Below, in pieces: positions 1-64,000 of a stretch of DNA of 64,000 nt. Numbering within the stretch: the first letter of the stretch is position 1; the number at the start of each line of letters is the position of its first letter. Source of the DNA: Streptomyces roseicoloratus (lineage in GTDB: Bacteria > Actinomycetota > Actinomycetes > Streptomycetales > Streptomycetaceae). The translations under genes were made by a program, and so were the position numbers. The stretch is taken from assembly GCF_004117935.1 (NCBI RefSeq), contig NZ_SDOY01000086.1, positions 55,589 through 119,588 on the forward strand, in the 5' to 3' direction. The notes beneath the pieces were generated by a model. It was not told the origin of the DNA. It searched no databases and saw only the letters and a list, made by a program, of their open reading frames with translations.

Positions 1-153
1 GATGTGGCTCGACACGTGGGTGTGACGGAAGGCGACACCGGGGCGCGGCGGGAAACAGACGCTCTGGTCGCTTTCCTGTAACGATCGCCGTCGGCTGTCA
101 CTCCTGTCGCTTAGGCTGCCTCGAGGCCACACCTGGGGGAGGGAGGCGCAGCC

Positions 154-1809
154 ATGCGCAGTGGTGCGAAGGTCGCGATCGTGGGCGGGGCGTTCGTCGT
201 CGTCGCGAGCGGGGTCGGTTACGGGGGATACAACCTCTGGAGCGGGATCACCGGCGGTTCCGGCGGCGCGGTGGGCACGTCGGGCAGCGAGAGCAGGAAG
301 ACCGGCCCGGTCACCTCGGAGGAGGTGACGTCGACCGCGAAGGACTTCCTGGCGGCCTGGGCCACGGGCGAGTCGGACCGGGCGGCGCAACTGACCAACA
401 ACCCGGTCGAGGCCGGTCCCGCGCTGCTCGGCTTCCGCGAGGAGGCCAAGGTCTCCGCCGTGACCATCACCCCGGGCGCGCCGACCGGGTCGGGCTCGGT
501 GCCGTTCACGGTGAAGGCGACCGTCACCCACGACGGCGTCTCCAAGCCGTGGACGTACGCCTCCGAGCTGACCGTGGTACGCGGCCTCACCACCGGCCGA
601 CCACTGGTCGACTGGGAGCCGGCCGTGCTGCACCCGAAGCTGACGACGAAGACGGCGACGCTCCGCACGGGCGGCGCGAAGACCGGCGAGATCCAGGCCG
701 TGGACCGCAAGGGCCGGGTCCTGACCGCCGAGAAGTACCCGTCGCTCGGCCCGGTCCTGGCCCAGCTGCGCGACCGGTACGGCTCGACGACGGGCGGCAA
801 GCCGGGCGTCGAGGTCTACGTCGACTCGGGCGAACAGGGCGTCCCCGACACCACCCTGCTGACCCTCGCCAAGGGCGAGCCCGGCAGGCTGCAGACGACG
901 ATCGACGCGGACGTGCAGGCGGCGGCCGAGAAGGCGGTGGCCCGCTACGGGACGGCGTCGGTGGTGGCGATCCAGCCGTCGACGGGCGCGGTGCGGGCGG
1001 TGGCGAACAGCCCGGCGAACGGGTTCAACACGGCCTTCCAGGGCAAGAAGATGCCCGGCTCGACGATGAAGATCGTCACGGCGGCGCTGCTCCTCGAGAA
1101 GGGCCTGGTGAAGGCGGACGCCGTCACGGACTGCCCGTCCGAGGCGATGTACAACGGGCGGACGATCCGCAACCTCGACGACTTCTCCCTGCAGGGCAAG
1201 ACCTTCGGATACGCCTTCGCCATGTCCTGCAACACGGCCTTCATCAAGAAGATCGACGACGTGGAGGACATCGAGGGCGACGACTTCGGACTCGCGCGGG
1301 AGGCGCGGGAGGTCTTCGGTATCGGCCTGGACTGGAAGACCGGCATCGTGTCGGAGGACGGCAGCGTCCCGGAGGCTTCGGGAGCCGCGGCGGCCGAGCA
1401 GTACATAGGCCAGGGCACCGTCACGATGAACCCGCTGAACGTCGCGTCGATCACGGCGACCGCGAAGGCGGGCGAGTTCAAGCAGCCGTATCTGGTGGCG
1501 GCGGACGTCGACAACCGCGCGTTCGCGGAGGCCGAGCGGAAACTGCCGGCGCAGGTGGCGAAGCAGCTGCGCGAGATGATGCGGACGACGGCGACGGCGC
1601 GCTACGGCACGGCCACGGACGCCATGGCGTCCGTGGGCGGGGACAAGGGCGCGAAGACCGGCTCGGCGGAGGTCGACGGCCAGGGCGTGTCGGACTCCTG
1701 GTTCACGGGCTTCTCCGACGACCTCGCGGCAGCGGCCTTCGTCCAGGGCGCGGGCCACGGGGCGACGGCGGCGGGCCCGGTGGTGGCGCAGGTCCTGAGG
1801 GCGGGCTGA
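154..1809 (+). CDS. Penicillin-binding transpeptidase with MecA-type N-domain
   Basis: A 551-residue cell-wall D,D-transpeptidase (class B-like PBP) that would cross-link peptidoglycan outside the membrane. An N-terminal hydrophobic segment (about residues 7-26) acts as signal anchor. Residues about 54-160 resemble the NTF2-like MecA_N domain. The transpeptidase domain carries all three penicillin-binding motifs: SxxK at S303-T-M-K306, SxN at S358-C-N360 and KTG at K501. The ATG is preceded by a purine-rich GGGGGAGGGAGG stretch, and a TAGGCT (-10-like) hexamer lies at 112-117. No neighbour is obviously in the same operon. The family call is firm; the specific physiological role is not. Confidence 0.93.
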   Translation: MRSGAKVAIVGGAFVVVASGVGYGGYNLWSGITGGSGGAVGTSGSESRKTGPVTSEEVTSTAKDFLAAWATGESDRAAQLTNNPVEAGPALLGFREEAKVSAVTITPGAPTGSGSVPFTVKATVTHDGVSKPWTYASELTVVRGLTTGRPLVDWEPAVLHPKLTTKTATLRTGGAKTGEIQAVDRKGRVLTAEKYPSLGPVLAQLRDRYGSTTGGKPGVEVYVDSGEQGVPDTTLLTLAKGEPGRLQTTIDADVQAAAEKAVARYGTASVVAIQPSTGAVRAVANSPANGFNTAFQGKKMPGSTMKIVTAALLLEKGLVKADAVTDCPSEAMYNGRTIRNLDDFSLQGKTFGYAFAMSCNTAFIKKIDDVEDIEGDDFGLAREAREVFGIGLDWKTGIVSEDGSVPEASGAAAAEQYIGQGTVTMNPLNVASITATAKAGEFKQPYLVAADVDNRAFAEAERKLPAQVAKQLREMMRTTATARYGTATDAMASVGGDKGAKTGSAEVDGQGVSDSWFTGFSDDLAAAAFVQGAGHGATAAGPVVAQVLRAG

Positions 1810-1930
1810 CGGCTCGACGTGCGGCGGTGTGCGGCGACGTAGTCGCGGGAGTAGTCGCGGGAGCGACGCCGGTAACTGTTCGGAAGCGGCGCCGTAGGCC
1901 GCGGAAGCCGACACCGTCAGCTCCTCGGGA

Positions 1931-2158
1931 CGCGGCGCGGTAGGCCCGGGAGGTGACGTCGAGCCCCCGGCCGCGGCACGGTAGGCCCGGGAGGTGACGT
2001 CGAGCCGTCCCCGGGCCGCGGCGCGGTAGGCCTGGGACGTGACGTCGAGCCGGCCCCCGGCCGCGGCGCGGTAGGCCTGGGACGTGACGCCAAGCCGGCC
2101 CCCGGCCGCGGCGCCGTCAGCACGCTTGAACGCGGCGCCGTAGGTCCCGGGAGGTGAC
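1931..2158. repeat. 41-45 bp tandem minisatellite in the 1810-2230 intergenic gap
   Basis: Five head-to-tail copies of a GC-rich unit built on CGCGGCGCGGTAGGCC followed by a GGGANGTGACGTCGAGCC block. Units start at 1931, 1972, 2017, 2062 and 2107 (spacing 41, 45, 45, 45), with a degenerate sixth start at 2131. Each unit contains the GACGTC palindrome. It fills most of the 420-bp gap between the PBP and the transporter; no convincing gene is seen there. Open frames across it are repeat-derived. Confidence 0.85.
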
Positions 2159-2230
2159 ACCCGGGGTTCCCCGGGCCCCCGCCCGCGCTCCCTCGCGTGC
2201 CCTGTACACGTACCGCTAGCGTGCGGGGTC

Positions 2231-2371
2231 ATGACCACGTCACCCGCTGATGCCGCTTCCCGTTCCGCCACGACAGCCGGGGCCCCGCGCGGCCCCCTCG
2301 CGCCGGGCCCGGAGCCGCGTGCCGCCCGCGCGGGCGGCACGCCGGCGGGCCCCGACGGACGTGCGGCGTGA
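2231..2371 (+). CDS. Possible 46-codon leader ORF coupled to the DMT transporter
   Basis: A short reading frame begins with ATG at 2231 and ends with a TGA at 2369-2371 that overlaps the GTG start of the transporter (GTGA). The peptide is rich in Ala, Gly, Pro and Arg and has no recognisable domain. The transporter GTG at 2368 has no obvious Shine-Dalgarno sequence, so translational coupling from this frame is plausible. It may equally be non-coding leader. Low confidence. Confidence 0.3.
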   Translation: MTTSPADAASRSATTAGAPRGPLAPGPEPRAARAGGTPAGPDGRAA

Positions 2372-3219
2372 CGCCGCTGGTCGCGGCGGCGGTGCTGCTC
2401 GCCGCGGTGACGCACGCGAGCTGGAACGCGATCGCGGCGGGCATCCTCGACCAGCTGCTGTCCTTCACCCTGATAGCCGGCGGCGGCGCCCTCATCGGCG
2501 CCGTCGGCGCGTGCCTCACCCCGCTGCCGGAGGCCGGGGCGTGGCCGTACCTGATCGCCTCGGCCGTCCTCCATGTCGCCTACTACGCGCTCCTGATGAA
2601 GTCCTTCGAGCTCGGCGACTTCGGGCAGATGTACCCGATCGCGCGCGGCACGGCGCCGCTGGTCGTGACGCTGCTCGCCGCGGTGTTCGTCGGCGAGGTC
2701 CCCGGCGGCGGGCAGCTCGCGGGCGTCGCGGTCGCCAGCGCGGGCCTCACCGGCCTGGCCCTGTGGGGCATTCGCGGCAAGGGCGCGCGCCCGCACTGGC
2801 CGGCGCTGCTGGCCGCCGGGGCGACCGGGCTGTCGATCGCCGCGTACACGGTGGTCGACGGTGTCGGCGTCCGCGCCTCCGGCACGCCGCTGGGCTACAT
2901 CGCCTGGCTGATGCTGCTGGAAGGGCTGGTCATCCCGGCGTACGCGCTCCACCGCCGCCGCGGCCGGCTGGCCGCCGAACTCCGCCCGTACGCCGTCCGC
3001 GGCCTGCTCGGCGCGGCCCTGTCCGTCGCCGCCTACGCCCTGGTCCTGTGGGCCCAGACCCAGGCGCCGCTGGCGCCGATCGCGGCGCTGCGCGAGTCCT
3101 CGATCATCGTGGGCGCCGCGATCGGCGCCCTCCTCTTCAAGGAACGCTTCGGCGGGCCCCGGGTCGCGGCGGCGGGCCTGATGGTGGTGGGCATCGGGCT
3201 GATGCTGTACGCGAGCTGA
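2368..3219 (+). CDS. DMT-superfamily (EamA) transporter
   Basis: A 283-residue integral membrane protein of about ten hydrophobic helices in two similar halves, as expected for EamA/DMT exporters of metabolites. The second half ends in a short run typical of the family (residues about 235-283). The start is taken at GTG 2368, which overlaps the stop of a short upstream frame. Substrate cannot be read from the sequence. It is followed 90 bp later by a separate, operator-bearing unit, so it is probably monocistronic. Confidence 0.85.
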   Translation: MTPLVAAAVLLAAVTHASWNAIAAGILDQLLSFTLIAGGGALIGAVGACLTPLPEAGAWPYLIASAVLHVAYYALLMKSFELGDFGQMYPIARGTAPLVVTLLAAVFVGEVPGGGQLAGVAVASAGLTGLALWGIRGKGARPHWPALLAAGATGLSIAAYTVVDGVGVRASGTPLGYIAWLMLLEGLVIPAYALHRRRGRLAAELRPYAVRGLLGAALSVAAYALVLWAQTQAPLAPIAALRESSIIVGAAIGALLFKERFGGPRVAAAGLMVVGIGLMLYAS

Positions 3220-3262
3220 CGGGGGCCGGAAGCCCCCTGCCCGTACCTCCCCCTTCCCTTGC

Positions 3263-3289
3263 CTATCGTTTTTCGATAGATTCCTATCG
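3263..3289. promoter_or_regulatory. Palindromic operator upstream of the DUF2975/XRE pair
   Basis: CTATCG-TTTTT-CGATAG at 3263-3279 is a perfect 6-bp inverted repeat with a 5-nt spacer, followed by a third CTATCG half-site at 3284-3289. It lies 26 bp before the ATG of the membrane protein. Inferred: the binding site for the XRE protein encoded downstream, giving autoregulation of the pair. Confidence 0.55.
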
Positions 3290-3314
3290 TGAATCGAGTG
3301 GAGGAGTGGTGTCG

Positions 3315-3812
3315 ATGGGCAACATGACGGTGCTGGCCCTGCGGGGCGTGCTCGTGGCCCTGCTGGGAGGTTCGGTGTTCGTGCAGGCGGTGATGGTGCC
3401 GCTGCTGGCCGCCGACCTCGACGGCCTCGAAGGCGATCTCGCCCACCTCAGGACGCCGCTCCTGGCGGTCGTCCTGCTGGGAGTCGTGAGCGCCCAGGTC
3501 GTCCTGGTGTGCGTGTGGCGGCTCGTGACGATGGTGCGGCGCGGGACGGTCTTCTCGACCAGGGCCTTCCGGTACGTGCACATCGTGATCGGCGCGCTCG
3601 TGGCCGCGGCCCTGCTGGTGTTCGCGCTCGGAGTGATCCTGGCACCGGGCGAGGCCGTCGCGCCGGGCGTGGTCCTGCTGATCGGCGGCGTGGGCGTGGC
3701 GGTCCTGGGGGTCGCGCTCATCGTGCTGGTGCTGCGGATGCTGCTGGCGCAGGCGGTCGACCGCGACGTCGAGGCGACGCGGATGCGGGCCGAGCTCGAC
3801 GAGGTGATCTGA
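3315..3812 (+). CDS. DUF2975 family membrane protein
   Basis: A 165-residue protein with four hydrophobic segments, matching the small DUF2975 membrane family that is typically paired with a YozG-like XRE regulator. ATG 3315 is chosen because GAGGAG at 3301-3306 is 8 nt upstream; a GTG at 3309 is too close. Its stop overlaps the ATG of the regulator (TGATG), so the two are translationally coupled. Function of the family is unknown; a membrane sensor or stress role is speculation. Confidence 0.8.
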   Translation: MGNMTVLALRGVLVALLGGSVFVQAVMVPLLAADLDGLEGDLAHLRTPLLAVVLLGVVSAQVVLVCVWRLVTMVRRGTVFSTRAFRYVHIVIGALVAAALLVFALGVILAPGEAVAPGVVLLIGGVGVAVLGVALIVLVLRMLLAQAVDRDVEATRMRAELDEVI

Positions 3813-4024
3813 TGCCGATCGTCGTCGACATCGACGTGATGCTCGCCCGGCGCAAGATGTCCGTGGGCGAGCTCGCGGAACGCGTCGGCATCACCCCGGC
3901 GAACCTGGCGGTCCTCAAGAACGGCCGCGCGAAGGCGGTGCGCTTCACCACCCTCGAAGCCCTCTGCGAGGCCCTGGCGTGCCAGCCGGGCGACCTGCTC
4001 CGCTGGCAGGCGGAGGAGGTCTGA
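3812..4024 (+). CDS. XRE-family regulator (YozG-like)
   Basis: A 70-residue single-domain Cro/CI-type helix-turn-helix protein. The HTH spans about residues 16-60, with the pattern MSVGELAERVGITPANLAVL, and the protein ends right after the last helix, as usual for YozG-type partners of DUF2975 proteins. It overlaps the upstream stop by one base. The inverted repeat at 3263-3279 is the likely operator. Confidence 0.85.
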   Translation: MPIVVDIDVMLARRKMSVGELAERVGITPANLAVLKNGRAKAVRFTTLEALCEALACQPGDLLRWQAEEV

Positions 4025-4241
4025 CCCGCCGTGCGGTGGGTGCCCCGACGGCGCCTGGCCAGGCGTGGCCGTGCGGTCTCGGTCAGGGGTGCATACGGTG
4101 GGGCACGAGGGCCTTTCTGGTCGCCGGTGCAGATGTCGCCATCCACACCGAACCCGGAAGGCCCTCACCCGTTCAAGGTCCCTCAGCCGAGACCTGCATC
4201 ACCCGTCCGCAACCTCCCGGGACAGAACACCTGGGCGACAC

Positions 4242-5459
4242 CTAGGCGGCCAGCGACGCCCGCACCGCGCGTATCAGGGCCTGGGCGCGCGGGTCCGCCG
4301 TGACCGTCTTGCGCATGCCGTTCGTGACGTAGCCGAAGGAGACGCCCGAGTCCGGATCGGCGAAGCCGAGGGAGCCGCCGCGGCCCGGGTGGCCGAAGGA
4401 CGTGGGGCCGAGCAGCGGGGACGCCGGGCCGTGCAGCATGTGGCCGAGGCCGAAGCGGGTGCCGACCACGAGGACCCGGTCGGGACCCGCGGACTCCTCG
4501 GTGCGCGCCAGGGCGAGGGTCGCGGGGGCGAAGAGGCGGGGGCCGCCGTCGACGGGGCCCAGGGTCGAGGCGTAGAAGCGGGCGAGGGCGCGCGCGGTGG
4601 CGACACCGGCGGAGCCGGGGAGCTCGGCGGCGCGGTACACCGGGTCGTTCTCGTCCGGCTTGGGCTCGATCACGCCGAACGCCCGGCGGGTCAGCGACTC
4701 CGGGTCCTGGTAGGCGGCGACGACCGCCGGCTTGGGGCGGAGCCGGAGCGCCGGGCTGTCCGGCGGTTCGATCTCCTCGACCGGGCCGAGCCTCCCCACC
4801 CGGTGCGCCTCGTCCTCCGGCAGGCCTATCCACAGGTCCAGGCCCAGCGGGCGGGCGACCTCCTCGGCGACCCAGCGGCCGATGGTGCGGCCGGTGACCC
4901 GGTGGACCAGGCCGGACAGCAGCCAGCTGAAGGTGTGGGCGTGGTAACCGTGGGCGGTGCCCGGCTCCCAGGCGGGGGCCTGGGCGGCGATCGCCTGCGT
5001 GGCGGTGTCCAGGTCGACCGCCTCGGCGAGGCTCAGCGGACGGTCGAGGACCGGCACGCCCGCCCGGTGCGCGAGCAGCTGCCGTACGGTCACGCGTTCC
5101 TTGCCCGCCGCCTTGAACTCCGGCCAGTACGTGGCGACCGGCGCGTCCAGGTCGAGCCGGCCGCGCTGGTGCAGGAGCAGGGGGACGGCCGCGGCGACGC
5201 CCTTCGTGGCCGAGCGGACGACCTGCGCGGTGTCCACCGCCCACGGGGCGTCCCCGTCCACGTCGCGCGTGCCCGCCCACAGGTCCACGACCTTGGTGCC
5301 GTCCCGGTAGACGGCGACCGCAGCGCCGCGCTCCCCGCGCTGCTCGAAGTTGCGCAGGAACGCGTCCCTGACCGGCTCGAATCCCGCCGCCACCGTGCCC
5401 CGGACGTCCACCTGAACCCACGCTTCCTCTCGTACGACCGAACTGCTCCCATGGTGCAA
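4242..5459 (-). CDS. Serine hydrolase, beta-lactamase/EstB family
   Basis: Up to 405 residues, related to class C beta-lactamases and EstB-like esterases. The catalytic S83-A-T-K86 (SxxK) is clear and a tyrosine motif Y172-H-A fits the YxN position. No signal peptide is visible, so it is probably cytoplasmic and an esterase or transesterase rather than a drug-resistance beta-lactamase. The start is uncertain: ATG at 5459 gives 405 residues, while GTG codon 17 is an alternative that begins at the conserved part. Substrate unknown. Confidence 0.85.
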   Translation of the reverse strand: MHHGSSSVVREEAWVQVDVRGTVAAGFEPVRDAFLRNFEQRGERGAAVAVYRDGTKVVDLWAGTRDVDGDAPWAVDTAQVVRSATKGVAAAVPLLLHQRGRLDLDAPVATYWPEFKAAGKERVTVRQLLAHRAGVPVLDRPLSLAEAVDLDTATQAIAAQAPAWEPGTAHGYHAHTFSWLLSGLVHRVTGRTIGRWVAEEVARPLGLDLWIGLPEDEAHRVGRLGPVEEIEPPDSPALRLRPKPAVVAAYQDPESLTRRAFGVIEPKPDENDPVYRAAELPGSAGVATARALARFYASTLGPVDGGPRLFAPATLALARTEESAGPDRVLVVGTRFGLGHMLHGPASPLLGPTSFGHPGRGGSLGFADPDSGVSFGYVTNGMRKTVTADPRAQALIRAVRASLAA

Positions 5460-5548
5460 CGTGGGACCGACATCCCCGATTCCGGGGGCCGCGGTCAGGG
5501 GCCCGGGGACCGTGGGGGTCGGGTCGGGACCCTCAGGGTCTCCCGTCG

Positions 5549-6322
5549 TCAGGCGACCGAGCTCGGCACGAAGCCGTACGGCAGTTCCAGGCGGTGCCGG
5601 GCCATGAGCTCCTCGTCGGCCAGGATGTCGGCGGTCCGCCCGTCGGCGGCGATCACGCCCTCGCTGAGGATGACCGAGCGCGGGCAGAGCTCCAGGGCGT
5701 ACGGCAGGTCGTGGGTGACCATGAGGACGGTGACGTCCAGGGAGCGCAGGATGTCGGCGAGCTCGCGCCGGGAGGCCGGGTCGAGGTTGGAGGACGGCTC
5801 GTCGAGGACGAGGATCTCCGGTTCCATGGCGAGCACGGTCGCCACGGCCACCCGCCGCCGCTGCCCGAAGGACAGGTGGTGCGGCGGCCGGTCGGCGAAC
5901 TCCTCCATGCCGACCCGGGCGAGCGCCTTGCGGACCACGGTCTCCAGCTCGGCGCCCCGGACACCGGCCGCCGCCGGGCCGAAGGCCACGTCCTCGCGGA
6001 CGGTCGGCATGAACAGCTGGTCGTCCGGGTCCTGGAAGACGATGCCGACCCGGCGCCTGATCTCGGCGAGGTGCTTCCTGCCGACCGGCAGGCCGGCGAC
6101 GGTGACGCCGCCCGCACCGCCGGTCAGGATGCCGTTGAGGTGGAGCACCAGGGTGGTCTTGCCGGCGCCGTTGGGACCGAGCAGCGCGACGCGCTCGCCG
6201 CGCCCGACGGCCAGGTTCACGCCGAAGAGTGCCTGGTGGCCGTCGGGGTACGCGTACGCGAGGCCGCGTACGTCCAGCGAGGGGGGCTCGGCGGAAGGCT
6301 GGTGCTCGGTCACAGGGTCCAT
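5549..6322 (-). CDS. ECF transporter ATP-binding protein (NikO/CbiO type)
   Basis: ATPase of an energy-coupling-factor importer for Ni2+ or Co2+, 257 residues from ATG 6322. Visible: Walker A GPNGAGKT (49-56), Q-loop Q97, signature LSFGQ (150-154), Walker B LVLDEP (171-176) and switch H204. The N-terminus overlaps the end of the EcfT gene; GTG at 6313 (GTGA overlap) is an equally good start. Last gene of the leftward operon MN-Q-O. Confidence 0.92.
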   Translation of the reverse strand: MDPVTEHQPSAEPPSLDVRGLAYAYPDGHQALFGVNLAVGRGERVALLGPNGAGKTTLVLHLNGILTGGAGGVTVAGLPVGRKHLAEIRRRVGIVFQDPDDQLFMPTVREDVAFGPAAAGVRGAELETVVRKALARVGMEEFADRPPHHLSFGQRRRVAVATVLAMEPEILVLDEPSSNLDPASRRELADILRSLDVTVLMVTHDLPYALELCPRSVILSEGVIAADGRTADILADEELMARHRLELPYGFVPSSVA

Positions 6323-7071
6323 CCCAGGAGGCAGATGAGGAGGGCGGCCGCGGGCAGGGCGGCGGCCCTGCGCCATTGGGCCGCGGTCGCGGTCACCTCG
6401 TCGATGACCGGCATCGAGCCGGTGTAGCCGCGGCTGACCATGGCCAGGTGCACCCGCTCGCCGCGCTCGTACGAGCGGATGAAGAGGGCTCCGGCGGTCT
6501 TCGCGAGGACGCCCCAGTGCCGTACGCCCCTCGCCTCGAAGCCGCGCGAGCGGCGGGCGATCGACATGCGCCGCATCTCGTCCGTGATCACGTCGCCGTA
6601 GCGGATCATGAAGGAGGCGATCTGGACGAGCAGCGGCGGCAGCTTGAGCCGCTGGAGGCCGAGGAGCAGTTCGCGCAGTTCGGTGGTGGCGGCGAGCAGC
6701 ACGGACGCGGCGACGCCGAGAGTGCCCTTGGCGAGGACGTTCCACGCGCCCCACAGGCCCGGGACGGAGAGCGACACGCCGAGGACGGTCGTCTGCTCGC
6801 CGGGCACCACGAAGGGCATGAGCAGCGCGAAGGCGACGAACGGGATCTCGATGAGCAGCCGCTTCAGCAGGAAGCCGGCCGGGACGCGGGCCCGCACGGC
6901 GACGGCGCCGAGCAGGACCGCGTAGAGGGCGAAGGCCCACATCGCCTCGCGGGGCGTGGCGGCGACCACGACGACGAAGGCGAGGACGGCGGCGAGTTTG
7001 GTGTGCGGGGGCAGGGCGTGGACCGGCGAGTGCCCCTGCCGGTAGAGCTTGTGCGCGTGCCCCGCTCCCAT
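6310..7071 (-). CDS. ECF transporter transmembrane component (NikQ/CbiQ type)
   Basis: A 253-residue EcfT protein with about five membrane helices that links the substrate-specific MN subunit to the ATPase. The two coupling motifs that dock into the ATPase are present: ARRSRG at 172-177 and SRGYTG (an ARG-type motif) at 213-218. The gene follows the permease with essentially no gap, which supports one transcript. Confidence 0.92.
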   Translation of the reverse strand: MGAGHAHKLYRQGHSPVHALPPHTKLAAVLAFVVVVAATPREAMWAFALYAVLLGAVAVRARVPAGFLLKRLLIEIPFVAFALLMPFVVPGEQTTVLGVSLSVPGLWGAWNVLAKGTLGVAASVLLAATTELRELLLGLQRLKLPPLLVQIASFMIRYGDVITDEMRRMSIARRSRGFEARGVRHWGVLAKTAGALFIRSYERGERVHLAMVSRGYTGSMPVIDEVTATAAQWRRAAALPAAALLICLLGWTL

Positions 7072-7072
7072 G

Positions 7073-8110
7073 TCAGACCTGCGCGCCGGTCGCGTGGCGC
7101 CGCCGCACGGCCCAGAAGGCGCCGGTGCCGACGGCGAGGGTCGCGCCCACGCCGATCACGCCGGCCAGGCCGCCGGAGAGGCGGGCGTCGTCGACGTCCT
7201 TGACGCCGTAGTCGGCGAGCGGGGAGTCGGCGGCGGCGTGCGGGCGGACCTTCGCGTCGATGCCCTTGTCGGCGGCGACCTTCTCCAGGCCGTCGGGGCT
7301 GGCCGAGGCGTAGAAGGAGACGAAGCCGGCCAGGACCAGCGCGGTGACGACACCGCCGGTCCACAGCTTCTTCGGGGAGCGGGCGGGGGCGTCGCCGGCG
7401 CCGGGCCCGGCGGCGGGCGCCGCGTCGACGAGCTCGCCGTCCACGCGCAGCTTGAGCGGCGCGGTCAGGCCGCGGGCGCCGTACACCAGGTCGGACCGGA
7501 CGGCGACGACCGCGCCGACGGTGAGCATGGTGATGGCGGCCTCGCCGATGCCGATGAGTGTGTGGACGCCGGCCATGGCGGCGAGGACCTTGCCGATCGG
7601 CACGTCGGTGGTGCCGCCGATCGCGTAGACCGCGGTGAAGGCGACGGCGGCGGCCGGTACGGAGACCAGCGCGGCGGCGAAGGAGGCCACGGTCACCGAG
7701 CGGCGCGTGCGCGGCAGCACGAGGACGAGGCCGCGGAAGAGCGCGTAGGCGACGAGGACGGTCACCACGCCCATGACGGTGATGTTCACGCCGAGCGCGG
7801 TCAGACCGCCGTCGGCGAAGAGGATGCCCTGCATGAGCAGGACGACGGCTATGCAGAGCACGCCGGTGTACGGCCCGACGAGGATCGCCGCGAGCGCGCC
7901 GCCCAGGAGGTGTCCGCTGGTGCCGGCCGCGACGGGGAAGTTGAGCATCTGCACGGCGAAGATGAAAGCGGCGACGAGACCGGCCAGCGGCGCGGTCCGC
8001 TCGTCGAGCTCCTTGCGGGCTCCGCGCAGGCTGACGGCGACGGCGCCGGCGGCGACGACACCGGCGGCGGCCGATACGGGAGCGTTGATGAATCCGTCAG
8101 GTACATGCAC
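7073..8110 (-). CDS. Fused NikMN/CbiMN-type substrate-binding permease
   Basis: A 345-residue ECF S-component fused to an N-type domain. The start is GTG 8110, because the family's conserved N-terminus MHVPDGF begins exactly there; its His2 is a metal ligand in characterised NikM/CbiM proteins. CbiM-like membrane helices occupy about 1-215. A linker leads to a PDGLE domain (PDGLE at 272-276) with flanking helices at about 250-268 and 312-335. No cobalamin biosynthesis genes lie nearby. A Nur-box-like site 20 bp upstream favours nickel over cobalt as substrate (inference). Confidence 0.9.
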   Translation of the reverse strand: MHVPDGFINAPVSAAAGVVAAGAVAVSLRGARKELDERTAPLAGLVAAFIFAVQMLNFPVAAGTSGHLLGGALAAILVGPYTGVLCIAVVLLMQGILFADGGLTALGVNITVMGVVTVLVAYALFRGLVLVLPRTRRSVTVASFAAALVSVPAAAVAFTAVYAIGGTTDVPIGKVLAAMAGVHTLIGIGEAAITMLTVGAVVAVRSDLVYGARGLTAPLKLRVDGELVDAAPAAGPGAGDAPARSPKKLWTGGVVTALVLAGFVSFYASASPDGLEKVAADKGIDAKVRPHAAADSPLADYGVKDVDDARLSGGLAGVIGVGATLAVGTGAFWAVRRRHATGAQV

Positions 8111-8130
8111 GCCCGCATGATACGGCGCTC

Positions 8131-8147
8131 CTGCGAACCGTTTGCAA
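8131..8147 (-). promoter_or_regulatory. Nur-box-like operator upstream of the ECF transporter
   Basis: The + strand reads CTGCGA-ACCGT-TTGCAA, an inverted repeat with the 5-nt spacing of the published Streptomyces Nur box (tTGCaa-N5-ttGCAA); 10 of 12 consensus positions match. It lies 20 bp upstream of the GTG of the permease. Nur is a nickel-responsive Fur-family repressor, so nickel repression of this operon is inferred. Confidence 0.5.
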
Positions 8148-8238
8148 GAGCGCTCAGGGGTCAGGAGGGGGACGAGAAGCCCTCGTCCGCCCGGGCGCAC
8201 GCCTGGAAATAGTGGGACATTAGGGACTAACAGCGCGA

Positions 8239-8682
8239 ATGAGTGTGACGCGTCCGAGTGTGAGGAGCCGTCCGATGCCCCACGCCGCCGGTGACCATGA
8301 CGTACGCGCGGTCCGCGCGGACCGTACGGACCGTGCGGACCGTGCGGTCGAGGACCACGCCAGAGGCCGGATCATCAGCGATGCCCCGCTCTCGCGCCCG
8401 GTACCGGTGGCCCTCCGCTTCGACCCCGGCGCCGAACCCGCGACCGTCCGCTTCGTCTTCCCCGGCAACATCGAGTGGTCGTTCCCACGCACCCTCCTGG
8501 AGACCGGGCTGCGCGCGCCCGCGCGGCGCGGCGACATCGGCGTGTGGCCGTGCGGCCGGGTGCAGACGGTGGTGGAGTTCCACACGGACGACGGGGTCGC
8601 GGTCGTCCAGTTCGACACCACCGCCCTGCTGCGCTTCCTCCGGCACACGTACGCCGTCGGCGCGCCGATGTCGGCACGCTGA
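8239..8682 (+). CDS. SsgA-like sporulation/cell-division regulator (SALP)
   Basis: A 147-residue protein whose residues about 53-143 match the SsgA-like family: a VPVALRFDP strand, a central EWSFPRTLLETGL block, GDIGVWPCG and a C-terminal LLRFLRHT helix. SALPs steer FtsZ positioning and wall remodelling during sporulation-specific division. The first 45 residues are an atypical Arg/Asp-rich extension encoded by a small GCGGACCGT-type repeat at about 8308-8345. The start could be ATG 8239 or ATG 8275. It sits apart from neighbours on both sides. Confidence 0.85.
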   Translation: MSVTRPSVRSRPMPHAAGDHDVRAVRADRTDRADRAVEDHARGRIISDAPLSRPVPVALRFDPGAEPATVRFVFPGNIEWSFPRTLLETGLRAPARRGDIGVWPCGRVQTVVEFHTDDGVAVVQFDTTALLRFLRHTYAVGAPMSAR

Positions 8683-8788
8683 CGGCGTACGCGCCGCGTC
8701 GGCTCCCCGTCCCCACGGGTTCCGGCGCGGTCCGGGGCCCGCCACCCGCTCAAGCGGCGGCCCCGGAGTCTCACGAGGCGGGCGTCCG

Positions 8789-8860
8789 ACCGGAACGGAA
8801 CACCCGGCCGGAACGGGGCGCCCGGCCGGAACGGGACGCCCGGCCGGACGCCGACCGGCC
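8789..8860. repeat. 18-bp tandem repeat
   Basis: Four copies of a unit resembling GCCGGAACGGGGCGCCCG start at 8789, 8807, 8825 and 8843 with exact 18-bp spacing. They lie in the 209-bp gap between the SsgA-like gene and the MMPL gene, which converge. No coding capacity is apparent. Confidence 0.7.
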
Positions 8861-8891
8861 GGATCTGCCTGACCGGCCCGGTCGGCGCGGG

Positions 8892-11090
8892 TCAGACGGA
8901 GACCAGCTCGCGGTCCTCGTCCTTGCCCCCGTCCCGGCCCTTGCCGTCGCCCTTGCCGGCGGCTCCGTCCCGCGCGGTGACCAGGCCCTCGCCCTCGACG
9001 TCCACGTTGGGCAGGACGCGGCCGAGCCACTTCGGCAGCCACCAGGCCTTGTGGCCGAGCAGGGCCAGCACGGCCGGGACGATCGCCATGCGGACGACGA
9101 ACGCGTCGAAGAGGACGGCGACGGCCAGACCGAAGCCGATCATCTTCACCATCTGCTCGCTGGAGCCGATGAAGCCGGCGAAGACCGCGATCATGATCAC
9201 CGCGGCGGCGGTGACGACCCGGGCGCCGTGGCGGAAGCCCGTGACGATCGCCTCGCCGGGGCGCGCGCCGTGAACGTACGCCTCGCGCATCCGGGTGACC
9301 AGGAAGACCTCGTAGTCCATCGCGAGGCCGAAGACGACGCCCACCATGAAGATCGGCATCATCGACATGATCGGGCCGGTCTGCTCGACCCCGAACAGGC
9401 TGCCGAGCCAGCCCCACTGGAAGACCGCGACGACCGCGCCGAGGGCGGCGACCACGGAGAGCAGGAAGCCGAGGGCCGCCTTGAGCGGGACCAGGACCGA
9501 GCGGAAGACCACCATGAGGAGGAGGAAGGCGAGGCCGACGACCAGCGCCAGGTAGGGCAGCAGCGCGTCGTTCATCTTCTGCGAGAAGTCGATGTTCATC
9601 GCGGTGGCGCCGGTGACCAGGACGTCGTCGCCGGTCGCGCCGCGGATGCCGTGGACGAGCTCCTCGGTCTCCACGGAGGACGGGCGGTCCTTCGGGATCA
9701 CGGTGATCATCGCGGCGTCGCCGGCCTTGTTCGGGGTCGGCGGGGTGACGGCGGCCCAGCCCTCCAGGCCCTTGATCGTGGAGACGGTCCTGTCGGCAGC
9801 GGCCTTGTCGCCGTCGACGACCACGAGCAGCGGGCCGTTGAAACCGGGGCCGAAGCCGTCGGACAGCAGGTCGTAGGCGCGGCGCTCGGTGGCGGAGACC
9901 GGCTTCGCGCCGTCGTCCGGGAGGCCCATCTCGAGGGACGCGGCCGGTACGGCGACGGCGCCGAGGCCGAGGACGCCGACGAGGAGGACCATCACGGGGC
10001 GGCGGATGACGAACCGGGCCCAGCGGGTGCCGGCGTTGGGCTTGCCGTCCGTGTCCTTCTGCGGGCCCTTGCGCTCCTTGCGGGCCACGACCTTGTTGCC
10101 GGCGAAGCCGAGCAGGGCGGGGATGAGGGTGAGCGCGATCAGTACGGCGATGACGACCGTGCCGGCGGCGGCGAAGCCCATCTTCGTCAGCATCGGGATG
10201 TTGACGACGGCCAGGCCGACGAGCGCGATGACGACGGTGAGGCCGGCGAAGACCACGGCGGAGCCTGCGGTGCCGACCGCGCGGCCGGCGGCTTCCTCCT
10301 GCTCACGGCCCTCGGCGAGCTCCGCGCGGTAGCGGGAGACGATGAAGAGGGCGTAGTCGATGCCGACCGCGAGGCCGATCATCATCGCGAGGGTGGAGGT
10401 GGTGGTGCCGAGGTCGAGGACACTGGCGAGGGCGGTGATCGTGGAGATGCCGATGCCGACGCCGATGATCGCGGTGAGCAGCGGCAGTCCGGCGGCGACC
10501 AGCGAGCCGAAGGTGATGACGAGCACGAAGCCCGCGATGACCACGCCGATGATCTCGCCCGCGCCCTGCTCCGGCATGCTCTGCAGGGCGTCGCCGCCGA
10601 TCTCGACGGTCAGGCCCTGGCCCTGCGCGTCGCGACCGGTCTTCTTGAGCGCGTCACGGGTCTCGTCGGTCAGCTCCATCGCGTTGACCTTGTACGCGAC
10701 GGAGACGTAGGCGGTCGAGCCGTCGCGGGAGACCGCCTGCCCGGCGTACGGGTCGGTGACGCGGGCGATCTGGCCGGAGCCGGACTTCAGCTGGGCGACG
10801 GTCTTCTCGACCTTGGCCTTGTTGGCGGGGTCCTGCATGCTCTGGCCGGCCGGGGCCTTGAAGACCACGCGGGCGGTGGCGCCGTCGGCGCTGCCGCCGG
10901 GGAAGCGCTGTTCGAGCAGGTCGAAGGCGCGCTGGGCCTCGGTGCCGGGAATGGAGAACGAGCTGGAGGTCGCGGCGGGCGCGGTGGCGGCGCCGACTCC
11001 GGCGAGCGCGAGGAGCGCCACCCACAGCAGGGCGACGAGCCGTCGGCGCCGGAAGGCGGAACGGCCGAGCTTGTAGAGGAACGTGGCCAC
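8892..11090 (-). CDS. MMPL-family RND transporter
   Basis: A 732-residue, twelve-helix RND-type exporter from GTG 11090, where the protein starts VATFLYKLGR as is usual for Streptomyces MMPL proteins; an in-frame ATG at 11126 adds 12 residues. Two similar halves each have one helix, a large outside domain and a helix bundle. The proton-relay type motifs GIDYALFIVSRYR (first half) and AMDYEVFLVTRMR (second half) are present. It lies downstream of a TetR gene on the same strand, suggesting efflux controlled by that repressor. Confidence 0.9.
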   Translation of the reverse strand: MATFLYKLGRSAFRRRRLVALLWVALLALAGVGAATAPAATSSSFSIPGTEAQRAFDLLEQRFPGGSADGATARVVFKAPAGQSMQDPANKAKVEKTVAQLKSGSGQIARVTDPYAGQAVSRDGSTAYVSVAYKVNAMELTDETRDALKKTGRDAQGQGLTVEIGGDALQSMPEQGAGEIIGVVIAGFVLVITFGSLVAAGLPLLTAIIGVGIGISTITALASVLDLGTTTSTLAMMIGLAVGIDYALFIVSRYRAELAEGREQEEAAGRAVGTAGSAVVFAGLTVVIALVGLAVVNIPMLTKMGFAAAGTVVIAVLIALTLIPALLGFAGNKVVARKERKGPQKDTDGKPNAGTRWARFVIRRPVMVLLVGVLGLGAVAVPAASLEMGLPDDGAKPVSATERRAYDLLSDGFGPGFNGPLLVVVDGDKAAADRTVSTIKGLEGWAAVTPPTPNKAGDAAMITVIPKDRPSSVETEELVHGIRGATGDDVLVTGATAMNIDFSQKMNDALLPYLALVVGLAFLLLMVVFRSVLVPLKAALGFLLSVVAALGAVVAVFQWGWLGSLFGVEQTGPIMSMMPIFMVGVVFGLAMDYEVFLVTRMREAYVHGARPGEAIVTGFRHGARVVTAAAVIMIAVFAGFIGSSEQMVKMIGFGLAVAVLFDAFVVRMAIVPAVLALLGHKAWWLPKWLGRVLPNVDVEGEGLVTARDGAAGKGDGKGRDGGKDEDRELVSV

Positions 11091-11210
11091 GGGGGCGTAC
11101 TCCCGGTGTTGAGTGGGACAGGACATGGGGAGCCGGCCCGACGGCGTGAGCGGTGCGACGTCAGGTGGTGCGGGAAGTGCGGGAGGTGCGGGACCGCGGG
11201 GCGCGGTGGG

Positions 11211-11783
11211 TCAGGCGCCGAGTGAGGGGAGCACGACGGCGTCGAGATAGCTGCTGAGGAACTCGTGGTCCACCGGCTGATCGTCGATCAGCGGGCGGGC
11301 GACGAACGCTCCGATCAGCATGTGCGGGACGAGTGTCAGCGCCGGGTTTCCGGCGTCGACCTCGCCCCGCCGCACTGCTCGTTCCAGCACCTCGCCGAGG
11401 CCGGTCATCTCGGGTTCGATGAGCAGCTCGCGCAGCGCCTGGAGCAGTTCGGGGTTGTCGTGGACGGCATGGGCCAGACCCCGCATCAGCGCGGAGTCCT
11501 TCTCCATCTGGCAGTCGTCGGTCCGCTCCAGCATCGCCCGGAAGTCGCCGCGCAGGCTGCCGGTGTCGATCTCGGCGAGCGAGACCGGCTTGTTGTGGCG
11601 CAGCGCCTTGGCGACGAGTTCCGGCTTGCTCCCCCACTGGCGGTAGAGGGTGGCCTTGCTGGACCGGGTGCGGGCGGCGACGGCGTCCATGGTGAGGGCG
11701 TCGTAACCGACCTCGCGGAGGAGTTCGAGCACGGCCTCGTACAGCTCGGCCTCCCGCTCCGGGGTGAGCCTGCTGCGCGCCAT
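11211..11783 (-). CDS. TetR-family repressor
   Basis: A 190-residue TetR protein with its HTH at about residues 26-50 (DAVAARTRSSKATLYRQW region) and a ligand-binding C-terminal half. ATG 11783 is chosen because GGAGG sits 8 nt upstream. Two nearly identical palindromes lie just upstream. The MMPL exporter follows 120 bp downstream on the same strand, so the expected arrangement is a self-regulating repressor/efflux unit. Confidence 0.9.
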   Translation of the reverse strand: MARSRLTPEREAELYEAVLELLREVGYDALTMDAVAARTRSSKATLYRQWGSKPELVAKALRHNKPVSLAEIDTGSLRGDFRAMLERTDDCQMEKDSALMRGLAHAVHDNPELLQALRELLIEPEMTGLGEVLERAVRRGEVDAGNPALTLVPHMLIGAFVARPLIDDQPVDHEFLSSYLDAVVLPSLGA

Positions 11784-11801
11784 GCCTGACCTCCGTACCG
11801 A

Positions 11802-11864
11802 ACGAAACGGTTTCGTACACCACGACCATACCCCCGCCCTCAACGAAACGAAACCGTTTCGTAC
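11802..11864 (-). promoter_or_regulatory. Two TetR-type operators
   Basis: ACGAAACGGTTTCGT at 11802-11816 and ACGAAACCGTTTCGT at 11848-11862 share arms CGAAAC/GTTTCG and differ only in the central base pair. Their centres are 46 bp apart, and they occupy the start-proximal region of tetR, between tetR and the divergent tricorn gene. They are the obvious binding sites for the repressor. Confidence 0.75.
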
Positions 11865-11954
11865 GTGTCCTGGACCACAATCCCACCCCCTCTCCACCCC
11901 TTCTGTACTGACGTACGAGTTGCCTCACCCCCTTCGCGCGGAAAGCATGAGGAG

Positions 11955-14900
11955 GTGAGTGACGACGTCGCGTATCTCCGCTTCCCGCACCTCCACGGCG
12001 AACTGCTGTGCTTCGCCGCCGAGGACGACCTGTGGGTCGCCCCTCTCGCGCCCGAGGGCGACCGGCCCGGCCGCGCCTGGCGGATCACCGCCGACCGGAC
12101 CCGGGTCGGACATCCGCGCTTCTCCCCGGACGGACGGCACATCGCCTACACGAGCTGGCGCAGCCTCGACCCGGAGATCCACCTCGCGCCCGTGGACGGC
12201 GGGCCGTCCCGGCGGCTCACCTACTGGGGCTCCACGGACACCCGGGTCTGCGGCTGGTCCCCGCCCGACAACGACGGCCGGTCCGACATCCTCGCCGTCT
12301 CCTCCCACGGCCAGCCCTTCTCCTACTTCTCCTGGGCCTACACCGTGCCCACCGACGGCTCGCCCGGCGGCCGGATGCCCTGGGGCCCGGTCTCCCACAT
12401 CGCCGTCGCCGACCTCGACGAGGACACGGGCGAGGCCCGGATCTCCCCGCACGACAGCTCCGGCGCGCACCGGCGCACCCTGCTCCTCACCGGCACCCCG
12501 CCGCACGAGCCCGCCTCCTGGAAGCGCTACCGCGGCGGCGCCATGGGCCGCCTCTGGCTGCACGGCGAACAGCTGCTCCCCGACATCGGCGGCCACCTGG
12601 ACGCGCCCATGTTCGTCGCGGCCCCCGCCGGCGAGGGCGGCGGGTGCCGGATCGCGTTCCTCTCCGACCACGAGGGCATCGGCAACCTCTACTCCTGTCT
12701 CCCCGACGGCACCGACCTGCGCCGCCACACCGACCACGACGAGTTCTACGCCCGCAACGCCTCCAGCGACGGGCGCCGGGTGGTCTACCAGTGCGCGGGC
12801 GAGCTGTGGATCGTCGACGAACTGACCGCCGACTCCCGGCCCCGCCGCCTCGACGTCCGCCTCGGCGGCCCGCGCACCGGCCGGCGCCCCTACCAGGTGC
12901 CCGCCGCCCACCACGTGGACGCCCTGTCCGTCGACGAGACCGGCCGGGCCAGCGCCGTGACCGTGCGCGGCAGCCTCTACTGGCTCACCCACCGCGACGG
13001 CCCCGCCCGCACCATCATCGACACCCCCGGCGTCCGCGTCCGGCTGCCCGAGATGCTCGGCAGCGGCGGCCAGGTCGCCTACGTCACCGACGCCGACGGC
13101 GAGGACGCCGTCGAGATCGCCTATCTGCCCCGGGCCACCGGCGACCGCGAACCGCGCCGGCTCGCCTCCGGTGAACTCGGCCGGGTCGAGGAACTGGTCT
13201 CCGACCCGGACGGCGAACGCCTCGCCATCGCCTCCAGTGACGGCCGGCTCCTCCTGATCGACGTCACCGAGGAGTCGAACGGAGAGGTCACCGAACTCAT
13301 CCGCTCCGTCAACGGCCCCGTCCGCGACCTCGCCTTCTCCCCCGACGGCAGCTGGCTCACCTGGTCCCACCCGGGCATCGGCCGCTCACTGCGCTCCATC
13401 AAGATGGCCCGCATCTCCGGCCCCGGTGCCCGCGTCGTCGTGGACGTCACCAACGGCCGCTTCGAGGACGAGAACCCGGTCTTCACCCGCGACGGCCGCT
13501 ATCTCGCCTTCCTCTCCTGGCGGGGCTTCGACCCCGTCTACGACGTGCACACCGGCGACCTCTCCTTCCCGCTGGGCTGCCGCCCCTATCTCGTACCGCT
13601 CTCCTCCGCGACCCCCTCTCCCTTCGCCCTGCTCCCCGACGGACGGCCCGCCGCCGGCGGCCTGGACCCCGCCGACGAGGAGGCGGGCGCCGGGGACGGC
13701 ACGGTCACCGTCGAGACCGAGGGGCTTCCCGACCGGGTCACGCCCTTCCCCGTGACCGCTTCCAAGTACTCCTCCCTCCACCCGGTCGCCGGCGGCGGAC
13801 TCGTGTGGCTGCGCTGGCCGATCTCCGGCGCCCTCGGCGAGACCTTCGCCAACCCCAACGACCCCTCCCCCCGCCCCACGCTGGAGCACTACAACATCAC
13901 CAAGGGCCGCAAGACCGAACTCGTCGACCACCTCGACTCGTTCGCCGTCAGCGGCGACGGCACCCGGCTCGTCGTGGTCGACGAGGGCGACCTGCGGGCC
14001 GTCCCCGCCACCGAGTCCGGCGACGGCGACTCCACCGTCTACCTCGACCTGCGGCGGATCGTGCACGAGGTCGACCCGGCCGCCGAGTGGCGGCAGGCCT
14101 TCGACGAGGCCGGGCGGATCGTCCGCGCCTACTTCTGGGAGCCGGACATGGGCGGCCTCGACTGGGCGGCCGTCCTCGACCAGTACCGCCCGCTCGTCGA
14201 ACGGGTCGCCTCCCCCGACGAGTTCGCCGACCTGCTGCGCGAGGTCATGGGCGAGCTCGGCACCTCCCACGCGTACGTCACGCCCGCCCGGCGCAACGAG
14301 GGACCGCCGCACTACCAGCGCCCCCAGGGCCTGCTCGGCACCAACTTCGTGCCCCGCGAAGGCGGCTGGCAGGTCAAGCGGATCCTGCCCGGCGACTCCT
14401 CCGACTCCAAGGCACGCTCGCCGCTCGCCGGCACCGGCATCCGCGAAGGCGCCGTCCTCACCCATGTCGACGGCCGACCCGTCGACCCCGTCGCCGGCCC
14501 CTATCCCCTCCTCTCCGGGACCGGTGGCACCACCGTCGAACTCACCTTCACCCCCACCGAGGGCGAAGGCCGCTCCCGCCGCATCGCCGTCGTCCCGCTC
14601 GTCGACGAACGCCCGCTGCGCTACCAGGACTGGGTGACCAAGCGCCGCACCGTCGTGCACGAGATCAGCGGCGGACGCTGCGGCTATCTCCACATCCCTG
14701 ACATGGGCGGCTCCGGCTGGGCCCAGTTCAACCGCGACCTGCGGATGGAGGTCTCCCGGCCGGCCCTCATCGTGGACGTCCGCGGCAACGCCGGCGGCCA
14801 CATCAGCGAGCTGGTGATAGAGAAACTCACCCGCAAGATCCTCGGCTGGGACCTCACTCGCAACGCCCAGCCGGTCAGTTACACCTCCAACGCTCCACGC

Positions 14901-15308
14901 GGCCCCATCGTCGCCCTCGCCGACGAGGCCACCTCCTCCGACGGCGACATGATCACCGCCGCCTTCAAACTGCTCCGCCTCGGCCCCGTCGTCGGCGCCC
15001 GTACCTGGGGCGGAGTCGTCGGCATGACGGGCCGCCACCGGCTCGGCGACGGCACCCAGATCACCGTCCCGATGAACGCGGCCTGGTTCCCCGAATACGG
15101 CTGGTCCATCGAGAACCACGGCGTCGCCCCGGACCTCGCGGTCCTGCGGACCCCTCTCGACTGGGCCGAGGGCCGGCACGCCCAGCTCGACGACGCCGTC
15201 CACGTGGCCCTCGCCCTCCTGGAGGAGAACCCGCCCGCGGGTCCGCCCGGTTATGAGTCGGTGCCGGACCACTCCCGGCCGAAACTGCCGCCGAGGTCCA
15301 GCTCGTAA
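11955..15308 (+). CDS. Tricorn protease (S41 family)
   Basis: A 1117-residue tricorn-type protease that degrades oligopeptides released by upstream proteases. Layout: two beta-propellers (about 1-700), a C1 region, a PDZ domain (about 790-890) and the S41 catalytic domain. Residues align with the Thermoplasma tetrad at near constant offset: S771-H772 in TSHAY, nucleophile S995 with D996 in TSSDGD, and E1053 in IENHG. Start GTG 11955 directly abuts GAGGAGG, which is unusually tight. It converges on the GNAT gene, overlapping it by 58 bp at the 3' ends. Confidence 0.92.
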   Translation: MSDDVAYLRFPHLHGELLCFAAEDDLWVAPLAPEGDRPGRAWRITADRTRVGHPRFSPDGRHIAYTSWRSLDPEIHLAPVDGGPSRRLTYWGSTDTRVCGWSPPDNDGRSDILAVSSHGQPFSYFSWAYTVPTDGSPGGRMPWGPVSHIAVADLDEDTGEARISPHDSSGAHRRTLLLTGTPPHEPASWKRYRGGAMGRLWLHGEQLLPDIGGHLDAPMFVAAPAGEGGGCRIAFLSDHEGIGNLYSCLPDGTDLRRHTDHDEFYARNASSDGRRVVYQCAGELWIVDELTADSRPRRLDVRLGGPRTGRRPYQVPAAHHVDALSVDETGRASAVTVRGSLYWLTHRDGPARTIIDTPGVRVRLPEMLGSGGQVAYVTDADGEDAVEIAYLPRATGDREPRRLASGELGRVEELVSDPDGERLAIASSDGRLLLIDVTEESNGEVTELIRSVNGPVRDLAFSPDGSWLTWSHPGIGRSLRSIKMARISGPGARVVVDVTNGRFEDENPVFTRDGRYLAFLSWRGFDPVYDVHTGDLSFPLGCRPYLVPLSSATPSPFALLPDGRPAAGGLDPADEEAGAGDGTVTVETEGLPDRVTPFPVTASKYSSLHPVAGGGLVWLRWPISGALGETFANPNDPSPRPTLEHYNITKGRKTELVDHLDSFAVSGDGTRLVVVDEGDLRAVPATESGDGDSTVYLDLRRIVHEVDPAAEWRQAFDEAGRIVRAYFWEPDMGGLDWAAVLDQYRPLVERVASPDEFADLLREVMGELGTSHAYVTPARRNEGPPHYQRPQGLLGTNFVPREGGWQVKRILPGDSSDSKARSPLAGTGIREGAVLTHVDGRPVDPVAGPYPLLSGTGGTTVELTFTPTEGEGRSRRIAVVPLVDERPLRYQDWVTKRRTVVHEISGGRCGYLHIPDMGGSGWAQFNRDLRMEVSRPALIVDVRGNAGGHISELVIEKLTRKILGWDLTRNAQPVSYTSNAPRGPIVALADEATSSDGDMITAAFKLLRLGPVVGARTWGGVVGMTGRHRLGDGTQITVPMNAAWFPEYGWSIENHGVAPDLAVLRTPLDWAEGRHAQLDDAVHVALALLEENPPAGPPGYESVPDHSRPKLPPRSSS

Positions 15309-15796
15309 GCCGTAGCGGGCTCGCCGCCGTCGAGCGTCACACTGCCCACCGCACCGAAGCCGACCCGGGCGAGCACCGCCCGGGACGGCCCGTTGTCCAC
15401 CGTCGTCACGGCGGTCAGCCGGCTCAGGCCGTACTCCTCGCGCGCCCGTATGCACAACTCCCGGACCATCACGGTCGCCAGCCCGCGGCCCGTGGCCTTC
15501 TCGGCCATCCGGTAGCCCAGCTCGGCGCTGCCGGTCTCCCGGTCCACGTCGAGCAGGTTGAAGCGGCCGAGTATCTCCCCGTCGCCCGCCACCAGCACAT
15601 GGAAGAGAATCGTCCCGACCTCCTGCTCGTCGAGCAGGGCCCGGTGCCGGGCGGCGAAGTGGTCGTCCTCGAAGAACGCGTCCCCGCGGTCGGGCACGGA
15701 CGCGGCGAAGTAGGCCCGGTTCTCCCGCTCGAAGGCGAGCAGGGCGGGCGCGTGGTCGGATCGCAGTCGCTCAAGTACGAACTCAGTCACGGACAT
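15251..15796 (-). CDS. GNAT N-acetyltransferase (RimJ/RimL-like)
   Basis: A 181-residue acetyltransferase from ATG 15796 (MSVTEFVLERL...). It has the GNAT acetyl-CoA binding features: AELGYRMAEKATGRGLAT (motif A) and a late DNGPSRAVLARVGFGAVG block. A longer frame from 15829 exists but adds a poorly conserved stretch. The likely substrate is an N-terminal or side-chain amine of a protein, but this cannot be decided. Its 3' end overlaps the tricorn gene on the opposite strand. Confidence 0.88.
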   Translation of the reverse strand: MSVTEFVLERLRSDHAPALLAFERENRAYFAASVPDRGDAFFEDDHFAARHRALLDEQEVGTILFHVLVAGDGEILGRFNLLDVDRETGSAELGYRMAEKATGRGLATVMVRELCIRAREEYGLSRLTAVTTVDNGPSRAVLARVGFGAVGSVTLDGGEPATAYELDLGGSFGREWSGTDS

Positions 15797-15895
15797 GGCA
15801 TCACCGTACGTAACCCGGCGACTCCGCACCCCCGGTTATCCACAGGCTGCGCAGATCTTCGTACTTTTCCCGCTTCCCACGGATGGCTTCCCTCG

Positions 15896-15990
15896 CCATT
15901 CCCTCCCTCCCTTCCTCTCTCCCTCTCTCCCTCTCTCCCGCCCTTCCTCTCTCCCGCCCTTCCTCTCTCCCTCCCTCCCTCTCCCCCACA
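15896..15990. repeat. Polypyrimidine tract (CCCTCTCT-type)
   Basis: About 95 nt of almost pure C and T on the + strand, built from CCCT, CTCT and CCTTCC units. Adjacent is a single TTATCCACA at 15836-15844. No gene is credible here. Confidence 0.8.
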
Positions 15991-16000
15991 CACATGCGCG

Positions 16001-16030
16001 AAGGCGCACCCGGCGTCCCGGGTGCGCCTT
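16001..16030 (-). terminator. Hairpin terminator below the small stress-type gene
   Basis: Perfect 12-bp stem AAGGCGCACCCG / CGGGTGCGCCTT with a 6-nt loop, 16 bp past the stop at 16046. No U-tract follows, as is common in Streptomyces. Confidence 0.75.
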
Positions 16031-16045
16031 CCTCACAGAACGGCG

Positions 16046-16255
16046 TCAGGCGTCGTAGTCCATGTCGAGCCGGTCCTGCTGCTCGGTCTCGGGCCGCTGA
16101 CGGTCCGACCGTTCCGACCGCTCGTCCGGCCGGCCCGAGCGCTCCTGCCCGCGCTCCTTGGCCTGGGTGGCGCGCTGGGACGCTTCGTCCTTCTTCGACC
16201 TCAGCGATTCCTTCGCCTGCTGCGCCTTGTTCTGCATCTCGTCCTTGATGCCCAT
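16046..16255 (-). CDS. Small hydrophilic protein, CsbD-like
   Basis: A 69-residue, highly charged protein rich in Lys, Arg, Glu and Gln, starting MGIKDEMQNKAQQAKESL. This resembles CsbD-type stress proteins and related Streptomyces proteins but lacks a diagnostic motif. AGGAG lies 9 nt before the ATG, and a perfect hairpin lies directly downstream, so it is expressed as a single gene. Confidence 0.65.
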   Translation of the reverse strand: MGIKDEMQNKAQQAKESLRSKKDEASQRATQAKERGQERSGRPDERSERSDRQRPETEQQDRLDMDYDA

Positions 16256-16415
16256 GCGTATTCACTCCTAGAAGGGTGTGAGGGGTGCGGGGCGGAAGTG
16301 CCCCTTGGGCACGATCAGACTGACACGGCACCACACGCGTCGCATTTCGATCACCTACGGACAGTCACCATTCGGCGGACACCCACCGCCGCACCACAGG
16401 TCGCACCAGCCGTCA

Positions 16416-16530
16416 CACACGCCACACCCTCCGCCGAGACCGGGACCCGCCGACCGCCGCACACGCCACACCCTCCACCGAGACCGGGACCCGCCGACCG
16501 CCGCACACGCCACCGAGACCCGGACCCGGC
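16416..16530. repeat. 44-bp tandem repeat
   Basis: Copies starting CACACGCCAC lie at 16416, 16460 and 16504 with exact 44-bp spacing; the third is partial. They lie in the 280-bp gap between the small stress-type gene and the SDR gene, just beyond the SDR stop codon. Confidence 0.75.
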
Positions 16531-16535
16531 AGCCC

Positions 16536-17417
16536 TCACACCCGCTTCCCCCTCGCCTGCTCGTCCGCCGCGCCGCCCGCGCCCACGAGGCCCTTCGACA
16601 CCGACCCGAGGCGCGGCTCGAAGCTCCGCATCTCGCGCTGTCCGACGGCGGCGATGATGCCCGGCAGATAGCCGCGGCTCGACTGCATCCCGCGCAGCCA
16701 CCACTGGGCGTACACATGGGCCGAGCGCCGCTCGATGCCCGCGACGATGCGGTCGACGGCCGGGCCGAGCGGATAGGTGCGGTTCGACGGCCACGGCAGC
16801 CGCGACCGCAGCTCGCGCATCACGTCGTCCTGGTCCGCGCCCCGCACCATGTCGGTGTCGGTCCAGGAGAGGTAGCCGACGCCGACCTTCACGCCCTTGT
16901 AGGCGACCTCGGCGCGCAGGCTGTGCGCGAAGGCCTCGACGCCGGACTTGGACGCGCAGTACGCGGTCATCATCGGCGCCGGTGTCATCGCGGCCAGCGA
17001 GGCGATCTGCAGGAAGTAGCCGCGGGATTCCATGAGGACGGGCAGGAACGCGCGGGCCGTGACGGCGCCGCCGATCAGGTTCACCTCGATGACCCGCCGC
17101 CAGGCGACCGGGTCGGAGTCCACGAACGGACCACCGGCCGCGACACCGGCGTTGGCGACCACGATGTCGACCTTGCCGAACCGTTCCTTGACCTCCGTCG
17201 CGACCCTGGCCATCGCCTCGTGGTCGGTGACGTCGGCGTGCCACCAGTCCGCCTCGGTGTGCAGCCGGCCCGCCACCTCCTTCAGGAGCTCCGGCTCCAG
17301 GCCCACCAGCGCGATCTTCGCCCCTCGCGCGGAGAGCTTGCGGGCGAGGAGTTCACCGACGCCACGGGCTCCTCCGGTGACGACAGCCACCTGTCCTTCC
17401 AGGCTCACCCTGCTCAT
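16536..17417 (-). CDS. SDR-family oxidoreductase
   Basis: A 293-residue short-chain dehydrogenase with cofactor loop TGGARGVG (14-21), NAG at 89-91, catalytic S140 and Y153-x-x-x-K157 (YCASK). The C-terminal extension of about 40 residues is typical of the group that sits beside Baeyer-Villiger monooxygenases. The start codon overlaps the stop of the upstream hydrolase (ATGA). It probably oxidises an alcohol to the ketone used by the monooxygenase, or reduces the product (inference from the operon). Confidence 0.9.
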   Translation of the reverse strand: MSRVSLEGQVAVVTGGARGVGELLARKLSARGAKIALVGLEPELLKEVAGRLHTEADWWHADVTDHEAMARVATEVKERFGKVDIVVANAGVAAGGPFVDSDPVAWRRVIEVNLIGGAVTARAFLPVLMESRGYFLQIASLAAMTPAPMMTAYCASKSGVEAFAHSLRAEVAYKGVKVGVGYLSWTDTDMVRGADQDDVMRELRSRLPWPSNRTYPLGPAVDRIVAGIERRSAHVYAQWWLRGMQSSRGYLPGIIAAVGQREMRSFEPRLGSVSKGLVGAGGAADEQARGKRV

Positions 17418-18475
17418 GCCTCTGCCTCCTCCTTCACAGTCTGCTCCGGGACGGGCCGGTCGTTCACGAGATGGTTCTTCTTCGCGCCCAGGTAGGTGAG
17501 CGTCAGTTCGCGGATCTGCGCGCTGACGGCCTCGGGCGCCTCCACCGGCGTCATGTGGCCCATGCCGGCCAGCTCGACCAGTCCCGTGCAGTGCGGCAGC
17601 GCCTCTGCCATCGCCCGTGAGTGGCGGGGCGGGGTCAGGCGGTCGGCGGCGCCGACGAGCACGGTCACCGGCAGCCGCAACTCGCGCACGTCCGCTTCCA
17701 GATCGAGCCCCGCCAGGACCTGCGACCAGCCGTGGCGTGCCGCGCGCGGACAGGCGTGCACGATGCGGGCACAGGCGTCCACCCGCTCGGGCGCGGAACC
17801 GGCCCCCATGGTCGCGTACCTGAGGATCCGCTTCGAGACCGGTGTCACCGGCCCGAGCGGCGCCTTCGACCCGAGGACCGCGCGGCTGAGCCGGGTCCGC
17901 AGCCGCCCGGGGCCCAGTGGTACGACGAGGGCTTCGTCCGTCAGCCGCGAGGGCCCGGTGGAGCAGAGCAGCGCGGCGGCGGCGTGCTGCCGGAACAGCG
18001 GGCGCCGGGCCGCGGCCATGATCGTCATGCCGCCCATGGAGTGCCCGGCCACCACGGCCCGCTCACCGGGTCCGAGCGCGGCGCCGAGCACGGCTTCCAG
18101 GTCGTCGGCGAGCGCCTCCGTCGAGTAGCCCTTGCCGGCCGCGAGAGGGTCGGGCACCGGCGAACCGCCGTGCCCGCGCTGGTCGTAGGCGACGACCCGG
18201 TGGTCGACGGCCAGGTCGCGTATCTGCGCGTCCCAGAAGCGGGTCGAGCAGGTCCAGCCGTGGGCCAGGACCACGGCGGGCGCGCCCTCGGGGCCGTACA
18301 CCTCGACGTGGACCGACGAGCCGTCGGCGGAGGTCACGGCGATGTCGCGGCGGTTCACCGCACGGTCATGGCCGTTCACTGGACGCTCATGGCGGTCCAC
18401 TGGACGGTCATGGCGGTTCACCGCACGGTCGTGTCGGCTCACTGGACGGTCATGGCGGCGGTCATGTCGGCTCAC
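17414..18475 (-). CDS. Alpha/beta hydrolase with heptapeptide-repeat N-terminus
   Basis: A 353-residue alpha/beta hydrolase. Oxyanion region HGW (72-74), nucleophile elbow GHSMGG (144-149, S146), D278 and H307 form the catalytic set. GTG 18475 overlaps the TGA of the upstream monooxygenase. Residues 1-44 are a repeated xRHDRxV heptad encoded by a 21-bp tandem repeat; each repeat has an in-frame GTG, so translation might start as late as GTG 18358. It may hydrolyse the ester made by the monooxygenase (inference). Confidence 0.87.
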   Translation of the reverse strand: MSRHDRRHDRPVSRHDRAVNRHDRPVDRHERPVNGHDRAVNRRDIAVTSADGSSVHVEVYGPEGAPAVVLAHGWTCSTRFWDAQIRDLAVDHRVVAYDQRGHGGSPVPDPLAAGKGYSTEALADDLEAVLGAALGPGERAVVAGHSMGGMTIMAAARRPLFRQHAAAALLCSTGPSRLTDEALVVPLGPGRLRTRLSRAVLGSKAPLGPVTPVSKRILRYATMGAGSAPERVDACARIVHACPRAARHGWSQVLAGLDLEADVRELRLPVTVLVGAADRLTPPRHSRAMAEALPHCTGLVELAGMGHMTPVEAPEAVSAQIRELTLTYLGAKKNHLVNDRPVPEQTVKEEAEA

Positions 18476-18488
18476 TGGACGGTCTCCT
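18351..18488. repeat. 21-bp tandem repeat across a gene junction
   Basis: Units such as CGGTTCACTGGACGGTCATGG start at 18351, 18372, 18393, 18414 and 18435. A 12-bp remnant at 18456 and a final unit at 18468 follow. The array covers the last codons of the monooxygenase and the first 40 codons of the hydrolase. Confidence 0.85.
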
Positions 18489-20079
18489 CCTTTCGCGCGG
18501 TGCGGCGGGAGGCGCTGCCGGCAGCTCCGCCGCTGTCACCGCTGGAGGTATGGCCGGAGACGGGACCGGAGGCCCCGACCGGCTGCGCCTTCGCCGAAGT
18601 GCGCAGCACCTCGTACTCGGACAGGTCGACGGTCCGCGTCTCGCGCCGGAACTCGCCCGTGGTGCCCGGCCACAGCGTGGTGTTGCGGCCGTTGGCGTCG
18701 AGGTACCAGCTCTCGCAGCCGCCCGACTTCCAGACCGTCCGCTCCATCCGGGACTGCACGCGGCGGTTCCAGGCGTGGACGGCGGAGGGCCGGGCGGCGA
18801 GGGCGGCGCGTCCGCCGGGGCCGGAGGGGGTGAGCAGGTCCAGCTGCCGCAGGTAGTCGGCCATGTAGTTCAGCTGGGACTCGATCATGAGGATCATGGA
18901 GGAGTTCCCGAGGCCGGTGTTGGGGCCGATGATCGTCATCCAGTTGGGGAAGCCGGCCGCGGTCGCGCCGCGCAGCGACTCCATGCCGGTCTTCCAGTGC
19001 TCGGCGAGCGACCGGCCGTCGGCGCCGATGACGCGCGGGGCGATCGGCATGTCGGTGACGTGGAAGCCGGTGCCGAAGATGATCGCGTCGACCTCGGTCT
19101 CGGTCCCGTCGGCGGCGACCACGACGTCGCCCCGGACCTCCTTGAGACCGGAGGCGACGACGTCGACGTTGGGCTGGGCGAGGGCCGGGTAGTACGCGTT
19201 GGAGAGCAGGATCCGCTTGCAGCCGAGGCGGTACGAGGGAGTCAGCTTCGCGCGCAGCTCCGGGTCCTTGATGGCCCGCGCGATGTTGGCCTTGGCCAGC
19301 CGCTCGACCAGGCCGAGCCCGTCGGGCCGCTTGGTGAACGCGCTGACCTGGAGCTCGCGGATGCCCCACAGGATGCCGCGGCGCGCGGCCGCGGTGAGCG
19401 GCAGCCGTCGGTGCAGCCAGCGCTCGGGGCCGGTGATGGCGCGGTCCACGCGCGGCATCACCCACGGGGGCGTGCGCTGGAAGAGGGTGAGCCTGCCGAC
19501 CTTCGGCTGGATGGACGGCACGATCTGGATGGCGGAGGCACCGGTGCCGACCATGGCGACGCGCTTGCCGGTGAGGTCGTAGTCGTGGTCCCAGCGGGCG
19601 GAGTGGAAGACCTTGCCGGTGAAGCCGGCGAGTCCGGGGATGTCGGGGATCCGCGGGTCGGAGAGCGGGCCGGTGGCGGAGACGACGACGTCGGCCGAGA
19701 AGGTGCCGCCGCTGGTCTCGATGTCCCAGCGCAGCTCGTCCTCGCTCCAGGCCATTCTCATGACCTCGTGGTTCAGGCGGAGGTGCGGCCGGAGCCCGAA
19801 GGTGTCGGTGACGTGCTCCAGGTACGCGCGGATGTGGCGCTGGCCGGAGAAGGTGCGCGGCCAATCGGGGTTGGGAGCGAAGGAGAAGGAGTAGAGGTGG
19901 GACGGGACGTCACAGGCGCAGCCCGGGTAGCTGTTGTCGCGCCAGGTGCCGCCGACGGAGTCGGCCCGCTCCAGGACGACGAAGTCGGTGATCCCCTCAC
20001 GGCGCAGCCGGACGGCGGCTCCGAGCCCGCCGAATCCCGATCCGATCACCGCCACCCGTACGTGCTCGTGCTTCGCCAT
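18472..20079 (-). CDS. Baeyer-Villiger-type flavin monooxygenase
   Basis: A 535-residue FAD/NADPH monooxygenase that would insert oxygen next to a ketone. FAD motif GSGFGG (13-18), the type I BVMO fingerprint FTGKVFHSARWD (153-164) and NADPH motif GTGASA (178-183) are all present. ATG 20079 is preceded by GGGAGG. It is the first gene of an operon with the hydrolase and the SDR, joined by 4-bp overlaps. The trio can be read as a ketone to ester to acid/alcohol catabolic route. A MerR gene is divergent. Confidence 0.9.
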   Translation of the reverse strand: MAKHEHVRVAVIGSGFGGLGAAVRLRREGITDFVVLERADSVGGTWRDNSYPGCACDVPSHLYSFSFAPNPDWPRTFSGQRHIRAYLEHVTDTFGLRPHLRLNHEVMRMAWSEDELRWDIETSGGTFSADVVVSATGPLSDPRIPDIPGLAGFTGKVFHSARWDHDYDLTGKRVAMVGTGASAIQIVPSIQPKVGRLTLFQRTPPWVMPRVDRAITGPERWLHRRLPLTAAARRGILWGIRELQVSAFTKRPDGLGLVERLAKANIARAIKDPELRAKLTPSYRLGCKRILLSNAYYPALAQPNVDVVASGLKEVRGDVVVAADGTETEVDAIIFGTGFHVTDMPIAPRVIGADGRSLAEHWKTGMESLRGATAAGFPNWMTIIGPNTGLGNSSMILMIESQLNYMADYLRQLDLLTPSGPGGRAALAARPSAVHAWNRRVQSRMERTVWKSGGCESWYLDANGRNTTLWPGTTGEFRRETRTVDLSEYEVLRTSAKAQPVGASGPVSGHTSSGDSGGAAGSASRRTARKEETVQ

Positions 20080-20199
20080 GCCGCCTCCCGTGCGCCCGGC
20101 CAAGATTCCGCCAGCAATCACTGGCACAGTCGGGACTGTAGAGCAGCGGCATACCGAGCGGTAGGGGTAAGGCCGGGGAAAGTTACCGGCGGTACAACA

Positions 20200-20212
20200 T
20201 AGGCTGGCGGCG
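20200..20212 (+). promoter_or_regulatory. -10 box of a leaderless MerR transcript
   Basis: TAGGCT at 20200-20205 is exactly at -12 to -7 relative to the GTG at 20212, and no Shine-Dalgarno sequence precedes the start. This geometry suggests transcription begins at the start codon. Confidence 0.45.
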
Positions 20213-21180
20213 TGGCAGAGCGATCGGGAGACCAGACGGATCCGGCGGAGGCGACGGGTACGGCGCCGGAGAGGGACGCGACCGGCGGTACGGTGCCGGA
20301 GAGGGCCGAGACCGGCGGTACGGCGGGGACGAAGGATCCCGCGGGGCGGACGGGAGCGGGCAGCGAGGCACCGGCCGGCGGCCCGGCCGACAGCTCGCCC
20401 GACGACTCACCGAGCGGCTCGGCCGACGAGACGTCAGACAGCAGCTCGACCGCCCACTCAGCGGACACCGCACCCACCGGCCCCGGCCCCAGCACCGGCT
20501 CCGGCCCCAGCTCCCGTCCCGGCCCCAGCTCCCGCCCCAGCCCCCGCGAGTACCGGATGGCCGACCTCGCCGCCGCGGCCGGCATCACCGTCCGCACGCT
20601 CCGCTTCTACCGCGAACGCGGGCTCGTCCCGCCGCCCCGCCGCGAGGGCCGGATCGCGTGGTACGACGAACGCCACCTGGCCCGGCTGCGCACCATCTCC
20701 GCCCTCCTGGAGCGCGGCCACACCCTGAACGGCATCGCCGACCTCACCACCGCCTTCGAGTCCGGCCGTGACGTCGGCGAGGTCCTGGAACTGGGCGCTC
20801 CCACCGAGGAGGAGCCCGTCCGCCTCACGCCCGAGCAGCTCGCCGACCACTTCGCCGGCGAGGTCACCCCCGAGAACCTGGTGGCCGCGCTCGACCTCGG
20901 CTACCTGGCCACCGACGGCGAGGACATCGTCCACATCAGCCGCCGCCTGCTCGACGTCTCCTCCGCGCTCGTCCGCGAGGGCGTTCCGCTGGCTGCCGTC
21001 CTGGAGGCGGGCGGTCGGGTCCGTGAGCACGCGGAAGCGCTCGCGGAGCTCTTCACGGAACTCCTGGCCAAGTACACCGACGCGAAGGACGACGTCCAGC
21101 GGCTGCGCCCGCTGGCCAAGAGCGTGGTGGAGGCGGAACTCTCCCTCGCCCTCGACCGCCGCCTGCGCGGGACCTCCTGA
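20212..21180 (+). CDS. MerR-family regulator with long disordered N-terminus
   Basis: A 322-residue protein. Residues 1-112 are low-complexity (Gly, Pro, Ser, Thr, acidic) with short internal repeats such as PERDATGGTVPERAETGGT. The winged HTH follows at about 114-185 (MADLAAAAGITVRTLRFYRE), then a helical C-terminal half. Effector unknown. It is divergent from the monooxygenase operon and may control it. The start is GTG with an apparent leaderless promoter; a later start close to the HTH cannot be excluded. Confidence 0.85.
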   Translation: MAERSGDQTDPAEATGTAPERDATGGTVPERAETGGTAGTKDPAGRTGAGSEAPAGGPADSSPDDSPSGSADETSDSSSTAHSADTAPTGPGPSTGSGPSSRPGPSSRPSPREYRMADLAAAAGITVRTLRFYRERGLVPPPRREGRIAWYDERHLARLRTISALLERGHTLNGIADLTTAFESGRDVGEVLELGAPTEEEPVRLTPEQLADHFAGEVTPENLVAALDLGYLATDGEDIVHISRRLLDVSSALVREGVPLAAVLEAGGRVREHAEALAELFTELLAKYTDAKDDVQRLRPLAKSVVEAELSLALDRRLRGTS

Positions 21181-21282
21181 GAACCCCTGAGACCATCTCC
21201 TGAGAACCCCTGAGACCGCCTGAGACCACCTCCTGGGAACCCCTGAGACCACCACCTGGGACCTCCTGAGTACCGGACGAGC
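21181..21282. repeat. Short CCTGAGACC-type repeats after the MerR gene
   Basis: Degenerate head-to-tail units of GAACCCCTGAGACC and CCTGGGAACCCC type fill the region from the MerR stop to about 21280. No gene or hairpin terminator is evident in the 213-bp gap to the xth stop. Confidence 0.55.
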
Positions 21283-21393
21283 CAGGCCGCTCCCGGTCCG
21301 GGTCGACGCCGACCCGAGGGCGACCGGCACACGTGTCGCGGGTCGCCGCCTCCCGCATCCGGGCCGGGCCGCGGCCTTCAGGAGCCAGGACGC

Positions 21394-22197
21394 CTAGAGC
21401 TCGTAGACCGCGGTGACGGGCGCGTGGTCGCTCCACCGCTCCGCGTGGGTGGCGGCCCGCTCCACGTACGCCTTGACGGCCTTGGCGGCGAGTCCGGGCG
21501 TGGCGACCTGGTAGTCGATGCGCCAGCCGGTGTCGTTGTCGAAGGCGCGGCCGCGGTAGGACCACCAGGAGTACGGGCCGTCCTGCTCGGGATGGAGGGC
21601 GCGGACGACGTCCACGTAACCGCCGTCGCCCTCATCGAGGACTCGGCTCAGCCAGGCCCGCTCCTCGGGGAGGAAGCCGGCGTTCTTCTGGTTGGCCTTC
21701 CAGTTCTTGAGGTCGGCCTCGCGGTGGGCGATGTTCCAGTCGCCGCAGACGACGACCTCGCGGCCATCGGCGGCGGCGCGCTCCTTGAGCTCCTTCAGGT
21801 ACGGGAGGAAGGCGTCCATGAAGCGGATCTTCTCGTCCTGCCGCTCGGTGCCGACCTCGCCCGAGGGCAGGTAGAGGCTGGCGACGGTGACGCCGGGCAG
21901 GTCGGCCTCGACGTACCGGCCGCTGCTGTCGAACTCCGCGACGCCGAAGCCGATCCGTACGGCGTCGGGCTCACGCCGCGTGTAGAGCGAGACGCCGGCG
22001 CGGCCCTTGGCGGCGGCGGGCGCGTGGACGGTGAACCAGCCCTCAGGGTCGCGGACCTCGGCGGGCAGCTGCGCCGCCTCGGCGCGCACCTCCTGGAGGC
22101 AGACCACATCGGCGGAGGTCCCGGCCAGCCATTCGACGAAGCCCTTCTTCGCGGCGGCGCGGAGACCATTGACATTCGCGGTCGTCAGTGTGAACAA
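21394..22197 (-). CDS. xth: Exodeoxyribonuclease III
   Basis: A 267-residue AP endonuclease / 3'-5' exonuclease for base-excision repair. Catalytic landmarks: N8 region (ANVNG), E36 in LQEVRAE, GDWNIAH in the middle and SDHAP at the C-terminus. The start is TTG 22197, supported by GAGGAG at 22204-22209 on the minus strand, 7 nt upstream. The prophage integrase stop is only 30 bp away, so the native promoter has been displaced and the gene must now be read from prophage DNA or a remnant promoter. Confidence 0.93.
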   Translation of the reverse strand: MFTLTTANVNGLRAAAKKGFVEWLAGTSADVVCLQEVRAEAAQLPAEVRDPEGWFTVHAPAAAKGRAGVSLYTRREPDAVRIGFGVAEFDSSGRYVEADLPGVTVASLYLPSGEVGTERQDEKIRFMDAFLPYLKELKERAAADGREVVVCGDWNIAHREADLKNWKANQKNAGFLPEERAWLSRVLDEGDGGYVDVVRALHPEQDGPYSWWSYRGRAFDNDTGWRIDYQVATPGLAAKAVKAYVERAATHAERWSDHAPVTAVYEL

Positions 22198-22227
22198 AAC
22201 ATGCTCCTCATCGGGGCGGCACCCGTG

Positions 22228-23832
22228 TCACGCCCAGGGGTCAGGCTCCCACATCGGATGCAGCTCGACGCCGAATCCCTTCCCCTTCCGCACCAGAGCC
22301 ACCCGGCGTAGGAGCTGCTTCAGCATGCCGTTCATCTCAACCGCGTTCAGCAGCTCCCACTCCTCCGCGAGACCGACGATGACAGGCTCGTAGTCCGTCT
22401 GCCTTGGCGCGAGCTCCACCACGGATACCCGCTCAAGTGCCGCCATGGTCGCCGCCTGCTGCTGGCGAATGCGGGCAACAGCATCCTCGTACTCGCCCGG
22501 TCCGTAGTCGTCCGGGTTCATGGCCCGGTCCGCACGGAGGTTGGCCAGCGCCTTCTTCTGCTTGGCGGCTTCGCCCTCGAGGCGCGCTCGCTCGCGGGCC
22601 GCTGTCGCTCGCCGGTCACCCGCCGGTGCGCGCTGCGCCGGCGCGCTGGGCGCCGCGTCGATGTCGACGGCAGCCTTGCTCAGCACCCATTCGTGCACGA
22701 GCTTCTCGACCTCGGCTCGCGCGGCGTACACCCCTTCGCAGCCATGCTTACTGGTTGTGGCGCGGCGCCCGCACATGTAGTTGTGGCCCTTGATCGAGGT
22801 GGGGCTGCCGTTGACGATGCGGATCGCGCTCTGGATGGGTGTGGTGCCGCGGCAGCCCGCGCACCGTACGAGGTTGGTGAGCGGGTAGAGAGCGGTCCGG
22901 GCGCGAGGCGGGGTCTTCTTCATTTGCTGCCGGCGGTCCTGGTATCGCTGCCAGATCTCGAGGTCGATGAGTTCTTCTTGGGCGCCGGGGAGGAAGACGG
23001 TGTTCGGGCAGTTCCCCTTCATGGAGGTGGAGCATTTGCACTCGGGGTTGTGGATGCGGAGTAGGCCCGCGCAGAAGCCGGAGTCCATGTAGCGGATGAG
23101 GGTCTGCACGGTCCACAGGCCGCCGCGGGTGGTGCGCCAGCCGCTGCTGTTCATCTCGTTGAGGAGGGCGTAGAACGGCTCGCCGTCGAGGTACTGCCGG
23201 TAGCGGTCGGCCATGACGGGGCCGGTGTCGGGGTCGGCGATGTACTTCTCGTCCTGGAGGGTGAAGCCGCCTTTGCCGTCGGGTAGACGTCGGGGGTGCC
23301 AGATGTAGCCGAAGCGGGGGCGGCCGGTGGCGGGGAGGTGGAGCTTGTAGCGGCGGTGGTCATGGGTCTCGCGCCACTGTTCGCCGCGGACGTCGGATTC
23401 ATAGGCGGCGAACTCGAAGAGGATGCCGCGGTGGAGGCGGCCGGTGGCGGTGCGGGCGTCGACTTCCTCCGTGGCGGAGGCGAGTTGGCCGCCGACATCC
23501 TCGAGGCGCTTGAGGTTGATGGGGACGCCGTCGCGGGTGCGCCCGAAGCGGTTGTACTTCCAGACGACGATGCCGCGTGCTTCGCCGCGTTCGACCCGTT
23601 CGATGCCGCTCATGATCTTGCGCTTGAAGTTGCGGCCGGTCATGTCGAGGTCGGTGATCCAGTCAGTGATCCGGCGTCGGGTGCGCTGAGCCCACGCGGT
23701 GATCGCTGCCTTCTGCAGCTCTGGGCTGATCTTCTCTTCTTTCCAGGTGGAGACCCGGATGTAGCCGAGCCAGGGCTCCCACTCCTCTTCGGAGTGAGAG
23801 CCCTGGAACGTTTCGGGGATGCGCCGTGTCAC
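22228..23832 (-). CDS. int: Large serine integrase
   Basis: A 534-residue site-specific recombinase. The catalytic serine is S28 in YIRVST, and YNRFGR (93-98) lies in the resolvase domain (about 20-165). The recombinase domain follows, with a zinc ribbon (C324, C327, C354, C365). A coiled coil at about 405-437 is expected to control directionality. An extra Cys-rich insert (C254, C265, C267, C275) is present. The start GTG 23832 overlaps the stop of the upstream membrane protein (GTGA). It integrates the phage at the xth 5' region; excision would need a directionality factor. Confidence 0.95.
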   Translation of the reverse strand: MTRRIPETFQGSHSEEEWEPWLGYIRVSTWKEEKISPELQKAAITAWAQRTRRRITDWITDLDMTGRNFKRKIMSGIERVERGEARGIVVWKYNRFGRTRDGVPINLKRLEDVGGQLASATEEVDARTATGRLHRGILFEFAAYESDVRGEQWRETHDHRRYKLHLPATGRPRFGYIWHPRRLPDGKGGFTLQDEKYIADPDTGPVMADRYRQYLDGEPFYALLNEMNSSGWRTTRGGLWTVQTLIRYMDSGFCAGLLRIHNPECKCSTSMKGNCPNTVFLPGAQEELIDLEIWQRYQDRRQQMKKTPPRARTALYPLTNLVRCAGCRGTTPIQSAIRIVNGSPTSIKGHNYMCGRRATTSKHGCEGVYAARAEVEKLVHEWVLSKAAVDIDAAPSAPAQRAPAGDRRATAARERARLEGEAAKQKKALANLRADRAMNPDDYGPGEYEDAVARIRQQQAATMAALERVSVVELAPRQTDYEPVIVGLAEEWELLNAVEMNGMLKQLLRRVALVRKGKGFGVELHPMWEPDPWA

Positions 23833-24155
23833 TGTGCCTGCCGTTCGTGCTGCCGTGGGAGGGCGGGGCGGATCGGTACGACGGTGCCCCCGGACGGAGG
23901 GGTGTCCAGGAGGCCGAGGGTGACGTGCTGGAGGCCGAGCTTGTAGCCGGCGTTGTGGATGTCTTCGCGCTCGCGGTCGGTGAGGCGGGCGGTGTGGCGG
24001 AGGGTGGTGCAGATGAGTCCGGTTGCTGTGGTGGTGGTGGCGAGGATCCCGGTGCGCATGGCGGTTGCGCTGTCGAGGATCATGCCGGTCAGCCCGACGC
24101 CGAGGCTGATGGTGAACAGTGTGCTGAGCAGGGTGAGCAGGATGCGTGTGGACAC
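23829..24155 (-). CDS. Small membrane protein coupled to integrase
   Basis: A 108-residue protein from GTG 24155, chosen because GGAGG sits 7 nt upstream. Two adjacent hydrophobic segments (about 5-27 and 34-55) are followed by a soluble tail with REREDIHNAGYKLGLQHV. No known family recognised. Its stop overlaps the integrase start, so expression is linked to integrase. A role in lysogeny or superinfection exclusion would be speculation. Confidence 0.7.
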   Translation of the reverse strand: MSTRILLTLLSTLFTISLGVGLTGMILDSATAMRTGILATTTTATGLICTTLRHTARLTDREREDIHNAGYKLGLQHVTLGLLDTPPSGGTVVPIRPALPRQHERQAQ

Positions 24156-24174
24156 TGACGTACCTCCGTGCTGG

Positions 24175-24606
24175 TCAGTTCTGTGCGGCCTGCCCCCCGC
24201 TCCGTCGGCGTCGTCTACGGAGGGTGTCAACCGTGTTCCGGAATAGCTCCCGATCGAGTTCGTCGTCGATCCCGAGGGCGTCGGCGGCTTCGTCGGTAGT
24301 CATGGGGTGGGGGGTTGGCGGTGGGTTCTGGACGGCTCGGAGTTCGGATTCCTCGAGGATGCCGGCCCTGACGAGGACCTCGCCTAGGGGGTGGTGGATG
24401 GCGTCGGCGAAGAGGGTGAGGACCTTGATGTCTTTGACGTCACCCGAGTTGATCAAACGTCCGACGCTGGCGGCGCTGATGCCCGAGTCCTCGGCGAAGC
24501 GGGTGCGGCCGCCGCTGCGAAGGCCGCTGACGTCGTAGCCCTGGCGGGTGATCTGCTCTTTTGCCCAGGCTGCGAACGCGGCGTTGGCGCTGATCTTGTT
24601 TTTCAT
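24175..24606 (-). CDS. Prophage repressor-like XRE protein
   Basis: A 143-residue protein with an N-terminal helix-turn-helix (about 32-72: RFAEDSGISAASVGRLI...) and an acidic then Arg-rich C-terminal tail. It is the best candidate for the lysogeny repressor: it is leftward, upstream of the integrase, and divergent from a Cro-like gene. ATG 24606 has no Shine-Dalgarno sequence, but AAGATA (TATCTT on its own strand) at 24613-24618 is at -12 to -7, as for a leaderless mRNA. Confidence 0.75.
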   Translation of the reverse strand: MKNKISANAAFAAWAKEQITRQGYDVSGLRSGGRTRFAEDSGISAASVGRLINSGDVKDIKVLTLFADAIHHPLGEVLVRAGILEESELRAVQNPPPTPHPMTTDEAADALGIDDELDRELFRNTVDTLRRRRRRSGGQAAQN

Positions 24607-24735
24607 GCTTGAAAGATAGCGCGACACGCGATGCCACGGAACACCCCCTTTCGGCCACCGAATATCGCTCGGGCGTGCGCATTAAAAATCGAACAGGTGC
24701 CCCTGACCTGTAGTTGAACCTCGAACGCCCTACAG

Positions 24736-24764
24736 AACGTAGGAGTCCGGCGTCACTCTGTCAA
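24736..24764 (-). promoter_or_regulatory. Leftward promoter with operator at its -35
   Basis: On the minus strand TTGACA (24764-24759) and TACGTT (24741-24736) are separated by 17 nt, a near-consensus promoter pointing at the repressor gene. CTGT-CA-ACAG (24758-24767), an inverted repeat, overlaps the -35. A further inverted repeat ACAGGT/ACCTGT (24693-24711) lies in the leader. Confidence 0.5.
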
Positions 24765-24815
24765 CAGTGAAGGAACCGTAAAGGCTGAACCCCAGCCCGC
24801 CACATCTTTCACGCG

Positions 24816-24859
24816 TGACAGATACGTGCTACCTTTCTCTCACGCCAGACAGATCTGTC
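24816..24859. promoter_or_regulatory. Operator-like TGACAG sites before the Cro-like gene
   Basis: TGACAGAT at 24816-24823 and the perfect 12-bp palindrome GACAGATCTGTC at 24848-24859 share the half-site seen at the leftward promoter. They lie 20-65 bp upstream of the rightward start, so they are likely immunity operators. Confidence 0.5.
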
Positions 24860-24879
24860 AGGCGGGAAAGGTACGACGC

Positions 24880-25092
24880 ATGTACGACCGAACCCTGCTG
24901 CGAGCCGCAGCAGCTGCCGAAGGGCAGCACAACTACGTAGACCTCGCCCACCACTTGAAGGTTGCACAGTCCACGGCCTGGCGCCTCTGGTACGGCAAGA
25001 ACGCCCCGAGCATCGAGACCGCCAGCAAGGTCACCAAGGCCTACGGCCTGACCCTCGCCCAGCTTCTCGAGCCAGCCGAGGCCGCCACATGA
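24880..25092 (+). CDS. Cro-like XRE protein
   Basis: A 70-residue HTH protein (LAHHLKVAQSTAWRLWYGK, about 23-41) that opens the rightward early operon opposite the repressor gene. ATG 24880 follows GGAAAGG. Size and position fit a Cro-type antirepressor or early regulator. Its stop overlaps the next ATG (ATGA). Confidence 0.75.
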   Translation: MYDRTLLRAAAAAEGQHNYVDLAHHLKVAQSTAWRLWYGKNAPSIETASKVTKAYGLTLAQLLEPAEAAT

Positions 25093-25262
25093 AAAGTCAG
25101 GTCGTCATCCCCCGCGCCCAGTGCATCACCGGCGCTCGCGCCGTCCTGGACAAGGCCCGCCAGCGGATTGCAGCGGACTACGCCGCCGGCCGCCTCTCCC
25201 CCGAGCAGACGGCCGTGTACGAGCGACTGATCGCGAAGAGCCGCGCTGCGGCCGCTGCCTGA
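25089..25262 (+). CDS. Small early protein, unknown
   Basis: A 57-residue basic helical protein starting MKSQVVIPRAQCI. ATG 25089 overlaps the preceding stop by four bases, which supports it as a real coupled gene. No domain recognised. Confidence 0.6.
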   Translation: MKSQVVIPRAQCITGARAVLDKARQRIAADYAAGRLSPEQTAVYERLIAKSRAAAAA

Positions 25263-25335
25263 CCAAACGAATACGGGGCCGCTCCGTCCGACCGGAACGA
25301 CCCCCGGCACCTCACCACACAGAAATGAGGACACC

Positions 25336-25689
25336 GTGTCCATCAACCTTACCCGTCCGACCCCGGTGACCCCGGTGCTGCCGGCGCCGTTCGACTCGCG
25401 TGACGCGCTGCTGCACGCCTTCGCCGTCACGGAGAAGGTCATTGCCGAGCTGGCCGATCGGCCGTCGAGCGTGACCATCGACGAGTACGACGGCGCGTAC
25501 CGCGTCCAGGTCTACTTCCACCGCCAGCCCGCCCAGGTGCAGCGGTTCGCCGCGCGGTACTGCGTCGAGGTGCTGGTGGACGCGCACTACAACGGGGACA
25601 CGTCGACGTACACGTGGGCTGAGGTCCGGGTCGACGGTGTGTCGGTGCGCGGGTGGGCGCTGCTGCGCCACGAGGAGCGTGCGGCGTGA
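25336..25689 (+). CDS. Early phage protein, unknown
   Basis: A 117-residue protein from GTG 25336, preceded by a GAGGAC sequence. It looks globular alpha/beta (TIDEYDGAYRVQVYFHRQPAQ). No family recognised. The next gene starts within its stop codon (GTGA), placing it in the early operon. Confidence 0.65.
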   Translation: MSINLTRPTPVTPVLPAPFDSRDALLHAFAVTEKVIAELADRPSSVTIDEYDGAYRVQVYFHRQPAQVQRFAARYCVEVLVDAHYNGDTSTYTWAEVRVDGVSVRGWALLRHEERAA

Positions 25690-26330
25690 ATGCGCGGCGT
25701 GTGCAGGCGGCGGAGGGTGTGATCCTCGCGGCGCTGAAGACGAGGCAGACGGCGGCTGGTGTCGCGATCGCGTTGGAGTCGGCGTGCCTGCTCCAGTCAC
25801 CCGAGTCGGCGGCCGAGCAGCGTCGCACGGTCATCGCCGAGCGGGACGCGCAGATCGTCGCGTGGCTGGCGAAGAAGGCCGGTGAGTACGGGACGTCGAA
25901 CCGCGACAGCAGGACGGCGTCCGAGGCGGTCGGCCGGATGGCCGACAAGCTGAGCCGCGGCGCGGTCCGTGACGACGAGACCGGGGTGTCGCAGCTGTAC
26001 GGGCTGCGGGCCGAGAACCACCGGCTGGTTGCCGAGGTGCGACGGCTGGAGGCGGAGCGGCATTCGACGAACGAGGAGCTGTCCAAGGCGGTCGAGCGGG
26101 TCGCCGAGCTGGAGGCGTTGACGCCCGCGCCGATCCAGACCTGCCGGACCTGCGGCGCCGGGTACACGTACGGCCAGCCGTGCAGCACCTGCGAGTTCGA
26201 GGCCCGCATCGCCAGCGAGCTCGCGGCCCGGCAGCTGGAGGACCCGCACGACTCGCCGCTGCACCACGACTACGCGGTCGGCCGCGACCTGCCCATCGCC
26301 CACCCCACCGACGCCGGGAGCGCCCTGTGA
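25686..26330 (+). CDS. Coiled-coil protein with zinc-ribbon-like motif
   Basis: 214 residues. The middle (about 100-150) is a strong coiled coil (ENHRLVAEVRRLEAERHS). A CxxC-x8-CxxC cluster (CRTCGAGYTYGQPCSTC) follows and could bind zinc. GTG 25686 overlaps the previous stop. Similar proteins occur in Streptomyces phage early regions, but no function is known to me. Confidence 0.65.
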   Translation: MNARRVQAAEGVILAALKTRQTAAGVAIALESACLLQSPESAAEQRRTVIAERDAQIVAWLAKKAGEYGTSNRDSRTASEAVGRMADKLSRGAVRDDETGVSQLYGLRAENHRLVAEVRRLEAERHSTNEELSKAVERVAELEALTPAPIQTCRTCGAGYTYGQPCSTCEFEARIASELAARQLEDPHDSPLHHDYAVGRDLPIAHPTDAGSAL

Positions 26331-26686
26331 GCACCACCCCGAAGCCCGTCCGCGGCCCGATGCACATCGAAGCCACCGCACTCCACATCACCGCCGACGT
26401 CACCCCGCTCGTCGAGAACAACGTCCACGACCTCCTCGACCTCCTCATGGAAGAGGACCTGTTCGAGGCGTTCATGGAACTCGCCTGCACCGAGCCGACC
26501 GGCGAGCACGACGGCCACGCCCCCGACCGCCTGGCGTTCGAGGAGCTGAAGGACCGGCTCGTCGAGCGGCTGGCCACGAAGGTGGCGCTGACCGGCAGGC
26601 AGGCGTTGGGGATTGCGGACCAGATGCGCCGGCTGGGTGCGGCCCGCTCGGTTCCGGGTCAGCAGGACCGGAGGTGGTCTGCGTGA
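26327..26686 (+). CDS. Acidic early protein, unknown
   Basis: 119 residues from GTG 26327, with 4-bp overlaps to genes on both sides. Two acidic helical stretches (VHDLLDLLMEEDLFEAFMEL) are seen. No domain recognised. Confidence 0.65.
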   Translation: MSTTPKPVRGPMHIEATALHITADVTPLVENNVHDLLDLLMEEDLFEAFMELACTEPTGEHDGHAPDRLAFEELKDRLVERLATKVALTGRQALGIADQMRRLGAARSVPGQQDRRWSA

Positions 26687-27009
26687 CCGCCGACGAGTGG
26701 AACGCCCTGTACCCGGTCGGTACCCGCGTGCTCGCCTACCCCAACATCCGGCCCGATCACCCGATCGCGGTCGCCGTCCGCCGGGCGAAGGCCGAGGGCC
26801 GGTTCGTCGAGCCCCGTGACGCCGACCTCGCCCGCGGCCTGGACACGGTCACCCGAACCCGGGCATGGACCCTCGGCCACGGCAGGCCCGTGGTGGCGGT
26901 CGACGGCTACGCGGGCGGCCTCTGCCTGACGCACGTCTACCCCGGCGGCTTGTGCCCGACGTGCCGCCGCAACTTCGAGGGCTGCACCTGCACCGGAGGT
27001 GTCCGGTGA
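26683..27009 (+). CDS. Early protein with Cys-rich C-terminus
   Basis: 108 residues from GTG 26683 (GTGA overlap). An N-terminal folded part is followed by a Cys/His-rich tail (CLTHVYPGGLCPTCRRNFEGC) that may bind zinc. Function unknown. Confidence 0.6.
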   Translation: MTADEWNALYPVGTRVLAYPNIRPDHPIAVAVRRAKAEGRFVEPRDADLARGLDTVTRTRAWTLGHGRPVVAVDGYAGGLCLTHVYPGGLCPTCRRNFEGCTCTGGVR

Positions 27010-27110
27010 TGCCCGGGATCTGGCGCGGCTGCGCCTGCGGCCTGCTCCTCTCTGCCGTCCTGTGGGCGCTCATCGCCCTCACCGCCATCGCCACCTGGAG
27101 CGCCCTGTGA
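27009..27110 (+). CDS. 33-residue single-pass membrane peptide
   Basis: ATG 27009 overlaps the upstream stop and its own stop overlaps the start of the RecE-like gene, so it is embedded in a coupled operon. After a short basic start, residues about 9-30 form one hydrophobic helix. Unknown role. Confidence 0.5.
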   Translation: MPGIWRGCACGLLLSAVLWALIALTAIATWSAL

Positions 27111-27997
27111 CCACCACCGTGCAGACCGGGGCCGTCCAGGCCCCGGCCGCCGGCCCGATCACCGGGCCCGGCATTTACCCGAACCTGGCGGTCGAGGAGT
27201 ACCACGCGCACCGCGAGTCCCTGTCGTCGACCGGCGCCCGCACGATCCTGAAGGCTCCGGCCCTGTTCCGCCACGAGCAGGATCACCCGCAGCCCCGCCG
27301 GGCCGTGTTCGACTTCGGCACCGCCGCGCACAAGCTCGTGCTCGGCGACGGCCCGGAGCTGGTTGCGGTCGACGCCGGGGACTGGCGGACGAAGGCGGCC
27401 CGTGCCGAGCGCGACGAGGTCGAGGCCGCGGGCGGGATCGCGCTGCTGGCCGCCGACTACGACCGCGTCCACGACATGGCCGACGCGCTGCGCCGCCACC
27501 CGATCGCCTCCGCGGTGTTCGCGCCGGGCGCCGGCCGTCCGGAGCAGTCGCTGTTCTGGACCGACAGGCCGACCGGGGTCATGCGGCGGGCCCGGCTGGA
27601 CTGGCTGCCGTACCCGCGGGGCGGCCGGCTGATCGTCGCCGACTACAAGACCACCGTGTCCGCCTCGCCGGAGGCGCTGGCCCGCACGGTCGACACGTAC
27701 GGCTACCACCAGCAGGCCGCGTGGTACCTCGACGGCGTCCGCGCCCTCGAACTCGGCGACGAGTCCGCCGTGTTCTTGCTGGTCTTCCAGGAGAAGACCG
27801 CGCCGTATCTGATCACCGTGGTGCAGCTCGACCTGCTGACGCTGCGGGTCGGCGCCGCGAAGAACCGGCGCGCCCTGCAGGTCTACGCCGAGTGCACCGC
27901 CTCCGGCCGCTGGCCCGGCTACGTCTCGGACGACCAGCCCCACTTCCTTTCCCTGCCCCCGTGGGCCCTGGCCCGCGATACCGAGGAGTACCTGTGA
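27107..27997 (+). CDS. PD-(D/E)XK nuclease, RecE/DUF3799-like
   Basis: A 296-residue exonuclease of the RecE/YqaJ type that would resect double-strand ends during phage recombination. Motifs: GTAAH (71-75), E147, D165 in RLDWL, D179-Y-K181 in ADYKTT, and a later YHQQAAWY segment. It is directly coupled to the following gene, a probable annealing protein, giving a RecET-like pair. Confidence 0.82.
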   Translation: MTTTVQTGAVQAPAAGPITGPGIYPNLAVEEYHAHRESLSSTGARTILKAPALFRHEQDHPQPRRAVFDFGTAAHKLVLGDGPELVAVDAGDWRTKAARAERDEVEAAGGIALLAADYDRVHDMADALRRHPIASAVFAPGAGRPEQSLFWTDRPTGVMRRARLDWLPYPRGGRLIVADYKTTVSASPEALARTVDTYGYHQQAAWYLDGVRALELGDESAVFLLVFQEKTAPYLITVVQLDLLTLRVGAAKNRRALQVYAECTASGRWPGYVSDDQPHFLSLPPWALARDTEEYL

Positions 27998-28815
27998 CCC
28001 AGCAGAACATCGAACGCATGACGCCGGCCGCCGCCCCCGGGCGGGTCGGGCAGGGCACGGCCGTCGAGCAGTCCCGTGCCGTCGCCGAGGTGCAGGCCGC
28101 GATCGTCGTCGCGCAGCAGTGCCCGCGGAACATCTCCGCCGCGATCGCCGAGATGCGGCAGTCCTGCCAGCAGCCGTACCTCGCGGAGCGCGCGTTCTAC
28201 CGCTTCCCCCGCTCGGGGCAGACCGTGTCCGGGCCGTCCGTCCACCTCGCCCGGGAACTCGCCCGCTGCTGGGGCAACGTCCAGTACGGCCTCGCCGAGC
28301 TCCGCCGCGACGACGAGTACGGCGAGTCGGAGATGCAGGCGTACGCCTGGGACGTCGAGAAGAACACCCGCAACAGTTCCACCTTCATCGTCCCGCACAA
28401 GAGGGACCAGAAGAACGGTCCGAAGCAGCTCACGGACATGCGGGACATCTACGAGAACAACGCCAACAACGGTGCCCGCCGGGTCCGCGAGGCGATCTTC
28501 GCGATCCTCCCGCCCTGGTTCGTCGAGGAAGCGAAGGAGCTGTGCACCCGCACCCTGCGGGACGGCGGCGGCAAGCCGCTGAACCTGCGGATCGCGGACG
28601 CGGTCAAGGCCTTCGAGGGCATCGGCATCACCGCCGACCGTATCGAGACCAAGCTCGGCCGGCCTCCGGCGAAGTGGACCGACCACGACGTCGCCCAGCT
28701 CCAGATCAGCTTCCGCTCGATCCAGCAAGGCGAGATCAGCGCCGAGGACGAGTTCCCCTCGCTCGTCTCCCTGTCCGAGCTCACCGGCAACGCCCCGGTT
28801 GGGGAGGTGGCGTGA
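27994..28815 (+). CDS. Putative single-strand annealing recombinase
   Basis: A 273-residue protein. The region from PRNISAAIAEMRQSC through SGPSVHLARELARCWGN to NNGARRVREAIFAILP resembles phage proteins that sit beside RecE-like nucleases. The assignment as a RecT-like annealase rests mainly on that position; it is not a canonical RecT by motif. GTG 27994 overlaps the nuclease stop. Confidence 0.6.
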   Translation: MTQQNIERMTPAAAPGRVGQGTAVEQSRAVAEVQAAIVVAQQCPRNISAAIAEMRQSCQQPYLAERAFYRFPRSGQTVSGPSVHLARELARCWGNVQYGLAELRRDDEYGESEMQAYAWDVEKNTRNSSTFIVPHKRDQKNGPKQLTDMRDIYENNANNGARRVREAIFAILPPWFVEEAKELCTRTLRDGGGKPLNLRIADAVKAFEGIGITADRIETKLGRPPAKWTDHDVAQLQISFRSIQQGEISAEDEFPSLVSLSELTGNAPVGEVA

Positions 28816-29207
28816 TGCGACTCCCCTTCGTCTCCCGCCGCTACGCCCGTGGTGCTGTCGCCGCCGCCACGGCAGGCCTCCGCGCCGACCTCGAAGCCGC
28901 CCGCGCCGAGCTCGCTGACGCCCGTATCGACCTCGCCAACGCACGTGCCGCTCGCCGCAAGGCCGAGACCAGCCTGACGCAGGAACGGAAGAAGCAGCGT
29001 GCCGTCGCGAGCTGGCGCCACACGGACGACGGCCGCCTGGCCCGCGCGTTGCGTGCCGTCGCCGCGCTGCGGGCCGAGGCCGCCGTGCAGCGCCGTGTCG
29101 AGCACCGCCTCACCAACCAACTCCTCGACGCCACCGGCTACCAGGGCGACCCGCTCCTCCCCGCCGCCCGCGCCCTGCTCGACCTCGACCCGGAGGACCC
29201 GAAGTGA
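28815..29207 (+). CDS. Coiled-coil early protein
   Basis: A 130-residue, Arg/Ala/Glu-rich protein with a long predicted coiled coil (about 20-70). ATG 28815 overlaps the previous stop by one base; the methyltransferase GTG overlaps its stop. Function unknown. Confidence 0.6.
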   Translation: MRLPFVSRRYARGAVAAATAGLRADLEAARAELADARIDLANARAARRKAETSLTQERKKQRAVASWRHTDDGRLARALRAVAALRAEAAVQRRVEHRLTNQLLDATGYQGDPLLPAARALLDLDPEDPK

Positions 29208-30619
29208 ACGCGCTCCTCAACCGCCGGACTCTCGCCGCGGACTCCACCGACGGCTTCGCCGGGGCAGGCGGCTCCTCGACCGGCATCCGGCAGGCCGGCG
29301 GCATCGTCCGCACCGCGCTGAACCACTGGCGCCTCGCCGTCGACGTCCACAACGCCAACCACCCCGACACCCTGCACGACTGCGCCGACATCTCCCAGGT
29401 CGACCCCCGGCGGTACCCCACCACCACGTTCGCCTGGTTCTCACCCTCGTGCACGAACCACTCCGTGGCCAAGGGCGCCCGCCGTCACCGCGACGCCACC
29501 CCGGACCTGTTCGGCGAGGTCCTGCCCGACGAGGCCGCCGAACGATCCCGCGCCACGATGTGGGACGTCATCCGCTTCGCCGAGCACCACCGCTACCGGG
29601 CCATCATCGTCGAGAACGTCGTCGACGTCCGCGACTGGATCCTGTGGCCCGCGTGGATCTCCGCCGCGCACGCCCTGCGCTACCGCTCGAAGTTCGTGTG
29701 CCTCAACTCGATGCACGCCCAGGCCCTCGGCGACGGCGCCGCCCAGTCCCGCGACCGCGGATACACCGTCCTGTGGCGAGAGGGCGAACGAGAGCCCGAC
29801 TTCGACAAGTGGACCCGCCCGACCGCCCACTGCCCGCGCTGCGACAAGCCGGTCCGCGCCGTCCAGGCGTGGAAGAACCCCGCCCGCCAGTACGGCAAGT
29901 ACCGGGCCCAGTACGTGTGGCGCTGCCCCACCACCCGCTGCCACACCGAAGTCTTCCCCGCGGTCCGGCCGGCCTCCGACATCATCGACTGGTCGCTGCC
30001 CGCGCAGCGGATCGCCGACCGGGCCCGGCCGCTCGCCGACAAGACGATGAAGCGGATCCGCGACGGGTTCGAGGCGTACGGCCAGCCGCTGGTGGTGCCG
30101 GTCGAGGGCCGCGACGGTAAGCAGGCCCGGAGCGTGGACCTGCCGATGCGGACGTGCACGGCCCGCAACGAGACCGGCATCGCCGTCCCGCCGTACATGG
30201 TCGAGCTCCGAGGCGGCGGCTCCAGCCACCGGCCCGTCCGCGACCCGCTCGCCACCGTGTGCGCGTCCGGCAACCACCACGGCCTGGCGGTCCCCGACCT
30301 GATCGTCCCCTACTACGGCAACGCCACCCCGCGCCCCGCCGCCGAGCCCATCCCCACCGTCACCACGGTCGACCGGCACGCCCTGTTGCATGGCGCCGTC
30401 GTCGACACGGTCGAGGACCTCGGGTTCCGGATGCTGGAGCCGGCCGAGTACGCCGCAGCGATGGAGTTCCCCTCCGACTACGTGTGGCTCGGCAACAAGC
30501 GGGAGCGCGTGCGCCTCGCGGGCAACGCCGTCACCCCGAACGCCGCCCGCGACCTGTTCGCCATGATCTCCGAGGCCGTCCTTGGCGAGGAGCGCGAGCT
30601 GATCGGGGCCGCGCTGTGA
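29204..30619 (+). CDS. C5-cytosine DNA methyltransferase (orphan)
   Basis: A 471-residue DNA cytosine C5 methyltransferase. SAM-binding FAGAGG (18-23), catalytic Cys C83 in a variant motif IV (SPSCTNHS, Pro-x-Cys rather than Pro-Cys), ENV (137-139) and the C-terminal GNAVTPNAAR motif X are present. A Cys-containing insert (about 206-248, CPRC...CPTTRC) may bind zinc. No restriction enzyme is adjacent, so protecting phage DNA from host restriction is the likely role. Confidence 0.9.
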   Translation: MNALLNRRTLAADSTDGFAGAGGSSTGIRQAGGIVRTALNHWRLAVDVHNANHPDTLHDCADISQVDPRRYPTTTFAWFSPSCTNHSVAKGARRHRDATPDLFGEVLPDEAAERSRATMWDVIRFAEHHRYRAIIVENVVDVRDWILWPAWISAAHALRYRSKFVCLNSMHAQALGDGAAQSRDRGYTVLWREGEREPDFDKWTRPTAHCPRCDKPVRAVQAWKNPARQYGKYRAQYVWRCPTTRCHTEVFPAVRPASDIIDWSLPAQRIADRARPLADKTMKRIRDGFEAYGQPLVVPVEGRDGKQARSVDLPMRTCTARNETGIAVPPYMVELRGGGSSHRPVRDPLATVCASGNHHGLAVPDLIVPYYGNATPRPAAEPIPTVTTVDRHALLHGAVVDTVEDLGFRMLEPAEYAAAMEFPSDYVWLGNKRERVRLAGNAVTPNAARDLFAMISEAVLGEERELIGAAL

Positions 30620-31197
30620 CCGCCACCCAGACCCCCGCGGCCGGGATGACCCGCCTCCCGGCCGCGGGCACCAAGCCGCTCGTCATCGGCCTCGACCTGT
30701 CCCTCACCTCTACCGGGATCGCCGGAGTCGACTGGGCCGACCAGCTCAAGCCCCGCAACAAGGGCCACCGCCGTTTGTCCTGGCTCCGCATGGAGATCTT
30801 CGACCGCACCAAGGCCGCCGACCTCGTCGTCGTCGAGGGCCCCTCGTACGGGCACGGCGCTCTCGCGGGACACCACGAGCTCGCCGGGCTGTGGTGGCTG
30901 ATCACCCACGACCTGTGGCGCCGTGACCTGCCGTACGCCGTGTGCCCGCCGGCGCAGCGCGCCATGTACGCCACCGGTAAGGGCAACGCCTCCAAGGGCG
31001 AGGTTCGCGACGGCGTGCAGCGGCTGTTCGGTGTCGAGTGCGAGGGAGCGGGTCGGTACGACAAGGCCGACGCCGTGTCCCTCGCCTGCCTCGGCGCGGC
31101 GTGGCTGGGCTACCCGGCCGCCGACCTCCCCGCCACCCACACCCGCGCCCTGAACGGCGTCGCCTGGCCCAACACGATCCCGGCGGTGGCCGCATGA
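30616..31197 (+). CDS. RuvC-like Holliday-junction resolvase
   Basis: 193 residues with an RNase H/RuvC-like fold. Acidic residues at D27 (GLDLSLTSTG), E74 (VVVEGPS) and D149/D152 (DKADAVSLA) fit the metal site. It would resolve branched DNA from recombination and replication before packaging. GTG start overlaps the methyltransferase stop. Confidence 0.8.
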   Translation: MTATQTPAAGMTRLPAAGTKPLVIGLDLSLTSTGIAGVDWADQLKPRNKGHRRLSWLRMEIFDRTKAADLVVVEGPSYGHGALAGHHELAGLWWLITHDLWRRDLPYAVCPPAQRAMYATGKGNASKGEVRDGVQRLFGVECEGAGRYDKADAVSLACLGAAWLGYPAADLPATHTRALNGVAWPNTIPAVAA

Positions 31198-31622
31198 ACA
31201 TCCGCAGCGACATCGCCGAGCTCCTCCGCGCGGGCTGGTCCGGCCGCAAGATCGCCGCTCACTGCCAGGTCAGCACCAACAGCGTGCGCAAGGCCCGCGA
31301 AGCCCTCAACCTCCCCGCGCACAAGCCCGGCCCGACTCCGGCCGGCACCGTTGAGGATCTGTTCTGGCGCCGGGTCGAATTCACCATCGACGGCCACATC
31401 CTGTGGCCCAACGCCTCGGTCGGCATCCGAACCGGGCACAACGGCCCCCGCATCAGCGCCGCCCGCCTCGCCTTCCGCATCCGCCACCAGCGCGAGCCCG
31501 TCGGCAAGGTCACGCCGGGCTGCGGCCGGGCCCGTTGCGTCGCACCGGCCCACGTCGAGGACCGGCCCATGCGCGACGCCCTCAACAGCACGTTCGCCGC
31601 AATTTTCGGAGGGGTCCTGTGA
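31194..31622 (+). CDS. HTH/HNH-like protein
   Basis: 142 residues. The N-terminus is a resolvase-type HTH (AELLRAGWSGRKIAAHCQVS). The second half resembles a phage homing-type endonuclease of the HNH class, with the late CGRARCVAPAHVED element, but the core His-Asn-His residues are not clear. It could be a DNA-binding protein derived from a homing nuclease. ATG overlaps the previous stop. Confidence 0.55.
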   Translation: MNIRSDIAELLRAGWSGRKIAAHCQVSTNSVRKAREALNLPAHKPGPTPAGTVEDLFWRRVEFTIDGHILWPNASVGIRTGHNGPRISAARLAFRIRHQREPVGKVTPGCGRARCVAPAHVEDRPMRDALNSTFAAIFGGVL

Positions 31623-31927
31623 GCACCCGAGGCATCAGTACGGACAAGACGCCTGACTGGCGCGACCAGGCCGCCTGTCGTGTTGAGGACGCCGACGTCA
31701 TGTTCCCCGACCCCAGCGACAAGCGGGGCACTCGGATTGCGCAAGCCATTTGTCTGGCCTGCCCCGTCCGACAGCAGTGCCTGGAGCACGCCATGGCTGT
31801 GGAAGGGGGGTGCCGCCGGGAGTCTCGGTACGGCGTGTTCGGCGGCCTCGACGGCGATCAGCGCTACCGCCTCTACTGCCGCCTCCGCCCCAGTCACGTC
31901 GCCCGCCTCACGCGCGTCGCCGCCTGA
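31619..31927 (+). CDS. WhiB-like [4Fe-4S] protein
   Basis: A 102-residue Wbl protein with the four iron-sulfur cysteines C20, C45, C48 and C54 (C-x24-C-x2-C-x5-C) and the YGVFGGL turn motif. Host WhiB proteins act on the principal sigma factor, and phage copies such as that of mycophage TM4 can act in trans on the host. GGAGG precedes the GTG start. Confidence 0.9.
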   Translation: MSTRGISTDKTPDWRDQAACRVEDADVMFPDPSDKRGTRIAQAICLACPVRQQCLEHAMAVEGGCRRESRYGVFGGLDGDQRYRLYCRLRPSHVARLTRVAA

Positions 31928-31958
31928 ACCACCCGCCCCACGTACGAGAGAAGGCACG

Positions 31959-32909
31959 ATGCCCTGGTTCAAGATCGACGACGCTTCCCACAGCCACCCG
32001 AAGTTCGTGGCCGCGGGGAACGCGGCGATCGGCCTGTTCGTGAGGTGCGGGGCCTACTCCGCTCAGCACCTCACCGAGGGCATCGTGCCCGGCGTCATCG
32101 CCCAGCTGTACGGCACCGCCCCGCAGGCCGCCAAGCTCGTCAAGGTCGGCCTCTGGCACGGCGCCAAACACTCCTGCTCCCGCTGCCCGCAGCCGGCCGC
32201 CGGCGACTACGTCGTCCACGACTTCTTCGAGGGCGGCCGGAACGCCACCCGCGCACAGGTTGAGGCCAGCCGGAAGGGCGCCGCCGAGCGGGCCGCGAAG
32301 AGCCGCGCCGCAAGAAAGCGCCCCGGAATCGACGACGAAACGAAGAACATTCATCGTGCAATCGGCAACGAATCGGAGCCGAATCGAGACGGAAACGAAC
32401 CCCACTTTTCCGACTCCGCCGCTGGTCAGGGGCACCTGTCACACCGCACGGGCCTCCCAGGCGTCACGCTTACCCAAGCCACATCCACGCCTAGCCAGGT
32501 ACTTCCTTCGGAAGTACCTCCTCCCCCTACCCCCTCCGTGAACCACAGCACCGAGGTGGTGGCCGCCAGCAGCGGACGAGGAGAGGTCGAGCCCCTCATC
32601 CAGGCCATGGAGCACCGCGGCATGCGCGTCTCCTGGACGTTCAGCAGCGAGCAGTGGCTCGAACTCCGCGACGCCGTACGCCGCGTCGGGGTCGCCGCCC
32701 TCGTCGACCACGCCGAGCGCGCCTGGAAAGCCGCCAAGACCCAGCCCTACTCGGCCCGCTACTTCCTCGCCGGATGGGCCGGCCTCCAGACCACCACCTA
32801 CACCGGGCCCCGCCCCATCACCGGGCCGCCGTCGGCCGCCCAGTCCTACCTCTCCGAGATGCAGCAGATCGCCGCCGAACTCCGCGCGGCAGAAGGAGGC
32901 ATGCAGTGA
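31959..32909 (+). CDS. Putative replication initiation protein
   Basis: A 316-residue protein whose N-terminus (MPWFKIDDASHSHPKFVAAG) is the signature of actinophage replication-initiator or helicase-loader-like proteins. A disordered Pro/Ser-rich centre (about 135-205) links to a C-terminal helical domain. Assignment is by N-terminal pattern and position; the phage origin was not located. Confidence 0.6.
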   Translation: MPWFKIDDASHSHPKFVAAGNAAIGLFVRCGAYSAQHLTEGIVPGVIAQLYGTAPQAAKLVKVGLWHGAKHSCSRCPQPAAGDYVVHDFFEGGRNATRAQVEASRKGAAERAAKSRAARKRPGIDDETKNIHRAIGNESEPNRDGNEPHFSDSAAGQGHLSHRTGLPGVTLTQATSTPSQVLPSEVPPPPTPSVNHSTEVVAASSGRGEVEPLIQAMEHRGMRVSWTFSSEQWLELRDAVRRVGVAALVDHAERAWKAAKTQPYSARYFLAGWAGLQTTTYTGPRPITGPPSAAQSYLSEMQQIAAELRAAEGGMQ

Positions 32910-33571
32910 AGCCCTCCGAGATCCCCCAACTCCTCGCCGAGATCGCCCTCGCCGACCACCGCGTCCGACGCACCGACCCCATCGAACTCCGCGCGCAGAT
33001 CGCCATGTGGGCCGGCATCCTCGCCGACGTCCCCTACGACGCCGCCGTCCGCTACGCCCACGAGCACTACACCAAGAGCACGTGGCCGATCCTCCCCGCC
33101 GACATCGCCACCCGCTGGACCGCCGCCGTCGCCGACCGACTCGGCCGCCACACCGGCACCTTCGAACCTCTGGCCCACCCCGAGGTCGACCCCGACGACC
33201 AGTACGGCGACGCCTACCTTGCTGCCCTCAAGGCCGAACGCCGCGCCGTCGCCACCGGCCACCAACCACCCAACGAACTCCGCGCCATCACCGCCGGCCC
33301 CGCCGCCGAAGAAGTCGACAAGCGCCTGAAGCAGATGGGCGCCTACATGCCGCCCGCCATCAAGGAAACCCTCGCCGAGTTCCGGCCCGACGCCGTCGAA
33401 CGCGAACGCCTCATCCGCTCCGGCCTCGCCGACCCGCGGTCCGTCCCCTGCCCGTGGGCCGCCTGCCGCGCCCCCTCAGGGCAGCGCTGCCGCACCAACG
33501 GCCGCGACCGCCACGACTACCACCCCACCCGCATCGACGCCGCCACAGCAGCCCTCAGGAGCGCCGCATGA
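32906..33571 (+). CDS. Replication-associated protein with CxxxC zinc-finger tail
   Basis: A 221-residue helical protein. Residues about 1-75 resemble a helicase-loader-like helical domain. The C-terminus carries CPWAACRAPSGQRC, a short zinc-finger-like motif seen again in the 59-residue gene downstream. GTG overlaps the preceding stop. A helicase loader partner of the upstream initiator is plausible but unproven. Confidence 0.5.
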   Translation: MKPSEIPQLLAEIALADHRVRRTDPIELRAQIAMWAGILADVPYDAAVRYAHEHYTKSTWPILPADIATRWTAAVADRLGRHTGTFEPLAHPEVDPDDQYGDAYLAALKAERRAVATGHQPPNELRAITAGPAAEEVDKRLKQMGAYMPPAIKETLAEFRPDAVERERLIRSGLADPRSVPCPWAACRAPSGQRCRTNGRDRHDYHPTRIDAATAALRSAA

Positions 33572-33771
33572 CCACCGCCGCCCGCCGGTGGCGGCCCGAC
33601 GGCCCCGGCAGCTTCCAAGCCCCACCCGACGTCACCGCCGTACGAGACCGCACCGGCCGCCTCTGGACCCGCAACAAGCCCCGCACCCGCTGGACCTCAG
33701 GCGGCCCCCACATCCGCTGGCGCACCCTCGTCGCCGAACACGGCCCCATCACCGAGGAGCACACCGCATGA
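33568..33771 (+). CDS. Small basic early protein
   Basis: 67 residues, rich in Arg and Trp (MTTAARRWRPDGPGSFQAP), with 4-bp overlaps at both ends. No domain recognised. Confidence 0.5.
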   Translation: MTTAARRWRPDGPGSFQAPPDVTAVRDRTGRLWTRNKPRTRWTSGGPHIRWRTLVAEHGPITEEHTA

Positions 33772-33947
33772 ACGCCGCCGAACCCACCACAACCGCCCCA
33801 GCACTCTCCCTTCCCGCCCTCGCCGTCACATGCCCCGCATGCGGCTCCAAGCCCGGCGAACTGTGCACCTCCCACAGCGGCACCCGCCCCCGCCGCAACG
33901 ACGTCCACCGCGCCCGCACAACCGCACACAACACCCCCACCACCTGA
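33768..33947 (+). CDS. 59-residue zinc-finger-like protein
   Basis: Contains CPACGSKPGELC with a downstream His-rich tail, the short actinobacterial zinc-finger-like pattern. ATG 33768 overlaps the upstream stop. Possibly a DNA- or protein-binding accessory; function unknown. Confidence 0.55.
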   Translation: MNAAEPTTTAPALSLPALAVTCPACGSKPGELCTSHSGTRPRRNDVHRARTTAHNTPTT

Positions 33948-33959
33948 AGGAGGACCCCC

Positions 33960-34334
33960 ATGCCCGAGCGTCTTCGCCGCCGCCGCACCACGGGCTGGCG
34001 CGCACCCGACGGAGCCGTCTACGTCGGACGGCCCACCCGCTTCGCCAACCCCGCCCGCCTCATCCGCGCCGACCACGGCCTCGCCGTCCAGTGGGGCACC
34101 ACCGGCAGCATCGTTGGCACCTGGCCCGCCGACGGCATCGAAGCCCGCCGCTACGCCACCGACCTCTACCGCACCTGGATCAACCAGCCCGAACAGGACT
34201 CGACCCGGGCCCTGTTCCGCGCCCTCCTCCACGGCCGCGACCTCCTGTGCTGGTGCCCCCTCCCCAAGCCCGGCCAACCCGACCACTGCCACGCTGCCGT
34301 ACTCCTCGAACTCGCCAACCAGCCCACCGCCTGA
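33960..34334 (+). CDS. DUF4326 domain protein
   Basis: A 124-residue protein with the DUF4326 hallmarks: VYVGRPTRFANPAR near the start and LLCWCPLPKPGQPDHCHAAVL near the end. The domain is widespread in phages; its biochemical role is not established. AAGGAGG precedes the ATG. Confidence 0.8.
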   Translation: MPERLRRRRTTGWRAPDGAVYVGRPTRFANPARLIRADHGLAVQWGTTGSIVGTWPADGIEARRYATDLYRTWINQPEQDSTRALFRALLHGRDLLCWCPLPKPGQPDHCHAAVLLELANQPTA

Positions 34335-34374
34335 CTCCCGGTTCCACCACCACCCACGAAGGAGCAGCCCGCCC

Positions 34375-35187
34375 GTGAAGTCCCCGGTCCCGTACTTCGG
34401 CAGCAAGCAGCGCATCGCCCCCTGGATCGTGTCGCTGCTGCCCGCCCACGAGCACTACGTCGAACCGTTCTGCGGCGGCCTGTCCGTCCTGCTGGCGAAG
34501 ACCCCGTCGAACATGGAGACCGTCAACGACCTCGACGGCGACCTGATGACGTTCTGGCGCGTCCTGCGGGACCGGCCGGCCGAACTCATCCGCGCCTGCG
34601 CGCTCACCCCGCACTCCCGCGTCGAGCTCGCGGACGCGCACGAGCCCGCCGCCGACGAGCTGGAGCTCGCCCGCCGCATCTGGTCCCGCCTCGCACAAGG
34701 CCGGTCCGGCACCCTACGGCAGACCGGGTGGCGGCACTACATCGCCCCCGCCGGCTCGTCGATCGGGATGCCCGGCTACATGGACGCCTACGTCGACCGG
34801 CTCGCCGCAGCTGCAGAACGCCTCCACCACGTTTCCCTCGAAGCCCTGCCCGCCCTCGACGTGATCGCCAAGTACGGCGCCGCGCGGGACGCCCTGCTGT
34901 ACGTCGACCCGCCGTACCTCGGCAGCACCCGCCCGTGGTCGAACTACCGCGTCGAGATGAAGGGCGAGCAGGACCACCGCGACCTCGCGGCCGCACTCCA
35001 GGACTGCAAGGCCACCGTCGTCCTGTCCGGCTACGACAGCCCCCTGTACGCCGACCTGTACGCCGACTGGCACCGCTACGAGCAGCAGACCATGACCGGC
35101 AACGCCAAGACGGCGAAGGACCGCACCGAGGTCGTCTGGGCAAACCGTCCCCTCGCCGGCCAAGACGGCCTGTGGCCCGCCGCCTGA
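34375..35187 (+). CDS. Dam-like DNA adenine N6-methyltransferase
   Basis: A 270-residue D12-class adenine methyltransferase. SAM motif PFCGG (31-35) and catalytic DPPY (178-181) are present, in the order of the alpha group. GTG 34375 follows GAAGGAG. No partner restriction enzyme is seen, so it is an orphan that probably protects phage DNA. It is the last gene before a strong hairpin. Confidence 0.9.
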   Translation: MKSPVPYFGSKQRIAPWIVSLLPAHEHYVEPFCGGLSVLLAKTPSNMETVNDLDGDLMTFWRVLRDRPAELIRACALTPHSRVELADAHEPAADELELARRIWSRLAQGRSGTLRQTGWRHYIAPAGSSIGMPGYMDAYVDRLAAAAERLHHVSLEALPALDVIAKYGAARDALLYVDPPYLGSTRPWSNYRVEMKGEQDHRDLAAALQDCKATVVLSGYDSPLYADLYADWHRYEQQTMTGNAKTAKDRTEVVWANRPLAGQDGLWPAA

Positions 35188-35211
35188 TCCCTGCCCGCCT
35201 GACGCAACACA

Positions 35212-35240
35212 GCCGCCCCCGCGGGCAATGCGGGGGCGGC
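35212..35240 (+). terminator. Hairpin after the adenine methyltransferase
   Basis: Perfect 11-bp stem GCCGCCCCCGC / GCGGGGGCGGC with 7-nt loop GGGCAAT, 25 bp past the stop. It probably ends or attenuates the early operon. Confidence 0.75.
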
Positions 35241-35273
35241 CACCCGGAGCCTACCCAGACAGGAGCACCACCC

Positions 35274-36149
35274 ATGACCGACCTCCACGCCACCGCCGCC
35301 GAGACGATCCCCGCCCTCATGGCCAGCATCCAGGAGTACCGCGCCCTCCAGCAGCCCCTCGTTGACGCACTGCGGCTCATCCACGAGGACATGGACCGCG
35401 CCCACAAGGGCGGTGACGAGTGGGCCATGGAGTGGATGGGCGACGTCTGGTCCGGACTGCCCCTCGCCGTGCGGGCCGCGGCCGGGGATCAAGACGCGGC
35501 GCACGAGTACGCCGCCGGGGTCCGGGACGCCGCCCGCCAGGCCACCGCCCAACCGGCCACCGAGGCCGTCTGTGCCTGCGGGCATGCCGCCCACGCCCCG
35601 GGCACCGAGTGCGAGGACGGCGTCAACCACGGCTCGAAGCGCTGGCACCGCTGCCTCTGCCTCAACCTCGTCGACGCGGACTCGGCCTGCCCGCCGGACA
35701 TGGACTGCCAGGGCGGCACGCTCGGCTACAGCGACGTGTGGCACCGCCAGCGTGCCGCCGCCCCGAACGCGGCCTTGGGCATCACCACCGAGCAGGCCCT
35801 CCGCGGGGCGGCAGCCCTGGGCGAGGCGATCCGCGCGACGCAGCCGTCCGGCGTCGACTTCTCCAGCCCGTCCGTCGGGCGGCAGGACACCCAGACCGCC
35901 GACGAGGAAGAGGCGGCCGCCGTACTCGAAGCCATGGCCATCAAGCTCGCCACCGGTAGTGACCCCGTCGAGCCGAGGCAGTTCCTCGCCGCCATGGCCG
36001 CCTACCGGGCCGCGATCCTCAACAGCGCCGCCGACGAGATCGAGCAGGAGAACGCCAGCTGTAACAGCGTTGTCCCCTGTCAGCCCTGCGCCACCCGCAC
36101 CCACGCGGCCGCCAGCCTGCGCGGTCTCGCCGTCGGGAGCGCATCGTGA
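35274..36149 (+). CDS. Phage protein with Cys-rich centre, unknown
   Basis: 291 residues with a helical N-terminus, a central Cys/His cluster (about 100-145: CACGHAAHAPGTEC...CLCLN...CPPDMDC) and another CQPC near the C-terminus. The segments look like tandem zinc-binding modules. ATG 35274 is preceded by AGGAG. No family recognised. Confidence 0.65.
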   Translation: MTDLHATAAETIPALMASIQEYRALQQPLVDALRLIHEDMDRAHKGGDEWAMEWMGDVWSGLPLAVRAAAGDQDAAHEYAAGVRDAARQATAQPATEAVCACGHAAHAPGTECEDGVNHGSKRWHRCLCLNLVDADSACPPDMDCQGGTLGYSDVWHRQRAAAPNAALGITTEQALRGAAALGEAIRATQPSGVDFSSPSVGRQDTQTADEEEAAAVLEAMAIKLATGSDPVEPRQFLAAMAAYRAAILNSAADEIEQENASCNSVVPCQPCATRTHAAASLRGLAVGSAS

Positions 36150-36544
36150 CCACGGACCTCACCGCCAACCCGCAGCCCGAGTACCTGTACGAACTGTGGG
36201 ACGTCAACTGGGACGACGGGCCCCTCGGCAACTGGAAGATCCTCCGCCACGAGATCACCCGCAAGACCGCCCGCCGGATCTACTTCACCCTCGACAACGG
36301 GCGCACCGGCTATCTCGACCGGAAGAAGATCGAATCGGAGGGCGAGATCTACCACGGCCGCACCTGCCGTCACCTCCACCTGACGCCCCCGGGCATCCCG
36401 CGTCCGCCCAAGCCGCCATCCCTGACGGAGCTACGCAAGGCCATGGCCGACGCACACCCCGACCGGGGCGGCAGCAGCGAAGCATTCATCGCCGCCCGGG
36501 CCCGCTACGAGCGCGCCCGCCGAGCCGCCGGGGCCGAGTCGTGA
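36146..36544 (+). CDS. Protein with C-terminal J-domain-like helix pair
   Basis: 132 residues. The last 45 residues (LRKAMADAHPDRGGSSEAFI...) carry the HPD motif and flanking helices of a DnaJ J-domain, usually needed to stimulate Hsp70 (DnaK). The N-terminal 85 residues look like a small beta domain. GTG overlaps the upstream stop. It may recruit host DnaK for phage replication or assembly (inference). Confidence 0.65.
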   Translation: MTTDLTANPQPEYLYELWDVNWDDGPLGNWKILRHEITRKTARRIYFTLDNGRTGYLDRKKIESEGEIYHGRTCRHLHLTPPGIPRPPKPPSLTELRKAMADAHPDRGGSSEAFIAARARYERARRAAGAES

Positions 36545-36645
36545 CCTGGTGGGCATGGCTCCTCACCCTCTGGCTCACCGCCCAACTCCCCCTCGTACCC
36601 GCCTGGAACCTGGCCGTCCGACGACTGAAAGGCACACCCCGATGA
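36541..36645 (+). CDS. 34-residue membrane peptide
   Basis: GTG 36541 overlaps the upstream stop and the TGA overlaps the next ATG. One hydrophobic helix (residues about 2-22, Trp-rich), then a basic tail. Embedded in a coupled operon, hence probably real; function unknown. Confidence 0.45.
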   Translation: MTWWAWLLTLWLTAQLPLVPAWNLAVRRLKGTPR

Positions 36646-36881
36646 CCCAGCCCGAAGCCACCGAAGCCGAACTGTGGATGACCCTCCACGACGCCATGGA
36701 CGGCAACCTCAGCATGTCCCGCCGCCGCAAGCTCATCACCGCCTACCGAGCCGCCGTACTCCGCACCGCCGCCGACGCACTGGACGACTCCGAAACGCTC
36801 CGCGACCTGACCGACGACCACATGCGTGACGTGAACGCCACCACCAACGAGCTCCGTCGCATGGCCGAGGAGGACCAGTGA
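36642..36881 (+). CDS. Small acidic helical protein
   Basis: 79 residues beginning MTQPEATEAELWMTLHDAMD. Helical, no domain recognised. Four-base overlaps at both ends. Confidence 0.5.
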   Translation: MTQPEATEAELWMTLHDAMDGNLSMSRRRKLITAYRAAVLRTAADALDDSETLRDLTDDHMRDVNATTNELRRMAEEDQ

Positions 36882-37429
36882 CCCAGCCCGACACCGAGCA
36901 GCTCCTCAACCTCGCCGACCGCGCCGAACGCGGGCCACTCACCCCGGACGAAGCCGCACGACTCCGCGACGGGATCACGAAGCTCGCCACCCACATCGAC
37001 GAGTACCGCGACATGTGGCGCAGCAACATGCGCGCCATGGTCGAACAGGAGCAGCGCGCCGACCGCTACCGGACCGCGTGGACCAGCGCCCGCACCCGGG
37101 CCGAGGTCGCGCGACACGTCGCCCGCAGCAACCGCCGGCACGTCGCCGCGATCGTGCCCGACCTCGAAGCCGCCACCACCCGCGCCGAGCAGCTGGACGA
37201 TCTCCTCCGCATCGCGAACGACACCTCGAACACCTCCGAGACTGAACGCGTCCGCGCAGTGGAACGCGCAGACCGGGCCACGGACGCCATCGCACGCGTC
37301 CGCGCCGAGTGCGACCGGATCGAGGCAGCAGTCCGCGACAGCGCCACCGACCAGGATCTCGCCGGCGGCTACCTCGCCTGCCTCCGCCACATCCGCGCCG
37401 CCCTCGACCCCCAGGAGCCCCAGCTGTGA
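36878..37429 (+). CDS. Coiled-coil phage protein
   Basis: 183 residues, mostly alpha-helical with extended coiled-coil character (about 20-175), rich in Arg, Glu and Ala. GTG start overlaps the previous stop. Function unknown. Confidence 0.55.
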   Translation: MTQPDTEQLLNLADRAERGPLTPDEAARLRDGITKLATHIDEYRDMWRSNMRAMVEQEQRADRYRTAWTSARTRAEVARHVARSNRRHVAAIVPDLEAATTRAEQLDDLLRIANDTSNTSETERVRAVERADRATDAIARVRAECDRIEAAVRDSATDQDLAGGYLACLRHIRAALDPQEPQL

Positions 37430-37815
37430 CCAACCTCCCGCCGTACAGCGGCCCCAACCCGACCTGCCCCAAGTGCAGCCACGACGAAGCCCTCACTGAG
37501 TACCGGGCGCACGGCGATTGCGTTCATGGCGACCTGATCGGTTCCATCGGATTCCAGCCGAACGAGCGGCTGCACCGCGAGTGCATGCGCTGCTCCTACG
37601 CCTGGGACGAGCAGCTCAACCCGCCCGACGTCGAGCCCGAGCCCGTATGCAACTGCACGTGGGGCGGGCTGGAGATTCGGCGCTGCCCCGGCCACGAGCC
37701 CCAGCCCGGGCCTGCCACCCACATCGGCGGCAACGCCGAGGACTGCCTCGCCTGTGAGGGCACCAACCCGCCGTACCCGTTCCTCTGCCCCGGACCCCAG
37801 GAGCCCCAGCCGTGA
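37426..37815 (+). CDS. Cys-rich zinc-binding-like protein
   Basis: 129 residues with several Cys pairs (CPKC, CMRC, CNC, CLAC), suggesting one or two zinc ribbons. GTG overlaps the previous stop and its stop overlaps the next start. Function unknown. Confidence 0.55.
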   Translation: MTNLPPYSGPNPTCPKCSHDEALTEYRAHGDCVHGDLIGSIGFQPNERLHRECMRCSYAWDEQLNPPDVEPEPVCNCTWGGLEIRRCPGHEPQPGPATHIGGNAEDCLACEGTNPPYPFLCPGPQEPQP

Positions 37816-38183
37816 GCCGACTCCGCGCCCTCGTCTGGCGCGCCACCCGCCGCACAACCAACCGGCTGTACGACGCCCTCGCCGTCCTCGGCGGCTACTG
37901 CAACGACCACCCCGTCAAGAGCGGGATCCCGGACGGGACCGGCGGCTACCACCACTGGCGGTGCGCCTTCAAGCGCGGCCACACAGGCCACCACCGCTAC
38001 CGCAACTACACGTGGGACGCGAACGGCACCACCGACTACCTGCCGATCGACCCGTTCCCCAGCCAGCCGTGGGAGCGGTCGTCCATCTCGACGAGGCGCC
38101 AGGCCCGCGAGAGGCGCCGCTGGGATGCCGACCAGTCCGCCCGCTTCCGAGCTGAGCGCCTCGCCCGCGGCGAGAAGTACTGA
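37812..38183 (+). CDS. Basic His/Arg-rich protein, unknown
   Basis: 123 residues with a basic N-terminus, then C-x-H and H-x-x-H-H patterns in GYCNDHP...WRCAFKRGHTGHHRY, then an Arg-rich C-terminal helix. Last gene of its coupled group; a hairpin follows 15 bp later. Confidence 0.5.
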   Translation: MSRLRALVWRATRRTTNRLYDALAVLGGYCNDHPVKSGIPDGTGGYHHWRCAFKRGHTGHHRYRNYTWDANGTTDYLPIDPFPSQPWERSSISTRRQARERRRWDADQSARFRAERLARGEKY

Positions 38184-38198
38184 CCCCGAACGCGCGAA

Positions 38199-38239
38199 GG
38201 GGCGCGCCCAGTCCGCCAAGACACCTGCGGGCGCGCCCC
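38199..38239 (+). terminator. Inverted repeat, probable terminator
   Basis: GGGGCGCGCCC (38199-38209) and GGGCGCGCCCC (38229-38239) pair perfectly around a 19-nt loop, 16 bp after the stop. Confidence 0.6.
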
Positions 38240-38286
38240 ACACGGTGCAGTCACCGTACAGCCCACACCAGCCCCACGGAGCCACG

Positions 38287-38925
38287 ATGACCACCACCGC
38301 CGCAGCCCAGCTCCAGACCATCGCCACCCTCTGGCCCGACCTCGACGACGCCCTCGGCACCCCCGTCGCCGCGACCTGGCCGCCCGCCGGCCTCCGCACC
38401 TACCTCGCCGCCCTGGAGCAGCACGACGCCACCGAGACGGCCGCCCTCCGCATGCTGGAGCGCTCCCCCGACCAGCTCGGCGCCCGGCCGGTCCCCGTCA
38501 ACCTCCGGATCATGGACACCATGCGGACCGTCGAAGCCGCTCTCCACGAGACCGCCGACCAGATCGCCTCCGCCAACCAGCACGCCGTCGAGACATCCCA
38601 CCCGCACCGCTGGCACTTCACCGGACGCCCCCGCGGCGCCGCCTGGACCGCCCTCTGGCTCAGCGCGAGGGCCGACAACGTGTTCTGGCCCGGCCGCGCC
38701 CTCACCGACGCTCAGGCGCGCCACCTGAGGCACGTCGCCCGCGAGGCTCTCCACCGCGTAGAGCAAGCGCTCGACCTCGCCGTCGAGCAGCGCGAGTTGG
38801 ACGCCCAGCACCGATGCCCCTGCGGCGGGCGCATCGTCATCACCGGCGGCGCCGGCGACCAGCCCACCGCCCGCTGCCGCCAATGCGGCGCCTGGTGGAC
38901 CGAGCGAGGCGTGGTCGCGGCCTGA
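38287..38925 (+). CDS. Helical protein with C-terminal zinc ribbon
   Basis: 212 residues: a mostly helical body and a C-terminal CPCGG...CRQCG ribbon. Proteins of this form recur in Streptomyces integrative elements and phages; function unknown. ATG 38287 lies in a single-gene unit between two hairpins. Confidence 0.6.
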   Translation: MTTTAAAQLQTIATLWPDLDDALGTPVAATWPPAGLRTYLAALEQHDATETAALRMLERSPDQLGARPVPVNLRIMDTMRTVEAALHETADQIASANQHAVETSHPHRWHFTGRPRGAAWTALWLSARADNVFWPGRALTDAQARHLRHVAREALHRVEQALDLAVEQRELDAQHRCPCGGRIVITGGAGDQPTARCRQCGAWWTERGVVAA

Positions 38926-38933
38926 CCTGCACG

Positions 38934-38998
38934 CTTCCCGGCGCCGGGAAGCTTCCGGACAGCAGCAGGCCCCCGCCGGATACACCCGGACGGGGGCC
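38934..38998. terminator. Double hairpin between convergent genes
   Basis: A perfect 18-nt palindrome CTTCCCGGCGCCGGGAAG (38934-38951) is followed by GGCCCCCG-CCGG / CCGGACGGGGGCC (38968-38998). They sit between the + gene ending at 38925 and the - gene ending at 39014, so they act as a bidirectional terminator. Confidence 0.75.
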
Positions 38999-39013
38999 AC
39001 TGCACGGGCGCGG

Positions 39014-39385
39014 CTACGGGCGCCACGCCTCGTCGTAGTCGGGGTGGTCGGCATACGGCAGGGCAAGGGCCGCGAGGATTGGTGAGACCTCGGGGTAGCT
39101 GTCCCAGCCGCCCATCATCCGGCGCCGTTCGGCAACGAAACGTTCGTAGTCGGCGAGGATCCGCCGCTTGGCGTCGACCTCGGCGAGGACACGAGCCGGA
39201 TCATGGCGGGCGATGTGCTCGGCGACCGCGCCGTCATCGGTCGTGAACAGCTCGGTGCCCACCTGGATGGTTGCCGAGAACGGCAGACTCCACTGCAGCT
39301 CGTTGCCGGACCCGTCCCACAGGACACCGCGAGCCGTTCGCTCGTCCTCGTCGAGGCGGGCCGTCAGGAACTCCACCAGATCCAC
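39014..39385 (-). CDS. DUF6221 family protein
   Basis: A 123-residue protein with the family pattern: MDLVEFLTARLDEDE at the start and HIARHDPARVLAEVDAKRRIL in the middle. DUF6221 proteins are frequent in Streptomyces phages and integrative elements; no function is established. It is encoded against the surrounding genes together with the HTH gene below. Confidence 0.8.
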   Translation of the reverse strand: MDLVEFLTARLDEDERTARGVLWDGSGNELQWSLPFSATIQVGTELFTTDDGAVAEHIARHDPARVLAEVDAKRRILADYERFVAERRRMMGGWDSYPEVSPILAALALPYADHPDYDEAWRP

Positions 39386-39389
39386 GCTG

Positions 39390-39641
39390 CTACTCCTTCG
39401 GCTTCAGGTCGGTGCGGCGGCCCTGGGTCATCCCCGCCTGCCGCTTCGCCCAGTACTCGTCGAACCACGCCACCGGGTACTCCGGCCGGCTGCTCCCCGG
39501 ACGGAACGCGGGCGCAGGCCAGCCCTCCTTGGGGTTCGTCGCGAGCCGGTGGATCAGCGTACGGCTGCGCCCCACCCGCTCCGCGAGCTTCGGAATGGTC
39601 ATGGTCTCCCGCGGCTCCTCACTCTCCGGGGTCACGGACAT
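39390..39641 (-). CDS. AlpA/excisionase-like HTH protein
   Basis: An 83-residue protein with a MerR/AlpA-type helix-turn-helix (TIPKLAERVGRSRTLIHRL, about 15-33) and a wing-like Trp/Arg tail. ATG 39641 has GAGGAT immediately upstream, which could be a Shine-Dalgarno sequence or the -10 of a leaderless message. The small size and fold fit an excisionase-like DNA-bending protein. It is therefore a candidate directionality factor for the serine integrase, or simply a local repressor. Confidence 0.65.
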   Translation of the reverse strand: MSVTPESEEPRETMTIPKLAERVGRSRTLIHRLATNPKEGWPAPAFRPGSSRPEYPVAWFDEYWAKRQAGMTQGRRTDLKPKE

Positions 39642-39647
39642 GGGCAC

Positions 39648-39692
39648 ATCCTCTCGCGAGGTGTGGACATTGTCCACACTTCTCGCTACGGT
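39648..39692. promoter_or_regulatory. Symmetric divergent promoter with palindromic operator
   Basis: GTGTGGACATTGTCCACAC (39661-39679) is a perfect 9-bp inverted repeat with one central base. It supplies a TGGACA -35 in both directions. On +, the -10 TACGGT is at 39687-39692; on -, GAGGAT is at 39653-39648. Both spacers are 17 nt. The palindrome contains TTGTCCACA, the Streptomyces DnaA-box sequence. Confidence 0.6.
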
Positions 39693-39710
39693 CGAACCGG
39701 CAACAACGAA

Positions 39711-39749
39711 GGCCCCGGCCGGAGTTCGCAGCTCCACATGGCCGGGGCC
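39711..39749 (+). terminator. Leader hairpin (attenuator candidate)
   Basis: GGCCCCGGCC (39711-39720) and GGCCGGGGCC (39740-39749) form a perfect 10-bp stem; GGAG/CTCC inside could extend it. It lies about 12 nt after the predicted transcription start and 34 bp before the next gene. Confidence 0.5.
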
Positions 39750-39783
39750 AGACCCACCCACAACCTCACGAAGGAGCGGGTCC

Positions 39784-40056
39784 GTGTCCGAGCGTACCGA
39801 CCAGCCTCCCAACGTCCACAGCCTCCTCGGCAAGCTCGCCGACCGCATCGAGGCCAAGCACCCCACCAAGGCCATCGACGAGCGCCTCGTCCTCGCGCAG
39901 GCCCTTGTTGTCGCCGAGCACACCTACGGCCCCACCGAGGCCGCCGACGCCGCCGAGCGCGCCCTCATCGACGCCCTCCCGCCCGTCCGCCCGGACGACA
40001 CCCGTGCCGAGTACGCCACCCGCTGCCGCCTTGTCGGCCAGGAGGTCTCGGCCTGA
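39784..40056 (+). CDS. Small helical protein before the SpdB-like module
   Basis: 90 residues from GTG 39784, preceded by AAGGAG. Mostly helical, acidic and basic mixed (ADRIEAKHPTKAIDERLVLA). No domain recognised. Its stop overlaps the ATG of the membrane protein (TGATG), making it first gene of the module. Confidence 0.55.
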   Translation: MSERTDQPPNVHSLLGKLADRIEAKHPTKAIDERLVLAQALVVAEHTYGPTEAADAAERALIDALPPVRPDDTRAEYATRCRLVGQEVSA

Positions 40057-40889
40057 TGCGCACCCCGCTCATCGCCCCCGCGGTCACCCTGTCCGCCGGC
40101 TCCCTCGCCTGGACCACCTGGAGCCTCGTCGACCTCCTCGGCGCCGGCCCCTGGGGCATCACCGTCGCCGCCGGAGCCGACATCATCTGGGCCTCCGTCA
40201 TCTGGGCCGAAGCCCGCAGCCTCCGAATCTGCGGCCACCGCTGGCCCGTCGCCGCCATCGGCTGGACCGCCCTCGCCGCCGTCGCAGCCTTCCTCGTCTG
40301 GCACGGCATCCAGCAGCACCACACCGCCATGGCCGTCGCCGGCCCGTTCCTCCCCCTCGGCGCCAAGGTCGTATGGCTGCTCGCCCTCGCGGACATGCGC
40401 GACCCCGCAGCGCTCACCGACGACGACCGCGCGCTGCTCGCCAACGAGGAGCGCGCCATGCGGTTCGAGGAAGCCCGGCACCGGCACGAGCTCCGCCGCC
40501 GCGAGATGGCCGCCGAGCGCCTCATCGCCGAGGTCGAGACCGACTTCACGATCGAGCTCGCCCGGCAGGACAAGGACCGCGAGCTTGCCCGCCGAGCACC
40601 GATCGCGATCGCCCCGATCACGGCCGAGCACGAGACGAGCACGATCGCGATCACCCCCGAGCAGCCCCACGCTTCGGAGCGCCCCGAACCCGCCCCGACC
40701 AGCACGATCGCCAATCGCGAGCAGAAGAGCATCGCCGACCTCGCCCGCGAACACGTCGCGATCCACCCGACCAACCCACCCGCCGTCGACGCGATCTGCT
40801 CGATCCGGCCCGACGCCGATCGCCCGTCCGTCGGCGCAGCCGTTCGCCGCGCCCGCCAGCAGCTCGACGCCCGCGGAGGCTACCGATGA
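40056..40889 (+). CDS. SpdB-like membrane protein
   Basis: 277 residues: four hydrophobic helices (about 8-30, 35-52, 63-82, 90-110) and a long cytoplasmic region with a charged helix (about 125-180) and a C-terminal winged-helix-like part (IADLAREHVAIHPTNPPAVDAI). The form matches the SpdB/DUF2637-type proteins of Streptomyces plasmids and integrative elements, where Spd genes aid intramycelial spread. No TraB/FtsK-like translocase is present here. Confidence 0.6.
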   Translation: MRTPLIAPAVTLSAGSLAWTTWSLVDLLGAGPWGITVAAGADIIWASVIWAEARSLRICGHRWPVAAIGWTALAAVAAFLVWHGIQQHHTAMAVAGPFLPLGAKVVWLLALADMRDPAALTDDDRALLANEERAMRFEEARHRHELRRREMAAERLIAEVETDFTIELARQDKDRELARRAPIAIAPITAEHETSTIAITPEQPHASERPEPAPTSTIANREQKSIADLAREHVAIHPTNPPAVDAICSIRPDADRPSVGAAVRRARQQLDARGGYR

Positions 40890-41386
40890 CCCCCACCCTC
40901 GGTGCCGTCCTCGTCGGCTTCGCGCTCCTCGTGTGGGAGCTGTTCGTCTGGTTCCCCGGCCTCAAGACCCTCCAGACCAACCTCATCGGCGCCGCCGGTG
41001 AGCTCCTGCCCTTCACCCTCTGCTGGTGCGTCGGCGCGCTCACCGTCATGGTCGTCGGCGGCCTCGTCGGCTGGATCGGCGACACCGCCCTGTGGGGCCT
41101 CAACACCTTCGGCGACGGCCTGTTGGTCTACGGCGTCGGCGCCCAGACCGGCACCGCCCCCGGCAGCACCGCAGCCCCACTCACCCAAGGCGGCCTGTTC
41201 ATGACCGCGCTCGTCCTCGTCGGCTTCCTCGCCCGCCGCCACCGCGGCGCCAAGGCGTCGAAGTGGCGCGGCTGGGGCGCCGGCGTCGGACTCGGCCTCT
41301 CCGCCGGCATCGCCCGCTACGCCGCCGTCCCCCTCGCCTCCGCCGTCAACCTCTCCGGCGCCTGGCTCACCGGGATGATCTCGTGA
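40886..41386 (+). CDS. Four-helix membrane protein
   Basis: 166 residues with four hydrophobic segments (about 3-24, 42-68, 98-115, 127-160). ATG overlaps the previous stop. Similar proteins sit next to SpdB-like genes in Streptomyces elements. Function unknown. Confidence 0.6.
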   Translation: MTPTLGAVLVGFALLVWELFVWFPGLKTLQTNLIGAAGELLPFTLCWCVGALTVMVVGGLVGWIGDTALWGLNTFGDGLLVYGVGAQTGTAPGSTAAPLTQGGLFMTALVLVGFLARRHRGAKASKWRGWGAGVGLGLSAGIARYAAVPLASAVNLSGAWLTGMIS

Positions 41387-41991
41387 CCACCGAACAGCAG
41401 CCCGACGTCGTGGCGGGGGAGCAGCCGAGCAAGCTCGCAGGCGGCTGCGTCCTCGCCATCGGCGCCGCACTCGCCGGAGGCATCGCCTACACCGTCCCCG
41501 AGACCGCCTACTACACGGCCGGGCTCCTCACCGCCGCCGGCGTCCGCCGCGCCCGCACCTGGGCCGCCGGGCGCCGGGGCGGTGAGCAGCCGGAGGTCGA
41601 GGACGCCGTCGACATCGTCGCCGCCCTCCACGAGCTCTCCCCCGGCGGCACCGCGAACGTCCGCCTCACCCAGCTCGCCGAAGGGATCGGCCTGCCTGAC
41701 ACCCGGACCGTCCGGGCCCTCCTCGACGAAGCCAGCATCCCGATCAAGGAAGTCCGCACGGGCGGGAAGGTCGGGCCCGGCATCCACGTGACCGCCATCC
41801 CCCGCTCCTGCGGCGCCCCTCCCGACGGTTGTTGGTGCGCTGTGACCAGCAACAACAACACCAACAACACCCCCGAGGAGGAGCCCCGAGAGGGGTTCCG
41901 TGTAGAGCACATCGGCCACGCCGGAACCGTCGTCCACGACCCCGCCGAAACCCGCCGCCGCCACGCCACCACCACGAGGAGCGCCCGATGA
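41383..41991 (+). CDS. Membrane-anchored winged-helix protein
   Basis: 202 residues: a hydrophobic hairpin (about 18-55), then a winged-helix-like domain (about 72-140: VRLTQLAEGIGLPDTRTVRALL) and a disordered tail with an Asn/Thr run. It combines a membrane anchor with a putative DNA-binding domain, a form seen in Streptomyces conjugative-element proteins. GTG overlaps the previous stop. Confidence 0.6.
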   Translation: MTTEQQPDVVAGEQPSKLAGGCVLAIGAALAGGIAYTVPETAYYTAGLLTAAGVRRARTWAAGRRGGEQPEVEDAVDIVAALHELSPGGTANVRLTQLAEGIGLPDTRTVRALLDEASIPIKEVRTGGKVGPGIHVTAIPRSCGAPPDGCWCAVTSNNNTNNTPEEEPREGFRVEHIGHAGTVVHDPAETRRRHATTTRSAR

Positions 41992-42041
41992 CCTACTGCG
42001 AGCACTGCGGCTGGTGGAGCCGCCCCCACTGCGGCCACTGA
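41988..42041 (+). CDS. 17-residue Cys/His microprotein candidate
   Basis: ATG 41988 overlaps the preceding stop by four bases and encodes a 17-residue peptide, mostly Cys, His, Trp and Gly, with C4, C7 and C15. The overlap resembles the other coupled starts of this phage, but a chance frame is possible. Confidence 0.35.
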   Translation: MTYCEHCGWWSRPHCGH

Positions 42042-42120
42042 CCGCCAGAACCCCCGGGCGTACCGTGGCCGCAGCACCCGATCGATTGCGGCCAGGCTGC
42101 GCCGCCTCGACGGAGGACCC

Positions 42121-42150
42121 AGCCCCGCCGGAACAGCGCCCGACGGGGCT
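42121..42150 (+). terminator. Hairpin terminator after the SpdB-like module
   Basis: AGCCCCG (42121-42127) pairs with CGGGGCT (42144-42150), followed by TCCTC. It lies 80 bp after the last gene of the module. Confidence 0.5.
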
Positions 42151-42244
42151 TCCTCACGTCCCGATTCCGCATACCCGCCGCCATCCCCCAGGCACGCGCG
42201 ATACGTTCACGACTCCGCCACACCAAGACCACAGCGAGGACACC

Positions 42245-42835
42245 GTGACGCAGCAGCCCTACCCGCCCCAACAGCCCAGCCCCAACCAGCAGTGGAGCCC
42301 GTCCCCCGGCCAGCCGTACCCCGGCGCACCGTACGGGCCTCCCCGCCCGCCGAAGAAGGGCATGGGCGCAGGCGCGATCGTCGCGATCGTCCTCGGCTCG
42401 CTCTTCGGCCTGTTCATCATCATCGGGGTCATCGGCGCGATCGTAAGCGACGACACCCACGCCAGCAGCGACAAGAGCAGCCCGGAACGCAGCACCGCCG
42501 CTGCGCCCGCGGCAAAGCCGTCCACGAAGGCGCCGGCCACCGCAGCTCCCGCGCAGAGCCAGGCTGACGAGTTCAAGGCGTTCGTGGCGAAGTCCGGTAC
42601 CGACGCGGAGAAGGGCGCGATCAAGCACGTCGTCAAGGTCACGGGCGCGGACGACCAGAACAACATCCTGGACACCGCCGACATCTACACCGACTTCAAG
42701 GGTGGCCTGATGAGCGACGACGCTGGGAAGGCGAAGCTGATCGCTGCCGCGTTCGCGGACTGGAAGCACTCGAAGAACGGGCTCGTGACGGTGTACGGCG
42801 AGGACGGCCAGCTCATCACCAACGGAAAGTTCTGA
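42245..42835 (+). CDS. Membrane-anchored secreted-type protein
   Basis: 196 residues from GTG 42245. A Pro/Gln-rich N-terminus (1-37) leads to one strong hydrophobic helix (about 42-70), a Ser/Ala/Pro linker (72-105) and a compact C-terminal domain (about 108-196). Predicted topology places that domain outside the cell. It stands alone between two terminators just before the late promoter, so it may be expressed in the lysogen. No established function. Confidence 0.65.
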   Translation: MTQQPYPPQQPSPNQQWSPSPGQPYPGAPYGPPRPPKKGMGAGAIVAIVLGSLFGLFIIIGVIGAIVSDDTHASSDKSSPERSTAAAPAAKPSTKAPATAAPAQSQADEFKAFVAKSGTDAEKGAIKHVVKVTGADDQNNILDTADIYTDFKGGLMSDDAGKAKLIAAAFADWKHSKNGLVTVYGEDGQLITNGKF

Positions 42836-42852
42836 CGTGCGCGCGGCCAGGG

Positions 42853-42882
42853 TTGCGATGGACGAGACGTCTCGTCTACATT
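42853..42882 (+). promoter_or_regulatory. Candidate late promoter with 16-bp palindromic operator
   Basis: -35 TTGCGA (42853-42858), 18-nt spacer, -10 TACATT (42877-42882). The perfect palindrome GACGAGACGTCTCGTC (42861-42876) fills 16 of the 18 spacer positions. It precedes the structural-gene block. Confidence 0.6.
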
Positions 42883-42888
42883 GAAGCC

Positions 42889-42948
42889 GTCTCCGGCGTG
42901 CCCGGAAACAAGCGCCAGGCCCCGACCCTCCCCCGTGTCGGGGCCTTC
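42889..42948 (+). ncRNA. Predicted ~60-nt leader RNA
   Basis: Transcription from the promoter at 42853-42882 would start near 42889 and meet a strong hairpin terminator ending at 42946. The product would be a short RNA with almost nothing but the hairpin. This is a prediction from promoter and terminator spacing only. Confidence 0.35.
42917..42946 (+). terminator. Terminator immediately after the late promoter
   Basis: AGGCCCCGAC / GTCGGGGCCT forms a perfect 10-bp stem with a 10-nt loop, followed by TCTTCAT. It would stop transcription before the late genes unless it is read through. Confidence 0.7.
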
Positions 42949-43051
42949 TTCATGACTCCGCCGTCCGGCGATGGGGCGTAGAGAGCCTCCAGGGTCCATG
43001 GGGCCCTGCGACGTCGGCGACCGGGCGGCGGCCCACCACCAGGAGGTGCCC

Positions 43052-44167
43052 ATGCCCTTCCCCGACGGCACCCCCACCATCACCCTCACCGGCACCCTGC
43101 CCTGCCCCGTCGAAGGCACCGGATACGACGGGAAGATCGTCCTCACGCCCTCGTCGTACCTCGTCGACACCACCCGCGACGCCATCTACCTCGGCGGCGG
43201 AGAGAAGCCCATCGTCGACGGCGCGTTCTCCGCCACGATCGTCCCCAACGACGCCGCAGGCATCGGTCCATCCGGCTGGCGGTGGCTCATCAGCATCGAA
43301 CCCACCGGCGCCCCCAAGCGAGCTTTCTGGGCGTACGTCGCGGGCACCGGCACCGTCGACATCTCCACCCTGATCGAGGTCCCCGCCCCCGACGGCGGAT
43401 CGGCCGGCAGCGGCGCGGTGGCATCCGTGAACGGCAAGACCGGCGTGGTCGTCCTCACCTACGCGGACGTGGACGCCGAGCCCGAGGGCGCCGTCGCCGA
43501 ACACGCCGCGGCCAGTGACCCGCACGGCGACCGCACGTGGGCCACCGGCGAGTTCGCGGCCAAGAGCGCCAACCTGTCCGACCTGGCCAGCGCCGCGACC
43601 GCCCGCACCAACCTCGGCCTCGGCGACGCGGCCACCCTCGACGTCGGCACCACCGCCGGCACCGTCGCGGCGGGCGATGACCCCCGGTTCAGCGAGGGCG
43701 GCGGTAGCAGCACAATCCGCACGGCGAGCGTCCGCATCACCGACGACGACCTGTCCGGCCTCCCCAACGTCGCCTCCTGGACCATCGTTCAGACATCGGC
43801 CGGCACCCAGCTGAAGTGCTCGATCACAGCCGCCGTCGGCGACCGGATCCGCGCCCTGGGCCTGTTCATGTACGACGGTGCGCACTTCCTCGACTGGAAC
43901 ATGCTCACCAGCGCGGGCGCCCTCGGCACCTACGCGGCGTCCGGCACGACCACGCCGCTCGGCGAGGGCAACCCGACCATGTACCCGTCGACCGCGTTCA
44001 AGGGCTACACGACCGCCGAGTTCTTCACCGTCGAAGCCGGCCACCTCAACGCCGGGCAGGTCACCGTGGCGCTCGCCCACCAAGGCACGAACGCCGGCAA
44101 GGTCTACGCCCACACCCTGTACCCGTGGCGGCTCCGCCTGGAGAACATCGGCCCCGAACCGGCCTGA
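43052..44167 (+). CDS. Tail-fibre-like protein
   Basis: 371 residues. The centre has the repeated elements of phage tail fibres: SVNGKTGVVVLTYADVDA and ARTNLGLGDAATLDVG...VAAGDDPRF. The C-terminal part looks like a beta-rich receptor-binding or jelly-roll domain. AGGAGG precedes the ATG. Its position before the terminase genes rather than among tail genes is unusual. Confidence 0.7.
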   Translation: MPFPDGTPTITLTGTLPCPVEGTGYDGKIVLTPSSYLVDTTRDAIYLGGGEKPIVDGAFSATIVPNDAAGIGPSGWRWLISIEPTGAPKRAFWAYVAGTGTVDISTLIEVPAPDGGSAGSGAVASVNGKTGVVVLTYADVDAEPEGAVAEHAAASDPHGDRTWATGEFAAKSANLSDLASAATARTNLGLGDAATLDVGTTAGTVAAGDDPRFSEGGGSSTIRTASVRITDDDLSGLPNVASWTIVQTSAGTQLKCSITAAVGDRIRALGLFMYDGAHFLDWNMLTSAGALGTYAASGTTTPLGEGNPTMYPSTAFKGYTTAEFFTVEAGHLNAGQVTVALAHQGTNAGKVYAHTLYPWRLRLENIGPEPA

Positions 44168-44180
44168 TCGGAGGTGCCTG

Positions 44181-44717
44181 GTGACGAATCAGTACCGCGT
44201 GGACAACTACAACACCCCCGTCACCGACGAGGAACGCGCCGAGATCCGCCGGCTCCACGCCGAAGGCCACGGCCGCAACGAGATCTCTCGCCGCGTCGGG
44301 CGCAGCGCCCGCACCATCAGCGCGCAGGCCGACCAGATGGGCCTCACCTTCGATCGCACCGCCACCGCCGCTGCGACCGAGGCCAAGGTCATCGACGCCC
44401 GCGCCCGCCGCGCCCGCATCATGGAGCAGCTCTACGACGTCATCGAGGCCGACCTCGCCTACCTGAAGAAGCCCGACACCTACGACCTCGTCGAGGTGTC
44501 CGCCGGCAAGGCCGTGCACTTCGCCACCGAGCGCCTCCCCGCACAAGACCGGCGCGCCCTGATCACCGGCATCAGCACCGCGATCACCGCCACGTCCCGC
44601 CTCGAAGCGCTCGAAGGCGACCCGGGCGTCGCCGGGGCCACTTCGCTGCTCCTCAACCTGTCCGATGCCTTCCGTCAGGCGGCCGGCCCCGTGGAGGACG
44701 ACACCGGGGAGGGCTGA
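44181..44717 (+). CDS. terS: Terminase small subunit
   Basis: 178 residues. N-terminal HTH (about 18-50: RRLHAEGHGRNEISRRVGRS), then helical oligomerisation region. It recognises packaging sites on concatemeric phage DNA. GTG 44181 follows GGAGG; its stop overlaps the large subunit start (TGATG). Confidence 0.8.
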   Translation: MTNQYRVDNYNTPVTDEERAEIRRLHAEGHGRNEISRRVGRSARTISAQADQMGLTFDRTATAAATEAKVIDARARRARIMEQLYDVIEADLAYLKKPDTYDLVEVSAGKAVHFATERLPAQDRRALITGISTAITATSRLEALEGDPGVAGATSLLLNLSDAFRQAAGPVEDDTGEG

Positions 44718-46000
44718 TGCTCGACTCCCTCCCTCTGTCCGCCAAGCAGATCCGATCGATCGCCCACTCCACCGCCCGCATCAACTTGTGGCACGGCGCG
44801 ATCCGCTCCGGGAAAACGATCGCGAGCCTGATCGCCTTCCTGATCGCGATCGCGAGCGCCCCCTCATCCGGCCTGATCGTGATCGTCGGGCGCTCGCTGC
44901 AGACCATCGAGCGCAACGTCCTCGACCCCCTTCAGGACGAAGTACTGTTCGGCCCCGTCGCCCGGCTCGTGCAGCACACCCGCGGCGCCACCACCGCGGT
45001 CATCCTCGGCCGCACCATCCACCTGATCGGCGCCGCCGACTCCCGTGCCGAAGGCAGGCTCCGCGGCCTCACCGCGTGCCTCGCTTACGTCGACGAGGCC
45101 ACCCTCGTCCCCCGCGGGTTCTGGAACCAGCTCCTCGGCCGCCTGAGCGTCCCTGGGGCACGCCTCTTCGCTACCACCAACCCCGACAACCCTGGGCACT
45201 GGCTCCGCAAGGAGTTCATCAACCGCGCCGGCCACCTCGACCTCAGACACTGGCAGTTCACCCTCGACGACAACCCCTCGCTCGACCCGGCGTACGTCGC
45301 CGCGCTGAAGGCCGAGTACGTGGGCCTGTGGTACCGGCGGTTCATCCTCGGCCACTGGGTGCAGTCCGAGGGCGCGATCTACGAGATGTTCGACGCCGAG
45401 CGGCACGTCGTCCGTGAACTCCCGCACATCGAACGCTGGCTGTGCGACGCGATCGACTACGGCACCGTCAACCCGTTCGCCGACTTGCTGCTCGGCCTCG
45501 GCCGCGACAACCAGGGCCGCGCCGGGCTGTACGTGGTGTCGGAGTACAGGCACGACTCCCGGACCGCCCGCCGGCAGCTCACCGACTCCGAGTACTCCGC
45601 CGCCCGCCGCCGCTGGCTCGCGTCCGTCCCGCAGCCCCAAGCCGGGAACGTCCTCGGCGTACGCCCGGAATGGACCGTCGTCGACCCGTCCGCCGCCTCG
45701 TTCATCGAGCAGCTCCACCGCGACGGCGTCACCGGCGTCACCCCCGCCGACAACTCCGTCCTCGACGGCATCCGCGGCGTCGCCAACCTGCTCGCCTCCG
45801 AACGGCTGTTCATCCACGCCTCCGCCACCGGCCTCATCGACGAACTGCCCGGCTACTCGTGGGACGACGAGGCCGCGGAGAAGGGCGAGGACAAGCCGAT
45901 CAAGCTCGAAGACCACTCCTGCGACGCCCTCAGGTACGGGGTGCGCACGACCGAGGCCCTGTGGCGGCCGCACATCCCAACCCTGGAGGTGGCCGCATGA
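44717..46000 (+). CDS. terL: Terminase large subunit (PBSX/Terminase_3 type)
   Basis: 427 residues: packaging motor ATPase and nuclease. Walker A GAIRSGKT (27-34), Walker B with catalytic acid YVDEA (124-128), coupling motif ATTNPD, and a C-terminal RNase H-like nuclease domain starting near DYGTVNP. Typical length for the family. Confidence 0.93.
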   Translation: MLDSLPLSAKQIRSIAHSTARINLWHGAIRSGKTIASLIAFLIAIASAPSSGLIVIVGRSLQTIERNVLDPLQDEVLFGPVARLVQHTRGATTAVILGRTIHLIGAADSRAEGRLRGLTACLAYVDEATLVPRGFWNQLLGRLSVPGARLFATTNPDNPGHWLRKEFINRAGHLDLRHWQFTLDDNPSLDPAYVAALKAEYVGLWYRRFILGHWVQSEGAIYEMFDAERHVVRELPHIERWLCDAIDYGTVNPFADLLLGLGRDNQGRAGLYVVSEYRHDSRTARRQLTDSEYSAARRRWLASVPQPQAGNVLGVRPEWTVVDPSAASFIEQLHRDGVTGVTPADNSVLDGIRGVANLLASERLFIHASATGLIDELPGYSWDDEAAEKGEDKPIKLEDHSCDALRYGVRTTEALWRPHIPTLEVAA

Positions 46001-46146
46001 CCGTCGAAGAGGCTCTGCAGAGCGCCGTGCGACTGCTCCGGGCAGCCGAAACGGAGACCAACCTGGCGCTCATGGAGCGCCTCGACCAACTCGCCTGCTC
46101 ATGGCTGGCCATCGCCAACCTGCTGATGGAAAGGGAGCGCGCCTGA
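45997..46146 (+). CDS. Small protein between terminase and portal
   Basis: A 49-residue amphipathic helical protein with a 4-bp overlap to terL and a 1-bp overlap to the portal gene. No domain recognised. Confidence 0.55.
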   Translation: MTVEEALQSAVRLLRAAETETNLALMERLDQLACSWLAIANLLMERERA

Positions 46147-47729
46147 TGCCCCTGCCCTCCGGCAACCAGCAGTGGCCGCCGGCCGCGCTCGACCCGGTCC
46201 GCGACAAGCTGACCGTGTGGGACGCCTGGTACTGCGGCGACCCCAACGCCCTCTCAGCCGTCTACGGCGGCCAGGTCGGCAGCGACCCCGGCGGCACCGG
46301 GTTCTTCTCCTCCGAGCACGGAGGTTGGCGAGCAGCCGTCGGCCGCACCCTGCAGCGGTGGTTCTGGTCCCAGCCCACGCCCTCAGGAGAGCAGCGCGCC
46401 AAGCTGCACGTGCCGCTCGCCTCCGACATCGCCACCACCTCCTCGGCGCTGCTGTTCTCGGAGCCGCCGACAGTCAAGAGCGACGACACCACCACCGCCA
46501 GCCGGCTGGGTTACCTCGTCGACGACGGCCTGCACAGCACCCTCCTGGAGGCCGCCGAACTCGCGGCAGCGCTGGGCGGGGTGTACCTCCGCGTCGTCTG
46601 GGACAGGGAGGCCTACGACGCCCCGTGGCTCGACGCCCACCCGGCCAGCAACGCCGTCCCCGAATGGCAGTGGGGCCGCCTTGCCGCGGTCACGTTCTGG
46701 CGGGTCCTGGAGGCCGACGGCGACCGTGTCGTGCGCCACCTGGAGCGCCACGAGCCCGGGTTCATCCTCCACGGCCTCTACGAGGGCAGCCGCGACGACC
46801 TCGGCGTCCGGGTGCCGCTCACCGAGCACCCGGCCACCGCGGGCATCGCGCGCGCGCTCGGCCCGGCAGGGGACGCCATTCCGACCGGCATCAAGCAGCT
46901 CACCGCCGTGTACGTGCCGAACATGCGCCCGAATCGGTTGTGGCGCGGCAACCCCGCCGCTGCGCACCTCGGCCGCCCGGACATCGCCGGCGCGGAGCCG
47001 CTTCTCGACGCGCTCGACGAGGTGTACTCGTCGTGGATGCGGGACGTGGAGCTCGGCAAGGGCCGTGTCATCGTCCCGAGCGCCTACCTGGAGTCCAACG
47101 GGCCCGGCAAGGGCGCAAGCTGGGACCCCGACCGGCGCATCTACTCCACCCTCAACATGCTGCCTCGTTCGGGCGACGCCGCCACGATCGAGGCGGTGCA
47201 GTTCGAGATCCGGGTTGCCGAGCACCGCGACACGGCGCAGAACCTCGTGGAGCAGATCCTGCGCGGCGCCGGCTACTCATCGCAGACTTTCGGCGAGCAG
47301 GGGCAGGCCGCGGCCACCGCGACGGAGGTCGTGGCCCGGGAGCGGCAGAGCTTCACCACCCGCAACCGGAAGATCGTGTACTGGCGGCCGGCGCTCGCGC
47401 AGGCCATCGAGACCCTCCTCGCGGTCGACAAGGCAGTGTTCGGGTCGGGCGTCACGGTGGAGCAGCCGACGATCGAGTTCGGCGACTCCATCAGCGAGGA
47501 CCCGAAGACTCTCGCCGAGACCGTCGAGCTCCTGAACCGGGCCGAGGCCGCATCCCGCGACACGCTCGTGCGAATGCAGCATCCGGACTGGGACGACGCG
47601 GACGTGAAGGCGGAGGTCGACCGGATCCTCGAGGAGACCGGCCAGCTGGTCGCCGATCCGACCCTGACCGGAGCGGAGGGCCCGTCCGATGCCGGTTTCC
47701 CCAGCGATGGCGGAGGATCTCGCCCGTGA
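46146..47729 (+). CDS. Portal protein (SPP1 gp6-like)
   Basis: A 527-residue head portal that forms the dodecameric DNA gate. The pattern of an N-terminal wing, a central stem with helices (about 270-330) and a long C-terminal helix region (ATATEVVARERQSFTTRNRK) fits the SPP1 gp6 class. The gene follows the terminase and its 3' end overlaps the MuF gene by 41 bp. Confidence 0.85.
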   Translation: MPLPSGNQQWPPAALDPVRDKLTVWDAWYCGDPNALSAVYGGQVGSDPGGTGFFSSEHGGWRAAVGRTLQRWFWSQPTPSGEQRAKLHVPLASDIATTSSALLFSEPPTVKSDDTTTASRLGYLVDDGLHSTLLEAAELAAALGGVYLRVVWDREAYDAPWLDAHPASNAVPEWQWGRLAAVTFWRVLEADGDRVVRHLERHEPGFILHGLYEGSRDDLGVRVPLTEHPATAGIARALGPAGDAIPTGIKQLTAVYVPNMRPNRLWRGNPAAAHLGRPDIAGAEPLLDALDEVYSSWMRDVELGKGRVIVPSAYLESNGPGKGASWDPDRRIYSTLNMLPRSGDAATIEAVQFEIRVAEHRDTAQNLVEQILRGAGYSSQTFGEQGQAAATATEVVARERQSFTTRNRKIVYWRPALAQAIETLLAVDKAVFGSGVTVEQPTIEFGDSISEDPKTLAETVELLNRAEAASRDTLVRMQHPDWDDADVKAEVDRILEETGQLVADPTLTGAEGPSDAGFPSDGGGSRP

Positions 47730-48837
47730 GGTAGGCGCCCTCTACCGCGACGCCGAGGGCGCCCTTCTGGAGCTGCTTGCGCAGGCCCTGGAGGCCGACA
47801 TCGAGTCCCCGCGGTGGGCCGAGCTGAAGCTGGCGGCCATCGGCAACCTTCGCGTGGCCGTCGAGGCTGTCGCCGAGGCGCTCCAGACCGACACCGACGG
47901 GGCCGTACGGCACGCCCTGGTGACCGCCTATAACCGGGGCAGGCAGGCAGCTGTGGCCGAGCTGGGGGCCCTCGACATAGGCCGGGAACTCGTCGCCCGC
48001 GACACGGTGCCGAACGCCTCCGCGGTCGATCGGCTCGCCGCGTCGCTGGCGGAGGACACCCGCCCGCTGTACACCCGGATCACCCGGGCCATCGTCGACA
48101 TCTACCAGCGGATCGTGGCCCGCGTCTCCGGCACGCAGCTGCTGACGGGCATGACCCGGCGGCAGGCGTCCCAGAGGGCGCTCGACGAGTTCGCCGCCGC
48201 AGGGGTGACCGGGTTCGTCGACTCGGCCGGACGGCGCTGGGACATGGCCTCGTACGCGGAGATGGCGGTGCGTAGCGTGACGGCGCGCGCGGCGATCGAC
48301 GGGCACGTCGATGCCCTCGCCGAGATCCGTGTCGGCTACGTGATCGTGTCGGATGCGCCGCTGGAGTGCCCGCTGTGCCGGCCGTGGGAGGGCGAGATCC
48401 TCACCCTCGGCCCGGAGACCGGGCCGCACACCGTGCGCCTGGAGCACGCGATCCAGCCAACCGGCCTGCGCGCTGCGGTCCGTCCGCCGGAGACGGTCGT
48501 CGTCCACGCCGCCGGGAGCCTCGTGGAGGCGCGCGCCGCGGGCCTCTTCCACCCGAACTGCCGGCACTCCCTGGGTGCCTATCTGCCCGGGGTGACGACG
48601 CGGCCTCCGCACCATGCGACGCCGGGCACGACGTACGCGGACACGCAGCGGCAGCGGCAGATCGAACGCCACATCCGCCGCTGGAAGCGCGTGCAGGCGG
48701 CCGCGATGGACGACAAGGCGCGGCGCCGCGCCGGGTCGTACGTCCGCAAGTGGCAGGCCGCGCAGCGCGAGCACGTGGCCGCGCATCCGCACCTTCGCCG
48801 CAAGCCCGCGCGCGAGCAGATCGGCGCCGCGCGCTGA
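47689..48837 (+). CDS. MuF-like minor capsid protein
   Basis: 382 residues. A helical N-terminal half precedes a MuF-type domain with CPLCRPWEGEIL and HPNCRHSLGAYLPG, the Cys/His signature of phage minor head protein 2. It starts inside the portal gene, indicating translational coupling. Likely injected or involved in early head assembly. Confidence 0.85.
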   Translation: MPVSPAMAEDLAREVGALYRDAEGALLELLAQALEADIESPRWAELKLAAIGNLRVAVEAVAEALQTDTDGAVRHALVTAYNRGRQAAVAELGALDIGRELVARDTVPNASAVDRLAASLAEDTRPLYTRITRAIVDIYQRIVARVSGTQLLTGMTRRQASQRALDEFAAAGVTGFVDSAGRRWDMASYAEMAVRSVTARAAIDGHVDALAEIRVGYVIVSDAPLECPLCRPWEGEILTLGPETGPHTVRLEHAIQPTGLRAAVRPPETVVVHAAGSLVEARAAGLFHPNCRHSLGAYLPGVTTRPPHHATPGTTYADTQRQRQIERHIRRWKRVQAAAMDDKARRRAGSYVRKWQAAQREHVAAHPHLRRKPAREQIGAAR

Positions 48838-48884
48838 CCACCGGCCCGCCAGGTGCGGGCCTCTCACGCCCCAGGAGGGCACCC

Positions 48885-49607
48885 ATGCAGACCCGCACGC
48901 TTCCCCGCGCCCACACGCCCGGCTGGGCCCACCCCTACGGCCGCGCCCCTTTCTCCCCGGTCTTCTATGCCGACGGAGGGGACGGCGCCGCCTCCGGATC
49001 CGCCCAGGCGCCCGCCGCGCCGGCCGCCGCTGACCCGGCACCGCAGCCGACCAGCGACGGGCAGCAGCCGCGCATGTACGACGCCGCGTACGTCGACGGC
49101 CTGCGCAAGGAAGCCGCGCAGTGGCGCACCAAGCTCCGCGAGTCCGAGCAGGCACAGGAGGCCCGCTTCACCGGCCTCATGGACCAGCTGAAGGCCGCCG
49201 GCATCAAGCTCGGCGACAAGCCCGACGCCGAGCAGCTCCAGGCCTCCCTCACCGCCGCGCAGTCCGAGCGCCGTGAAGCGCTCCTGCGCGCCGCCCTCTA
49301 CGAGACCGCGTCCGAGCACGGCGCCAACCCCTCCGCGCTCCGCGACTCCGTGTCCTTCCTCGAATCGATCAAGGACATCGACCCCACCGACTCCGCAGCC
49401 CTGGTGGCCGCGGCCAAGGCGGCCCTCACCGCCAACCCCACCCTCTCCGCTGCTCCGGCTGGACCGGCGCGCGGTGGCGCTGACCTCTCTGGTGGAGGCG
49501 GCAACGAACCTCGGCAGCTCACCGAGGACGACCTCTCACGAATGACGCCCGAGCAGATCGTGGAGGCCCAGGACAAGGGCCTGCTGCGGAACCTGCTGGG
49601 CGGCTGA
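48885..49607 (+). CDS. Scaffolding protein
   Basis: 240 residues: disordered Ala/Pro N-terminus, central coiled coil (about 65-110), and an acidic C-terminal helix (LTEDDLSRMTPEQIVEAQ) typical of head scaffolds directly before the coat gene. Preceded by CAGGAGG. Confidence 0.8.
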   Translation: MQTRTLPRAHTPGWAHPYGRAPFSPVFYADGGDGAASGSAQAPAAPAAADPAPQPTSDGQQPRMYDAAYVDGLRKEAAQWRTKLRESEQAQEARFTGLMDQLKAAGIKLGDKPDAEQLQASLTAAQSERREALLRAALYETASEHGANPSALRDSVSFLESIKDIDPTDSAALVAAAKAALTANPTLSAAPAGPARGGADLSGGGGNEPRQLTEDDLSRMTPEQIVEAQDKGLLRNLLGG

Positions 49608-49625
49608 CCCCAGAAGGAGGCCCCC

Positions 49626-50498
49626 GTGGCCATCACCCGCTTCCGGCCGGAGATCTGGAGCGCGCGCCTGCTCGTCGCATGGCGCAAGTCGCTCGTCTAC
49701 GCAGGCCCCGGCATCGTCAACCGCAACTACGAGGGCGAGATCAGCGAGGCGGGCGACATCGTCCGCATCACGTCGATCTCCCGGCCGACGATCGGCGACT
49801 ACGTGCCGAACTCGACGGTCATCACCCCCGAAGAGCTGACCGACGCGCAGCGCACCCTGGTCGTCGACCAGTGCAAGTACTTCGCCTTCAAGGTCGACGA
49901 CGTCGACGCCCGGCAGGCGAAGGGCGACGTCATGCCGCAGGCGATGTCCGAGGCCGCCTACGGGCTGGCCGACGTCGTCGACCAGTACGTCGCCGGCCTG
50001 TACACCGGCGTCCAGGCCGCCAACGTCGTCTCCTCGGTCACCATCGACACCACGAACCCCACGTCGTGGGATGCCGAGGCCGCCAAGGCGTACAACGACA
50101 TCCTCATCCCGCTGAAGGTCAAGCTCGACGAGGCCAACGTCCCCAAGCAGGGCCGCTACTGTGTGCTGCCGCCCTGGCTGGAGGGAGTCATGCTCCGCGA
50201 CCCGCGGTTCGTGAAGGTCAACGAGTCCGGCACCGAGCAGGGCCTGCGCAACGGCATGGTCGCCCGCGCGGCCGGGTTCGACATCCTCACCTCGAACAAC
50301 GTGCCCGTGCCGACGTCGAACAACTACATCATCACCGCGGGCGTGAACTCGGCCATCAGCTTCGCGGAGCAGATCAACAAGACCGAGGCCTACCGCCCCG
50401 AGAGCTCGTTCTCGGACGCCGTCAAGGGTCTGGCGCTGTACGGCGCCAAGCTCATCCGCCCCGACTCGCTGGCTTACGCCACCGCCGTCCTGTCCTGA
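49626..50498 (+). CDS. Major capsid protein (P22 coat-like)
   Basis: 290 residues starting MAITRFRPEIWSARLL, the usual opening of P22-type coat proteins in actinophages. It would assemble the icosahedral shell with an HK97 fold. GTG start with AAGGAGG upstream; between scaffold and connector genes. Confidence 0.88.
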   Translation: MAITRFRPEIWSARLLVAWRKSLVYAGPGIVNRNYEGEISEAGDIVRITSISRPTIGDYVPNSTVITPEELTDAQRTLVVDQCKYFAFKVDDVDARQAKGDVMPQAMSEAAYGLADVVDQYVAGLYTGVQAANVVSSVTIDTTNPTSWDAEAAKAYNDILIPLKVKLDEANVPKQGRYCVLPPWLEGVMLRDPRFVKVNESGTEQGLRNGMVARAAGFDILTSNNVPVPTSNNYIITAGVNSAISFAEQINKTEAYRPESSFSDAVKGLALYGAKLIRPDSLAYATAVLS

Positions 50499-50511
50499 TC
50501 GGAGGCCCTCG

Positions 50512-50883
50512 ATGGCAACCACCCAGCTCACCTACTCGCCGCTCGTCCCGAACAGCAACCTGACGCAGCCCGCGGGCACGTCGCTGGTCGCGGCGCCGAC
50601 GAACAACATGCAGCTCGCCGGCGCCAAGCCGGAGCTGACCGTCCTTCGGGTCACGAACACCGACGACGACACCAACCTGACCTTCACCGTGAAGGCGGGC
50701 GACATGCCGCCGGCGATCGCTGCCGGACAGGGCGACCTGGCCGTGACGGTCGCGTTCGGCACGGCCGAGCTCATCGGCCCGTTCGAGTCCGGCCGGTTCC
50801 TGCAGTCCGACGGCTCGATGCTCTTCGAGTCGTCGACGACGACCGGCGCGATCACCGTCCTGCGAGTGCCGAGGAACACCTGA
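50512..50883 (+). CDS. Head decoration-like protein
   Basis: 123 residues, beta-rich, without Cys. Its position directly after the coat gene fits a decoration or cement protein; sequence alone does not prove it. Confidence 0.55.
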   Translation: MATTQLTYSPLVPNSNLTQPAGTSLVAAPTNNMQLAGAKPELTVLRVTNTDDDTNLTFTVKAGDMPPAIAAGQGDLAVTVAFGTAELIGPFESGRFLQSDGSMLFESSTTTGAITVLRVPRNT

Positions 50884-50884
50884 C

Positions 50885-51184
50885 ATGGCCGAGACGATCC
50901 ACATCCGGGGAGAGGGCGGAGCCGTCATCGCGATGGACCTGCCTCTCCCCGATGGCATCGCGGACCGGCTCACCAAGGGCCTGCTCCGCCGCGTCAACGC
51001 CGACGGCACGCCGTACATCGAGCAGGACGGTGCCGGCGTGCCCGCTCCGCCCGCGGAGGCGCCGGCCAAGAGCGCTCCGAAGGCGGAGTGGGTCGGCTGG
51101 GCGGCTGCCCAGGGCGCCGACCCGGAGGACGCCGACGGGATGACCAAGGCGGACCTGATCGAGGCGTACGGAGGTGACTCCTGA
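50885..51184 (+). CDS. Small head-region protein with C-terminal SAP-like helix pair
   Basis: 99 residues: a beta N-terminus, an Ala/Pro linker, and a terminal WVGWAAAQGADPEDADGMTKADLIEAYG segment like those of small head-tail genes in actinophages. Its stop overlaps the next ATG. Exact role unknown. Confidence 0.55.
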   Translation: MAETIHIRGEGGAVIAMDLPLPDGIADRLTKGLLRRVNADGTPYIEQDGAGVPAPPAEAPAKSAPKAEWVGWAAAQGADPEDADGMTKADLIEAYGGDS

Positions 51185-51693
51185 TGACCGTGACCTCGGA
51201 CTTCGGGATCCGGGCCAGCGTCCGCAGCACGAAGGCGCTGGACCTGTCCACCGCGGCGGATCCGCTCGACTTCGTCCGCGGCGTCCACCTCGAGAGCGGC
51301 ACGGGAGCAGGGAAGGCGGACCTCGTCTTCCACGACCGGCGGACCCTGGCCGCGTCGGCGGACGAGACCCTCGACCTCGCGGGCGTCCTCACCGACGCGT
51401 ACGGGGCGGCGATCACGTTCGCCCGGATCAAGTTCATCGCGATCTCCGCCGCCTCCGGCAACACCAACAACGTGGTCGTCGGCGCGAACGGGTCGAACGA
51501 CTGGGTGGGCCTCCTCAACGCGGCCGGAACCCTGACGCTCCGCCCGGGCGCCACGTTCGCCGCGATGGCCGGCAGCACGGACGCCACCGGCATGGCGGTG
51601 GCCGCCGGTACAGAGGACCTGCTGAAGGTCGCCAACTCCGGTTCCGGGACGTCGGTCACGTACGACATCGTCATCGTCGGCGCGTCCGCCTGA
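51184..51693 (+). CDS. Virion structural protein, unknown
   Basis: A 169-residue, beta-rich Gly/Ala/Thr-rich protein in the head-tail block. Coupled to the gene before it (ATGA overlap). No specific family recognised. Confidence 0.55.
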   Translation: MTVTSDFGIRASVRSTKALDLSTAADPLDFVRGVHLESGTGAGKADLVFHDRRTLAASADETLDLAGVLTDAYGAAITFARIKFIAISAASGNTNNVVVGANGSNDWVGLLNAAGTLTLRPGATFAAMAGSTDATGMAVAAGTEDLLKVANSGSGTSVTYDIVIVGASA

Positions 51694-51707
51694 AGGAGGT
51701 GGTGGCT

Positions 51708-52130
51708 GTGGCGCGTGTCTACGCCACCAGCTCGCAGTACCAGGAGTACACCGGGGAGGCGCCGCCGACCGACATCGACGTGCGCCTCCGCCGCGCCTCG
51801 GCGTTCCTCGACAGCCAGGTGTTCCGGCTGTGTGTGTACGACACCGACGCCACCACGGGCATGCCCACGAACGCGCTCGTTCTGGAGGCCTTCGCCAACG
51901 CCTGCTGCGCGCAGGTCGAGTGGGGCGTCCAGGTCGGCGACGTGACGGGCGCGGCCGGGGTCGGCTGGGGCACGGTCGAGATCGGCACGGCCAAGCTGTC
52001 CCGCTCGGTCACCTCGACGTCCGGGGACGAGGCGCCGGGGCGTCAGATCGCCCCGGCGGTGTGGGACGCGCTGCGGTCGCCGGACCTGACGCCGGACATC
52101 CTGTGGGTCGGGGCGGTGACGACGTGCTGA
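51708..52130 (+). CDS. Head-tail connector (adaptor)
   Basis: 140 residues with the helical pattern of gp6/gp15-like adaptors (VRLRRASAFLDSQVF...CCAQVEWG). GTG 51708 has GGAGG 8 nt upstream; two nearer GTGs are rejected. It lies first of four small connector genes. Confidence 0.7.
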   Translation: MARVYATSSQYQEYTGEAPPTDIDVRLRRASAFLDSQVFRLCVYDTDATTGMPTNALVLEAFANACCAQVEWGVQVGDVTGAAGVGWGTVEIGTAKLSRSVTSTSGDEAPGRQIAPAVWDALRSPDLTPDILWVGAVTTC

Positions 52131-52444
52131 CGCCCCTGCCCGCGTTCATGCTGGGCCACTCGGTGGTGGTGGAGCCGTACCTGGGGCGCACTTCGGTGGG
52201 CCCCAGGTACGGGCCGGCGGTCACGGTGGCGTGCTTCGTGGACGAGCAGACGCGGACCGTGCGGGACCCGGCTGGCCGCGAGGTCGTGTCGAGCAGCACG
52301 TTCTACGCCCGCCCGGGCCTGGACTGCCCGGCCGACTCCCGCGTCACGCTGCCCTCCGGCCGCCGGACGACGGTCATCGCGGTCCTGGACCGGTCCGGCG
52401 GCGGCATGCCCACCCCGGATCATGTGGAGGTGCAGCTGCTGTGA
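52124..52444 (+). CDS. Head-completion/stopper protein
   Basis: A 106-residue beta-rich protein with FVDEQTRTVRDPAGREVVSSSTFY, a pattern of gp16-like stoppers. The start GTG 52124 overlaps the adaptor stop. Confidence 0.6.
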   Translation: MLTPLPAFMLGHSVVVEPYLGRTSVGPRYGPAVTVACFVDEQTRTVRDPAGREVVSSSTFYARPGLDCPADSRVTLPSGRRTTVIAVLDRSGGGMPTPDHVEVQLL

Positions 52445-52797
52445 GCCCCCAGTACACGCGGTTCACCCCCGGCAACGCCCGCCGCCAGTGGACCGGCCGT
52501 GGTCGCCGTCTGGCGGAGGAGGGCCTCCAACGCGGCCTCGAGCACGTTCTGTTCGAGGCTCAGAAGATCGTCCCCTTGGACGAGGGCACCCTGGAGCGGT
52601 CCGGGCGGGTCGTCCGCGAGGGCCTGAACGGGGCCGTGGTCTTCGACACCGTGTACGCCGTCCGGCAGCACGAGGAGCTCACCTGGAAGCACCTGCCAGG
52701 CCGCATGGCCAAGTACCTGGAGATCCCGATGAACCGCGAGCGGGACGTCGTTCTGCGGCTCATGGCGGTGCCGCTGCGGAGGTGGCTGCGTGGATGA
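52441..52797 (+). CDS. HK97 gp10-like minor tail/neck protein
   Basis: 118 residues with the family pattern ALFEAQKIVPLDEGTL-type helix (here VLFEAQKIVPLDEGTLERSG) and YAVRQHEELTWKH. Neck assembly role. GTG start overlaps the previous stop. Confidence 0.7.
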   Translation: MSPQYTRFTPGNARRQWTGRGRRLAEEGLQRGLEHVLFEAQKIVPLDEGTLERSGRVVREGLNGAVVFDTVYAVRQHEELTWKHLPGRMAKYLEIPMNRERDVVLRLMAVPLRRWLRG

Positions 52798-53224
52798 GAC
52801 GGATCTCCTCGACGGTCTCGCCCGCTACCTCGCCGAGCGGGGCCTCGTCACCTACACCAGCGGTGGCGATCTCACCGACGACTGCTTCCTGGAGCACATG
52901 CCGGCCGAGCCGGACGAGGCCGTCGTCCTCACGATCTACGACGACCGCACCGAGCCTGACTCGCTGCTGCCGTACGACGAGCCGCGCGTCCAGGTCCGCG
53001 TGCGCGGCACGACGGATCCGCGGGTGTCGCGCCTCCGGTGCGCTGCGATCCGTTCCCATCTGCACGGCCTCGGCCCGGTGATTCTGCCGGACGGCACCCA
53101 CCTGATCTTGTCGGTCTCCATTCAGGCCGCGCCCGCGTCGATGGGTGTCGACAACAACCAGCGGCACGAGCACGTCTGCAACTTCCGCATGGAGATCCGG
53201 CAGACCAGCCTGCACCGCCCCTGA
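52790..53224 (+). CDS. Tail terminator-like protein
   Basis: 144 residues in the position of tail terminator/minor capsid proteins. Contains VLTIYDDRTEPDS and the alpha/beta order of that group, plus a conserved-looking VQVRVRGT strand. It would cap the tail tube at the neck. Confidence 0.65.
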   Translation: MDETDLLDGLARYLAERGLVTYTSGGDLTDDCFLEHMPAEPDEAVVLTIYDDRTEPDSLLPYDEPRVQVRVRGTTDPRVSRLRCAAIRSHLHGLGPVILPDGTHLILSVSIQAAPASMGVDNNQRHEHVCNFRMEIRQTSLHRP

Positions 53225-53291
53225 CTCACCCCACCCAGCTCAGCCCGCCCACCGACCGGCGCGGGCCCCTTCGTCATGCTCCGGAGGAGAC

Positions 53292-53771
53292 ATGCCCGCT
53301 CAGAAATACAACGCCCGAGACTGCCGGTTCCAGATCGAGGACTTCCTCAATCCCGGCACCTGGACCGAGTTCCGCACGGCCCTGAACGGGTCCACCGAGG
53401 GCGGCATCAACACCTTCACCCTGTCGTACGAGTACGAGACGACCGACACCACCACGTTCGGCAGCAACGGGCGCGCCGAGTCGCAGAACATGCAGGAAGG
53501 CATGTCGATCACCCTGGAGGGGTTCCGGCTGAAGGACCCTTCCACCGGCGCCCTCGACGCTGCCCAGAGTCTGGCTGAGCTGCAGGCCGCCCGGCTCGGC
53601 AACGACTCCCTGACCGGCTTCCGCTTCGCCGCGCCCGGGGACACCGACTGGACCGTGTGGGCCGACGCCCACTTCCAGCTCGGCGACACCGGCGGCGGCA
53701 ACAACGACAAGGCGTCGTGGTCCGTCACCGTGACCCGTTCCGGCCCGTCGACGTCGGTGGCGATCGCGTGA
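53292..53771 (+). CDS. Major tail tube protein
   Basis: 159 residues. NTFTLSYEYETTDTTTFGSNGR and the following beta strands are typical of actinophage tail tube proteins. GGAGG precedes the ATG; its stop overlaps the chaperone start. Confidence 0.8.
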   Translation: MPAQKYNARDCRFQIEDFLNPGTWTEFRTALNGSTEGGINTFTLSYEYETTDTTTFGSNGRAESQNMQEGMSITLEGFRLKDPSTGALDAAQSLAELQAARLGNDSLTGFRFAAPGDTDWTVWADAHFQLGDTGGGNNDKASWSVTVTRSGPSTSVAIA

Positions 53772-54220
53772 CGAACAGCTCCTGGGACGACTTCAAGCGC
53801 GAGGTCTTCGGCGCCCGCACGGAGACCATCGAGGGCGTCGAGGTGCGCGTCCCCGCCGACGTGCCGTTCGGGTTCGAGCAGCGCCTCGCCGAACTCACCG
53901 ATTCCGCCGAGCAGGAGGACGTCGAAGAACTCGTCGCGGTCCTGTTCGGCCCCGACACTTTCGACCAGCTCACCGAAGCGGGCGTGGGCCAGATCGGCAT
54001 GCTGACGATTCTGACGTGGGGCATGGCGCGCGCGAGCGGCAACGCGATCACGTTTCAGCAGGCCTACGAGGCGATCACCAGCGGCGACCTGGGAAAAGCG
54101 TTTCCGCAGACCCCGCAGAACCGAGCCGAGCGCAGAGGGCAGTCGAAGAGCACTGGTGGGCGGTCGAAGCCGACTTCGCGCGCGAGTACCGGCTCGGCCC
54201 GCAGGACATCGCGGGCCTGA
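53768..54220 (+). CDS. Tail assembly chaperone, zero-frame product
   Basis: 150 residues, the abundant short chaperone that coats the tape-measure protein. GTG 53768 overlaps the tube gene stop. At codons 109-110 the mRNA reads G-GGA-AAA, a slippery heptamer; ribosomes that do not shift finish this frame at 54220. The last 40 residues are a basic, low-complexity tail. Confidence 0.85.
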   Translation: MTNSSWDDFKREVFGARTETIEGVEVRVPADVPFGFEQRLAELTDSAEQEDVEELVAVLFGPDTFDQLTEAGVGQIGMLTILTWGMARASGNAITFQQAYEAITSGDLGKAFPQTPQNRAERRGQSKSTGGRSKPTSRASTGSARRTSRA

Positions 54221-54348
54221 GCCGGCGCCGGTTCTGGGTCCTCCTCAACGGCCTCTCGCCGGAGTCCGTGTTCCGGCACGTCGCCGGTGACGAGCTCTCC
54301 GTCGTCGACGACCCCGACCTGATCCGGGCCGCTCTGCGGTCCCTCTGA
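53768..54348 (+). CDS. Tail assembly chaperone, -1 frameshift product
   Basis: The GT-type fusion made when ribosomes slip back one base on GGGAAAA (54091-54097). The first 110 residues are shared. The next 83 come from the -1 frame (AVEEHWWAVEADFAREYRLG...), ending at 54348, 17 bp before the tape measure. Total about 193 residues. The -1 frame has no start codon or Shine-Dalgarno sequence of its own that fits. Confidence 0.82.
54091..54097 (+). other. Programmed -1 frameshift site GGGAAAA
   Basis: Slippery X-XXY-YYZ heptamer in the correct phase (zero frame GGA AAA becomes GGG AAA). It sits in the overlap of the two chaperone frames, as in many tailed phages. Confidence 0.85.
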
Positions 54349-54365
54349 CCCTGTAGGAGGCCCGG

Positions 54366-56615
54366 ATGTCGCTCACGATCGGCGACCTCGTCGGCTACAT
54401 CCGCGCCGACGGCTCCGACTTCGAGCGCAACCTGGCGCGCTCCCAGCTGAGTATGGAGGGCTTCCAGCTTGGCGTCGACGGCCGGCTCCGCGACATCAGC
54501 GGCCGGTTCGTCGACGAGGCGCAGGTGATGGGCCGGGCGCTCGCGGACGGGTTCACGGAGGCCGAGCGTGAGGGCACCCGGATCACGACCGTCTTCGACA
54601 GCGTGGCGCATGCCCAGTCGCGGACGCTGCGGGGCCGGGTGCGTGCGGTGCAGGCGGCTGCGCGGCGGATGGGCAGCACGCTGGAGCGGGTTGCCGACCG
54701 GGTTGAGCGAGCCTGGAGCAGGATCGACTGGAGGAAGATCGGCGGCGGGGCGGTCGGGCTGGGCAAGATCCTGGCCAACTTCACCAAGATCAGTGCTGCC
54801 CTCGGCGGCGTGCTGCAGGGAGCCGCCGGCGTGGCTGCGGCTGTGGCGGAGATCGGGCCAGCTGCGGGGGTCGCGGTTTCCGGCCTGATCGCAGTGCGCC
54901 TGGCCGCGGTCGCTTTGAAGCTGGGCATGGTCGGTGTTGAGGACGCGGTGACGGCTGCGCTGGACCCGTCGAAGACCAAGGAGTTCAACGAGGCGCTGAA
55001 GAAGCTGTCCCCGTCGGCGCAGGCGTTCGCGAAGCAGGTAAAGGCCCTCGCGCCCGAGTTCAAGCGGCTTCAGCAGGACGTTCAGGAGCGTCTGTTCAAG
55101 GGCCTCGACGGGGTCCTGAAGGACATGGGTAAGACCACGCTGCCTGTTCTCCGCAATGGGCTCGTGAACGCGTCTGGTGCGCTGAACCTGATGGCGAAGA
55201 ACGTCGGCAACACCGCTGTTGGCCTGTCTAAGTCCGGGACACTCGGCACGGCCATTTCTTGGGCCAACCAGGGGCTGTTCAACTTGTCCCGGATTCCGGG
55301 TCAGATCGTGCAGGGTCTCGTTCAGATTGGCGCTGCGGCTGGCCCGTCGTTCGCGAAGCTGACAGGCGCGGCAGGGAAAGCGTTCGACAAGTTCGCCGAC
55401 AAGATGCAGAAGGCGTTCGAGTCCGGTGCGATGCAGCGGGCCATTGAGGAGGCCATCAGGGCGGTCGGGCAGCTGCTGCGCGTCGTCGGTAACTTCGCCA
55501 GGGGCGTCAGGAACATCTTCTCCGGCATTACGCAGGATGGCGGCGGCCTGTTCGACATCCTGGAGAAGATCAGCGCAGCGTTCATGCGGCTGACGGCCAG
55601 CAAGGAATTCCAGTCGATCCTCAATCAGCTGTCGATGACGGCTGGCACTCTGGTGGATGCGATCCTGCCGCTGCTGCTGGAGGCGTTCCGCCAGCTCGCC
55701 CCGGTCATCGAGGCGCTGGCGCCGGTTGTCAGGGAGTTCATTGAGAAGATCGGCCCCGAGCTCATCCCCGTCATCCAGGAGCTCGGCCCGGTCCTCGTGG
55801 ACATCGCGAAGATCCTGGAGGAGCAGCTGCCCTTCGCGATCCTTCTCACCACCACGCTGCTCCAGGTCCTCGTGATCGCCCTGCGCGCCGTGCACTGGGT
55901 CCTGCAGAACGTGGTCATCCCGGTGGTCACCTGGCTGCGGAAGATCTTCGAGAGCGACTTCGTGCAGTCCCTCGGGCAGGCAACGAAGGCGATCACCGCT
56001 TTCGTCCGGCACGCGCTGTCCAGCTGGGAAAACTTCAAGCGCACCGTGACCACCATCATGAGCGTGCTTCTGGTCGCCGTAGTCGACCGGGTGAACAAGA
56101 TCCGCAACTACCTCGTCGACGGCGTACTGCAGGCGGTCAACCGCGCCGCCTCCTACTTCCAGGGCCTTCCCAGCCAGATCCTGGCCGCGCTCGGCGACAT
56201 CGGGAACCTGCTCTACGGAGCCGGACAGCGCATCATCGGCGGCTTCATGGCCGGCATCCGGTCCAGCCTCGGTCCGCTGCGCGCGCAGCTGAGCGCCGTC
56301 ACGAGCATGATCCCGGACTGGAAGGGTCCTGCCGAGCGCGACGCCCGCTTGCTCACCCCGGCTGGCCGCAGCGTGATGCAGGGCTTCATGGGCGGCATCG
56401 CCTCCCAGGTGCCGGCGCTGCAGCGGCAGCTTGCCGGTATCACGACGGGCCTGCCTGGCATGGCGATGGGCGCCGGGGCGGGCGCGTACGGCAACACGGC
56501 AGCCGCGGCCCAGCGGCCGATCGTCATCCAACTCACCGGCCCCGGCCTGAAAGACGTCATCCGCGACATCGTCCAGGTCGACGGCGGCGACGTCCAAGTC
56601 TCCCTCGGCCGATAA
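54366..56615 (+). CDS. Tape measure protein
   Basis: 749 residues: sets tail length and lies inside the tail tube. N-terminal RADGSDFERNLARSQ is typical; long helical and Gly/Ala-rich hydrophobic segments occupy about 120-200 and 480-640. At roughly 1.5 angstrom per residue it predicts a flexible tail of about 110 nm. GTAGGAGG precedes the ATG. Confidence 0.9.
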   Translation: MSLTIGDLVGYIRADGSDFERNLARSQLSMEGFQLGVDGRLRDISGRFVDEAQVMGRALADGFTEAEREGTRITTVFDSVAHAQSRTLRGRVRAVQAAARRMGSTLERVADRVERAWSRIDWRKIGGGAVGLGKILANFTKISAALGGVLQGAAGVAAAVAEIGPAAGVAVSGLIAVRLAAVALKLGMVGVEDAVTAALDPSKTKEFNEALKKLSPSAQAFAKQVKALAPEFKRLQQDVQERLFKGLDGVLKDMGKTTLPVLRNGLVNASGALNLMAKNVGNTAVGLSKSGTLGTAISWANQGLFNLSRIPGQIVQGLVQIGAAAGPSFAKLTGAAGKAFDKFADKMQKAFESGAMQRAIEEAIRAVGQLLRVVGNFARGVRNIFSGITQDGGGLFDILEKISAAFMRLTASKEFQSILNQLSMTAGTLVDAILPLLLEAFRQLAPVIEALAPVVREFIEKIGPELIPVIQELGPVLVDIAKILEEQLPFAILLTTTLLQVLVIALRAVHWVLQNVVIPVVTWLRKIFESDFVQSLGQATKAITAFVRHALSSWENFKRTVTTIMSVLLVAVVDRVNKIRNYLVDGVLQAVNRAASYFQGLPSQILAALGDIGNLLYGAGQRIIGGFMAGIRSSLGPLRAQLSAVTSMIPDWKGPAERDARLLTPAGRSVMQGFMGGIASQVPALQRQLAGITTGLPGMAMGAGAGAYGNTAAAAQRPIVIQLTGPGLKDVIRDIVQVDGGDVQVSLGR

Positions 56616-56633
56616 CAACATCAGGAGGAACCC

Positions 56634-59360
56634 GTGCCGGTCCCCGACGCCCGCGTAGAGCTCCAGATCGACGGCACCTGGACCGACGTCACCACCTACG
56701 TCGACCAGCCCGCCGGAATCAAGCTCGTGCGCGGCCGGTCCGACGAAGGCCGCGCCGTCGACCCGGGGTCCGGCTCCCTCAACCTCCTCTCACCCAACGG
56801 CCTCTTCTCCAACCGCAACCCCAACAGCCCCTACTTCGGGCTCCTGCCCCGCAACACCCCCATCCGGATCACCACCTACGCCGGGGAAACCGTCCTCGAC
56901 ATCCCCGACGCCGTAGCAGGCCGCGCCACCACCCCCGACACAGCCGCCCTCGACATCACCGGCGACATCGACGTACGCATCGACCTGTCAGCCGCCATGT
57001 GGGCCGGGCACCTGGCCAACCCCATCACCCTGATGGGGAAGTACAACAACACCGCCCCCAACCGGTCATGGCGATTCGTCGTCCTGTCCTCCGGCCGAGT
57101 CGCCTTCTCCTGGTTCCCCGATGGCACCAACCTCGAGGAGATCATCAGCACTGACCCGCTGCGCTGGGGCCCCGGCCAACGCGGCGCCCTCCGCGCCACC
57201 CTCGACGTCGACAACGGCGCAGGCGGCTACACAGCCACCCTCTACACCGCGAGCACACTCGCCGGGCCATGGACCCAACTCGACCAGGTCGTGACCAGCA
57301 GCGGCACCACCAGCATCATCAACTCCCCTGCACCCCTGGAAGTCGGCGATCTCTCCACCCTCACCTGGCCCCGCGTCGCCCGCCGGATCTACGCCGCCGA
57401 GGTCCGCACCGGCATCGACGGCACGATCGTCGCCAACCCCGACTTCTCCACCCAAACCCCAGGGGACACCAGCTTCACCGACAGCACCGGCCTCACATGG
57501 TCCACCACGAACGCCACCATCACCGACCGCCGCACCCTCGTCGCCCACTCCGTGCCCACCTGGCCAGCCAGCTGGCACGTCTCCGGCCACGACCAGCGCA
57601 CCCGCATCCAGACCGCAGGCATCCTGCGCCGCATGAAGCAGGGCACCAAGCCCCTCTCATCCACACTGCGCCGCCGCATCCCCGCCTACAGCCCGCTCGC
57701 CTACTGGCCGATGGAGGACGGCGAGACGTCAACCACCACAGCATCGAGCGCCCTGCCCGGCGGAAGCCCGATGACGGTCAGCGGATTCACTTTCGCGCAG
57801 GACAACAGCCTCGACGGCTCCTCACCCCTGCCGGCTGTCGCGTCCGGAGCCGTGATGCGCGGCCTGATCCCGCCCCCTGCCTCGACGACCCTGGAGTGGA
57901 TGGTCGAGATGGTGTACATGGTGTCCGCCGCCCCCGTCGCCGACGCCGAGTTCCTGTCCTTCACCAGCAGCGGCACTGTGACCCGCTGGCGCTTCCTCAT
58001 GCGCTCCGGCGTGGGCACGCTGCAGGGGTACAGCAGCGACGGCACCCTGCTCGTCAACTCGGCGGCCGCGATCGGCGCCGATGTCTTCTCTGGCTGGAAT
58101 CGCATACAGGTCCGCATCGAGACCACCGGCGTGGACCTGCAGTGGACGGTCACCTGGTGGAATATCGGCGGATCCGCGGGCTCCTTCTCCGGGTCGCTGG
58201 CTGGCGGAGTGGGCATCCCGACGTCGATCAATACCAAGTTCGGAACCATCTCTGACCTGCGGGTCGGGCATGTGGCCGTGTTCCCGCAGGGATCCGCCAG
58301 CTTCGCGAACCAGCCGTTCGGGCAGGCGGACCACGGATACAACGGCGAGAACGCCCGCGACCGCATTGCGCGTCTCGCGGGCGAGGAGGCGGCCACGGTC
58401 AGCATCTCGCTGGTCGACTCGGACACCAGCCGGCTGTCCGAGCGGCTCGGCCCGCAGCTGCCGGAGGCACTGCTTGACGTGCTCCAGGATGCGGCCGACG
58501 CCGATGGCGGCATCCTCTACGAGGACGCGTCGAAGTCGGCCCTGAGGTACCGGACGCGGACCACCCTGGAGAACCAGGCGCCGAAGCTGGTCGTGGACTA
58601 CGGCCAGCTGGCGCCGCCGTTCGAGCCGACCGAGAACGACTTGACTCTGCGGAACATCGTCGAAGTCCGGCGGGACCGCGGCGGCTACGCCACAGCCACT
58701 CTCGACGAGGGGCCGCTGTCGACGGACGAGGTCGGCGTCTACGACGAGTCCGTCTCCCTCAACCTCTACCAGGACGCCCAGACTCCGGTCCATGCCGGGT
58801 GGCGGCTGCACCTGGCTTCGTGGGACGAGGCCCGCTATCCGCAGGTGCGGATCATGCTGCACAAGTACCCGGCCCTGATTCCGCAGGTCATGTCGCTGGA
58901 GATCGGCGACCGCATCCAGATCACCGGCACGCCGGACTGGATGCCGCCCGGCCCGGTCGACCTGATCGTGCAGCGCGTCGAGGACGACCTGAAGACGCTC
59001 GAGTGGACGGTCACGCTGACGTGCTCGCCCGCCGGCCCATGGACCGTCGGCGAGGTCGACGACGCGGCGCCGGGCCGGGCGGACACGGACGGCTGCACCC
59101 TCGGCGCGGACGTGGACGCGGACGACACGTCACTGACGCTCGTCTCCAGTCCCGGCCCCCGCTGGATCGACTCCGCGACGCATCCGGCCGACTTCCCCTT
59201 CAACATCCGCGTCGGCGGCGAGGAGATGACCGTCACCGCCATCACCGGCACCACCCTCACCCAGACCGCCACCGTCACCCGGTCCGTCAACAACATCGTC
59301 AAGGCCCACAGCTCAGGCGCCCTGGTCGCCCTGGCCGACCCCACCTACCTCGCCCTGTAA
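56634..59360 (+). CDS. Minor tail protein (distal tail/tail-associated)
   Basis: 908 residues from GTG 56634, after AGGAGG. N-terminal part resembles distal-tail proteins (VELQIDGTWTDVTTYV). A concanavalin/LamG-like beta-sandwich lies around 345-560, and the C-terminal third resembles a hub protein. Likely combines baseplate hub with carbohydrate binding for host recognition. Confidence 0.75.
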   Translation: MPVPDARVELQIDGTWTDVTTYVDQPAGIKLVRGRSDEGRAVDPGSGSLNLLSPNGLFSNRNPNSPYFGLLPRNTPIRITTYAGETVLDIPDAVAGRATTPDTAALDITGDIDVRIDLSAAMWAGHLANPITLMGKYNNTAPNRSWRFVVLSSGRVAFSWFPDGTNLEEIISTDPLRWGPGQRGALRATLDVDNGAGGYTATLYTASTLAGPWTQLDQVVTSSGTTSIINSPAPLEVGDLSTLTWPRVARRIYAAEVRTGIDGTIVANPDFSTQTPGDTSFTDSTGLTWSTTNATITDRRTLVAHSVPTWPASWHVSGHDQRTRIQTAGILRRMKQGTKPLSSTLRRRIPAYSPLAYWPMEDGETSTTTASSALPGGSPMTVSGFTFAQDNSLDGSSPLPAVASGAVMRGLIPPPASTTLEWMVEMVYMVSAAPVADAEFLSFTSSGTVTRWRFLMRSGVGTLQGYSSDGTLLVNSAAAIGADVFSGWNRIQVRIETTGVDLQWTVTWWNIGGSAGSFSGSLAGGVGIPTSINTKFGTISDLRVGHVAVFPQGSASFANQPFGQADHGYNGENARDRIARLAGEEAATVSISLVDSDTSRLSERLGPQLPEALLDVLQDAADADGGILYEDASKSALRYRTRTTLENQAPKLVVDYGQLAPPFEPTENDLTLRNIVEVRRDRGGYATATLDEGPLSTDEVGVYDESVSLNLYQDAQTPVHAGWRLHLASWDEARYPQVRIMLHKYPALIPQVMSLEIGDRIQITGTPDWMPPGPVDLIVQRVEDDLKTLEWTVTLTCSPAGPWTVGEVDDAAPGRADTDGCTLGADVDADDTSLTLVSSPGPRWIDSATHPADFPFNIRVGGEEMTVTAITGTTLTQTATVTRSVNNIVKAHSSGALVALADPTYLAL

Positions 59361-59369
59361 GGAGAGCCG

Positions 59370-59882
59370 ATGGCCTTCACCCCGTGGCTGGCGGGCATGC
59401 GAATCACCGCGACCCGCATGAACGACTCGGCCATGATCGGCGCCTGCGTGTTCCGCGCCTACCGATCGGCCGCGCAATCCATCCCGACCGGCGGTGACGC
59501 CGCTGCAAACGCCGTCTCCTGGGACGACGTCCAGGAAGACCTCCTCGGTGGCTGGTCAGGCACCAACCCCACCCGCTACACCGTGCCCCGCAGCGGCGTC
59601 TGGCAGCTCGCCGGCGCCATCGCATTCGACGCTTCCACGGGCGGCACTACACGCGAGTGCGTCTGGTACGTCAACGGCGGCGCGATCGGCGCGGGCCGGG
59701 CCCGCTCGTTCGCCAACACGATCTCAAGCGTGCCGCTGACCGTGGAGGCCCGCACCCTGCCGTACCGGCTGACGGCCGGCGACTACGTCGAGCTCGTCCC
59801 CGCACAGAACTCCGGCGGCAACCTCAACCTCGCGACCGGCAGCTACCGGTCGTACGTCGGACTCACCTACGCCGGCCCCTGA
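59370..59882 (+). CDS. C1q-like tail tip protein
   Basis: 170 residues. After a short helix, the beta-rich part (NPTRYTVPRSGVWQLAGAIAFDA... to SYVGLTYAGP) is like C1q/TNF-type trimer domains of phage tail proteins. Presumed receptor-contact component. Confidence 0.7.
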   Translation: MAFTPWLAGMRITATRMNDSAMIGACVFRAYRSAAQSIPTGGDAAANAVSWDDVQEDLLGGWSGTNPTRYTVPRSGVWQLAGAIAFDASTGGTTRECVWYVNGGAIGAGRARSFANTISSVPLTVEARTLPYRLTAGDYVELVPAQNSGGNLNLATGSYRSYVGLTYAGP

Positions 59883-59944
59883 CCCGACCCGCCCTCGCCC
59901 GCCCCGCGCCGCCGGCCCGGGGCCTTTCTCATCTGGAGCACCGC

Positions 59945-60916
59945 ATGGCCTGGTATCCGGGCGCCACGAAGTACGAGCTGCAGCCGGAGTCGGATCAGCA
60001 GCCGGAGATCCGGCCGACGCAGTTCATCGCCCACTCGATCATCGCGCCGTGGACGGCGAAGCGGGTGTACGAGTACTGGCGCGACAGCACCAACCTCGAA
60101 AGCCACTTCGGCCTCGGCTATGAGGGCGACCTCGGCCAGTTCATCGGGACGGAGACCCGCGCGGACGCCAACTACCGGGCGAACCTCCGCCCGGACGGCA
60201 CGGGCGCGGTGTCGATCGAGACCGCGTCGAACCTGGAGGGCTCCGATCCGTGGACGCCTGCGCAGGTCGAGCGGCTGATCGAGCTCGGGGTGTGGCTGCA
60301 CCGGACGCACGGCATCCCGCTGCGGATCTGCCGCACCGCGTCTGATCCGGGGTTCGGGTATCACCGGCTCCACGCCGACTGGGCGAAGGACGGCACGGAC
60401 TGTCCGGGGGATGCCCGGGTCCGCCAGTTCACCGAGGTCGTCTTCCCGGGCATCGTCGCCCGCGCCACCAACCCCCCGCCCGCTTCTGGAGGAGAAGTGC
60501 CCAACTACGTGAACCTGGGCCTGAAGACGCCGATGCCCCTGCCGCCTGGCGGCGGCTTCACCTCGGTCGTCTTCGAGAACGAGTGGTCGGACACCGCCGG
60601 CGACCACGTGCCGAACGGCAGCGTGGCCGTGCGCGGCCCTGCCTCGTTCACCGGCAGCCTCTCCCTCACCGTGTCGGACCTCCCGCCCGGCGAGGTCGTG
60701 CAGGTCCGCATGTCGGAGTACGACGGCGGCACGTGGAAGGCCGACCATCCGACCCACGACGTGGCCGGCACCGGGGGCGTCACGACGGCTGTGGTGCCGC
60801 TCGTGAAGCGGCTCGGGCCGGGCCGCGGGATGCGGGTCCGGCTCTCCAACCAGGCCGGTCAGCCGGTCACTGTTGTCGGCGCGGTTCTGACCGCCCTCGT
60901 CTTCAAGGAGTCCTGA
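59945..60916 (+). CDS. Endolysin, PGRP-type amidase with C-terminal beta domain
   Basis: 323 residues. Residues about 25-165 are an N-acetylmuramoyl-L-alanine amidase of the peptidoglycan-recognition type; zinc-site candidates are H30, H140/H143 and D152/C153 (HRLHADWAKDGTDCPGD). Residues about 185-323 form a second, beta-rich domain resembling tail or wall-binding modules. It cleaves cell wall at lysis. Directly precedes the holin genes. Confidence 0.88.
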   Translation: MAWYPGATKYELQPESDQQPEIRPTQFIAHSIIAPWTAKRVYEYWRDSTNLESHFGLGYEGDLGQFIGTETRADANYRANLRPDGTGAVSIETASNLEGSDPWTPAQVERLIELGVWLHRTHGIPLRICRTASDPGFGYHRLHADWAKDGTDCPGDARVRQFTEVVFPGIVARATNPPPASGGEVPNYVNLGLKTPMPLPPGGGFTSVVFENEWSDTAGDHVPNGSVAVRGPASFTGSLSLTVSDLPPGEVVQVRMSEYDGGTWKADHPTHDVAGTGGVTTAVVPLVKRLGPGRGMRVRLSNQAGQPVTVVGAVLTALVFKES

Positions 60917-60918
60917 TC

Positions 60919-61143
60919 ATGTCTCGTCTCATTCTCGACACGGTCGAGCGCACCATCGGCACGTACGCCGTGACGTTTCTCGGTCTCGTCCTCGCGGACG
61001 GTTTCGACCTGACCAGCGTGAGCGCGCTGAAGGCGGCGGCGATCGCGGCGATACCGGCGGCCCTGTCGGTGGTGAAGGCCGCCGTCGGCTCGCTGGTGGG
61101 TGACCAGTCCACCGTTGGGTGGGTGCCCAGGCAGCGCTCGTGA
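60919..61143 (+). CDS. Holin-like membrane protein
   Basis: 74 residues with two hydrophobic stretches (about 13-30 and 36-58), placed after the endolysin. AAGGAG lies upstream of ATG 60919. Its stop overlaps the next start region. Confidence 0.7.
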   Translation: MSRLILDTVERTIGTYAVTFLGLVLADGFDLTSVSALKAAAIAAIPAALSVVKAAVGSLVGDQSTVGWVPRQRS

Positions 61144-61460
61144 CGCCGGCGGAATCCACCCAGGTGGCGGTGGAGCTGGCGGAGATGCGCGGCGAGATCC
61201 GCACCGGGTTCGCTGAGCTGTCCGGCCGGCTCGACCTCGCGCTGCAGCGGACGGGGCAGACGGAACGGGCGCTCGACGAGCACCGGGACAGCCTGAAGCG
61301 GGTCGAGGAACGCGTGGATGTGCTGGAGGCGAAGGCGGAGGCGTCTGCGTCGCACGGGCCGCGGTTGTCGGCGGTGGAGAAGCTGGTGTGGGTCGGTGCC
61401 GGGTTGGCGGCGGCTGGTGGTACGGCGGGCGGCTGGTTGATCAGCGCCCTGGTGAAGTGA
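61140..61460 (+). CDS. XhlA-like coiled coil/one-TM lysis protein
   Basis: 106 residues: a coiled coil (about 8-75) followed by one C-terminal transmembrane helix (about 82-103), the layout of XhlA-type holin accessories. GTG 61140 overlaps the previous gene's end. Last late gene. Confidence 0.7.
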   Translation: MTPAESTQVAVELAEMRGEIRTGFAELSGRLDLALQRTGQTERALDEHRDSLKRVEERVDVLEAKAEASASHGPRLSAVEKLVWVGAGLAAAGGTAGGWLISALVK

Positions 61461-61462
61461 AC

Positions 61463-61498
61463 AGCCCCCTGTCTGGCCTTCGGGCCGGGCAGGGGGCT
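61463..61498 (+). terminator. Late-operon terminator
   Basis: AGCCCCCTG / CAGGGGGCT outer stem plus inner GGCC-TTCG-GGCC, followed by TTCTCT. It starts right after the last lysis stop. Confidence 0.85.
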
Positions 61499-61582
61499 TT
61501 CTCTGCGTTCTGGATCACATGACTGCGGCCTTGCCCTCTACGCTGTGAGGTGTCGAGTCTGCACAGAGATAGGGGCAAGGCC

Positions 61583-62836
61583 GTGTCACCTGATGCTACC
61601 CCGGACCCGTACGCCCACCCGGTCGCTTTCGGGCAGCGCGTGAAGATCCTTCGCGAGCGCCGCGGCATGACCCGCGAAGTCCTCGCCGGCCTCATCGGCA
61701 TGTCACCGTCATGGGTGAAGCGGATTGAGCTCGGCCAGCTACAGGCCCCCGGCCTGGACATGGTGATGCGCCTCGCGCAAGCGCTGCGGGTCCGGAACCT
61801 CTCCGACCTCACGGGACGCCCTGACGTGCACGTCGACCTGTTCACCGGCCCCGGCCACCCCCGGCTCACCGCCGTCCGCGCCGCGGTCGACGCCCTACCA
61901 ATCGGCAACCCGGCCGCCGCACCGGCTCCGGCGGCACACATCGCCGCACGGCTCGCGTCCGCGTGGGCAGCTCGGCATTCGGCGCCGGACCATCGCGAAC
62001 GGATCGGCGTTCTGCTGCCAGGCCTGATCCGAGACGCACAACTCGCTGTGCAGCACGCCCAAGCCCCAACAGAGTGGCGGGCGGCTCAGGCCGTACTCGC
62101 CGAGGTGTACTCCCTGTCCCAGTTCTTCCTGGCGTACCAGCCAGACCCGAGTCTGCTGTGGCGGGTCGCCGAGCGGAGCATGGTCGCAGCGCAGCAGTCC
62201 GCAGACCCCCACACCATCGGCGTGTCGGCGTGGCTCCTCGCGCAGGCACACCGCGACACCGGCCCGGACCACTACGACGCCGCGGACACGATCACCCGGC
62301 AGACCCTCGACTACCTCACCCCGCTGCTCCCGGACGCAGAGGACGACGTGCTGGCGATCACTGGGGCGTTGACGTTCGAGGCCGGGTACACGGCGGCCCG
62401 CCGCGGGGACACGGCGGATGCGTGGCGGTACTGGGACACGGCGCGGGAGATGGCCGACCAGCTACCTGCCGCCTACTACCACCCGATCACGTCGTTCTCG
62501 CAGGCCATCATGGGCGCGCACGCGGTCACGGTTGCGGTCGAGCTGCATGCCGGCCGGGAGTCCGTACGGCAGGCCGCCCGCGCGGACGCCGACACGATCC
62601 CATCCCGGCCGCGGCGGGCCCGGCACCGGATCGAACAGGCCCGCGGCTACCAGCTCGACGGGCAGCCCGAGGTGGCGATCGCGACGCTGGACCAGGCGTA
62701 CGAGGCTGCGCCGGAGACGATCCGCTACAACGGCTACGCCCGGTCGATCATCCTGGAGGAGGTCGAATCCAAGGTTGCCGACCGGCGCCGTCGGGCGTCG
62801 GAGCTCGCGGTCAAGGTGGGCCTGCTGGCTGCCTGA
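61583..62836 (+). CDS. XRE regulator with TPR-like C-terminal domain
   Basis: 417 residues from GTG 61583 (33 bp later than an alternative GTG 61550, which would suit a leaderless message with TACGCT at 61539-61544). HTH at about 15-50 (GQRVKILRERRGMTREVLAG), then a long helical repeat region typical of Streptomyces XRE/TPR regulators. It follows the late terminator and reads the same way. Whether it belongs to the prophage or to the host is undecided. Confidence 0.8.
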   Translation: MSPDATPDPYAHPVAFGQRVKILRERRGMTREVLAGLIGMSPSWVKRIELGQLQAPGLDMVMRLAQALRVRNLSDLTGRPDVHVDLFTGPGHPRLTAVRAAVDALPIGNPAAAPAPAAHIAARLASAWAARHSAPDHRERIGVLLPGLIRDAQLAVQHAQAPTEWRAAQAVLAEVYSLSQFFLAYQPDPSLLWRVAERSMVAAQQSADPHTIGVSAWLLAQAHRDTGPDHYDAADTITRQTLDYLTPLLPDAEDDVLAITGALTFEAGYTAARRGDTADAWRYWDTAREMADQLPAAYYHPITSFSQAIMGAHAVTVAVELHAGRESVRQAARADADTIPSRPRRARHRIEQARGYQLDGQPEVAIATLDQAYEAAPETIRYNGYARSIILEEVESKVADRRRRASELAVKVGLLAA

Positions 62837-62920
62837 GGGAGGGGACACGATCTGTGTCCTCTCCTCCGCCGGGGCGCTTCTACCGTCGGGTCATCTGCTG
62901 ACCTACGGAGGGAGCGCCCC

Positions 62921-63112
62921 GTGTCGTTACCGACGGCGGCCCCGCCACGCGCGCGCCACTGCACCTACTGCCCGGAGCCGGGCCCGGACTGTTGTGTCCG
63001 TGTCCAGCCGCCTGAGCACGGCGGCCGGCACATCTACGCCCACCGCTCCTGTGCGGCGAAGCACGGCCGACCGCCGCTGTACGTCTTCCTCCTCGAGGAC
63101 GGTGCACGGTGA
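62921..63112 (+). CDS. 63-residue Cys-rich protein
   Basis: GTG 62921 follows a strong GGAGGGAG. CTYCPEPGPDCC and HRSC suggest one zinc site. First of three adjacent tiny Cys-rich genes joined by overlaps (GTGA). Confidence 0.6.
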   Translation: MSLPTAAPPRARHCTYCPEPGPDCCVRVQPPEHGGRHIYAHRSCAAKHGRPPLYVFLLEDGAR

Positions 63113-63243
63113 CGCCGGAGTGCGAGTTCGGCGAGCACGCCTGGTGCAAGACCGGCGAGGTCCGCACCTGCTACGGCGACCTCGTGTTCCCCGCCCGGAC
63201 CTGTACCTGCCCCTGCCACACCAAGGACGGAGAGGAGTCATGA
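63109..63243 (+). CDS. 44-residue Cys-rich protein
   Basis: GTG 63109 overlaps the previous stop; its own stop overlaps the next ATG. Six Cys in 44 residues (CEFGEHAWC...TCTCPCH) suggest a compact metal-binding or disulfide fold. Function unknown. Confidence 0.5.
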   Translation: MTPECEFGEHAWCKTGEVRTCYGDLVFPARTCTCPCHTKDGEES

Positions 63244-63443
63244 CGAAACTCTGCGCGTACTGCGGCCGGCAGATCCGGGGCGAGGCGACCCCGCTGGCTG
63301 ACGACGCGGGAAGCGGAGCGCACGCTGTGGCCTACTGGCACACGGACCGAGCCGAGTGCGGGCCGCGCCTGCCGCCGCTGCCCGGGCCGGGGGTGACCGT
63401 GCCGCCGCGGTTCGTACCTCTCGGCCGCGACGGCCGACCTTGA
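63240..63443 (+). CDS. 67-residue protein with CAYCGR motif
   Basis: Starts MTKLCAYCGRQI, a half zinc-ribbon, with a second Cys at HTDRAEC; the tail is Pro/Gly-rich. Coupled to the preceding gene. Unknown function. Confidence 0.55.
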   Translation: MTKLCAYCGRQIRGEATPLADDAGSGAHAVAYWHTDRAECGPRLPPLPGPGVTVPPRFVPLGRDGRP

Positions 63444-63530
63444 GTTCCTGCCCGGCGTGGTCACGGCGGACCACGGCGGGCAGGGCCAGACCGCCCCGGC
63501 CGGTATCCGTCCCCCGCGCCCCGGCCGGGG

Positions 63531-63770
63531 CTACCGCACCAGCTCGGAAAGGGGGACACCCAGGGCGTCGGCGATCCGGACGAGGTCCGTGAAGCGCGGG
63601 TCACGCTCGCCGCGCTCGTATCGCTGGATGCTGCGCCGCTCCATGCCGATGCGGTCGGCTACCTGGTCCTGTGACAGGCCGGCTGCGCGGCGGGCTTCGG
63701 CGAGGCGCACACCGAGTTCCCTGCGGCGTTGGAGGACTGCTTCGGGCAGGGGTGTTCGTCGTGCTGGCAC
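63531..63770 (-). CDS. Leftward XRE-family regulator
   Basis: 79 residues from GTG 63770: a single Cro/CI HTH (RLAEARRAAGLSQDQVADRI) followed by a short C-terminal helix. An earlier start is possible. An inverted repeat TTGGGT/ACCCAA (63798-63813) just upstream is a candidate operator. It is oriented against the three Cys-rich genes. Confidence 0.75.
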   Translation of the reverse strand: MPARRTPLPEAVLQRRRELGVRLAEARRAAGLSQDQVADRIGMERRSIQRYERGERDPRFTDLVRIADALGVPLSELVR

Positions 63771-63797
63771 TCCGCCAACGCTGGGCGGATGACGATC

Positions 63798-63813
63798 TTG
63801 GGTCAGTACCCAA
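63798..63813 (-). promoter_or_regulatory. Inverted-repeat operator candidate
   Basis: TTGGGT-CAGT-ACCCAA, a perfect 6-bp inverted repeat 28 bp upstream of the XRE start. The sequence GGTATACC at 63841-63848, another palindrome, lies further upstream. Confidence 0.4.
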
Positions 63814-63921
63814 ACGGTCGCTTCTTGAGTACAGTCCCCCGGTATACCAAGCGGAGGAGTCGGTTCCCTTACAGGCTCCTGCCGTCCGTGAATCTTCGGC
63901 GAGATGCGGGCGGTAGGATTC

Positions 63922-63950
63922 GTAGCCCCGGTCACTGCGACCGGGGCTAC
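63922..63950. terminator. Strong hairpin near the window end
   Basis: GTAGCCCCGGTC / GACCGGGGCTAC, a perfect 12-bp stem with a 5-nt loop, followed on + by TCTTAT. The 50 bases to the window end contain no recognised gene. Confidence 0.75.
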
Positions 63951-64000
63951 TCTTATCAGGGCTGGTCAGGGGCGCGCGTTTCACACACGATGCTCGTCGT

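Follow-up and report, generated by a model that had tools for sequence, protein, structure and literature searches.

Positions 42853–42954 of the window (the whole 64,000-nucleotide stretch analysed here, part of contig C79 of a 7.6-Mb genome) probably hold a late promoter gated by an operator, with a leader terminator behind which the late genes of a prophage would need antitermination to be expressed. Sequence comparison established which parts make up the unit and how they are ordered, that the unit recurs in relatives, and that the operator matches sites in other genomes. As a recurrent unit at the head of packaging operons (for one subgroup, 86 distinct viral loci and presence in 10 of 295 genomes), it offers a defined fragment for antitermination tests outside the lambda world. 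The operator match suggests that the prophage may listen to an antibiotic-response regulator of its host; if it does, prophage induction by natural products becomes directly testable.

To our knowledge, late gene control in temperate Streptomyces phages has been little studied. Titles and abstract openings were consulted on actinophage late promoters, antitermination and macrolide-glycosyltransferase regulators, and on Streptomyces prophage RNA-seq, phiC31 terminators and prophage MerR/terminase loci; none of these titles and openings described the unit.

The predicted promoter unit and its locus

The prophage starts near position 22181, adjoining a serine recombinase gene on the minus strand (22228–23832). 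A stretch of 41,820 bp of the prophage is present twice in the assembly with 0 differences, window positions 22181–64000 being identical to contig C114:1–41820, and the first base of C114 is the host–prophage junction. This duplicate may be an excised copy, a second copy or an assembly effect. The late region is ordered as an accessory gene (42245–42835), the promoter/terminator unit, the tail-fibre-like gene and the probable small and clear large terminase subunits. The features are as follows (L numbers denote loci).

24175–24627: repressor, from the PHROGs scan of prophage proteins
39390–39923: excisionase-like regulator, from the same scan
41383–41991, plus strand: conserved 202-aa protein upstream of both units, one PHROG of unknown function
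42038–42153, plus strand: second unit, M0, of the same build (CTGACC-17-TACCGT), ahead of the accessory gene
42245–42835, plus strand: 196-aa gene, likely membrane-anchored and probably accessory (moron), directly upstream of the promoter unit
42853–42858, plus strand: −35-like box TTGCGA, read from the sequence (TTGCGT in L040, TTGCAC in L058)
42861–42876, unstranded: perfect 16-bp palindrome GACGAGACGTCTCGTC in the −35/−10 spacer, putative operator, containing the core RGACGNNNCGTCT
42877–42882, plus strand: −10-like box TACATT, read from the sequence, spacer 18 nt
42889, plus strand: expected transcription start, 7 nt past the −10 box
42892–42907, plus strand: leader motif TCCGGCGTGCCCGGAA, in which a 5-bp hairpin may form around RUGCCC; L037, L040 and L058 have similar versions
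42917–42954, plus strand: predicted intrinsic terminator, stem 42917–42926/42937–42946, tail TCTTCATG
42955–43038, plus strand: extra 84-nt structured leader element, stem GCCGTCCGG/CCGGGCGGC, between the terminator and the ribosome site
43052–44167, plus strand: first late gene, tail-fibre-like, 371 aa, ribosome site AGGAGG at 43041
44181–44717, plus strand: HTH protein (HTH_38), likely the terminase small subunit to judge from its place
44717–46000, plus strand: terminase large subunit (Terminase_6N, Pfam)

The first-pass annotation had described TTGCGA, a perfect 16-bp palindrome, TACATT and an intrinsic terminator ending about 60 nt past the expected start, ahead of the structural genes. 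All four were found where it had placed them, the predicted stem spanning 42917–42946, and the promoter–operator–terminator unit lies directly upstream of the late operon, as its relatives do at the head of the packaging operon. The terminator stem is GC-rich, with 10 bp and a loop of 10, and its tail (TTCTTC) is T-poor. This stretch folds at −21.2 kcal/mol, with a z score of −4.0. It starts 34 nt past the −10 box, and the hairpin ends 105 nt ahead of the first late gene. Transcription starting at 42889 would yield an RNA of about 60 nt. The fold of the leader in the window was no better than that of shuffles (z = −0.61).

In the mechanism that we propose, a TetR-type repressor bound to the palindrome would gate initiation. 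After its release, polymerase starting at 42889 would usually stop after about 60 nt, leaving a short RNA, unless it had been modified, and the tail-fibre and terminase genes would be transcribed only when termination is overridden. Antitermination could be brought about by a phage factor or by the leader RNA itself.

The single parts were compared with chance. Six perfect 16-bp palindromes were counted in the window against 3.7 expected by Markov simulation, and the palindrome was rejected as a stand-alone signal on this count. A strict sigma-70 scan of 40–46 kb gave 0 promoters, the window promoter being a loose match only. A looser pattern, TTGN3-16..19-TAN3T, had one match on the whole plus strand, which is this promoter, with 1.5 expected. 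Taken alone the parts are thus weak against chance; their combination is significant because of the comparative evidence from relatives.

M0 contains a perfect 8-bp hairpin (42066–42073/42087–42094) and a predicted terminator from 42121. Stretches resembling M0 were recognized by eye in at least five loci (L276, L278/L279, L288, L290 and L296). The 84-nt element behind the terminator is absent in L037, L039 and L040, in which the ribosome site follows the terminator immediately; a similar stretch is present in L038 and, by eye, also in L054.

Recurrence of the unit and rival explanations

Loci with the same late gene were collected by a search of the genus and then by scans of genome contigs (7 loci) and viral contigs (31 loci). 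The upstream DNA was read where the start of the gene could be placed, giving 34 distinct loci; L057 is the window's own copy in the viral collection. By eye, ten of the 34 carry a complete unit (promoter boxes, short leader, terminator) immediately ahead of the gene, namely the window (L057), L037, L039, L040, L058, L059, L069, L071, L079 and L081, the last nine having the terminator at the same place. A fixed promoter-plus-terminator test was passed by 7 of the 34 distinct loci and, among 1440 control windows taken from these loci, by 13 (binomial probability 2e-8); the loci are not fully independent and, because they are related, such probabilities are rough. The palindrome is retained in L040 and L058 with one and two central changes, respectively, its outer arms and both promoter boxes being kept; L037 and L059 have the promoter boxes without the palindrome.

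By eye, 24 of the 34 loci are without the unit, showing a hairpin alone or nothing, and 27 of the 34 fail the fixed test. The hairpin that stands without the unit, for example in L060–L064 and L083, is GC-rich. A hairpin type GTCCCGCCGTCCG..CGGACGGCGGGAC with no U tail replaces the unit ahead of the same late gene in L060–L064, L066–L068, L070, L078, L080, L083 and L084 (by eye).

In many relatives, for example L060–L064 and L083, nothing but a hairpin separates the upstream gene from the same late gene, promoter boxes being absent, which favours a plain boundary at which the hairpin would end accessory or early transcription from upstream, the promoter being weak or incidental and the late genes being served by leakage or by reading from far upstream. 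The loose sigma-70 match of the window promoter points the same way. We consider this explanation unlikely, since it requires neither the fixed spacing nor the conserved leader of a larger group of relatives, B3.

B3 was found by searching viral contigs for L069-type promoters with a sequence pattern. The pattern matched 101 loci, 88 of them distinct, and the group comprised 86 after L125 and L127 had been dropped as false by eye. Conservation of the promoter in B3 is partly built in, because the group was collected by promoter pattern; spacer length, neighbouring genes and terminator were not part of the selection. The spacer measured 17 or 18 nt in 86 of 86 loci, the pattern having allowed 11–21 nt. 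The leader is strongly conserved (72 sequences, mean column identity 67%). Within the genus, the B3 promoter pattern was present in 10 of 295 genomes, the reversed control giving 0.

Under a strict stem definition (9 bp or more, 7 GC pairs, starting 24–60 nt past the −10 box), 76 of the 86 B3 loci scored, as did 19 of 516 random windows. A looser definition (7 bp, 5 GC) gave 79 of 86 and 126 of 516; the strict count alone carries weight because the control is already high under the loose definition. A stem plus a T-rich tail was found in 46 of 88 loci against 11 of 440 controls. A terminase gene lies on the same strand within 6 kb in each of the 39 loci that have 3.5 kb or more of downstream DNA, the call being made by BLAST clustering with a protein that Pfam identified as a terminase large subunit. 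In 17 of the 79 units of the looser stem set the next start codon lies no more than 45 nt from the stem, which leaves little room for another promoter there. Regulated readthrough is favoured by the position of the late genes behind the terminator and, in the tight cases, by this scarcity of promoter room.

The conserved leader is also what would be expected of a small-RNA gene, whose stand-alone product of 60–100 nt would act in trans, its position before the late operon being secondary. RNAalifold applied to B3 paired the terminator stem only, with four of its seven pairs changed on both sides, which is in keeping with such a gene. We regard it as quite unlikely: the unit heads the packaging operon wherever this could be tested (39/39) and in the tight cases (17/79) lies within the 5′ leader of the next gene, and the leader sequence differs between groups by eye, so that no common trans-acting seed is evident. 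A translational attenuator, with a leader peptide read from RUGCCC (in most members this would encode the initiating residue followed by proline) and ribosome stalling coupled to terminator folding, is very improbable and was rejected, since the L081 peptide would stop after five codons and the distance from motif to terminator varies by single nucleotides among close relatives, so that no reading frame is kept.

A hairpin in the 5′ leader has only moderate support across loci, and its folding in the window and in L040 speaks against the preferred reading, a late promoter with regulated readthrough. In 21 leaders picked by hand its mean z score was −1.4; it is strong in L039, L081, L089 and L100, weak in the window and absent in L040 (z = 0.91).

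Several further observations were made in these loci. A tRNA-like sequence with an odd anticodon (L156:4114–4190) interrupts a late-head unit between its leader hairpin and its terminator. L128, L129, L138 and L165 carry inserts of about 70 nt between the leader motif and the terminator (by eye). A T-rich hairpin CGGGCGAC..GTCGCCCG, nearly identical and with a T run, was seen in 9 of 52 loci (L093, L135, L139, L156, L164, L174, L184, L185 and L189), mostly about 380 nt before the terminase. It was tried as a second terminator and dropped, since it could belong to a coding region. Additional terminators, of whatever kind, were counted in 12 of 52 loci and, on the opposite strand, in 7 of 52. 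For these two reasons no argument was built on a second terminator.

Searches against Rfam at the gathering score gave 0 matches for the window and for ten loci with the unit. Among isolated phages, there were 0 DNA matches to the window unit or to the B3 unit L126, and the protein of gene 43052 gave partial tail-fibre matches only.

The operator class and candidate regulators

Of 198 other Streptomyces genomes, 6 contain the exact 16-mer GACGAGACGTCTCGTC and none its reversed control. Five of these sites lie ahead of genes sharing one protein start, which is macrolide-glycosyltransferase-like, and one lies ahead of a TetR gene. For one of them, L045, the NCBIfam name is macrolide-inactivating Mgt, at 744 bits against a cut-off of 700. 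A relaxed operator, AGACGANNCGTCTCGTCTA, occurred in 36 of 121 genomes against 2 of 121 for the control; the window copy matches it with one mismatch and the L040 copy with none. Thirty relaxed sites were read, of which 14 stand beside a glycosyltransferase-like start, with L256 a fifteenth. Sites at TetR genes are L245 and L248, plus L258 if its later start is right, and two copies are in phages (L257 and L266). The genes beside the sites in L244, L260 and L270 presumably encode ABC proteins; the remainder are other or unclear.

The relaxed operator AGACGANNCGTCTCGTCTA lies upstream of the TetR genes L049, L245 and L248, whose proteins match TetR models at scores below the model cut-offs. Three AGACG..CGTCT core copies were noticed by eye upstream of position 1600 at the L245 TetR gene. 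In the genome of the window, the TetR nearest to L049 (69%; C146:90652–91260) has the core GAGACGTGGCGTCTC upstream, and the glycosyltransferase site is one position off the relaxed form. Judged by these matches, the palindrome is a member of an operator class that occurs in many genomes of the genus. The element that the first-pass annotation had taken as the operator of a late promoter is a perfect palindrome in the spacer and is not private to the phage, the class being found at macrolide-glycosyltransferase and TetR genes.

A profile built from four TetR starts was run over the frames of the window and of contig C114. It found none in the prophage, the single match being in the host flank (11214–11924). 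The repressor is probably encoded by the host, because the profile found no such TetR in the prophage and the operator class is common in the genus.

The first-pass annotation had recognized no Q-like antiterminator. This holds for the scanned part of the window, where antiterminator families were found for none of 25 prophage proteins (5 + 10 + 10) from 23.8–44.7 kb scanned in PHROGs, the frames having been picked by base composition, by which a short gene may be missed. The B3 relatives, however, offer a candidate in a small MerR-like protein encoded right next to the promoter. In 85 of 86 loci (the exception is L209) the reading frame whose stop codon is the TGA of the −35 box is MerR-like by profile, and the one member scanned in PHROGs was also MerR-like. 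Sequence searches of solved structures with this protein gave short or weak matches only, the MerR-like query had no match in isolated phages, and no MerR-like gene was found in the window.

In the window branch, the nearest candidate antiterminator would be the 202-aa protein (41383–41991), which is suspected, by eye only, of binding DNA. It had no Pfam match, and a sequence search of solved structures gave no convincing match. It has 146 homologues, and those among the 120 listed are hypothetical or unnamed except for two single automatic labels. L120 and L304 carry a homologue of the 202-aa protein, then a MerR-like gene and then the unit, an order by which these two loci link the window branch with the B3 branch.

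A wider reading can be offered only tentatively and is more doubtful than not: Streptomyces prophages would share an unrecognized late switch, composed of a promoter with a spacer operator, a structured leader and a terminator, in which the MerR-like protein is a new kind of antiterminator, and the window promoter would have been rewired to the host TetR of macrolide-inactivation genes. If the rewiring were true, one and the same chemical signal would act on the late genes of the prophage and on the macrolide defence of the host.

Comparison with known systems

The closest likeness is to the lambdoid Q/pR′/tR′ (6S RNA) system, which likewise combines a late promoter holding a DNA site (a putative one in the window) in its −35/−10 spacer with an early terminator and, beyond that, the late operon. 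A late promoter followed by a terminator ahead of the late genes, as expected of a Q-type switch, was found here at the level of sequence. The B3 relatives share two further features: immediately upstream they have a small gene for an HTH protein, and 13 nt past the −10 box they have a −10-like hexamer. The hexamer was best at this shift (TACAAC in 35 and AACAAC in 20 of 86 loci; mean 3.2/6), and lambda has its −10-like element in the same geometry, at a shift of 13 nt.

There are also differences. The window terminator begins 34 nt past the −10 box. The sigma-dependent pause hexamer is absent in the window, the best match at shifts of 10–17 being 2/6; no antiterminator family was seen among the 25 window prophage proteins and no Q gene was found just upstream; the upstream protein of the B3 relatives, at about 66 aa, is MerR-like. 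According to PMC6606751, two elements are needed in Q systems: one that is −10-like and lies past the start, and a Q site within the −35/−10 spacer. The binding element of 21Q consists of direct repeats, whereas the window site in that spacer is a palindrome. The analogy with lambda pR′/6S RNA drawn in the first-pass annotation is supported as a working model, but the window lacks the pause element. By this comparison the unit resembles pR′/tR′ and is not a member of that class, because an antiterminator family among the 25 proteins and a −10-like pause are both lacking.

Operators of the TetR type at Streptomyces macrolide-glycosyltransferase genes share the core RGACGNNNCGTCT and the promoter layout with the window, as in L253 and L273 (TTGCAC, palindrome, TA). 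In contrast to these, the window site belongs to the putative late promoter of a prophage and is followed by a predicted terminator, and no such TetR gene was found in the prophage by profile.

The early-region terminators of actinophage phiC31 are reported to be without poly-U tails (Ingham et al. 1995). They are like the window terminator in having GC-rich stems and T-poor tails between phage genes; those of phiC31 sit in the early region, whereas the window unit heads the late operon. In put/nut RNA antitermination, a hairpin of the leader RNA ahead of terminators acts in cis, and the possible leader RNA hairpin before the predicted terminator in the window could act in the same manner.
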